Source of the DNA: an uncultured Alphaproteobacteria bacterium
Lineage (GTDB): Bacteria > Pseudomonadota > Alphaproteobacteria > Rhizobiales > Beijerinckiaceae
Direction: 5' to 3'
Assembly (NCBI GenBank): GCA_937871825.1
Contig: CALMOK010000223.1
Span: 1 to 32,379 of the forward strand
DNA: 32,379 nucleotides
Positions within the stretch are counted from its first letter, which is position 1. Every line of letters starts with the position of its first letter. The notes below the pieces were generated by a model. The model saw only the letters and a program-made list of their open reading frames with translations, was not told the origin of the DNA and made no database searches. This document shows, piece after piece, positions 1 through 32,379 of the stretch. The translations under genes and the position numbers were made by a program.

Positions 1-368
1 GTGAATCACGACCTCGCAGGAGCCGGTAGGCCCTTCTTCAACAGCCTGCTAGAGCCAGTGATGGTCAGAGGCTTTCCACACGTCCGTCCGAAGTTCCAAC
101 GCTTCCCTAGTTCACCTTTTTATCAGAACCACTAAATTAAGTCTATTAGTTAACTATAGGGTTTTAAGCCCGGTCACTTCCTATAACCCGCTACTATCGA
201 CCAAAGCGTTTTTCTTTCTGCTTGATCAGAGCATGTTGACGATTCGGGGCCGGACACCCCTGATCGCACATGCGCAATGCTCAGTGTAGATTGGTGAAGG
301 TGTAATTGCTTCCTAATACCGGGTAAGTCCCGTCATCTTTTTCTAAGGGTGACCTTACCCTGCGCCGC
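1..368. other. AT-richer intergenic left edge
   Basis: No gene is recognised here. Frame 1 on the plus strand is open from the window edge to a TAA at 133-135 (44 codons) and could be the last part of a gene cut off by the edge, but the peptide matches no family I know. The stretch from about 110 to 220 is clearly richer in A and T than the rest of the window. A long extragenic palindrome lies at 229-282. A short inverted repeat, GGGTAAG at 321-327 and CTTACCC at 354-360, follows the stop codon of the aldo/keto reductase and might end its transcript, although no T-run follows it. Confidence 0.5.
229..282. repeat. Extragenic palindromic element (REP-like)
   Basis: Nested inverted repeats form one long imperfect stem: GCATGT (231-236) pairs with ACATGC (268-273), and GATTCGGGG (241-249) pairs with CCCCTGATC (257-265) with one mismatch and one wobble around a 7-base loop. 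An outer GAGCAT / ATGCTC pair frames it at 229-234 and 277-282. The wording at its ends and the CCGGACAC core resemble the dispersed extragenic palindromes common in Rhizobiales genomes. That match is from memory of the class, not from a search. Confidence 0.55.
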
Positions 369-1397
369 CTAAAGTTCAGCCGATTGCGCCCAAAGGTTGA
401 GATTTCCCTCGGTGGCGTGATGATCGATCTCTCCCAGCTCGTCGGCGCTGAAGGCCAGGTTCTTGGTCGCCCCGATGCAGTCCGTGACCTGTTCGGGGCG
501 GCTGGCGCCGATCAGTGCCGAGGTGACGCGGCCGTCCCGGAGCACCCAGGCGATGGCCATCTGGGCCAGGGTCTGCCCGCGCCGCTCCGCAATGGCGTTG
601 AGGGCCTTGACGTTGGCGATGTTGCCTTCGCTGAGCATGCCGCGATCGAGCGACTTGTCTTCGCTGGCGCGGCTCCCTGCCGGTACACCGCCGAGATATT
701 TCGTGGTCAGGATCCCCTGGGCGAGCGGCGAGAACACGATGGAGCCGATGCCTTCCTGGTCCAACGCGTCGAGCAGGCCGTCGTTCTCGACCCAGCGATT
801 GAGCATGGAATAGCTCGGCTGGTGGATGAGGCAGGGCGTTCCGAGCCGCCGCAGGATGGCGGCCGCCTCGCGGGTGCGCCGGGCGTTGTAGGACGAGATG
901 CCGGCGTAAAGCGCCTTGCCCTGCCGCACCGCGCTGTCGAGCGCCCCCATGGTTTCCTCGAGCGGAGTTTCGGGGTCGAACCGGTGGGAATAGAAGATGT
1001 CGACATAGTCGACGCCCAGGCGCCTCAAGCTCTGGTCGAGGCTCGCCAGCACGTATTTGCGGCTGCCCCATTGGCCGTAAGGGCCGGGCCACATCAGGTA
1101 GCCGGCCTTGGAGGAGATCAGCAATTCGTCGCGCAGGCCGCTGAAGTCGGTCCGCAGGATCTCGCCGAAGGCCGTCTCGGCCGAGCCGGGCGGCGGGCCG
1201 TAATTGTTGGCGAGGTCGAAATGGGTGATGCCGCCGTCGAAAGCGGTGCGGCACATCTCCTTCATGCTGCCGAGCGAGCGGTCCTCGCCGAAATTATGCC
1301 ACAGGCCCAGGGACACGGCGGGCAGCTTCAACCCGCTGCGGCCGCAGCGCCGGTAGGGCATGGTCTCGTAGCGGTTCTCGGCGGGCTGGTACGACAT
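369..1397 (-). CDS. gpr: Aldo/keto reductase, YghZ / L-glyceraldehyde-3-phosphate reductase type
   Basis: NADPH-dependent cytosolic reductase of 342 residues. It closely follows E. coli YghZ (Gpr) along its whole length, for example in the segments SLGLWHNFG, FDLANNYGPPPGSAE and SRKYVLASLDQSL. The catalytic tetrad of the family is present: Asp61, Tyr66, Lys97 (SSKAGY) and His138 (YSHRFD). Characterised relatives reduce L-glyceraldehyde 3-phosphate and methylglyoxal, so a role in detoxifying reactive aldehydes or triose phosphates is a family inference. The start at 1397 has a GGGGA ribosome-binding site about seven bases upstream. The gene diverges from clpB across 254 bases. Its downstream side is the AT-rich window edge. 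Confidence 0.9.
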   Translation of the reverse strand: MSYQPAENRYETMPYRRCGRSGLKLPAVSLGLWHNFGEDRSLGSMKEMCRTAFDGGITHFDLANNYGPPPGSAETAFGEILRTDFSGLRDELLISSKAGYLMWPGPYGQWGSRKYVLASLDQSLRRLGVDYVDIFYSHRFDPETPLEETMGALDSAVRQGKALYAGISSYNARRTREAAAILRRLGTPCLIHQPSYSMLNRWVENDGLLDALDQEGIGSIVFSPLAQGILTTKYLGGVPAGSRASEDKSLDRGMLSEGNIANVKALNAIAERRGQTLAQMAIAWVLRDGRVTSALIGASRPEQVTDCIGATKNLAFSADELGEIDHHATEGNLNLWAQSAEL

Positions 1398-1651
1398 GGC
1401 TGATCCCCGGGCTTGGCTGGTACGGTCAAGCTCTATGCCCGATGCAGGGCTTTTGTTGCGAGGGTCGATCCCACGCTCGCCGACGGGTGCGGTCCTGAAT
1501 GTTGCAAAAATGTTTCATGCGAGGCCGGGCAACCTCTTTCGCGTCCCGACCCGCATCCCCAAATCGGGCGTGACCCCGGTTGCCTGATTGGAACCGGACG
1601 ATTCGACGTCGGCCTCGCTTCGGGTGGCCGGCGTTTCATGGAGGTTTCTGA

Positions 1652-4279
1652 ATGAACTTCGAGAAATTCACCGAAAGGGCGCGCGGCTTCGTGCAGTCGG
1701 CGCAATCGCTGGCCCTGCGCGAGGGCCACCAGCAATTCACGCCCGAACACGTGCTGAAGGTGCTGCTCGACGACCCCGCCGGGCTGGTCGCCGGGCTCAT
1801 CGACAAGGCGGGCGGCCAGTCCCGCGCCGCGCTGGCGCAGACCGAGCTCGCCCTCGGCAAGCTGCCCAAGGTGCAGGGCTCCGGCGCCGGCCAGGTCTAC
1901 CTCGGCCAAGCGACAGCCCGCGTGTTCGACGGGGCGGAGAAGATCGCTCAAAAGGCGGGCGATAGCTTCGTGACGGTTGAGCGCCTGCTGCTCGCCCTCG
2001 CCTTGGAGAAGGGAACGGACGCCGCCCGCATCCTGGCGGAGGCCGGCGTGACGCCGCAAACCCTCAACGCCGCCATCGAGGACCTGCGCAAGGGCCGCAC
2101 GGCCGACAGCGCTTCGGCCGAAAGCCAATATGACGCGCTGAAGAAATACGCGCGCGACCTCACCGACGCGGCCCGTAACGGCAAGCTCGATCCGGTGATC
2201 GGCCGCGACGAGGAGATCCGCCGCTCCATCCAGGTCCTGTCCCGCCGCACCAAGAACAACCCGGTGCTGATCGGCGAGCCGGGCGTGGGCAAGACCGCGA
2301 TCGCGCTGCGGATCGTCAACGGCGACGTGCCCGAAAGCCTCGCCGACAAGAAGCTGCTCTCGCTCGACATGGGTTCGCTGATCGCGGGCGCGAAATATCG
2401 CGGCGAGTTCGAGGAACGGCTGAAGGCGGTGCTGAACGAGGTGACGGCGGCGAACGGCGGCATCATCCTGTTTATCGACGAGATGCATACGCTGGTGGGG
2501 GCCGGCAAGGGCGAGGGCGCGATGGACGCCTCGAACCTCCTGAAGCCCGCGCTGGCACGGGGCGAGCTGCATTGCATCGGCGCCACCACGCTGGAGGAGT
2601 TCCGCAAGCACGTCGAAAAGGACGCCGCCCTGGCGCGCCGGTTCCAGCCCATCTTCGTGAGCGAGCCGACCGTGGAGGACACGATCTCGATCCTGCGCGG
2701 CCTCAAGGAAAAATACGAGCTGCACCACGGCGTGCGGATCACCGACGGCGCCATCGTGGCGGCCTCGACCCTGTCGAACCGCTACATCGCCGACCGTTTC
2801 CTGCCCGACAAGGCCATCGACCTCGTCGACGAGGCCGCTTCGCGACTGCGCATGCAGGTGGATTCCAAGCCCGAGGAGCTTGACGAACTCGACCGGCGCA
2901 TCATCCAGCTCAAGATCGAGCAGGAAGCGCTCAAGCGGGAAACCGACCCGGCCTCGCGCGACCGGCTTGGCAAGCTGGAAGCGGAACTCGACGACCTGCA
3001 GGAACAGTCCGACGCCCTGACGGTGCGCTGGCGCGCCGAAAAGGACAAGCTCGGCTCGGCCCAGAAGCTCAAGGAGCGGCTGGAGACGGCCCGCAACGAG
3101 CTCAGCCAGGCCCAGCGCAAGGGCGAGTACCAGCGGGCGGGCGAGCTGACCTATGGGGTCATCCCGGACCTCGAGCGGGCGCTCGCCGAGAACGAGGGCA
3201 AGTCGGGCGACCGGCTGGTCGACGAGGCGGTCACGGCCGACCGGGTCGCCCAGGTGGTGTCGCGCTGGACCGGCGTGCCGGTCGACAAGATGCTGCAGGG
3301 CGAGAAGGACAAGCTGCTCAAGATGGAAGAGGCCATCGGCAAGCGGGTGGTGGGGCAGTCCGAGGCCGTCCGGTCGGTGTCGACCGCGGTGCGCCGCGCC
3401 CGCGCCGGGCTGCAGGATCCCAACCGCCCCATCGGCTCGTTCATGTTCCTTGGCCCGACCGGCGTCGGCAAGACCGAGCTGACCAAGGCGCTCGCCAGCT
3501 TCATGTTCGACGACGAAACCGCCATGGTCCGCATCGACATGTCGGAATACATGGAAAAGCACGCGGTTTCGCGGCTGATCGGCGCCCCTCCGGGCTATGT
3601 CGGCTATGAGGAAGGCGGCGCGCTGACCGAGGCGGTGCGGCGCAGGCCCTACCAGGTGGTGCTGTTCGACGAGGTCGAGAAAGCCCATCCAGACGTGTTC
3701 AACGTCCTGTTGCAGGTGCTGGACGACGGGCGGCTGACCGACGGCCAGGGCCGGACGGTGGACTTCCGCAACGTGCTGATCATCATGACGTCGAACCTCG
3801 GTTCGGAATACCTGTCGGCGCAGAAGGCCGGCGACGACGTCGGGCTGGTCCGCGACGAGGTGATGGGGGTGGTGCGCGGCCACTTCCGGCCCGAATTCCT
3901 CAACCGGGTGGACGAGGTCATCCTGTTCCACCGCCTGCGCCGGGAAGACATGGGGGCCATCGTCGACATCCAGCTAGGCCGCCTCGCCAAGCTTCTCGAG
4001 GATCGCAAGATTGCCCTCGACCTCGACGAGCGGGCCCGTGCCTGGCTGGCCGAGAAGGGGTACGACCCGGCCTATGGTGCCCGCCCGCTCAAGCGGACGA
4101 TCCAGAAAGCCGTTCAGGACCCGCTCGCCGAGATGATCCTGTCGGGTACGGTGGGCGACGGCGAAACCATCGAGGTCTCGGCGGGTCCGTTGGGCCTGCT
4201 GTTCAACGGCGAGCCAGACCTCGACATTGAGGCGCAGGACGCCGGCCGCGTGCTGCCTTTCTCGAAGGCGATCAACTGA
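1652..4279 (+). CDS. clpB: ATP-dependent disaggregase ClpB
   Basis: Hexameric AAA+ chaperone that pulls polypeptides out of aggregates together with DnaK/DnaJ/GrpE. At 875 residues it has the normal family length. In order it shows the Clp N-domain repeats (about 1-145), a first AAA+ module with Walker A GEPGVGKT near 207-214 and the Walker B stretch ILFIDEMH, a coiled-coil middle domain (about 400-525) which separates ClpB from ClpA and ClpC, and a second AAA+ module with Walker A GPTGVGKT near 601-608 and [13 protein letters not shown]. The C-terminal D2-small domain is complete. A GGAGG ribosome-binding site at 1640-1644 lies seven bases before the ATG. ClpB is usually heat-induced through sigma-32, but I could not find a convincing sigma-32 promoter in the upstream gap. 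Confidence 0.98.
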
Positions 4280-4284
4280 TCGAA

Positions 4285-4328
4285 CGGCGGGCCGGTCCGA
4301 ACCTCGCGGGGTTCGGGCCGGACCGCCG
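4285..4328. terminator. Bidirectional hairpin terminator between clpB and the LysR gene
   Basis: Nineteen-base arms at 4285-4303 and 4310-4328 pair with one G-A mismatch and one G-U wobble around a six-base loop. The hairpin begins six bases after the clpB stop and lies 26 bases from the stop of the convergent LysR gene. No long T-run follows on either side, so it may act as a GC-rich bidirectional terminator or as an mRNA-stabilising end. Confidence 0.7.
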
Positions 4329-4354
4329 TGTGCTCGACACCTCTGCTCACAACT

Positions 4355-5248
4355 TCAGCGAAGCTCCCGCAACACGTCGATGAAGGCCCGCAAACCGGGC
4401 GGCACATGACGGTGGCCGGGGTAGTAAAGGAAAAGGCCGGGGATGAAGGGGCACCAATCGTCCAGCACGGTGACGAGTTCGCCCCGTTCGAGATAGGGCC
4501 GGGCCGAGCGGTCCGACACATAGGCGATGCCGAGCCCGTCCGCAGCCGCCTCGGTCATCAGTTCGACGTGATCGAGGGTCAGCGCGCCGGGTGGATCGAT
4601 GGTCAGGTCCTGGCCATTCTTTGAGAATTCCCATCGGAAGAGCTTGCCGCTCGGCATGCGGAACCGGATGCAGGCATGGCGGCGCAGGTCGTCCGGCGTT
4701 TGCGGCCGTTCGCGGCCATCGAGGTAGGCCGGGGCGGCGATGGCCACGAAACGCGCCTCCCCGCCGAAGTGCACCGCCACCATGTCGCGGGGCACGGCTT
4801 CGCCCAACCTGACGCCGGCGTCGAAACCTTCCGCCACGATATCGACCAGCCGTCCCTCGGTCACGAGGTCGAGAGACATGCCCGGATGACGGGACAGGAA
4901 GATCGGAACGACTCCTTTAATGAGGACCCGCGCCGCGGTCTCCCCCGCGTTGATCCGCAGGATACCGCGCGGATGGCCGCCGAAGGCCTCAACCTCCTCG
5001 AAGGCGAGATCGAGATCCCGCAGCACGGGCCGCAGGCGTTCGGCAAGGCGCTCCCCGGCCTCCGTCGCCGATACGCTACGGGTCGTCCGATGCAGGAGAC
5101 GCACGCCCATATCGGCTTCCATGGCCCGCATCATGTGACTGAGTGTCGATGGCGACAGCCCCAATTCGTCGGCCGCTTTGCGGAAACTGCGATGCGCCAC
5201 GATGGCCAGGAAGCTGGTTATCTCGACGAGGGTCGGCCTGTTACTCAT
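4355..5248 (-). CDS. LysR-family transcriptional regulator
   Basis: 297 residues, standard for LysR-type regulators. The N-terminal winged helix-turn-helix covers about residues 5-65 (FRKAADELGLSPSTLSHMMR, then VRLLHRTTRSVSATEAGE). The rest is a periplasmic-binding-protein-like effector domain, resembling the AaeR/DsdC-type subgroup common in proteobacteria. It is transcribed away from the SDR oxidoreductase at 5362, with 113 bases between the two starts. This is the usual geometry for a LysR regulator controlling a divergent target and itself, so regulation of the SDR gene is an inference from layout. The effector is unknown. Confidence 0.92.
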   Translation of the reverse strand: MSNRPTLVEITSFLAIVAHRSFRKAADELGLSPSTLSHMMRAMEADMGVRLLHRTTRSVSATEAGERLAERLRPVLRDLDLAFEEVEAFGGHPRGILRINAGETAARVLIKGVVPIFLSRHPGMSLDLVTEGRLVDIVAEGFDAGVRLGEAVPRDMVAVHFGGEARFVAIAAPAYLDGRERPQTPDDLRRHACIRFRMPSGKLFRWEFSKNGQDLTIDPPGALTLDHVELMTEAAADGLGIAYVSDRSARPYLERGELVTVLDDWCPFIPGLFLYYPGHRHVPPGLRAFIDVLRELR

Positions 5249-5361
5249 GGGAGAACTTCACCACCTCGTGCCGAATTGGGCGGATTATACCATGAACGTC
5301 AAGGATTAGCTTCGCTTCAAGATGGGCCGCAACTCCGCGATCCCGTCGCGAGGACCACCCT

Positions 5362-6192
5362 ATGGCTCGAACTTGGTTCATCACTGGCACGTCGTCCGGC
5401 CTCGGTCGCGCGATGACCGAGCAATTACTGGCGCAGGGAGACCGCGTCGCGGCGACACTGCGCAGGACGGACGCCCTTGACGACCTGCAGGCGCGCCACG
5501 GCGACCGCCTCTGGGTGGCGACGCTGGACGTGTGCGACACCCCGGCGGTGCGGGACGTCGTCGACCGTGCTTTCAAAGCGTTGAGCCGCATCGACGTCGT
5601 CGTCAACAATGCGGGCTATGGCCTGACGGGGGCCGCCGAGGAGGTGAGCGACGAGCAGATCCGGCGGCAGATCGACACCAACGTCATCGGCTCGATCCAG
5701 GTCATCCGCGCCGCCCTGCCCCAGTTGCGGGCCCAAGGGGGCGGGCGGATCCTGCAGGTTTCGTCGGAAGGCGGCCAGGTCGCCTATCCAAATTTCAGCC
5801 TCTACCACGCCAGCAAATGGGCGGTCGAAGGTTTCGTCGAATCCGTTGCCCAGGAGGTCGCGCCTTTCGGCATCACGTTCACGATCGTGGAGCCCGGCCC
5901 CGCCCTGACGAGGTTTGGCGAGGGTATCGTCAGCGCGCCGCCGATGGCGATCTACGAGGACACGCCGGCCGGGGAGGTGCGCCGCGCCATCACCAACGGC
6001 CAGTTCCCCATCACGGGCGATGCCGACAAGATGGCGCGGGCCATGATACAATCCGTCGATCGCACCCCCGCGCCCCGGCGGCTGACCCTTGGGGCCGGCG
6101 CTTATGCCAGGGTCCGGGCGGCGCTGGTTGATCGGCTCGCCACCCTCGACAACCAGAAGGAGATCGCACTGTCCACCGAACGGGACCAATGA
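5362..6192 (+). CDS. Short-chain dehydrogenase/reductase (classical SDR)
   Basis: 276-residue Rossmann-fold NAD(P)-dependent oxidoreductase. The cofactor loop TGTSSGLG lies at 8-15, NNAG at 82-85, the catalytic serine at 134/135 (VSSEGG) and the YxxxK pair at Tyr148/Lys152 (YHASK). An arginine pair after the second strand (TLRRTD) favours NADPH. The sequence belongs to the broad group annotated as SDR family oxidoreductase or ketoreductase; the substrate cannot be read from it. Its divergent partner is the LysR regulator at 4355-5248, which probably controls it. It ends 16 bases before the stop of convergent dnaQ. Confidence 0.9.
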   Translation: MARTWFITGTSSGLGRAMTEQLLAQGDRVAATLRRTDALDDLQARHGDRLWVATLDVCDTPAVRDVVDRAFKALSRIDVVVNNAGYGLTGAAEEVSDEQIRRQIDTNVIGSIQVIRAALPQLRAQGGGRILQVSSEGGQVAYPNFSLYHASKWAVEGFVESVAQEVAPFGITFTIVEPGPALTRFGEGIVSAPPMAIYEDTPAGEVRRAITNGQFPITGDADKMARAMIQSVDRTPAPRRLTLGAGAYARVRAALVDRLATLDNQKEIALSTERDQ

Positions 6193-6208
6193 CGCTTAGT
6201 GCAGTGCC

Positions 6209-6925
6209 CTACCGGGCCACGGCCCGCGGTGCGTCGGGGGTGGCCTCGTAGGTCAGCCAGATGGCCCTTTCGCCCAGGCTCGCCACAAAGGCCGCGTGGG
6301 CCGCCCGCTCGGCCTCGGTCACCACCGGCCGCAGGGGGCGCGGGCGGCGCAGCACGGCGGCCTTGGCGTCGCCCCGCAACACCACCACCTCGGCGCTGAG
6401 CCCGAGGGAGGTTTGCCGCCCGCCCGTCAGTTCGGCGTAAACCTCGGCCAGGATCTGCGCGTCGATCAGCGCGCCGTGCTTGGCGCGGCGCGTATTGTCG
6501 ATCCGGTAGCGCTGGCACAGCGCGTCGAGCGAATTGGGCGCGCCGGGGTGCCGGCGCCGCGCCAAGGCCAGCGTGTCGAGCACCATCTCCATGCCGATCG
6601 CGGGCCGCTGAAGGGTCTTCAGCTCCCAATTGATGAACCGCATGTCGAATTCGGCATTGTGGATCACCAGCCGGGCGTCGCGCACGAAATCCAGGAATTC
6701 GTCCGCGACGTGGCCGAACAGGGGATGATCGGCGAGGAATTCGGCCGAAAGCCCATGCACCCGGTAGGCGTCGTCCGGCATGGCGCGTTCGGGGTTGATA
6801 TAGGTGTGGTAGTGCCGGCCCGTCGGGATCGAGTTGATGAGTTCGACGCCGGCGATCTCGACGAGCCTGTCTCCCTTGGCCGGGTCGAGGCCGGTGGTTT
6901 CGGTGTCGAGGACGATCTCACGCAT
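6209..6925 (-). CDS. dnaQ: DNA polymerase III epsilon subunit (3'-5' proofreading exonuclease)
   Basis: 238-residue DEDDh exonuclease. The Exo I motif has Asp7 and Glu9 (VLDTETTGLD), Exo II has Asp94 (HNAEFDMRF), and Exo III has His150 and Asp155 (KHGALIDAQIL). After the catalytic domain (about 1-175) a C-terminal tail would bind the alpha subunit DnaE. It removes misinserted bases in the replisome core. It starts three bases after the coaE stop, so the two are almost certainly co-transcribed and probably translationally coupled. The coaE-dnaQ order is usual in Alphaproteobacteria, though aroE, which often precedes them, is absent here. Confidence 0.95.
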   Translation of the reverse strand: MREIVLDTETTGLDPAKGDRLVEIAGVELINSIPTGRHYHTYINPERAMPDDAYRVHGLSAEFLADHPLFGHVADEFLDFVRDARLVIHNAEFDMRFINWELKTLQRPAIGMEMVLDTLALARRRHPGAPNSLDALCQRYRIDNTRRAKHGALIDAQILAEVYAELTGGRQTSLGLSAEVVVLRGDAKAAVLRRPRPLRPVVTEAERAAHAAFVASLGERAIWLTYEATPDAPRAVAR

Positions 6926-6928
6926 GCA

Positions 6929-7528
6929 CTAGACCCGGTTCGGCGAAGCCTCGCGCAAGCCCGCCAGAACGGCATCGACCTGCCGGCGCGCGGCGTCCAG
7001 CCCTCGCCCGGTGTCGATGACGTGGTCGGCGCGGCGGCGCTTTTCGGCATCGGGCATTTGTTTGGCGAGTATGGCCGAAAACCGGGCTTCCGTCATGCCG
7101 GGGCGGGCAAGGACGCGGGCCTTTTGCACCGTTTCCGGCGCCGAGGCCACCACGACGCGGTCAACCGCCGCTTCGCCGCCCGTCTCGTAAAGGAGCGGCA
7201 CGTCCAGCACCACGACCGGCGTGCCGCTGGCACGGGCCGTCGCCAAAAAGGCCTGCCGGCGGGCCAGCACGAGCGGATGCACGATGCCTTCCAGGCGGCG
7301 CAGCGCCTCGGCCTGTCCGAGCACCCGGGCGGCGAGGGCGTCGCGGTTGATCCGCCCGTTCCGCGTCACGCCGGGAAAGGCGGCTTCCACGGCGGCGACC
7401 GCCTCGCCGCCGTAAAGCTCATGCACCGCCGCGTCCGCGTCGAAAACCGGGACGCCCGCGTCCCGGAACAAGGCGGCGGTGGTGGATTTTCCCATGCCGA
7501 TCGACCCTGTCAGGCCGAGGACGATCAT
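6929..7528 (-). CDS. coaE: Dephospho-CoA kinase
   Basis: 199-residue P-loop kinase that phosphorylates the 3'-hydroxyl of the ribose in dephospho-CoA, the last step of coenzyme A synthesis. The Walker A loop is at residues 8-16 (GSIGMGKST), followed by the family's [10 protein letters not shown] segment; the lid and CoA-binding part contains [11 protein letters not shown] near the C-terminus. It lies 51 bases downstream of fba and three bases upstream of dnaQ on the same strand, so it may be read from the gap-pgk-fba transcript, from its own promoter, or both. Confidence 0.95.
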
Positions 7529-7579
7529 GGCTGCCCAGGCAAGGAAGTCTTGCCCAATGGTGCCAGCGGCAACGAGGCG

Positions 7580-8659
7580 CTACGCCGCTTTTCCGGTGGC
7601 GAACTGCGGGTCGAGCTTGCCGGCGGCATAGAGTTTGGCCATTTGCGAGAGCGGCATGACCTTGATCGACGCGGCTTGGCCGGCCGTGCCGAATTCCTCG
7701 AACCGCTGCCGGCAAAGCTTGGTCACCGCGTCCATCGCGGGCTTCAGATATTTGCGGGGATCGAACTCGGCCGGGTTCTCGGCGAACACCTTGCGGATCT
7801 GGCCCGTGATGGCCATCCGGCTGTCTGTGTCGATGTTGATCTTGCGGACGCCATGCTTGATGCCGCGCTGGATTTCGGCGACCGGCACGCCCCAGGTCTG
7901 GGGCATTTCCCCGCCGTAGCGGTTGATGATCTCCTGCAAATCCTCGGGCACGGAGGACGAGCCGTGCATGACGAGGTGGGTGTTGGGCAGGCGCGCGTGG
8001 ATTGCCTCGATGACATGCATGGCCAGCACGTCCCCGTCGGGCTTGCGGCTGAACTTGTAGGCCCCGTGCGAGGTCCCCATGGCGACCGCCAGCGCGTCCA
8101 CCTTGGTGGCGGCCACGAACTCGACCGCCTCGTCGGGGTTTGTCAGCAACTGGTCGTGCGACAGCGTGCCCTCGATGCCGTGCCCGTCCTCCTGTTCGCC
8201 GCCGCCCGACTCGAGCGAGCCCAGCACGCCGAGTTCCCCCTCAACCGACACGCCCGCCCAATGCGCCATCTCGGACACCGCCCGGGTGATGCGGACGTTG
8301 TAATCCCAGTCGGCCGCCGACTTGCCGTCGGCCTTCAGCGAGCCGTCCATCATCACGGAGGTGAAGTTGCTCTGGATGGCGGTCGCGCAGGTGGCTTCGT
8401 TGTTGCCGTGGTCGAGATGCACGCAGACCGGGATGTGCGGATAGATCTCCACCACGGCGTCCATCATCTTGGTCAGCATGATGTCGTTGGCGTAGGCGCG
8501 GGCGCCGCGCGAGGCTTGCAGGATCACCGGGGCGTCGCAGGCGTCGGCCGCCGCCATGATGGCGAGGGCCTGCTCCATGTTGTTCATGTTGAAGGCCGGG
8601 ACGCCGTAGCCCCGCTCGGCCGCGTGGTCCAGCAACTGACGCAGCGTGATGCGTGCCAT
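7580..8659 (-). CDS. fba: Fructose-bisphosphate aldolase, class II (Calvin-cycle subtype)
   Basis: 359-residue zinc aldolase that interconverts fructose 1,6-bisphosphate with dihydroxyacetone phosphate and glyceraldehyde 3-phosphate. The metal and catalytic site appears as HLDHGNN, with Asp83 and His84, and later [10 protein letters not shown] and HGSSSVPED supply the remaining ligand and phosphate-binding segments. Its length and the C-terminal [14 protein letters not shown] segment match the B subgroup of class II aldolases (CbbA/FbaA of autotrophic and alpha- and betaproteobacteria). It lies 27 bases downstream of pgk, with gap before that, giving a lower-glycolysis/gluconeogenesis set. 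No RuBisCO or other Calvin-cycle gene is in the window, so autotrophy cannot be claimed. Confidence 0.96.
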
Positions 8660-8686
8660 GGTGTGTTCCGTTTCCTTGGGTGGGCT

Positions 8687-9874
8687 TCAGTTTCTTCGCA
8701 GGGCATGAACGCCCGGCAGGGTCTTGCCTTCCAGCCATTCCAGGAAGGCCCCGCCGGCGGTCGAGATATAGGTGAAGCTGTCGGCGACGCCGGCCCCGTT
8801 CAGGGCCGACACGGTGTCCCCGCCTCCGGCGATCGTCACCAACTGCCCGGATTTCGTAAGCTCGGCGGCCACCTTGGCGACCGCAATCGTGCCCGCGTCG
8901 AAGGGCTTCAGCTCGAAGGCGCCGAACGGCCCATTCCACACGAGCGTCTTGGCGCGCCCGAGGATCTCGATGATCCGCGCGGTGGAGCGTGGGCCCATGT
9001 CGAGGATCATCTCGGCCGACCCGACCGCGTCCACGCTCACAACGCGGGAGGAGGCGTCGGCCTTGAACTCCTTGGCCACCACGGCGTCCACCGGCAGGAC
9101 GATCTCGCAGGACCCGGCCCCGGCCAGGATCTTCCGGGCCGTGTCCAGCAGGTCGTGCTCGCAGAGCGATTTGCCGACCGCCTTGCCCTGGGCGGCCAGG
9201 AAGGTGTTGGCCATTCCACCGCCGATGATCAGGATGTCGACCTTGCCCATCAGGTTACCGAGCAGGTCGAGCTTGGTCGACACTTTCGCCCCGCCGACGA
9301 TCGCCGCCACGGGGCGCTGCGGCCGCTCGAGCGCTTTCGACAAAGCCTCGAGCTCGGCATGCATGCTGCGCCCGGCATAGGCGGGGAGCTTGCGGGCCAA
9401 GCCCTCGGTCGAGGCGTGGGCGCGGTGGGCGGCCGAAAAGGCGTCGTTGACGTAAAGGTCACCGAGCGCCGCCAGCGCTTCGACGAAGTCCGGGTCGTTC
9501 TTTTCCTCGCCGGCGTGGAAGCGGGTGTTTTCGACGAGCAGCACGTCACCAGGCCGCATGGCCTCGATGGCTTGGGCCGCGACATCGAGCCCGTGCGGCG
9601 CGAAGCTCACTGCCTGGCCAAGGTGATCGGCCAAGTGGGTCACCAGGAAGCTGAGCGAATTGGCCTAGTCCGGCACGCCTTTGGGCCGACCGAAGTGCGC
9701 CAGCAGGATCACCTTGCCGCCCTTTTCGATGATGGCCTTGATGGTCGGCACGACGCGCTCGATGCGCGTCGCGTCACTGACGCGACCATCCTCGACCGGC
9801 ACGTTGAGGTCGACGCGCACCAGAACGCGCTTGCCCGCCACGGGGGCATCCTGAATGGTCCTGAAATCGCTCAT
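8687..9874 (-). pseudogene. pgk: Phosphoglycerate kinase interrupted by an in-frame TAG
   Basis: Reading from the ATG at 9874, the frame encodes a full-length phosphoglycerate kinase: 69 residues with [12 protein letters not shown] and HFGRPKG, then a TAG at 9665-9667, then about 325 further residues in the same frame to 8687. The second part has all later family features: [55 protein letters not shown], and the nucleotide loop GGGDTVSAL near the C-terminus. The total of 395 codons is normal. The stop falls between GVPD and ANSLSFLV in a surface loop. A GTG at 9643 could restart translation, but the product would lack the N-terminal 3-phosphoglycerate-binding part. PGK is normally essential, so a sequencing error, recent mutation, second copy or readthrough must be considered. 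Confidence 0.9.
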
Positions 9875-9900
9875 GGGTGGGGTTGCCTCGACGGGGTGAG

Positions 9901-9924
9901 GTTCCGGCGCGCGCGTGCCGGAAC
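9901..9924 (-). promoter_or_regulatory. Stem-loop in the pgk leader
   Basis: GTTCCGGC (9901-9908) and GCCGGAAC (9917-9924) form a perfect 8-bp stem around an 8-base GC loop, 26 bases upstream of the pgk start. Together with the hairpin at 9963-9986 it fills most of the gap-pgk spacer. The likely role is setting mRNA stability or processing between the two cistrons; this is inferred from position only. Confidence 0.45.
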
Positions 9925-9962
9925 TCCAGGAAGACGGCTTACGACGCGCCGGGGTCATGCCA

Positions 9963-9986
9963 CGGGGCTCCGCTCCGGGAGCCCCG
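9963..9986 (-). terminator. Intercistronic hairpin after gap
   Basis: CGGGGCTCC (9963-9971) pairs perfectly with GGAGCCCCG (9978-9986) around a six-base loop, starting eight bases after the gap stop codon. No T-run follows on the minus strand, so it is more likely a partial terminator or 3'-end stabiliser, letting gap be expressed at a different level from pgk and fba. Confidence 0.5.
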
Positions 9987-9994
9987 CCGACGGC

Positions 9995-11002
9995 TCAGAT
10001 CAGCTTGGCCATGGCGACGGCGGTGTCGGCCATGCGGTTGGAAAAGCCCCACTCGTTGTCATACCAGGCGAGCACGCGCACGAAGGTGCCGTCGATCACC
10101 TTGGTCTGATCCTCATGGAAGGTCGAGGAATGCGGGTCGTGGTTGAAGTCGGTCGAAACATTGGGCTGGTCGGTGTAGCCGAGGACGCCCTTGAGTTCCT
10201 GTTCGGACGCCCGCTTCATCGCCTGGTTGATCTCGTCCTTGGTGGTGGGGCGCTTGGTCACCACCTTGAGGTCGACGAGGCTCACGTTGGGGGTCGGCAC
10301 CCGGATGGCCGAGCCGTCGAGCTTGCCGTTGAGTTCGGGCAGCACGAGACCGATGGCCTTGGCGGCGCCCGTCGAGGTCGGGATGGAGGAAAGCGCGGCG
10401 GCGCGGCCGCGATACAGGTCCTTGTGCATGGTGTCGAGCGTCGGCTGGTCGCCCGTGTAGGAATGCACCGTGGTCATGAAGCCCCGCTCGATGCCGACGG
10501 TGTCGTTCAGCACCTTGGCGATAGGGGCGAGGCAGTTGGTGGTGCAGGAGCCGTTCGACACCACGAGGTGCTGGGGCGTCAGCACCTCATGGTTGACCCC
10601 GTACACGATCGTGGCGTCGGCGCCCTCGGCCGGCGCCGAGACCAGCACCCGCTTGGCGCCCGCCTGCAGGTGCAGCGCCGCCTTGTCGCGCGCCGTGAAG
10701 ATGCCGGTGCATTCGAGCGCGATGTCGACGCCGAGTTCCCGGTGGGGCAGTTGCGAGGGGTCCTTGATGGCCGTGACCTTGATGGGGCCGCGACCCGCGT
10801 CGATCGTGTCGCCCTGCACCGTGACGGTGTGGGGAAACTTGCCGTGAACGCTGTCGAAGCGCAGCAGGTGGGCGTTGGTTTCGACCGGACCGAGATCGTT
10901 GATGGCCACGACCTCGATGTCGGTGCGGCCCGACTCAACGATGGCGCGAAGGATGTTGCGGCCGATCCGACCGAACCCGTTGATGGCGACCCTGACCGTC
11001 AT
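9995..11002 (-). CDS. gap: Glyceraldehyde-3-phosphate dehydrogenase, type I
   Basis: 335-residue phosphorylating GAPDH that interconverts glyceraldehyde 3-phosphate and 1,3-bisphosphoglycerate. The Rossmann loop GFGRIGR is at residues 9-15, Asp36 follows the second strand, and the catalytic cysteine is Cys153 in [23 protein letters not shown] carries the partner histidine. The C-terminal [12 protein letters not shown] segment is complete. The HSYTGDQ and [12 protein letters not shown] wording is typical of the alphaproteobacterial enzyme used in both glycolysis and gluconeogenesis. An AAGGAG ribosome-binding site (11012-11017) stands nine bases from the ATG and is directly preceded by two tandem palindromes. 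It heads the gap-pgk-fba set. Confidence 0.97.
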
Positions 11003-11014
11003 TGACCCGAACTC

Positions 11015-11060
11015 CTTGGCGGCCGTGCCGCCCGTGTCTTGGCGGCCTCGCCGCCCATGC
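11015..11060 (-). promoter_or_regulatory. Tandem palindromic repeats upstream of gap
   Basis: Two head-to-tail 23-bp units at 11015-11037 and 11038-11060 match at 19 of 23 positions. Each contains a perfect palindrome GGCGGC-N3-GCCGCC (11018-11032 and 11041-11055). They abut and partly overlap the gap ribosome-binding site. Two equal palindromes spaced 23 bp apart, roughly two helical turns, look like paired operator sites for a dimeric regulator. As RNA, each would be a 6-bp hairpin in the leader. No known regulator motif is recognised. Confidence 0.55.
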
Positions 11061-11210
11061 CTCGTTGGGCCGTGCCTAACACCTTTTGAATGGAAACAGG
11101 ACCCCTTTTTCCCGCCCCGGCGCCGTTGACCTGCCGCCCTTTCGCCGCCAGGGTTGGGCTGAACGGCGGGCGAGGCTTGTCGCCCTCATGAGCTTTGTCG
11201 GCCTGGACCC

Positions 11211-11552
11211 ATGATCTTTTCCGATCGGCTCGAAACCGCCCTGGAGCGGCTCGCGGCGGCACTCCGGCAGTTGGAGGCCGCCGCCGATCGACAGGCCGAG
11301 GTCGCCACCGGCCGGGCCGACCTCCAGGACGAGTTCCAGGTCCTGCAGGACGACCGGTCCCGCCTCGCGCTCGAGCTTGACGACGCGCTGGCGAGGAGCC
11401 GTTCCCTGCTCGGCGCCAACGCCGAGGTGCTGGCCCGCCTCGACAAGGCGGGCGGCACCATGCAGGCCGTGATGACGGCCTTGAGCCCCGACCGGCTCGG
11501 CGCCCGCCCGTCGGGCCATGCCGAACCGCCCGATCCGAACCCCGAAGGATGA
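11211..11552 (+). CDS. DUF4164-like coiled-coil protein
   Basis: 113 residues, rich in Ala, Leu, Glu and Arg with heptad-like spacing from about residue 5 to 80 (for example LERLAAALRQLEAAADRQAEV and SRLALELDDALAR), so most of it should form one long coiled coil; the last 20 residues are proline-rich. There is no signal peptide or membrane segment. Small coiled-coil proteins of the DUF4164 family are regularly found directly before zapA in Rhizobiales, and this one ends three bases before the zapA ATG. A link to cell division is inferred from that coupling. No clear Shine-Dalgarno sequence precedes the chosen ATG, so the start is less certain than the frame. Confidence 0.75.
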   Translation: MIFSDRLETALERLAAALRQLEAAADRQAEVATGRADLQDEFQVLQDDRSRLALELDDALARSRSLLGANAEVLARLDKAGGTMQAVMTALSPDRLGARPSGHAEPPDPNPEG

Positions 11553-11555
11553 GCG

Positions 11556-11918
11556 ATGCCCCAGGTGTCGGTGACGATCGCCGGACGGATCTACCGCATG
11601 GCCTGCGGGGAAGGCGAGGAGGACCACCTCCGCTCCTTGGCCGAACGGCTCGACGGCAAGATCAACGAGTTGCGCGGCGACTTCGGCGAGATCGGCGACG
11701 GGCGGATCACCGTGATGGCGGCCCTCACCATGGCGGACGGCTTGTCGGAAGCGGAGCGGCGCATCGCGGCGCTCGAGGCCGACCTCGCCGCCCTTCGGCA
11801 TGACCAGTTGGCCGAGCAGGCCAGAATCGAGGCGAGCGGCGACGCGCTTGCCGCCGTCTTGGAGGACGCCGCCGCGCGGATCGGCCATGTGGCGCGGCGG
11901 ATGGGAGCCGCCAGCTAG
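11556..11918 (+). CDS. zapA: Cell division protein ZapA
   Basis: 120-residue ZapA-family protein. The N-terminal globular part VSVTIAGRIYRMACGEGEEDHLRSLAERLDG is the classical ZapA signature of beta strands followed by a helix; MAALTMADGLSEAERRIAALEADLA continues into the C-terminal coiled coil. ZapA tetramers crosslink FtsZ protofilaments at the division ring. It is coupled to the DUF4164-like gene three bases upstream and followed by 6S RNA and fau, an arrangement conserved across proteobacteria, which strongly supports all three calls. Confidence 0.9.
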   Translation: MPQVSVTIAGRIYRMACGEGEEDHLRSLAERLDGKINELRGDFGEIGDGRITVMAALTMADGLSEAERRIAALEADLAALRHDQLAEQARIEASGDALAAVLEDAAARIGHVARRMGAAS

Positions 11919-12057
11919 TCGCGGGACGAAGGACCCGATCTGAAGTGGCCCAAGCAACGGCTTCCAATCAGCCGCCGAGCCGAAAGCCACATCACTCGAT
12001 TATAACCAAGGTTACGCCCTCCGCCCCTGGCAATCGGGTGCGTCATATCCTACCTTC

Positions 12058-12224
12058 TGCTTCGCGGGGCTGCGGGGTGCGTGAGGTATGTATTCCCGGG
12101 GCCTTATCGATTCCAAGGGAGCTGTCCCTGACCTTGTCCGTGGACTTGGTCACATGGCGCCCACCTACGTTGTAGGTTCCCGGGATCGAAGCCCACGGCC
12201 ATTGTGGCTCCGCGCTTTTATATC
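12058..12224 (+). ncRNA. ssrS: 6S RNA
   Basis: About 165 bases between zapA and fau, the usual 6S RNA site. The fold fits: a closing stem GCGGGGC (about 12064) with GCTCCGC (about 12208); a second stem pairing TCCCGGG near 12093 with CCCGGGA near 12180; an internal bubble whose 3' side carries the small hairpin CCTAC-GTT-GTAGG; and a terminal arm made by CCAAG and CTTGG that includes GGGA-GCTG-TCCC. These conserved words match the alphaproteobacterial 6S consensus as I remember it. It binds sigma-70 RNA polymerase and mimics an open promoter in stationary phase. Ends are estimated; a weak promoter (CTGGCA, N17, CTACCT) lies at 12027-12055. Confidence 0.8.
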
Positions 12225-12245
12225 CCAGACAGCCTTGGTTCGCGC

Positions 12246-12830
12246 ATGGAAAACGGCAAGGCTGATCTTCGCGCGGCGGCGCTCGCGAAGCGCGACATGA
12301 TTTCACCGTCGATCCGAGCGGCGTTCGCGTCCCGTCTTGCGACATCCGGTTTGCGTATCGTGCACGATTATGCGCCGCATTCCGGAACCCTCGTGGTTGG
12401 CCTTTTCTCGCCCATCGGCAGCGAACCCGACCTCGGCCTGTTGGCGGAGGCCTTGTCGGGGGCGGACGTGCCGACGGCCCTGCCGGTCACCGGCAAGCGC
12501 GACAGCCCGCTTGTTTTTCGCCGCTGGACGGCGGGCGATCCGGTGGCGCTTGGCTCAATGAAAATCGACGAGCCGCTCGCGAGCGCCGCGGAGGTCGAAC
12601 CCGACGTCCTGTTCGTGCCGGTCGCGGTTTTCGACCGTCGCTGCCATCGGATCGGCTACGGGGCGGGCTATTATGACCGGACGCTGGCAGCGCTGCGCGC
12701 CCGCAAGTCGATTCGCGCCATCGGGGTGGCCTATTCGGTTCAGGAAGAGTTGTTCGTTCCTGCCGAACCGCACGACGAGCCGCTCGACCTCATTCTGACC
12801 GAGCGCGAAACCTTTCTTCACGACGGTTGA
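12246..12830 (+). CDS. fau: 5-formyltetrahydrofolate cyclo-ligase
   Basis: 194-residue enzyme converting 5-formyl-THF to 5,10-methenyl-THF with ATP. The family core is present: KADLRAAALAKRD near the N-terminus (ATP/phosphate-binding), DVLFVPVAVFDRRCHRIGYGAGYYDRTL (glycine-rich active-site segment, about residues 118-145), and the C-terminal HDEPLDLILTERE. I chose the ATG at 12246 because the homology starts there. An upstream in-frame GTG at 12204 would add 14 residues but lies inside the 6S RNA. The zapA-6S-fau order is conserved. In Escherichia coli fau is co-transcribed with 6S RNA, and the same is likely here. Confidence 0.92.
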   Translation: MENGKADLRAAALAKRDMISPSIRAAFASRLATSGLRIVHDYAPHSGTLVVGLFSPIGSEPDLGLLAEALSGADVPTALPVTGKRDSPLVFRRWTAGDPVALGSMKIDEPLASAAEVEPDVLFVPVAVFDRRCHRIGYGAGYYDRTLAALRARKSIRAIGVAYSVQEELFVPAEPHDEPLDLILTERETFLHDG

Positions 12831-12840
12831 AGGCCCGCCG

Positions 12841-13668
12841 ATGCGTCTTTTGTTTATCGGCGACGTCATGGGCCGGTCCGGGCGAACCGCGATCGCGACC
12901 GAACTGCCTCGTCTAAAGGCGGGGTGGCGGCTCGACTGCGTCGTCGTCAACGGCGAGAACGCGGCGGGCGGCGCCGGCATCACGGAGGCCATCTGCGCCG
13001 ACATCCTGGCGGCGGGCGCCGACGCGGTCACGCTTGGCAACCACGCCTTTGATCAGCGCGAAGCCCTGGTGTTCATCGAGCGCGAACCGCGCCTCATCCG
13101 TCCGCTGAACTATCCGCCGGGAACGCCTGGACGGGGCGCGGCCCTGGTGGAGATCGCCGACGGACGCCGCGTTCTGGTGATGAACGTCATGGGACGGGTT
13201 TTCATGGACGCGCTCGACGATCCCTTCGCGGGAACCGAACGGGAAGTGGAAGCCTGCCCGCTCGGGCGCGGATGCGACGCCATGGTGATCGACGTGCATG
13301 CCGAAGCCACGAGCGAGAAGCTCGCCATGGCGCATTCCTTTGACGGGCGGGCCAGCCTGATCGTGGGCACCCATACCCACGTGCCAACCGCCGACCATCA
13401 GATCCTGCCGCACGGCACCGCCTACCTGACGGACGCCGGAATGACCGGCGACTACGACAGCGTGATCGGGGTCGACAAGGACGAGCCGATCCGTCGCTTC
13501 GTCCGCAAGCTGCCGGGTGGACGCTATGAACCGGCCTCGGGCCCGGCGACCCTTTGCGGGGTGGCGGTCGAGACGGACGACGCGACCGGGCTCGCGACCG
13601 CGATCGCGCCCGTGCGGATCGGTGGGCGGCTCAGCCAAGCGCGACCGCCTTTTTGGGACGTCGCTTAA
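12841..13668 (+). CDS. ymdB: YmdB-family metallophosphoesterase
   Basis: 275-residue calcineurin-like phosphoesterase of the YmdB family. Metal-binding motifs appear in order: GDVMGRSGR (Asp8), VNGENAAGG (about 37-45), GNHAFDQRE with the GNH triad (about 66-74), DVHAEATSEK, and GTHTHVPTAD. Bacillus YmdB hydrolyses cyclic nucleotides and affects biofilm and motility gene expression; whether the alphaproteobacterial branch does the same is untested here. It begins 10 bases after the fau stop, and fau-ymdB pairs are common in Rhizobiales, so the two form an operon. Confidence 0.9.
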   Translation: MRLLFIGDVMGRSGRTAIATELPRLKAGWRLDCVVVNGENAAGGAGITEAICADILAAGADAVTLGNHAFDQREALVFIEREPRLIRPLNYPPGTPGRGAALVEIADGRRVLVMNVMGRVFMDALDDPFAGTEREVEACPLGRGCDAMVIDVHAEATSEKLAMAHSFDGRASLIVGTHTHVPTADHQILPHGTAYLTDAGMTGDYDSVIGVDKDEPIRRFVRKLPGGRYEPASGPATLCGVAVETDDATGLATAIAPVRIGGRLSQARPPFWDVA

Positions 13669-13725
13669 AATTTAGGATTTAGCCGGCACACTGGGCACCG
13701 ATCCGCAATCCGGAAGCGTCCCGCC

Positions 13726-14676
13726 ATGGCGAAGGCCCAGGTTCAACTCGACGTCCACCATGACGCGGCGCTCGATTACGCTAAAACCGCGGCACTGGCC
13801 TCCGAAGGGTTCGGCCTGCCGGCCGGCAGCTTCAACCCCGACCGGCTGCGCTGGCTCTACGAGCGGGCTTTCTCGTCCGGTACAACCGTGCTCGGTCTCT
13901 ACGCCGGCGACCGAAAGGTCGGCCAGGTCGCGCTTCAGCACCAGGACGTTCAGGTCGAAGGCGGCGTGGCGCGCGCGATCGGCCTCATCGACCTGTTCAT
14001 TCTTAAGGATTTCCGGTCCCGGACAGCCATCGGCAGCCTTTACGGCGAGGTCGAACGCTTCTGCCAGCAGAGCGGCATCCGGTTCATCATCGGCGTCCCC
14101 AACGAGAAGGCGGCCCCGGTCAACATCCGTTACTTGAAGCTGGCACCGTTCCTGAAGCTCGACATTCGGGCCGGGCTGGCCAAGCCCTGGGCGATGCGGC
14201 GGCTCATCGCGTCGCGGCATGTCGGCAATCTTGGGCAGGCGGGCACTGTCGACCTCGTCGCCCGCTACCTTCCCGCCGGAGGAACAGGCCTCCTTTGGAC
14301 CCCCGACCGGCTTTGGCAGAGGCTCAACGATCCATCGGTCGACTATGCCGTGCATGCGTCCGACAGGTTGCTGCTCGTTTCCACCACGCGTCTGACCCGC
14401 CGGGTGTCGCACACCCTGCTGTGCGGCCTGTTCCCCCGGCCAGGGGTGATCGCCCGCCCTTCGGACGTCGCCGCCTTGACGGCTGCGGCCTGCCTGCTCC
14501 ACCGGCGGCCCGCCTTCCTGTATGTCGGCCGGAACGACCATGTTCCCCTGCCCGGCCTGCCGTTGCCGGACCGCTTGCGGCCTTCGCCGATGGTTGTTCA
14601 ATGTCGCGATATCCAGCCCGGCTTCGAACCGGTCTCCTTCAGTCGCTTCGAAATCCTGGATTTCGATTTCGCCTGA
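13726..14676 (+). CDS. GNAT-like acyltransferase-fold protein, function unknown
   Basis: 316 residues without signal peptide or membrane segments. The middle of the N-terminal half reads like a GNAT fold: VLGLYAGDRKVGQVALQHQDV (beta strands), then GLIDLFILKDFRSRTAIGSLYGEVERFCQQSG (beta4, pyrophosphate-binding turn and helix), then FIIGVPNEKAAPVNIRYLKL. The C-terminal half (about 180-316) contains a second alpha/beta region and may be another GNAT-like unit. It is best read as an uncharacterised N-acyltransferase relative. It follows ymdB by 57 bases on the same strand, with a CGGAAG ribosome-binding site before the ATG. Substrate and pathway are unknown. Confidence 0.6.
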   Translation: MAKAQVQLDVHHDAALDYAKTAALASEGFGLPAGSFNPDRLRWLYERAFSSGTTVLGLYAGDRKVGQVALQHQDVQVEGGVARAIGLIDLFILKDFRSRTAIGSLYGEVERFCQQSGIRFIIGVPNEKAAPVNIRYLKLAPFLKLDIRAGLAKPWAMRRLIASRHVGNLGQAGTVDLVARYLPAGGTGLLWTPDRLWQRLNDPSVDYAVHASDRLLLVSTTRLTRRVSHTLLCGLFPRPGVIARPSDVAALTAAACLLHRRPAFLYVGRNDHVPLPGLPLPDRLRPSPMVVQCRDIQPGFEPVSFSRFEILDFDFA

Positions 14677-14836
14677 GGAATCCGGTGACGAAATGGGTGT
14701 TCGAGCGGGTGCGTCGGAGGATCACTCCGGCCGCCAGGGCTGAGACGGTTCGAAGCAGCCCGCAACCAAATGGGCTGCGGCGCATAGAAAAGGGACTTGG
14801 TCCATCCAAATGCCGACCAGCAAAGAGTACCGTCGC

Positions 14837-15151
14837 ATGTCCAATCAGCTGAGCAAGGGCACGTCGACCGTCGCCCAATTGAAGAACGACATCGACAGCG
14901 GCCGGACAGGCGACAAGGTCGCCTTCTCGGACCCGGGCCTTTCGCCGCTCGGCACCGACGACGAGGCGGCCGGCCGGCCGAACAGCCCGGAACGGATCGC
15001 GCTTGCCCGGGCGACCGAGCGCAAGATCGGCTTGAGCGACAGCGAGGCGCCGGGCGTTCTGAAAAGCAAATGGTTGATGCCGGTGCTGATGGTCGTGGTG
15101 ATCGCCATCACGGCCGTCCTGGTCGCAGGTGTCTGGTGGATGCGGGGTTGA
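14837..15151 (+). CDS. Small tail-anchored membrane protein, unknown
   Basis: 104 residues from the ATG at 14837, which has AAAGAG at 14822-14827 nine bases upstream. An earlier in-frame ATG at 14810 would add nine residues but has no well-placed ribosome-binding site. Residues 1-75 are hydrophilic and Ser/Asp/Gly-rich. Residues about 80-100 (WLMPVLMVVVIAITAVLVAGVWW) form one strong transmembrane helix ending in MRG, so the protein is probably anchored by its C-terminus with the bulk in the cytoplasm. No family is recognised. The residue composition and codon use match its neighbours. Confidence 0.65.
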   Translation: MSNQLSKGTSTVAQLKNDIDSGRTGDKVAFSDPGLSPLGTDDEAAGRPNSPERIALARATERKIGLSDSEAPGVLKSKWLMPVLMVVVIAITAVLVAGVWWMRG

Positions 15152-15561
15152 CCCGCGGCGTCGTCCGGCTGGTCAGGGCCGAGGCGCCTTTCATGTGATG
15201 ACGCATGATCAAGGCATGCTCTCGAACGTGAGACCATAATCTTGGTCGGAAAACATTCCTCAATACCATGCATATCGATCATGGACTTGCTGATGAGCGG
15301 CGTCTATGTTTCGGCCGCTCGCTTCTGAACAGAAGCCATTCGGCAAGGCACATCGTGGCTCCTTTAGCCTCAAGCAATGGTGATGACGGGATCCGCCTCG
15401 CGGTGGCCTCTTCCCTTGCGCGCGTGATCGCCCCGGCCCTTTTCCTTCTTAGCTGCCCCTGAGGGCCGGCCGGGCTTCGTGCCTGGGCGCTCAGGGGACA
15501 TTGCCTGGATGCGAACGCCGCCGGCCTTGCCTGCCGACCAGCCCTGACCGAGACACCAGCC
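15152..15561. other. Long leader/intergenic region before leuA
   Basis: 410 bases without a convincing protein gene. The left half contains fragments resembling degenerate extragenic repeats (GCATGATC and GCATGCTC near 15208-15222). The right half holds a possible leuA attenuator: a short Leu-rich frame ending at 15462, overlapped by a long hairpin. Several plus- and minus-strand open frames here have no coding character and are ignored. Confidence 0.45.
15424..15497 (+). promoter_or_regulatory. Candidate leucine leader and hairpin before leuA
   Basis: A frame open at 15424 (GTG) encodes 12 residues, VIAPALFLLSCP, ending in TGA at 15460-15462, with three Leu codons in four near its end. A hairpin overlaps the stop: CCCCTGAG (15456-15463) pairs with CTCAGGGG, and inside it CCGGGC pairs with GCCTGG around TTCGT. 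This is the arrangement expected of ribosome-controlled attenuation. Against it, there is no clear ribosome-binding site for the short frame and no T-run after the hairpin. Confidence 0.3.
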
Positions 15562-17142
15562 ATGACCCAATCCGAGCATGTTCAGGGGAGCGCCGCAGCG
15601 CGCGACCACATCGTCATTTTCGACACCACCCTGCGCGACGGCGAACAATGCCCAGGCGCCACCATGACCTTCGAGGACAAGCTCGGCGTCGCCGCCCTGC
15701 TCGACGAAATGGGGGTCGACGTCATCGAGGCTGGCTTTCCGATCGCCTCCGAGGGGGATTTCGAAGCCGTGTCGGAGATCGCCCGGCGGACGAGCCGCGC
15801 CGTGGTCGCCGGGCTGGCCCGCGCCGTCGAGGGCGACATCGCGCGGGCGGGCGCGGCGGTGCGGCATGCTAGGCGGCCGCGCATCCACACCTTCGTGTCC
15901 ACCTCGCCGATCCATCTCGCCCACCAGATGCGCAAGAGCGAGGAGGACGTGCTGGCCATCATAGCCCGCACGGTGACTCAGGCGCGCGGGCTGGTGGACG
16001 ATGTGGAATGGTCGGCGATGGACGCCACCCGCACCCCGATCGACTACCTGTGCCGCTGCGTCGAAGCCGCCATCCGGGCCGGGGCCACGACGATCAACCT
16101 GCCCGACACGGTGGGCTACGCCCTTCCGGACGAATACCGGGCCATGTTCCGGGCCGTGCGGGAGCGCGTGCCGGAGGCCGACAAGGCCGTGTTCTCCGTT
16201 CATTGCCACAACGACCTCGGGCTGGCCGTCGCCAACACCCTGGCGGGCATCGAGGGCGGCGCCCGGCAGGTGGAATGCACCCTCAACGGCATCGGCGAGC
16301 GGGCTGGCAACGCGGCGCTCGAGGAGGTCGTGATGGCGATCCGCACAAGGGGCGACGCCCTCGCCTTTCGAACCGGCATCGAAAGCACGATGCTGACCCG
16401 CGCCTCCAAGCTGGTGTCGGCCGTCACCTCCTTTCCGGTGCAGTTCAACAAGGCGATCGTGGGCCGCAACGCCTTCGCGCATGAAAGCGGCATCCACCAG
16501 GACGGCATGCTGAAGGACGCCTCGACCTACGAGATCATGACCCCGGCCAGCGTCGGGGTGTCGAAGACCTCGCTGGTCATGGGCAAGCATTCCGGCCGCC
16601 ACGCCTTCAAGGAAAAGCTGCGCGAGATGGGCTACGTGCTGGGCGAGAACGCGCTCGAGGACGCCTTCAAGCGTTTCAAGGACATCGCCGACCGCAAGAA
16701 GACCGTTTACGACGAGGATCTCGCCGCCCTGGTGGACGACCAGATCGGCAGCGCGCACGAGCGCATCAAGCTCGAAGCCCTCACGGTGATCGCCGGCACC
16801 ATGGGGCCGCAATCGGCCACCTTGACGCTGGCCATCGACAACGTCCACACGACCCGGCAGGCGACCGGCAACGGTCCCGTGGACGCCATCCTCAACGCCA
16901 TCCAGGCCATCGTTCCCCACGAGGCGGTTCTCGACCTTTACCACGTGCAGGCCGTGACCGAAGGCACCGACGCCCAGGCGGAGGTGTCGATCCGCCTCGC
17001 CCAGGACGGCCGCTCGATGACCGGCAAGGGCTCCGACCCCGACACGCTCGTAGCGTCCGGCCGCGCCTATATCGCGGCCCTCAACAAACTGATGGCGACG
17101 AGCCGGGGAACCGGTCAACCCGAGGTCCTTCAGGCTGGCTGA
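15562..17142 (+). CDS. leuA: 2-isopropylmalate synthase
   Basis: 526-residue enzyme catalysing the first committed step of leucine synthesis, condensing acetyl-CoA with 2-oxoisovalerate. The TIM-barrel start DTTLRDGEQCPG lies at residues 21-32, with Arg25 and Asp26 as catalytic/metal residues; the metal-binding HCHNDLG is near 213-219; and NAFAHESGIHQDGMLK carries the conserved C-terminal barrel-linker histidines. Residues from about 400 form the regulatory LeuA dimerisation domain, so feedback inhibition by leucine is expected. The length is normal for the short proteobacterial type. It is followed by a hairpin terminator and a tRNA gene. Confidence 0.96.
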   Translation: MTQSEHVQGSAAARDHIVIFDTTLRDGEQCPGATMTFEDKLGVAALLDEMGVDVIEAGFPIASEGDFEAVSEIARRTSRAVVAGLARAVEGDIARAGAAVRHARRPRIHTFVSTSPIHLAHQMRKSEEDVLAIIARTVTQARGLVDDVEWSAMDATRTPIDYLCRCVEAAIRAGATTINLPDTVGYALPDEYRAMFRAVRERVPEADKAVFSVHCHNDLGLAVANTLAGIEGGARQVECTLNGIGERAGNAALEEVVMAIRTRGDALAFRTGIESTMLTRASKLVSAVTSFPVQFNKAIVGRNAFAHESGIHQDGMLKDASTYEIMTPASVGVSKTSLVMGKHSGRHAFKEKLREMGYVLGENALEDAFKRFKDIADRKKTVYDEDLAALVDDQIGSAHERIKLEALTVIAGTMGPQSATLTLAIDNVHTTRQATGNGPVDAILNAIQAIVPHEAVLDLYHVQAVTEGTDAQAEVSIRLAQDGRSMTGKGSDPDTLVASGRAYIAALNKLMATSRGTGQPEVLQAG

Positions 17143-17148
17143 AGGCCC

Positions 17149-17172
17149 ACCTCCGCCCACCACGGCGGAGGT
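17149..17172 (+). terminator. Hairpin terminator after leuA
   Basis: ACCTCCGCC (17149-17157) and GGCGGAGGT (17164-17172) form a perfect nine-base stem with a six-base loop, seven bases after the leuA stop. The following bases CATTCCCAT are only weakly T-rich. Confidence 0.7.
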
Positions 17173-17260
17173 CATTCCCATACCTCACGCCTGAAAGCCG
17201 CTGGACAGGCCAGATGGCGTTTGCTACAGGGCGGTTCCGGCGGCGACGCCCGGTTGTGAT

Positions 17261-17336
<76 letters not shown>

Positions 17337-17796
17337 TCACAGTCAATGACTTGGCGGAAAGCCGAAAGATAACGATGGGACGTGGGAGGGTTTGCGATTG
17401 TCGCGGACCCACATGCGCGTTGTGTTCTTCTTAGTCGCGCGTCGCGCCTGAACGGCCTCTTCTTCAATCCATGTGATCAGCCCCTTGCTGGCGTTGTTGG
17501 CCAACTCTGAGTGCTGGCCAGATTATGACGCAGCCTTTACTGAACCAGTTGCGTGGATGGCCGGTGATGCCGCCGATTTCCGGTGTGATGCGCCGGCGCT
17601 ACGACGGGATGATCATCCTGTTCCGAGCCACGATAGCGGTGTCCAATCGAATACAACGGTGAAATTGCGGGCAGACTCGCGATGTCGCGAGACTTTCAAA
17701 CAATTTGTCAAGACTCGCCAAGCACACTCGGCTCAGGTGAAGGGCTCGAACGGCTTGGTTCATCTCACGTCGATCTTGCCAGGCTTGTGGACCACC
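17337..17796. other. Intergenic region before the TadG-like gene
   Basis: 460 bases with no convincing gene. The frame of the TadG-like gene stays open back to an ATG at 17473, but the 108 extra residues lack recognisable homology and have no ribosome-binding site, so I treat them as non-coding. A palindrome, CTCGCGA-TG-TCGCGAG, lies at 17676-17691, about 105 bases before the gene, and may be an operator. A slightly AT-richer stretch follows it (about 17690-17730). Confidence 0.5.
17676..17691. promoter_or_regulatory. Palindrome upstream of the TadG-like gene
   Basis: Perfect 7-base arms CTCGCGA and TCGCGAG separated by TG. Its length and symmetry suit a dimeric DNA-binding protein. It is followed by TTTCAAACAATTTGTCAAG, the most AT-rich stretch in the region, where a promoter could lie. 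No specific regulator is recognised. Confidence 0.35.
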
Positions 17797-19170
17797 ATGC
17801 CAACTCCTCGACCGATGCTTGGCTTACCGGAACGGTTCTCGTCAGACAGATCAGGCAACGTGGCGGTCGTATTCGCACTTTGCCTGCTTCCGATGCTTGG
17901 ATTGATTGGATATGCAGCCGACTTTTCGATTGGCTTGATGGCCAAGCGCAAGCTCGACGCCGCCGCCGATGCCGCCGTGTTGAATGCCGTGTCGAAATCG
18001 GCCAATCCAAAACTCGACCAACCGACCCAGGCTCAAGCGCTCGCAAGCTTCAACGCGGCCCTCGGGAAGGCCTCAAACGTCACGGTAAAGGACGTTCATC
18101 TCGATTCGACCTTCGTTGACGGATCCATCAAGGTCAGCCTGACCTATCAAGCCAGCACGGCGACCATGTTTGGATCGTTGTTCAACGTCGACACGATCAG
18201 TCTGACGGGAAAGTCGGCCAGCATCGCCCCCTTGCCGCCCTATGCGAACTTCTACCTGCTTCTTGATAATTCCCCATCGATGGGGCTGGGCGCGACCACC
18301 GCCGACATCGCGAAACTACAAACATTAACGCAGAACCGCTGCGCTTTCGCTTGTCACCAGCATGCCTTCAACAACGGCATCGTTGGCGACGACATGAATG
18401 ACAACTATCACATCGCGAAGAACAACAATGTCGTCACCAGGATCGATGTGGAAAGGACCGCATCGCAGCATTTGTTCGACAATGCGATCAAGTTCGATCA
18501 GGTTGCTGGACGCTACAGTGCGGCCATCTATACGTTCAGTGATGTTCTCCAGCTCGTTTCACCGCTGTCGTCCGATCTGGCAGGCGTTCAGAACAAGGCG
18601 GCGGCGATCGATCTTGCTTACGCTTATCACAGTCAGAGCAACATCCAGACATCCTACGACACGGCGTTCAGCTACATGACCGACATCGTGGGAAGGGGGG
18701 GCGATGGGAGTTCCGCGACGTCGCCGATCAAATACCTGTTCGTCGTCACCGATGGCGTACAGGACCAACCAACCGCCGGGGGTTCGGGGTCAGGGGACAG
18801 GGCGGACCATTGGGCGCCACCCAATGACAACATCACTTCACCGCCGAGCGACGCGAAACCCAATATCGCGAATACTCTGAAGGGCAACGTGAATCCACAA
18901 CGGCTCATCTCGCCCATCAAACCCTCAATCTGCGACAATTTAAAAAACAACAACGTGCGGATCGCCATCCTTCACACGACCTACATCCCTGTCGATGACG
19001 GCCTGTACACGAACTATATCCAGCCTATCGCCAACGACATACCGAACAACCTCAAGAGCTGCGCGTCGCCCAATCTGTTCTTCACGGTGACGCCGTCGGC
19101 AGGGATCGACGCGGCGATGCAGTCGATGTTCTACGCCACGACTTTCGGGATGCCTCGCCTGACCCAGTGA
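17797..19170 (+). CDS. TadE/TadG-like membrane protein with von Willebrand A domain
   Basis: 457 residues from the ATG at 17797 (MPTPRPMLGLPERF). The N-terminus has the TadG-type signature: SSDRSGNVAVVFALCLLP runs into a single transmembrane helix (about 21-40), followed by a Lys/Arg-Lys stretch and DAAADAAVLNAV. From about residue 148, NFYLLLDNSPSMG gives a DxSxS metal-site motif of a von Willebrand A domain, continuing to YLFVVTDGVQD with the second metal-binding Asp. Relatives are anchored pseudopilin-like or surface proteins of Flp/Tad secretion. No other tad gene is nearby, so it is an orphan copy, common in Rhizobiales. Asn and Lys are more frequent than in its neighbours. Confidence 0.8.
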   Translation: MPTPRPMLGLPERFSSDRSGNVAVVFALCLLPMLGLIGYAADFSIGLMAKRKLDAAADAAVLNAVSKSANPKLDQPTQAQALASFNAALGKASNVTVKDVHLDSTFVDGSIKVSLTYQASTATMFGSLFNVDTISLTGKSASIAPLPPYANFYLLLDNSPSMGLGATTADIAKLQTLTQNRCAFACHQHAFNNGIVGDDMNDNYHIAKNNNVVTRIDVERTASQHLFDNAIKFDQVAGRYSAAIYTFSDVLQLVSPLSSDLAGVQNKAAAIDLAYAYHSQSNIQTSYDTAFSYMTDIVGRGGDGSSATSPIKYLFVVTDGVQDQPTAGGSGSGDRADHWAPPNDNITSPPSDAKPNIANTLKGNVNPQRLISPIKPSICDNLKNNNVRIAILHTTYIPVDDGLYTNYIQPIANDIPNNLKSCASPNLFFTVTPSAGIDAAMQSMFYATTFGMPRLTQ

Positions 19171-19405
19171 GCACGGCGACCGTGATGGCGCGCGGTCATT
19201 GGACGAACGAACGGCTGGATCGAACCCGAAGGTTCCGCCCTCGACGCGCACGCCCCCCTGAGGATCATGGCGGCGCTTACGCGGGCGTCACGCTCGAATG
19301 ATCGAGGTTGATCTCGACGGTGAGGCCTCGGCAGCGCCACGCGGCGGCTCCCTGTGCCGCGTGACCGTCCATCATCGACCAATGATGGACGCGAGGAACA
19401 GGAAG

Positions 19406-19432
19406 GGAACAACGGACTGGACGGCAGGCGTG
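19406..19432 (+). promoter_or_regulatory. Possible EcfG-type (general stress) promoter
   Basis: GGAAC at 19406-19410 is followed after 18 bases by CGTG at 19429-19432. Alphaproteobacterial EcfG promoters have GGAAC and CGTT at similar spacing; the -10 differs here by one base. It would start transcription about 30 bases before the gene at 19467. One sequence match with a mismatch is weak evidence. Confidence 0.28.
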
Positions 19433-19466
19433 GCCTCGGCCTAGGTGTGATCCAAGGAGGCCTAGC

Positions 19467-19712
19467 ATGCCCATCACATACCACGTCGTTATCCCGTTCG
19501 ATCGGGATGAAGAGGGCAACCTCGTGCCGGGCGAGGCCAAGGAGGCACCCAATATGGAGTCGGCCAAGCGCCGGGCCATGGCGCTCGCCAATGGCAAGCA
19601 TGCCGGGGCGCTCGCCTTCAGGCGGACGGGCGACCCGGACAGCGGCGAGTTCGCCGAAGGCGAGATCATCGCCGTTTTTGGAGAGGTCGACGCGGGCGCC
19701 TTGCAGGGATGA
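19467..19712 (+). CDS. Small conserved-looking acidic protein, unknown
   Basis: 81 residues starting MPITYHVVIPFDRDEEGNLV, with a strong ribosome-binding site AAGGAGG at 19454-19460 six bases before the ATG. The pattern VVIPF, then an Asp/Glu loop, then a helix SAKRRAMALANGKHAGALAF, then TGDPDSGEFAEGEIIAVFGEV suggests a compact alpha/beta domain. I recall similar short proteins in other Rhizobiales but know no function. It overlaps the next gene by four bases (ATGA), so they form a translationally coupled pair. It has no signal peptide or membrane segment. Confidence 0.7.
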   Translation: MPITYHVVIPFDRDEEGNLVPGEAKEAPNMESAKRRAMALANGKHAGALAFRRTGDPDSGEFAEGEIIAVFGEVDAGALQG

Positions 19713-19987
19713 GCGTCCGGCTGACCCCGGCCGAGGCGGCCATCTTGTCTCGCGCGGCACGCCGCACGCTGGTGCAGTCCCTCCTGGGTGATCGGCTTTG
19801 GTCGCTGCTCGAGGATCCCTTCACGCTGTTCGACGATCTTTCGCCGCGGCGCCTGCGAGCCGCGGGCTTGATCGAACTCGGGCGCCCCGGAAGCCTCGCC
19901 GAGGATCGTCCCGACGAGTACCGCGTCACGGTTTCCGGCCAGGCTGCGCTCGCGGCTTTCGCGTTGAGTCAGCGTCGGGACACATAG
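19709..19987 (+). CDS. Small protein coupled to the preceding gene, unknown
   Basis: 92 residues, overlapping the gene before it by the ATGA junction at 19709-19712. It is helix-rich: LTPAEAAILSRAARRTLVQSLL, then DRLWSLLEDP, then RRLRAAGLIELG, and ends with EYRVTVSGQAALAAFALS. The last part reads like the recognition-helix and wing region of a small winged-helix protein (AAGLIE, then YRVTVSGQAAL), so a DNA-binding or regulatory role is possible but unproven. It ends ten bases before the terminator of the convergent small RNA. Confidence 0.6.
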   Translation: MSVRLTPAEAAILSRAARRTLVQSLLGDRLWSLLEDPFTLFDDLSPRRLRAAGLIELGRPGSLAEDRPDEYRVTVSGQAALAAFALSQRRDT

Positions 19988-19996
19988 CCACAGACG

Positions 19997-20080
19997 AAAA
20001 AGGCCGCCGCGTGTTGCCACGGGCGGCCCAAGTCTAGGGAGGAAACGCCCAAAGAAGGGCATGCACCGCCGAAGCGGCGC
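19997..20080 (-). ncRNA. mmgR: mmgR/suhB-family small RNA (alpha-r8 type)
   Basis: On the minus strand this reads as a compact sRNA of about 84 bases. It has a 5' hairpin CGCCG-CTT-CGGCG; a second hairpin GCCC-TTCTTT-GGGC; a single-stranded stretch GTTTCCTCCCTAGACTT carrying an anti-Shine-Dalgarno CCTCCC; then a canonical terminator in which GGGCCGCC and GGCGGCC enclose CGTG-GCAA-CACG, followed by TTTTT at 19997-20001. The size and the GGGCGTTTCCTCCCT core match the suhB/mmgR family conserved in Alphaproteobacteria, as I remember it. In Sinorhizobium mmgR limits polyhydroxybutyrate storage. A possible promoter (CTGAAC, N16, TATTCG) lies just upstream. The exact 5' end is estimated. Confidence 0.75.
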
Positions 20081-20297
20081 AACACGAATATGCGCTCAAA
20101 CGCGACGTTCAGCCATGGCAGAAACGACATGGCTCGGCTGCGGTGGCCGCGTGACTGCTGCTCGGCCGGGCGTTTCACCCGTCGGCAGCGCCGCGTTCGC
20201 GGACGGGCGTCGCCCAGCGGCCAGGCGAACCCCCGGACGGCTGTAACGGCTGGTTAACCTTGATCGACATAGGTTGAGTCGTCAGGAGCCGCGCCGG

Positions 20298-20489
20298 ATG
20301 CCAAACCGCTTCACGATTCGCCAAGAGCCGGGACAATCCTGGTCGGTCATCCGGCAGGATACCGACAAACCCATCACATTGGCCGGCATTCCCCAGACGG
20401 GCCTCGACCTCGAGGAGGCCGAACGGCTCATCGAGCGGCTCGACCCGAACGTCCGACCAAACGAGGCGCTTTCCACCGTCCAGCACTGA
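20298..20489 (+). CDS. Small conserved protein, unknown
   Basis: 63 residues. The ATG at 20298 is chosen over a start eight codons upstream because AGGAG (20284-20288) lies nine bases before it. The sequence, with RFTIRQEPGQSWSVI, then a short turn, then LDLEEAERLIERLD, suggests a two- or three-stranded sheet followed by one helix. Short proteins with this WSV-then-helix pattern recur in Rhizobiales, but none I know has a function. It may be transcribed alone from the spacer upstream of it. Confidence 0.6.
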   Translation: MPNRFTIRQEPGQSWSVIRQDTDKPITLAGIPQTGLDLEEAERLIERLDPNVRPNEALSTVQH

Positions 20490-20575
20490 ACGGTTGGAAA
20501 CCAAGGGCGTCACCGGCGACGCATCGGGCCTCGTGACATGCGCCAGACCAGCCCGATGGCGTGGAGATCCGACCG

Positions 20576-20821
20576 ATGACCGTGAAGGCGCACCTTGTCG
20601 AGGTGCAGGGAGATGGTGGAACGAGCGCGCGCGGGGAGTTCGAGTTCGTCGCCGCGCCGAGCGCGGGCGATCAGGTCGTCGTCGGCACCCTTTCGGGATC
20701 GTTGGATGTGTTCCGGGTCAACTTCATCGAGCACGACCCGGTCGCCGTCCCGCACACGGCCGATACTCGGGCAGACCCTCGCTTGACGGTCTTCGTGACG
20801 CTGATCGGCGATGTGGATTGA
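20576..20821 (+). CDS. Small beta-rich protein, unknown
   Basis: 81 residues from the ATG at 20576, which has GGAG at 20563-20566 nine bases upstream; an in-frame GTG at 20561 overlaps that site and is less likely. Alternating hydrophobic residues (AHLVEVQGD, GEFEFVAAP, DQVVVGTL, LDVFRVNFIEHDPV, LTVFVTLIG) predict five or six beta strands, like a small barrel. It lacks membrane or export signals. Unrecognised. It is convergent with the mutarotase-like gene, 53 bases away. Confidence 0.55.
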   Translation: MTVKAHLVEVQGDGGTSARGEFEFVAAPSAGDQVVVGTLSGSLDVFRVNFIEHDPVAVPHTADTRADPRLTVFVTLIGDVD

Positions 20822-20874
20822 GTGTGCGGGCTCGCACCGGATCCGACCTTTAGGCCGCCTGCGCCACCCTTCCG

Positions 20875-21984
20875 TCAGGGTCGTGTCAGTTGCAGGAATG
20901 CCGGGTCGAAGGGCAGCCTTCGCTCCGTGCCGTCCTCATAGGCCAGATCGAGCGCGTCCTCGGCCAAGGTGACGGTGCTGACGGGAGCGCCCGCCGGCGA
21001 AAGCGCAACGACGCCGATCGCATTGCGAACAGTTACCGCGCCATCGGGGTCGAGCACGAGCGCCGTGGGGATGCCGCGCGCCGTCAAGGCGTTCGGCCCG
21101 ATCGAATTGCGGTGGCCGTAACCGGCGTGGGTGCGCCCTTCCTCGATGCCAAGCACGCCGGTGTGACGTCCGTTCCAGGGCTTGTAGTCGCGTCCGCCGT
21201 TGGAGAACCAGAGCATCGTCACGGGATACTCGTCGGGGTTCTTGAGGCTGAGCATGGCGTCGCCCGTGGCAGGGCGGGACGCCGCCAACCAGCCGAACCG
21301 GTTCTGCCGCGCCTCGACCAGCATCACGAAATCCTCGTGCCTGTCGGCGAAAGGACAGCGGGTGAGGTCGGCGCTCGACCCGTCGGCCAGGGGAACCCGC
21401 GTCGGATCGGAGGTTTGGGCCGGATAGGCGAGCACCGACCGTCCAAGGCCGGGATCGCGTTCGAGCGGGGTGGCGGGCGTTTCCAGGCTTTCCTTGGCCG
21501 AGAAGGCGAGGCGTCCGCCCTCTGGCAGGGCCACCATGGCGTGGTTGGCCACCGGAATGGCGCCTTGGCCGCCATGGAACACATGCGTTTCGTAAAGAAA
21601 GGGATGGTCGTGGCGAAGCGTGAACCGCTTTTCCAACGTCGCGCCAAGAACCGTCCGGTCCAATCGGTACGTTGCCCTCGCTCCTTCGGCGTCCTGCTCG
21701 GCATCGAGAAGGGTCCACGGACTGTTGGCGGGCCAGCCATGGGGGGGACCGTCTTCGAGGTCGTTCTTCCCGAACGGCGCGCAAAAGAAGTCGCCCGACA
21801 GGTGACGCAGGTTGCCCGGAAGGGACTCGTCCCCGGTCACCGTGGGATCGTCGATCCAGGGGGCGGTGTGCAAGGGCGCGCGCCGCCGTTCCCCGTTCTC
21901 GACCACGAGGCTGCGGACATGCCCGGCCCCGAGATCGAGCGTGACGCTGATCCCCCGCGCCGCGATCGTGTGAAATCGGCTCAT
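20875..21984 (-). CDS. Galactose-mutarotase-fold protein (aldose 1-epimerase-like)
   Basis: 369 residues with the beta-sandwich pattern of the galactose mutarotase superfamily: HTAPWIDD, GDFFCAPFG, YRLDRTVLGATLEKRFTLRHDHPFLYETHVF, and later VTMLWFSNGGRDYKPWNGRHTGVLGIE, which resembles the sugar-binding segment of aldose epimerase-like proteins. The usual epimerase His/Glu pair cannot be assigned with certainty, so catalysis is not claimed. No signal peptide is present. A GGGGAGG ribosome-binding site stands six bases before the ATG at 21984. It diverges from the carotenoid-oxygenase-family gene across 376 bases. Confidence 0.7.
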   Translation of the reverse strand: MSRFHTIAARGISVTLDLGAGHVRSLVVENGERRRAPLHTAPWIDDPTVTGDESLPGNLRHLSGDFFCAPFGKNDLEDGPPHGWPANSPWTLLDAEQDAEGARATYRLDRTVLGATLEKRFTLRHDHPFLYETHVFHGGQGAIPVANHAMVALPEGGRLAFSAKESLETPATPLERDPGLGRSVLAYPAQTSDPTRVPLADGSSADLTRCPFADRHEDFVMLVEARQNRFGWLAASRPATGDAMLSLKNPDEYPVTMLWFSNGGRDYKPWNGRHTGVLGIEEGRTHAGYGHRNSIGPNALTARGIPTALVLDPDGAVTVRNAIGVVALSPAGAPVSTVTLAEDALDLAYEDGTERRLPFDPAFLQLTRP

Positions 21985-22360
21985 CCCATCCTCCCCGTCG
22001 GGCGCGTGGCATCATTGTATTTGCCCCGGTGGGGCGGTCCCACGTCCCGATTGGTTGAACCCTATCGCGGATCGAAAGATCGAACGAGTCGACGAGGGTT
22101 TTCGGTGCCGCTGCGATGATGCGGCACACCGGCGATGCTGCCGCCCGCGGTTGACCGACGACGCCGATTGAATAATGGCTCACGGGTGGCGAACGGCCGG
22201 GCGATCAGCGGACGAGCCGCGAATATCGGCCCCGTCGCGCTTGGGCAAGGACCCGCCGCCCCAAAGCCTTTGGTGCCCTTCCCCGCTGGGGGCCGCGACA
22301 CCGATCGGGCAAACCATCGGCGCCCGCGAGGCCAAAAGTGTTTCCCGGAGACCGCGACCC
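21985..22360. other. Divergent intergenic region
   Basis: 376 bases between the mutarotase-like gene and the carotenoid-oxygenase-family gene. The frame of the latter is open upstream to 22175, but the added 62 residues are proline- and arginine-rich with no homology and a good ribosome-binding site lies downstream of them, so the region is read as non-coding. A short direct repeat GATCGAA occurs at 22070 and 22078. Promoters for both genes should lie here; none is clear. Confidence 0.5.
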
Positions 22361-23752
22361 ATGCCGACCCCCGTTCGATCAGCCCTCCGCGCCGTCATCG
22401 AGAGCGGCGTCGAGGCCGTGGCGGCCTTTAATCGAAAGCGGTTGCCCAAGGCCGAGAACCCTTTTCTCGTCGGCATTCACGAGCCGATGCGATCGGAATT
22501 GACGCTGGACGACCTCGTGGTGACCGGGTCGATCCCGGCGGGGCTCAACGGCCGATACCTGAAGATGGGAGCGAACCCGGCCGCTCCCGAGCCCGCGGGC
22601 CATCACTGGTTTCTCGGCGACGGCATGGTGCACGGCATCGCGGTCGAGAACGGCCGGGTCCTGTGGTATCGCAACCGCTGGATCCGCTCGCGCCTGGCTG
22701 CGGCGGCCCTCGGCCGGGAGCCCGCACCCGGACCGCGCCGTGGTCGCAACGACACCGTGAACACCAACGTCGTCGCCATCGGCGGCCGCCCCTTCGCCTT
22801 GGTGGAGGCGGGGAGCTTCCCCGTCGACCTCGACGAAACCCTGGAGGGGCAAAGCTACAACCCGTTCGACGGCACGCTCCCGGGCGAACACCACGCGATC
22901 GCCTATGACGGCAGCATCTGGGACGCCGTGCGCCACGTCGTCGTTTCGGCGTCCGGCCGGGTGATCCGCGACGTTCCGGTCGCCGTGCAGGACGGCCCCT
23001 GCATCCACGACAGCGCGTTCACGGCGCGGTTCGCCATCATCCTCGACCTGCCCGTCACCTTTTCGATGCGGGCCGTGCTCGGCGGCCATGCCTTCCCGTT
23101 CCGTTGGAACCCGGCCCATCGCGCCCGCGTGGGGCTGTGGGCCCGGCAGGGCGCCGGTGCCGACACGATCTGGTGCGATGTCGAGCCGTGCTTCGTGTTT
23201 CACATCGCCAACGCCTTCGATCACCACGACGGCCAGGTGGTCCTCGACGTGATCGCCTACGACACCATGTTCGCCTCGGGCGTGGGCGGCATCGACGCGC
23301 TGGGCCGGTTGGAACGCTGGACGGTGGACCCCACGAGGCGACGCGTCGACCGGCGCGTGATCGACGACACCCCGCAGGAATTCCCCCGCGTCGACGAGCG
23401 TCGCTTCGGCCAAAGCCATCGGTACGCCTACACGGTTTCGGTTCCGCCCGATGGCGACCCACAGTTCGCCGGCGCCACCACGCTCTTCAAGCACGATCTC
23501 GAAACGGGCAGCCGCCGCGTGCACGAGTTCGGCGAAGGTCGGGTGCCCGGCGAATTCGTCTTCGTGCCGGCGACCGCCACCTCGGGCGAGGACGAGGGTT
23601 GGCTCATCGGCCTCGTCATCGACACCGTGTCCCAAACCACCGACTTCACGATCCTCGATGCCAAGTCCTTCGAGGCGGCACCGGTCGCCATGGTTCGGCT
23701 GCCGCACCGCGTTCCGCCGGGCTTTCACGGCAACTGGTTCCCATCAAGGTGA
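22361..23752 (+). CDS. Carotenoid oxygenase family protein (retinal pigment epithelial membrane protein family)
   Basis: 463 residues from the ATG at 22361, with GGAG at 22347-22350 ten bases upstream. This is a seven-bladed beta-propeller non-haem iron oxygenase. The four iron-ligand histidine regions appear in order: GEHHAIAYDG, GPCIHDSAFTARFAIILDLPV, FVFHIANAFDHHDG, and the C-terminal PPGFHGNW; supporting acidic residues occur in EFPRVDERRFGQSHRYAY. GRYLKMGANP and HHWFLGDGMVHG match the family's N-terminal blade. Members cleave carotenoids, apocarotenoids or stilbenes at a double bond; the substrate cannot be told from sequence. No carotenoid synthesis genes are nearby. Confidence 0.88.
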   Translation: MPTPVRSALRAVIESGVEAVAAFNRKRLPKAENPFLVGIHEPMRSELTLDDLVVTGSIPAGLNGRYLKMGANPAAPEPAGHHWFLGDGMVHGIAVENGRVLWYRNRWIRSRLAAAALGREPAPGPRRGRNDTVNTNVVAIGGRPFALVEAGSFPVDLDETLEGQSYNPFDGTLPGEHHAIAYDGSIWDAVRHVVVSASGRVIRDVPVAVQDGPCIHDSAFTARFAIILDLPVTFSMRAVLGGHAFPFRWNPAHRARVGLWARQGAGADTIWCDVEPCFVFHIANAFDHHDGQVVLDVIAYDTMFASGVGGIDALGRLERWTVDPTRRRVDRRVIDDTPQEFPRVDERRFGQSHRYAYTVSVPPDGDPQFAGATTLFKHDLETGSRRVHEFGEGRVPGEFVFVPATATSGEDEGWLIGLVIDTVSQTTDFTILDAKSFEAAPVAMVRLPHRVPPGFHGNWFPSR

Positions 23753-24023
23753 TGTCCTGATTCCCTGCGTGTCGAGACCACCGATGGATCGCCCGCCGGA
23801 CTGGAGGTTTCGCAGCCTGATCGGCGGGCGCGAACCGGATTGGGTCGGTCGCTCGTCGACCCCGGCCCCACCCGGCCACTCGCATGAGCCCCTGCCCCAC
23901 CGGCGTGGGCCTTGCCGGCCAATGCGGTTCGCCGAACTTTTAAGGTCCTGCATCTGTTGAACACCGGTATCGACCCTCGCCTGCCCGGGACCGCCAGGGC
24001 AAATATCGTGTGAATCGGGGAGA

Positions 24024-24379
24024 ATGGCGGACGTGGATCGCGGCAGGAAAGTCGCTATCGTCGTGGACGACGGGCCTTTGGTTCGGATGCTCGCGGTGGA
24101 TCTCTTCGAGGAACTCGGCTGCGAGGTGCTCGAAGCGGCGGGCGGCGAGGAAGCGCTCGCTTGGCGGATCGCACCGACGTGTCCCTCATGTCCACCGATT
24201 GCCGCATGCCGGGAATAAGAGGGCCGAAACTTGCCGCCATTTCGACCGTGCGCTGGCCGAGCCTTCGGGTGGTCCTCGTCACCGGGTATCACAACATGCA
24301 GGTGCCCGTATTTCCGATGGTGTGGAAACCCTTCGACCAGCGAACGATCGAAAAGGTCTTCAACAATGACAAGGGCTGA
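24024..24379 (+). pseudogene. Receiver-domain (CheY-like) protein with a one-base frameshift
   Basis: Two frames together make one receiver domain. The first, from 24024, gives VAIVVDDGPLVRMLAVDLFEELGCEVLEAAGGEEALA. Near 24160 the homology moves to another frame and continues LADRTDVSLMSTDCRMPG, then LRVVLVTGYH and VWKPFDQRTIEKVF, ending at 24379. Restoring one base (GCTTGG to GCCTTGG) rejoins them as EEALALADRTDVSL. The active-site acidic pair, the phosphoacceptor Asp (STDCRMPG), the Thr (VTGY) and Lys (WKPF) are all intact, so the lesion is recent or a sequence error. A GTG at 24033 is an alternative start with a better-spaced ribosome-binding site. It is a stand-alone receiver without an output domain. 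Confidence 0.8.
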
Positions 24380-24397
24380 CGGCCATGGCCTGAGGGC

Positions 24398-24416
24398 GGG
24401 GGACCTTGCGTCCCCC
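24398..24416. terminator. Hairpin between the receiver gene and the DUF1349 gene
   Basis: GGGGGAC (24398-24404) and GTCCCCC (24410-24416) form a perfect 7-bp stem with a five-base loop in the 42-base gap between two convergent genes, suited to ending both transcripts. Confidence 0.6.
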
Positions 24417-24421
24417 AGCGT

Positions 24422-24997
24422 TCAACTCAGGTCGTGCAAGTCCCTGATCACCGGCGGCCCGACATGGAAATCCGAGAAGTCCACGGCGAGCCCCGTGCGC
24501 TCCGGCGTGCAGCACACCGGGCCGACCAGATATGACTCGGCGGGGGGAAATGGCGCCAGCCGGAGCAGCGACCAGGTTTTTCCGTCTGGGGAGACCTGAA
24601 GCCGGAGCACCCCGGCCGCAACGGTGGCCCGCAGGCGGAAGTCGGCCGGATCGCCGGCGTAGGATCCGACCGCCCAGTCCGATCGGCCCTGCGTCAGGAC
24701 GCTGCCGAGAAGGGTCCGCCCGTCGGTCACTTCGATGCCGGCCTTCACCCAGCTGGTGGGATCGACGCGAACCATCAGGCCGGCCTGATCGTAGAGTTGC
24801 TCGTAACAAGCCCGCACCCGGACCTCGGCGGTGAAGTCGCCAAGCGTGCCGACACCAAAGAAATGGCCGCTGTCTCGCGTGAAGCCGTAATGCGTTTCAC
24901 GCCAAAAGTCGCCCCCGGCATCGGTGACGACCCGCAGCCCGGACTCGGTAAGCGACCATTCGGCCGGCTCGTTCAGCCAGCGGCATCCTTCGAACAT
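24422..24997 (-). CDS. DUF1349 family protein (concanavalin-like fold)
   Basis: 191 residues matching the DUF1349 (YesU-like) family of jelly-roll proteins. Typical segments are DFWRETHYGFTRDSGHFF, GDFTAEVRVRACYEQLYDQAGLMVRVDPTSWVKAGIE, and a C-terminal VGPVCCTPERTGLAVDFSDFHVGP. The fold is a carbohydrate-binding type, and relatives occur in sugar-related operons, but no activity is established for this type. It has no signal peptide. It is convergent with the receiver pseudogene and divergent from the SRPBCC gene at 25197. Confidence 0.85.
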   Translation of the reverse strand: MFEGCRWLNEPAEWSLTESGLRVVTDAGGDFWRETHYGFTRDSGHFFGVGTLGDFTAEVRVRACYEQLYDQAGLMVRVDPTSWVKAGIEVTDGRTLLGSVLTQGRSDWAVGSYAGDPADFRLRATVAAGVLRLQVSPDGKTWSLLRLAPFPPAESYLVGPVCCTPERTGLAVDFSDFHVGPPVIRDLHDLS

Positions 24998-25196
24998 GCC
25001 TGTTCTCCCGCGATCCTCACCCGCGTCTCACCCGCGCGGCTTCCTGTGAAACGCGCCAGGGTCATCGGACGGTTCCGCGCGACGTCCCGATTGCGCTCGC
25101 ATCCTGTCCGGGGTCGCGACCGCTTGACGGCGAGAGACACGCGTTTGATTAACGGAGTGCGCGTCCAACTTTGACGGAAAACGGAACGGGAGCCCC

Positions 25197-25643
25197 ATGA
25201 CCACCATCGAAAACACCATCGACATCGCGGCGAAGCCCGGCGAGGTTTGGGCGATCCTCACGGATTTTCCGCGCTACGGATCGTGGAACCCCTTCATTCC
25301 CTCCATCGAGGGATCGGCGCGAGCGGGGGAAACCATCACGGTTCACGTCGGGCTCGGGGCCGCCGCCGTGCCTATCAAGGCCGAGATCGTCACCTTTCGG
25401 GTCGAGCAGGAGCTGGTTTGGCGCAGCAAGCTGATCGCCCCCGGCCTGTTCGACCGCGACCACATCTTCAGGATCGAGCCGATCGCGGAAGGGTGCCGGC
25501 TGCGCCAGATGCAGACCTTTTCCGGCCCCATCGCGCCCATGGCCGGCATGCTGACCTCCGAAGTCGTCCGGCACGGGTTGAAGAACATGAACGAGGCGCT
25601 CAAGCGCCGGGCCGAAGCCAATGGCGCGGCGAAGCCGCTTTAG
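25197..25643 (+). CDS. SRPBCC (START/Bet v1-like) domain protein
   Basis: 148 residues forming one SRPBCC domain: IENTIDIAAKPGEVWAILTDFPRYGSWNPFIPSIEG is the classic first strand, helices and loop of the polyketide-cyclase-like group, followed by strands ELVWRSKLIAPGLFDRDHIFRIEPI and a long C-terminal helix SEVVRHGLKNMNEALKRRAEA. These proteins bind hydrophobic ligands in a deep cavity; the ligand is unknown. Its stop overlaps the stop of the convergent SIMPL gene by four bases (25640-25643). Confidence 0.88.
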   Translation: MTTIENTIDIAAKPGEVWAILTDFPRYGSWNPFIPSIEGSARAGETITVHVGLGAAAVPIKAEIVTFRVEQELVWRSKLIAPGLFDRDHIFRIEPIAEGCRLRQMQTFSGPIAPMAGMLTSEVVRHGLKNMNEALKRRAEANGAAKPL

Positions 25644-26374
25644 GGCGCGATGGCCCAGCGAACGTTGACGGCGGCACCGAGCGCGATGGTTCCCGCCTGA
25701 ACCGGGATGGTGGCCACGCCTTTCTCGAAGCGCGCCATCGGCATGGGCGAAGGGGGCATGGCTTCGCCGACCGGCTGGATGTCGAGCACGGGGCCAAGCC
25801 GCAAGCCGAGCGCCGCGACGTAGATCTCGGCTTTTCGACGGGCGTCCCGCATGGCGTCGCCTCGCAGGCCGTCGAGGACATCGGCCCTGCGGCTCGACTC
25901 GTAGGTGAACGAATCGATCGTGTTGACCCCCTTGTCGACCAGATGGGACGCGACCGTGCCGGCCTTGTCGGCCGGCTTGACCCGAAGCAGGACGGTGGTG
26001 GAGGCGCGAAACATCGGAAGCTTGGGCCTTGCCGGTGGGACCACACCCTCGTTCGGGTTGACAGGCGCGAGGCCGATTCCCGTCGTCGTCACGTCGTTGT
26101 CGGCGATCCCCTCGGCCTTGATCTGCACGACGACGGACTGGGCCGCTTTGGCGACGGCGGCCATCGCCTCGCTCGCGGTCGGCCGCTCGACGGTGACGCC
26201 GACCGACAGGTTGACAGAGTCGGGGGCGACATCGGCCGAGGCCTCCCCCTGCACGGTGACGGAAGGCGGCGAGGCGGGTGGCTGCTGGGCGAGGGCCGGG
26301 ACGGCGACCAGCACCAAGGCGCAGCCCAACGCCGCCCGCGTCACCCTCACCGCCGGGAGCCGGGCCGTGGCCAT
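25640..26374 (-). CDS. SIMPL-domain (DUF541) periplasmic protein
   Basis: 244 residues. A signal peptide occupies about 1-30 (RAALGCALVLVAVPALA then QQ), so it is exported. The mature part starts PSVTVQGEASADVAPDSVNLSVGV, the hallmark of the SIMPL/DUF541 family (YggE/BP26 type), and contains the VVQIKAEGIADNDVTTTGIGLAP and DALRGDAMRDARRKAEIYVAALG-like helix segments. Brucella BP26 forms large channel-like oligomers; related proteins help with oxidative stress. The start at 26374 shares one base with the asd stop (TGATG), so translation is coupled to asd. The frame is open further upstream but that part only shadows asd. Confidence 0.85.
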   Translation of the reverse strand: MATARLPAVRVTRAALGCALVLVAVPALAQQPPASPPSVTVQGEASADVAPDSVNLSVGVTVERPTASEAMAAVAKAAQSVVVQIKAEGIADNDVTTTGIGLAPVNPNEGVVPPARPKLPMFRASTTVLLRVKPADKAGTVASHLVDKGVNTIDSFTYESSRRADVLDGLRGDAMRDARRKAEIYVAALGLRLGPVLDIQPVGEAMPPSPMPMARFEKGVATIPVQAGTIALGAAVNVRWAIAP

Positions 26375-27408
26375 CAGGCGGAGCGCCCCTTGGCCGTGAT
26401 CAGTTTGCGATTTACCAGCAGTTCGGCGATCTGCACCGCGTTGAGGGCCGCGCCCTTGCGCAGGTTGTCGGACACGCACCAGAGCGACAGGCCGTTTTCC
26501 ACCGTCGGGTCCTCGCGAACGCGCGAAATATAAGTGGCGTCCTCGCCCGCGGCTTCGTGCGGCGTCATGTAGCCGCCGGCCTCGTGCTTGTCGATCAGCA
26601 GGCAACCGGGCGCTTCGCGCAGGATGTCCTTGGCCTCCTCGGCCGTGATGGGCCGCTCGAACTCGATGTTGACGGCCTCCGAATGGCCGATGAACACCGG
26701 CACGCGCACGCAGGTGGCCGTCAACTTGATCTTGGGGTCGAGGATCTTCTTGGTTTCGACCACCATCTTCCACTCCTCCTTGGTGGAGCCATCCTCCATG
26801 AACACGTCGATCTGCGGGATCACGTTGAAGGCGATGCGCTTGGGGAACTTCCTGGTCTCCAAGGCGTCCGACACGAAGACGGCGCGGGTTTGGGCGAATA
26901 GTTCGTCCATCGCCTCCTTGCCGGCCCCCGACACCGATTGGTAGGTGGCAACCACCACGCGCCTGATCGTCGCCTTGTCGTGCAGGGGCTTCAGCGCCAC
27001 CACGAGTTGCGCGGTCGAACAGTTCGGGTTGGCGACGATGTTCAGCTTGGAAAAGCCCTTGATGGCGTCGGCGTTCACCTCCGGGACGATCAGCGGCACG
27101 TCGGCGTGCATCCGCCAGGCCGATGAATTGTCGATGACCACGCAGCCCTGTTGGCCGATCCGCTGCGCCCAGGCCTTGGCGGTCTCTCCGCCAGCCGACA
27201 TGAGGCAAATGTCGGTGTTGGAAAAGTCATGGTTGTCCAGCACCTTGCATTTCAGGACCTTGTCGCCGAACGAGACTTCCGTGTTCAGCGACCGGTTCGA
27301 CGCCAGCGCCACGACCTCGCTCACTGGAAAGGCGCGTTCGGCCAGGATGTCGAGGATCTCGCGTCCGACATTGCCGGTGGCACCCACCACCGCGACCCTA
27401 AAACTCAT
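26374..27408 (-). CDS. asd: Aspartate-semialdehyde dehydrogenase
   Basis: 344-residue NADP-dependent enzyme making aspartate 4-semialdehyde from aspartyl phosphate, the branch point to lysine/diaminopimelate, threonine, methionine and isoleucine. The dinucleotide loop GATGNVG is at residues 9-15, and the catalytic cysteine is Cys130 in NPNCSTAQL; SGAGKEAMDEL and HSEAVNIEFERP carry the substrate-binding and catalytic residues. Length and motifs match the Gram-negative type. It is followed by the coupled SIMPL gene. asd is essential in most Gram-negative bacteria because it feeds peptidoglycan. Confidence 0.97.
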   Translation of the reverse strand: MSFRVAVVGATGNVGREILDILAERAFPVSEVVALASNRSLNTEVSFGDKVLKCKVLDNHDFSNTDICLMSAGGETAKAWAQRIGQQGCVVIDNSSAWRMHADVPLIVPEVNADAIKGFSKLNIVANPNCSTAQLVVALKPLHDKATIRRVVVATYQSVSGAGKEAMDELFAQTRAVFVSDALETRKFPKRIAFNVIPQIDVFMEDGSTKEEWKMVVETKKILDPKIKLTATCVRVPVFIGHSEAVNIEFERPITAEEAKDILREAPGCLLIDKHEAGGYMTPHEAAGEDATYISRVREDPTVENGLSLWCVSDNLRKGAALNAVQIAELLVNRKLITAKGRSA

Positions 27409-27569
27409 GGTTCCATTCCTTCATGGCGGCCCGCCATGGCGGGCCGGCCCCGATCCATAGGCGACCGGCGTCCGGCAGGCAACGCCGTGGCCCTTCGGTT
27501 CGGGTGCGAGCGAACCCTTGATCAGGCGTCATCCATGATAGGCTGACGGCGAGCGGGGCGAAGCGAACG

Positions 27570-28052
27570 ATGAATGGAATGTCCGATTCGACCGAGGCGA
27601 CCATCCGGCCCATCTCGTTCATCAGGGATGAAATGCGCTTCGAAGTCGGCGTGCTTCACGACAGGATCAACGCGCTGATCAGCGCCGAGGCCTTTCTCCT
27701 GATCTCGTTCACCATGAGTTTGGCCTATGCGAACGGGCGCTGGAGCGACAAGTTCTTCTTTATCGCCCCCATGCTGTCGGTGATCGGCTTCGCCCTGGCG
27801 GTTCTGGCCTGGCCGGGCGTGAACACCGGCTACAAGATCATCGTGGAATGGAACATCGTGCTGGTGCGGGCCCTCAACGAGGCCCACGCGGCGTCCGATC
27901 TCGTTTGGCGCCCCTCCGTTTTCGCCTATGGCGACCATCGCACCCAATCCGACCACCGCGCCGGCCTGCTGTTCGCCCGGTCCGTGCCCCTCGTTTTCGC
28001 GTTCGCCTGGATGATCCTGGCCGCCATCGTGCTCGTGGCCCCATGGCGATAG
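27570..28052 (+). CDS. Small multi-pass membrane protein, unknown
   Basis: 160 residues with three hydrophobic segments: about 36-53 (LISAEAFLLISFTMSLAY), 63-81 (FFIAPMLSVIGFALAVLAW) and 135-157 (SVPLVFAFAWMILAAIVLVAP). The N-terminal 30 residues are hydrophilic, with RDEMRFEVGVLHDRINALISAE forming a helix leading into the first membrane segment. An alternative ATG at 27579 would remove three residues. No family with known function is recognised, though the RxxxExxVLHDRINALISAEAF-like start recalls small membrane proteins of effector or sensor type. A hairpin follows at 28093-28111. Confidence 0.6.
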   Translation: MNGMSDSTEATIRPISFIRDEMRFEVGVLHDRINALISAEAFLLISFTMSLAYANGRWSDKFFFIAPMLSVIGFALAVLAWPGVNTGYKIIVEWNIVLVRALNEAHAASDLVWRPSVFAYGDHRTQSDHRAGLLFARSVPLVFAFAWMILAAIVLVAPWR

Positions 28053-28092
28053 CGGCGGCACGCGGACGCAACCTCGGGTTCCGGACGGCTGA

Positions 28093-28111
28093 ATTGGCCG
28101 CCCCGGCCAAT
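28093..28111. terminator. Hairpin after the small membrane protein
   Basis: ATTGGCC (28093-28099) and GGCCAAT (28105-28111) form a perfect 7-bp stem around a five-base GC loop, 41 bases after the stop codon. No T-run follows. Confidence 0.4.
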
Positions 28112-28155
28112 CTGAGCTAGGTCCTGCCGACTCCGCTCAACAACAAGGCCCGCCG

Positions 28156-28965
28156 TTGCGCCTCACCGTCACGACCTGGAACATCAATTCGATCCGGATC
28201 CGGCTTCCCCTCATCCGGCAATTCCTGGCGACCTGCCGGCCCGACATCCTGTGCCTGCAGGAGATCAAGTGCCGGGACGCCGAGTTCCCGTGGAACGAGG
28301 TGCGCGGCCTGGGCTTCGAGCACGTCGAGATCAGCGGCCAGAAGGGCTACCATGGTGTCGCGGTGCTGTCGCGCCTGCCCCTCGCCACCGTCGAGAAAGG
28401 CGCGTTCTGCCGGCACGGCCACGCCCGACACATCGCGGTGACGCTTGGGGCCGATGCCGGGACGGCGGCGGGCGTCACGATCCATAATTTCTACGTGCCG
28501 GCCGGCGGCGACGTGCCGGACCCGGCCCTCAATCCAAAATTCGAGCACAAGCTGCATTTCATGGATTGCATGATGGCCGGGCCAACCAGGCTGCGAGCCA
28601 CGCGCGCCGTGCTGGTCGGCGACCTCAACGTCGCGCCGCTTGAAACCGATGTTTGGAGCCACAAGGCGCTGTTGTCGGTGGTCAGCCACACGCCGGTCGA
28701 GGTCGACCTGTTCGGGCGCGTGCAGGCCGCCGGCCCATGGGTGGACGCCATGCGGGAAAAGTTCGATCCCGCCGAGAAGCTGTTCACCTGGTGGAGCTAT
28801 CGGTCGCCCGATTGGGAAAGCGCCGACAAGGGACGTCGCCTCGACCATGTCTGGTTGAGCCCCGACCTTCGCGACAACCTCGAGGCGATCACCGTCCACA
28901 AGGAGGCGCGCGGGTGGGAAAAGCCCTCCGACCACGTTCCCGTCACGGCGGTGCTTCAGTTATGA
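28156..28965 (+). CDS. xthA: Exodeoxyribonuclease III
   Basis: 269-residue AP endonuclease/3'-phosphodiesterase of base-excision repair, starting at TTG (28156) with AAGG eight bases before it. The exonuclease-endonuclease-phosphatase motifs are complete: Asn10 (TTWNINSIR), Glu36 (CLQEIKC), Tyr113 (NFYVPAGGD), Asp156 and Asn158 (GDLNVAP), Asp230 (RLDHVW) and the terminal Asp259-His260 pair (SDHVPV). It is followed by, and overlaps by 23 bases, the convergent cyclic-nucleotide-binding gene. The grouping with a cyclic-nucleotide protein, an OmpR-type regulator and an L,D-transpeptidase is familiar from Rhizobiales chromosomes. Confidence 0.95.
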   Translation: MRLTVTTWNINSIRIRLPLIRQFLATCRPDILCLQEIKCRDAEFPWNEVRGLGFEHVEISGQKGYHGVAVLSRLPLATVEKGAFCRHGHARHIAVTLGADAGTAAGVTIHNFYVPAGGDVPDPALNPKFEHKLHFMDCMMAGPTRLRATRAVLVGDLNVAPLETDVWSHKALLSVVSHTPVEVDLFGRVQAAGPWVDAMREKFDPAEKLFTWWSYRSPDWESADKGRRLDHVWLSPDLRDNLEAITVHKEARGWEKPSDHVPVTAVLQL

Positions 28966-29386
28966 AGCCGGCGAGGCGCTCGCCGAGATCGCGCGACAGG
29001 CTTCGTCGCAGGCGGTCGGCGCTTCCCGGAAACTCGGTGAGGACGCGGTAGAACAGGCGACGGGTGACCTTGAGCACCGTGGTGGGTTCGCGCGCGATGG
29101 CGGTGGTGGGGCGCGGCAGGGCCGAGATCAGCGCCCGTTCGCCAATCAACGCCCCCGGGCCGACGATCTGCCGGGCCGCGACCCCGTTGCGGGTCGGGTC
29201 GAGCGCGACCGAGCCCGCCAGAAGGACGAAACCGCCGTCCGCCATCTCGCCGCGCCGGAACAGCACGTCGCCGGTGCGGAAGGTTCTGTTTTCGCCCGAA
29301 AAAGCGATCAGGCTGAGGGCTTCGGCGTCGAGTTCGCCAAACAACGGAATGGCCTTCAGGCGCCGGATGTCCTGTTCAAGCGTCAC
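28943..29386 (-). CDS. Cyclic-nucleotide-binding domain protein
   Basis: 147 residues from a GTG at 29386 with GGAAGG about ten bases upstream; a longer frame to 29476 would overlap the regulator gene and adds unrelated sequence. It is one cNMP-binding jelly roll: RRLKAIPLFGELDAEALSLIAF, GDVLFRRGEMADGGFVLLAGSVAL, then the phosphate-binding cassette PGALIGERALISALPRPTTAIA. There is no helix-turn-helix, unlike Crp, so it is probably a stand-alone sensor or protein-binding module. It follows the OmpR-type regulator by 52 bases on the same strand and may work with it. Confidence 0.85.
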   Translation of the reverse strand: MTLEQDIRRLKAIPLFGELDAEALSLIAFSGENRTFRTGDVLFRRGEMADGGFVLLAGSVALDPTRNGVAARQIVGPGALIGERALISALPRPTTAIAREPTTVLKVTRRLFYRVLTEFPGSADRLRRSLSRDLGERLAGFITEAPP

Positions 29387-29438
29387 CGGGGCCCGCCTTC
29401 CGGGCGATCGTGGCAAGATGCGCAACGAGACACCCCGC

Positions 29439-30125
29439 TCATGGCACGAGGCGGTAGCCGCCCGCTTCCGTGACAAGGAGTTGCGCGTGGCCCGGGTCGA
29501 CCTCGATCTTCTGGCGCAGCCTGTAGATATGGGTTTCGAGCGTGTGGGTCGTCACGGTCGGGTTGTAACCCCAGACTTCCCGCAACAAGGTGTCGCGATC
29601 CACCACCTGCGGGCTGGCGCGGTAAAGGAAACGCAGGATCGCCGCCTCCTTCTCGGTCAGCCGCATGCGGTCGCCGTCCCCGTTGACGAGGTTCTTGGCC
29701 CCCGGGCTGAACGTGTAGGCGCCGATCTGGAACAGCGCGGCGTGGCTGTCCTCGTATTGTCGGAGGTGGGCCCTGATGCGCGCCAGCAGGACGGCGAAGC
29801 GGAACGGCTTGTTGACGTAGTCGTTGGCGCCCGAATCGAGGCCGAGGACCGCGTCCTCGTCGGTGGCGTGACCCGTGATCAGGATGACGGGGCTCCTGAA
29901 GCCGCGCCCCCGCATGATCTTGACCGCCTCGCGCCCATCCATGTCGGGCAGGCCGACATCCAGCACCACCACGTCGGGCACGTCCGTTTCGATCAGCCGA
30001 AGGGCGTCGGCGGCCGTCGCAGCCTCGCAGGGCTGGAAATCGTCGTCGAGCAGGAACTGTTCGACCAGCAACTCGCGAAGATCGTCGTCGTCGTCAACAA
30101 TCAGGATCTTGCGAGCCTGAGACAT
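29439..30125 (-). CDS. OmpR-family response regulator (CenR-like)
   Basis: 228 residues. The receiver has the acidic cluster 11-15 (IVDDDDDLR), phosphoacceptor Asp56 (VLDVGLPDMDG), Thr84 (ITGH) and Lys106 (NKPFR). The C-terminal winged helix (about 130-228) reads RLTEKEAAILRFLYRA, HTLETHIYRLRQKIE and LLVTEAGGYRLVP. This wording closely matches the envelope regulator called CenR in other Alphaproteobacteria, as I recall; the name is offered as likely, not proven. The ATG at 30125 is chosen because GAGGG lies eight bases upstream, rather than a start five codons earlier. Its cognate kinase is not in the window. It diverges from a YkuD-type transpeptidase gene. Confidence 0.88.
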   Translation of the reverse strand: MSQARKILIVDDDDDLRELLVEQFLLDDDFQPCEAATAADALRLIETDVPDVVVLDVGLPDMDGREAVKIMRGRGFRSPVILITGHATDEDAVLGLDSGANDYVNKPFRFAVLLARIRAHLRQYEDSHAALFQIGAYTFSPGAKNLVNGDGDRMRLTEKEAAILRFLYRASPQVVDRDTLLREVWGYNPTVTTHTLETHIYRLRQKIEVDPGHAQLLVTEAGGYRLVP

Positions 30126-30202
30126 CGGTGCAACCCTCAAACGCCCGCCGCCGACGCTCGTCGCACGGGTGATGACGCGGCGCGGAAGGTTTCGGCGTCA
30201 AA

Positions 30203-30847
30203 GTGCTTAATGTCGCGGCGCAACGCAAGTCGTTAAACCCGCCGTCAGGCGACAAGGGGGCCCTGTTGTTCACACCCTCGCACCACCGGGCCGGGCCGGA
30301 CCATCCAGGGTCGCGCCAGCCTTCGCGAGGCCTGTGCCGCCTTCGCGTGTTCGCCAAGCCGGGCCACAAGGCGCGCGGCATCCTGGTCGCCGGCCCGCTC
30401 GCCCTTCCCTGCGCCCTGGGGCCGGCGGGCATCGTCCGACGCAAGCGGGAAGGCGACGGGGGAACGCCCGCGGGCTGTTATCCGCTCCGTTCCTGCTTCT
30501 ACCGGGCCGATCGCGGGCCACAACCGCGCACACTGCTGCCGATCCGCGCCACGCGGCCCCTCGATGGCTGGTGCGACGACCCTGCAGAGGCCGCCTACAA
30601 CCGCCCGGTCCGCCTGCCTCATCGGGGCAGCTTCGAGCGCATGTGGCGGGACGACCGGCTGTACGACATCGGGATCGTGATCGGTTTCAACCACAGCCAC
30701 CCCCGCAAGCGGCAGGGCAGCGCGATCTTTCTTCACGTCATGGCCCCGGCCGGTACCCCGACGGCCGGTTGCGTCGCCCTTCGACCCGCCGACCTCAGGC
30801 GCTTGCTGCCCCGGCTTTCTGGGCGCTGCGTGATCGGGATCGGGTGA
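30203..30847 (+). CDS. L,D-transpeptidase-like (YkuD) protein
   Basis: Up to 214 residues. The YkuD core runs from about 45 to 212: LRVFAKPGHKARGILVAGPLALPCALG, REGDGGTPAGCYPLR, and the active-site stretch FLHVMAP...PTAGCVALRPADLRRLL, with the catalytic Cys and its His partner. Such enzymes form 3-3 crosslinks in peptidoglycan or attach proteins to it. The N-terminus has no signal peptide, and a TTG at 30266 with AAGGGGG before it may be the true start; either way export is unexplained. It diverges from the OmpR-type regulator, suggesting control by it, consistent with an envelope function. Confidence 0.82.
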   Translation: MLNVAAQRKSLNPPSGDKGALLFTPSHHRAGPDHPGSRQPSRGLCRLRVFAKPGHKARGILVAGPLALPCALGPAGIVRRKREGDGGTPAGCYPLRSCFYRADRGPQPRTLLPIRATRPLDGWCDDPAEAAYNRPVRLPHRGSFERMWRDDRLYDIGIVIGFNHSHPRKRQGSAIFLHVMAPAGTPTAGCVALRPADLRRLLPRLSGRCVIGIG

Positions 30848-30903
30848 GGCAAGCGATCGGCTGACTCCACCGTCGGGATTGCCGAAAGTTAATCCAGTGT
30901 CGG

Positions 30904-30928
30904 CGAACCGAGTAAATGGCGCGGCGTT
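30904..30928 (+). promoter_or_regulatory. Possible EcfG-type promoter before the BA14K gene
   Basis: CGAAC at 30904-30908, 16 bases, then CGTT at 30925-30928. This fits the alphaproteobacterial general-stress promoter (GGAAC and CGTT) with one mismatch in the -35 element. It would give a leader of roughly 55 bases before the TTG start. Confidence 0.33.
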
Positions 30929-30991
30929 AGCTGTTTAGTCAAGTTTTCGGTGAGTTGTTGCCGGAGGCTTCTTAAAAGGGAGTATAGTTCC

Positions 30992-31450
30992 TTGCGTCAA
31001 GTCATCAAACGCGGTGTGCCCGCAGTTGCCCTGGTGGCATCGATCCTTGCCTTCGCACCGGTCGCGCCGGCTTTCGCGGTTCCGATGGATGCATCGGTTG
31101 GTGCGGGATCGGATAACGTGATCCAGGCCCAATTCGGTGGTGGACGGCGCTTCCACGGTGGTGGCGGGTACCGTCGGGGCTATGTGGGGTACCGCCATCG
31201 CGGGTTTGGCGGAGCGGCGGTCGGTGCCGGGATCGCCGGGCTGGCGGCGGGGGCCATCATCGGTGGCGCCATCGCGAATTCCCAGCCGGCTTATGGGTAT
31301 CCGGTCGATGTCGATGAAGACGCCGCCCCGGTTTATGCCGACCCGGCGGGCGGCGACCAGACAGCCTACTGCCAAAGCCGGTTCAGGTCCTACGACGTCG
31401 AAAGCGGCACCTACCTGGGATTTGACGGATTGCGCCACCCCTGCCCTTGA
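30992..31450 (+). CDS. BA14K-family exported protein
   Basis: 152 residues from a TTG at 30992, chosen because AAAGGGAG (30975-30982) lies nine bases upstream and because it places a clean signal peptide at the start: RQVIKRGVPAVALVASILAFAPVAPAFA. The mature part is Gly/Arg/Tyr-rich with a glycine-zipper helix AAVGAGIAGLAAGAIIGGAIA (about 84-104), and ends in YCQSRFRSYDVESGTYLGFDG, the BA14K repeat first described for a Brucella immunogenic protein with lectin-like activity. It is followed by a strong terminator. An upstream ATG at 30950 would add 14 residues before the signal peptide and is less likely. Confidence 0.88.
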   Translation: MRQVIKRGVPAVALVASILAFAPVAPAFAVPMDASVGAGSDNVIQAQFGGGRRFHGGGGYRRGYVGYRHRGFGGAAVGAGIAGLAAGAIIGGAIANSQPAYGYPVDVDEDAAPVYADPAGGDQTAYCQSRFRSYDVESGTYLGFDGLRHPCP

Positions 31451-31464
31451 CATTGAATAAAACG

Positions 31465-31489
31465 CGACCGTTCCATCCGGGAACGGTCG
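31465..31489 (+). terminator. Terminator after the BA14K gene
   Basis: CGACCGTTCC (31465-31474) and GGAACGGTCG (31480-31489) form a perfect 10-bp stem with a five-base loop, 14 bases after the stop codon, followed by TTCCC. Confidence 0.75.
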
Positions 31490-31565
31490 TTCCCGGATTC
31501 AAGCCAAGGATAGAATGATACTCGGCTAGCTTTAGTGTCTCACTCATTCGATTTACGACGTGGAT

Positions 31566-32379
31566 TTACGCGTTGCTCCGAACGCGCTGTTCGATCCACT
31601 CATATGTCCGTTCCAAGCCCGTCGTCAGGGCTGCCGATGGAGCCCAGCCAAGCTTCTCGCGGATCAACACGTTGTCGGAGTTCCGGCCGCGAACTCCTGT
31701 GGGTCCCGGAATGTGCTTGGCGGTGAGTTTTTTGCCGCCGATGTCGCAAACCAAATCAACGAGCTGGTTGATGGTGACCATCTCGTCAGACCCGATATTG
31801 ACCGGACCTTCGAAACCCGAACGCGTCAGCCGGGTCGTCCCTTCCAGGCATTCGTCGATGTAAAGAAAGGAGCGCGTCTGCTTTCCGTCGCCCCAAACCT
31901 CGATTTCACCACCATCCTTCGCCATCGCCACCTTACGGCAAACGGCGGCAGGGGCCTTTTCCTTGCCGCCCTGCCATGTGCCTTCGGGTCCGAAAATGTT
32001 GTGAAAGCGAGCAACGCGGCATCGCATGCCATAGTTGCGGTTGAAGGCGAGATAGAGACGTTCGCTGAACAGTTTTTCCCAGCCATACTCGCTGTCCGGA
32101 TTAGCAGGGTAAGCTGAGTCCTCGCGACAGTTCGGATTGTTGGGATCCATCTGGTTATGTTCGGGATACATGCAGGCCGACGATGAATAGAACACCGTGC
32201 TGATCGTCCGCTTCCGCAACGCGTCGACCATGTTGAGGTTGATGAGCGCAGAATTGTGCATCACGTCCGCATCATGCTCGCCGGTGAAGATGTATCCAGC
32301 GCCTCCCATGTCGGCCGCGAGTTGGTAAACCTCATCAAAGCGTCGGTCCACGATGGCACGGCAAAAATCCGCATCGCGA
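31566..32379 (-). CDS. GDP-mannose 3,5-epimerase, N-terminus cut off by the window edge
   Basis: The frame is open from the right edge to the TAA at 31566 (270 codons); about the first 70-100 residues, including the Rossmann loop, lie outside. It is an extended SDR that closely follows the plant GDP-mannose 3,5-epimerase (GME): QLAADMGGAGYIF, SSSACMYPE (catalytic Cys), SEYGWEKLFSE (Tyr and Lys of YxxxK), RFHNIFGPEGTWQGGKEKAPAA (catalytic Lys), GDGKQTRSFLYIDEC, VNIGSDEMV and GPTGVRGRNSDN. The enzyme makes GDP-L-galactose and GDP-L-gulose. In bacteria this most likely feeds a surface polysaccharide; the unseen neighbours to the right would decide. Its GC content is lower than the housekeeping genes, consistent with a mobile polysaccharide cluster. 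Confidence 0.9.
   Translation of the reverse strand, partial: RDADFCRAIVDRRFDEVYQLAADMGGAGYIFTGEHDADVMHNSALINLNMVDALRKRTISTVFYSSSACMYPEHNQMDPNNPNCREDSAYPANPDSEYGWEKLFSERLYLAFNRNYGMRCRVARFHNIFGPEGTWQGGKEKAPAAVCRKVAMAKDGGEIEVWGDGKQTRSFLYIDECLEGTTRLTRSGFEGPVNIGSDEMVTINQLVDLVCDIGGKKLTAKHIPGPTGVRGRNSDNVLIREKLGWAPSAALTTGLERTYEWIEQRVRSNA

Follow-up and report, generated by a model that had tools for sequence, protein, structure and literature searches.

A predicted bacterial GDP-mannose 3,5-epimerase from an uncultured alphaproteobacterium and its probable link to polysaccharide synthesis

GDP-mannose 3,5-epimerases (GMEs) have been described as enzymes that use NAD+ to oxidize C4, exchange the protons at C5 and C3 through a cysteine and a lysine, and reduce C4 again (PMC8787198). 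They mainly yield GDP-L-galactose, while GDP-L-gulose and GDP-D-altrose arise as by-products, and in plants they serve the synthesis of vitamin C and polysaccharides (PMC8787198). GDP-L-fucose synthase (Fcl, also GMER) shares the SDR fold and the cysteine acid and is likewise a 3,5-epimerase, but it has a histidine as the base and a lysine where GMEs have lysine and arginine; the two enzymes are told apart by these positions, K217 and R306 (PMC8787198). The closest described bacterial system is GM35E of Methylacidiphilum fumariolicum, which was shown to be a GME in 2019 and for which a role in LPS was proposed (PMC6678494). According to that report the enzyme is 50.5% identical to the Arabidopsis protein and has a kcat/KM of 2.04 per s per mM, and UniProt held 18 bacterial sequences annotated as GME at the time of the study (PMC6678494). 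In cyanophage S-SCSM1, ORF123 is described as a GME encoded beside GMD and Fcl (PMC9602691). Literature searches returned no characterized member of the bacterial clade treated below (clade A), GM35E being known here by its description alone. Among the titles retrieved on L-galactose in rhizobial or other alphaproteobacterial polysaccharides none concerned a GME, which is not proof of absence.

The sequence analyzed here (the window) has a length of 32,379 nucleotides and comprises the entire contig CALMOK010000223.1 (C223) of an uncultured Beijerinckiaceae bacterium, whose genome of 3.8 Mb consists of 338 contigs with a completeness of 96.46% and an estimated contamination of 2.47%. A placement of the host in the Alphaproteobacteria is supported by G149, a genome of the same class, whose relative of the protein analyzed here is identical to the one from Nisaea nitritireducens (Thalassobaculaceae, an alphaproteobacterial family). 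A gme fragment encoding the C-terminal part of the protein is located at the right edge (31566..32379, minus strand). Its frame (31566-32378) holds 270 codons and is still open where the contig ends; the stop codon occupies 31566-31568 and base 32379 is the final base of the preceding codon. The lower GC content noticed at this edge was borne out with 0.572 for gme versus 0.660 for positions 1-31500, although 25 of the 614 segments of 814 bases outside gme reach values as low, and the GC content of gme is therefore low but not unique. To the left, a BA14K-family protein is encoded convergently (30950..31450, plus strand; PF07886, 3e-13), accompanied by an L,D-transpeptidase-domain protein and a response regulator. 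The BA14K-family neighbor probably lies outside the sugar locus.

The predicted protein was compared with all PDB chains using phmmer. Arabidopsis GME (2c59) was the top match (E 6e-91, 307.9 bits), and the highest ranks were taken by five distinct plant GME sequences (E 6e-91 to 1.2e-88), followed by GDP-L-fucose synthase as the next family (E 7.6e-21). An AlphaFold2 model of the truncated fragment, calculated from the window protein together with 26 of the 80 clade A relatives (27 rows in total; mean pLDDT 74.4), gave a consistent result in Foldseek, with plant GME chains on ranks 1-14 (TMq 0.73-0.81) and all non-GME entries following from E 2.9e-16 on. In both sequence and fold the best PDB matches are thus plant GMEs with 45-53% identity, far above GDP-fucose synthase and UDP-glucose 4-epimerase, and the fragment model adopts an extended SDR fold that is closest to solved GMEs. 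The model is poor at residues 15-33, which overlap a loop insert described below, and for this reason nothing was read from it on the pocket.

Each of the six residues to which a catalytic role has been assigned is retained. Arabidopsis S143, C145, Y174, K178, K217 and R306 correspond to S67, C69, Y98, K102, K141 and R232 of the fragment; the indices of chain 2c59 are the published numbers plus 2 and were matched via the K178R, Y174F and K217A chains. The Ser...YxxxK triad is complete with S67 (codon at 32178..32180, minus strand, as are all following positions) and the YGWEK motif harboring Y98 and K102 (32073..32087). The cysteine acid C69 is encoded at 32172..32174 and the lysine base K141, the equivalent of the residue exchanged in the K217A chain 2c5e, at 31956..31958. 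The arginine partner R232, whose role is described in PMC6678494, lies within the segment GVRGRNSDN (residues 228-236; 31671..31697). When 87 clade A rows were aligned with 21 rows of a second bacterial group (clade B), two plant sequences and E. coli Fcl, these six residues made up at least 98% of the letters in clade A and at least 95% in clade B, were present in both plants, and fell among 71 columns that are nearly constant across GMEs. The proposal that the gene encodes a GME in which the catalytic Cys and Lys and the GVRGRNSDN segment are retained thus agrees with the sequence, residue and fold tests alike. GM35E, as far as the published description allows a comparison, resembles the window protein in being a bacterial GME with a GxxGxxG motif and the Cys/Lys/Arg set, and a role in LPS was proposed for it (PMC6678494). 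The window protein shares the fold, the six catalytic residues and GVRGRNSDN with the plant enzymes of Arabidopsis (2c54/2c59/2c5a/2c5e) and Myrciaria dubia (8sg0/8skb), the Arabidopsis chain being 53% identical over the fragment.

Annotations of some relatives would instead make the protein a GDP-L-fucose synthase or a UDP-sugar 4-epimerase. The window protein passes no NCBIfam model and its best match there is indeed the GDP-L-fucose synthase model NF047922, and several phage relatives are labeled UDP-glucose 4-epimerase. The NF047922 score is 96.7 bits against a cut-off of 500, however, and although the window protein is truncated, an Fcl on contig C3 of the same genome that is truncated too still reaches 353.4 bits. 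In addition, the window protein has Lys at the base position and Arg at the Cys-tuning position, where E. coli Fcl has His and Lys (C, H, K for acid, base and partner); identity to this Fcl is about 23%. The neighborhoods of clade A relatives bear on this reading in both directions, as fcl-like genes occur within 10 kb of gme in 14/80 loci and gmd in 6/80, but the fcl-like gene in those 14 loci is a separate one. The genome analyzed here also has its own gmd on C3 with a C-terminal GDP-L-fucose synthase beside it. GDP-fucose synthase and UDP-sugar epimerase were therefore rejected on residues and scores, and such an identity is highly improbable.

A search of the whole genome yielded one ManC above cut-off (contig C50, 605.9 bits) and one GMD above cut-off (C3, 618.7 bits). 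The GDP-L-fucose synthase adjoining GMD scores over model positions 98-304 of 308, and its frame is interrupted near a run of unknown bases. The presence of ManC, GMD and this partial GDP-L-fucose synthase indicates that GDP-mannose can be made by the organism and GDP-L-fucose probably too. Beside GMD, C3 also encodes a protein of 1403 residues (L171:1454-5665) in which two stretches match family 2 glycosyltransferases and one matches group 1; it is one of two very long glycosyltransferase proteins noticed in the genome, the other having 1690 residues (C39).

To find the missing N-terminus, residues 1-80 of the relative from Bradyrhizobium cytisi (82% identical) served as the query in a search of the same genome. 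The N-terminal part of this query matched contig C39 at positions 10-114 (minus strand, 91% identity) and its final part matched the window edge, whereas the next match had an E value of only 7e-4. The end of C39 encodes the N-terminal 39 codons MKTALVCGAGGFIGGHLVKRLKREGFWVRGADLKIHEHA, including the cofactor motif GAGGFIG. Measured against the B. cytisi relative, 12 residues (about 35 bases) would be missing between C39 and C223 and the full protein would have about 321 residues; many relatives are 322-330 residues long. We infer that the two contigs are neighbors from the complementary parts of one gene and from their similar GC content (0.582 for the 8461 bases of C39), not from reads. Given this join, the GxxGxxG NAD-binding motif of gme is intact. 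Loss of the N-terminal cofactor site, which the sequence-only reading had named as evidence against its assignment, therefore did not come true.

The relationship to plant GMEs was analyzed by identity and phylogeny. The window protein is 68-83% identical to members of clade A, 47-55% to clade B and plants and at most 30% to the other SDR proteins in the set; at 53%, Arabidopsis GME is no closer to it than clade B is. In a thinned tree of 57 rows (34 from clade A, 21 from clade B and two plants, without outgroup, drawn from a quick tree of 107 rows), which is unrooted and whose bootstrap had not settled, all clade A rows are located on one side of a branch with a support of 100/99 and both plant sequences on the other. 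The clade B branch has a support of 92/73. The 107-row tree reproduced this split, though weakly supported (50 and 73), and had very long outgroup branches. The window protein thus belongs to a bacterial GME clade and not to the plant lineage, and in the unrooted tree the two plant sequences do not form a group with it that leaves out the bacterial GMEs. The term "plant-like" used in the sequence-only reading does not hold as a statement of kinship. A recent transfer from plants to bacteria was considered as well and rejected, as neither plant sequence falls within the clade and the two are no more similar to the window protein than clade B is.

A few genomes carry more than one copy. The alphaproteobacterial genome G265 harbors both a clade A copy (71% identical to that of the window) and a clade B copy (52%; L102, L120), and G213 and G303, likewise alphaproteobacterial, each contain two copies from clade B. 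L089 is titled as a Klebsiella pneumoniae metagenome-assembled genome; in the quick tree its GME clustered with rows from Chromatiales and Desulfobacteraceae, and the thinned tree placed it at another position inside clade A. Either the title of this record or the binning could be in error.

Twenty-two alignment columns, two of which are inserts, distinguish clade A from both clade B and plants. The loop TGEHDADVMHNS (32250..32285, minus strand) is typical of clade A and two residues longer than in plants, and Ala takes the place of the plant Met in AADMGGxG. A GME from a bacterium, for which a role in LPS was suggested, has already been published (PMC6678494); the clade with the loop insert and the Met-to-Ala substitution is less known. 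Because both differences from the plant enzymes lie close to catalytic residues, the substrate or the main product could differ. An enzyme of the same fold and chemistry might yield mainly GDP-L-gulose or GDP-D-altrose, or act on another GDP-hexose. This would be in line with the split from the two plants, the altered loop and motif and the 22 distinguishing columns, as well as with the three products reported for GME and the published question whether single 3- or 5-epimerases exist (PMC8787198). The retention of all six catalytic residues and the occurrence of ManC, the enzyme providing GDP-mannose, within 10 kb in 22/80 relatives argue against it, and we regard a different substrate or main product as unlikely. 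It is also rather doubtful that clade A as a whole, in Alphaproteobacteria, scattered other phyla and cyanophages, represents a separate subfamily with a reshaped sugar pocket that, instead of GDP-L-galactose, mainly produces GDP-L-gulose, GDP-D-altrose or the epimer of another GDP-sugar. If its product did differ, these bacteria and phages would bear a surface sugar not yet described there.

A scan of genome contigs yielded at least 585 stretches coding for a relative at E <= 1e-3, and some of these relatives may not be GMEs. The 80 best are 71-83% identical to the window protein; 57 are labeled Alphaproteobacteria, and the others Nitrospirota, Thermodesulfobacteriota, Planctomycetota and more. 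That GMEs are uncommon in bacteria was supported by genome counts (own genome excluded). A relative at E <= 1e-40 was present in 20/288 other Alphaproteobacteria genomes and 12/396 other Pseudomonadota genomes, numbers that could be slightly low since the best 8 and 6 candidates per genome, respectively, were scored. At E <= 1e-30, 5/59 near-relative genomes carried one. The results add a well-supported branch of bacterial GMEs that is widespread at low frequency and linked to polysaccharide loci, and whose members are often labeled UDP-glucose 4-epimerase or generic epimerase in records.

Relatives also occur in phages. Of 50,697 phage records, 37 contained one at E <= 1e-40 (28 of them with 60-80% identity), and by name all are cyanophages or marine viruses. 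The 20 records listed of these 37 are labeled UDP-glucose 4-epimerase or generic epimerase/dehydratase, or bear no label. The T4-like cyanophages S-SSM7 (L165:3794-4849) and S-SCSM2R (L166:3836-4882) encode proteins with AADMGGAG, the longer clade A loop and the catalytic motifs, but these are phage genes annotated as UDP-glucose 4-epimerase and nucleoside-diphosphate-sugar epimerase. Variants were found in two motifs, namely GSAC instead of SSAC in S-SCSM2R and DGREKAP instead of GGxEKAP in a relative from Thalassobaculum; the catalytic residues are thus kept in both proteins.

The gene neighborhoods of the relatives were analyzed for glycosyltransferases, Wzx, Wzz and polyprenyl-phosphate sugar transferases up to 10 kb from gme. 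The 80 loci correspond to the best 80 of the at least 585 stretches, ten of them from Nitrobacteraceae, and 20 stretches of 20 kb from six GME-carrying genomes served as controls. At least one of the scored polysaccharide genes was found in 60/80 clade A loci versus 2/20 controls (Fisher p 1.2e-7) and ManC in 22/80 versus 0/20 (p 0.0055), p values that are indicative since the loci are mutually related, and counts that come from profiles built from neighbors of the same 80 loci, which favors these loci over the controls. In regions outside the profile building, one of which (L126) shares its species with locus L048, polysaccharide genes occurred in 4/6 clade A and 11/14 clade B regions and ManC in 0/6 and 4/14. 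When a single locus per named family was retained (n=25), the counts were 19/25 for polysaccharide genes and 6/25 for ManC, and among the 54 loci of at least 19.5 kb they were 47/54 and 18/54. Twenty of the 80 clade A loci contain none of the scored polysaccharide families; eight of these are shorter than 10 kb and twelve longer. A relative on a Thalassobaculum plasmid (63.7% identical) is located between a tyrosine autokinase and a glycosyltransferase, and the same 12.7 kb are annotated with a polyprenyl glycosylphosphotransferase, an O-antigen ligase-family protein and an export protein. In G001, a genome of the same genus as the one analyzed here, a gme with 73% identity has a Wzz-like gene as well as WecG-like and family 4 glycosyltransferases in its vicinity.

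On C39, a putative capsular polysaccharide synthesis protein (NKWYS; PF10364, 5e-12) is encoded upstream of gme on the same strand. It is followed on the opposite strand by an FkbM methyltransferase (PF05050, 1.1e-19), the 1690-residue protein with a family 2 glycosyltransferase domain (2457-7529, L099; PF00535, 5.1e-7) and a protein of 232 residues without a Pfam match. Relatives of the N-terminal 430 residues of the long glycosyltransferase were found near gme in 4/80 clade A loci. The sugar locus thus seems to continue rightward onto C39. The expectation of a polysaccharide cluster on this side was borne out in part, namely by the NKWYS protein, the FkbM methyltransferase and the long glycosyltransferase, while the anticipated Wzx, Wzy and GDP-mannose synthesis genes are absent from the four complete frames of this contig, whose 8461 bases stop short of covering the entire locus.

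The gene is best explained as encoding a bacterial GME that would produce mainly GDP-L-galactose, most likely for a surface or exported polysaccharide, with a probability of roughly 0.8. This reading draws on sequence evidence, namely the family assignment, the full set of catalytic residues, the cofactor motif on C39, ManC, and the polysaccharide-type genes on C39 and beside relatives. In the proposed mechanism, a tightly bound NAD+ would oxidize C4 of GDP-mannose with the aid of Tyr, Lys and Ser, the Cys/Lys pair, tuned by Arg, would swap protons at C5 and C3, and C4 would be reduced again; GDP-L-galactose would be the main product and GDP-L-gulose and GDP-D-altrose the by-products. GDP-L-galactose would then be a donor for glycosyltransferases building a cell-surface or exported polysaccharide, encoded by a low-GC stretch that presumably starts at gme and continues on C39. 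The epimerase might instead serve a small molecule or glycoprotein, such as an antibiotic or another conjugate, for which the bleomycin gene blmG and the A201A pathway are cited as examples (PMC6678494). The FkbM methyltransferase and the 1690-residue glycosyltransferase on C39, whose four complete frames include neither a polymerase nor a flippase, would suit such a function. However, the NKWYS capsular-synthesis protein adjoins gme if the contigs are joined as proposed, and many relatives are located beside Wzz, Wzx and polyprenyl-phosphate sugar transferases, which makes this alternative improbable compared with a role in polysaccharide synthesis. If the predicted GME is active, L-galactose (or L-gulose) would be expected in alphaproteobacterial glycans, and clade A would offer enzymologists more bacterial sources of GDP-L-sugars.

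Some further features were observed in the window. A second dip in GC content occurs at positions 17001-19000 (0.596 and 0.557 per kb versus about 0.66) and includes a tRNA gene (17261-17333), a type of site where mobile DNA may insert. Two small RNAs met the gathering threshold, a 6S RNA at 12064-12214 on the plus strand and an RNA of the suhB/mmgR type at 19989-20067 on the minus strand.
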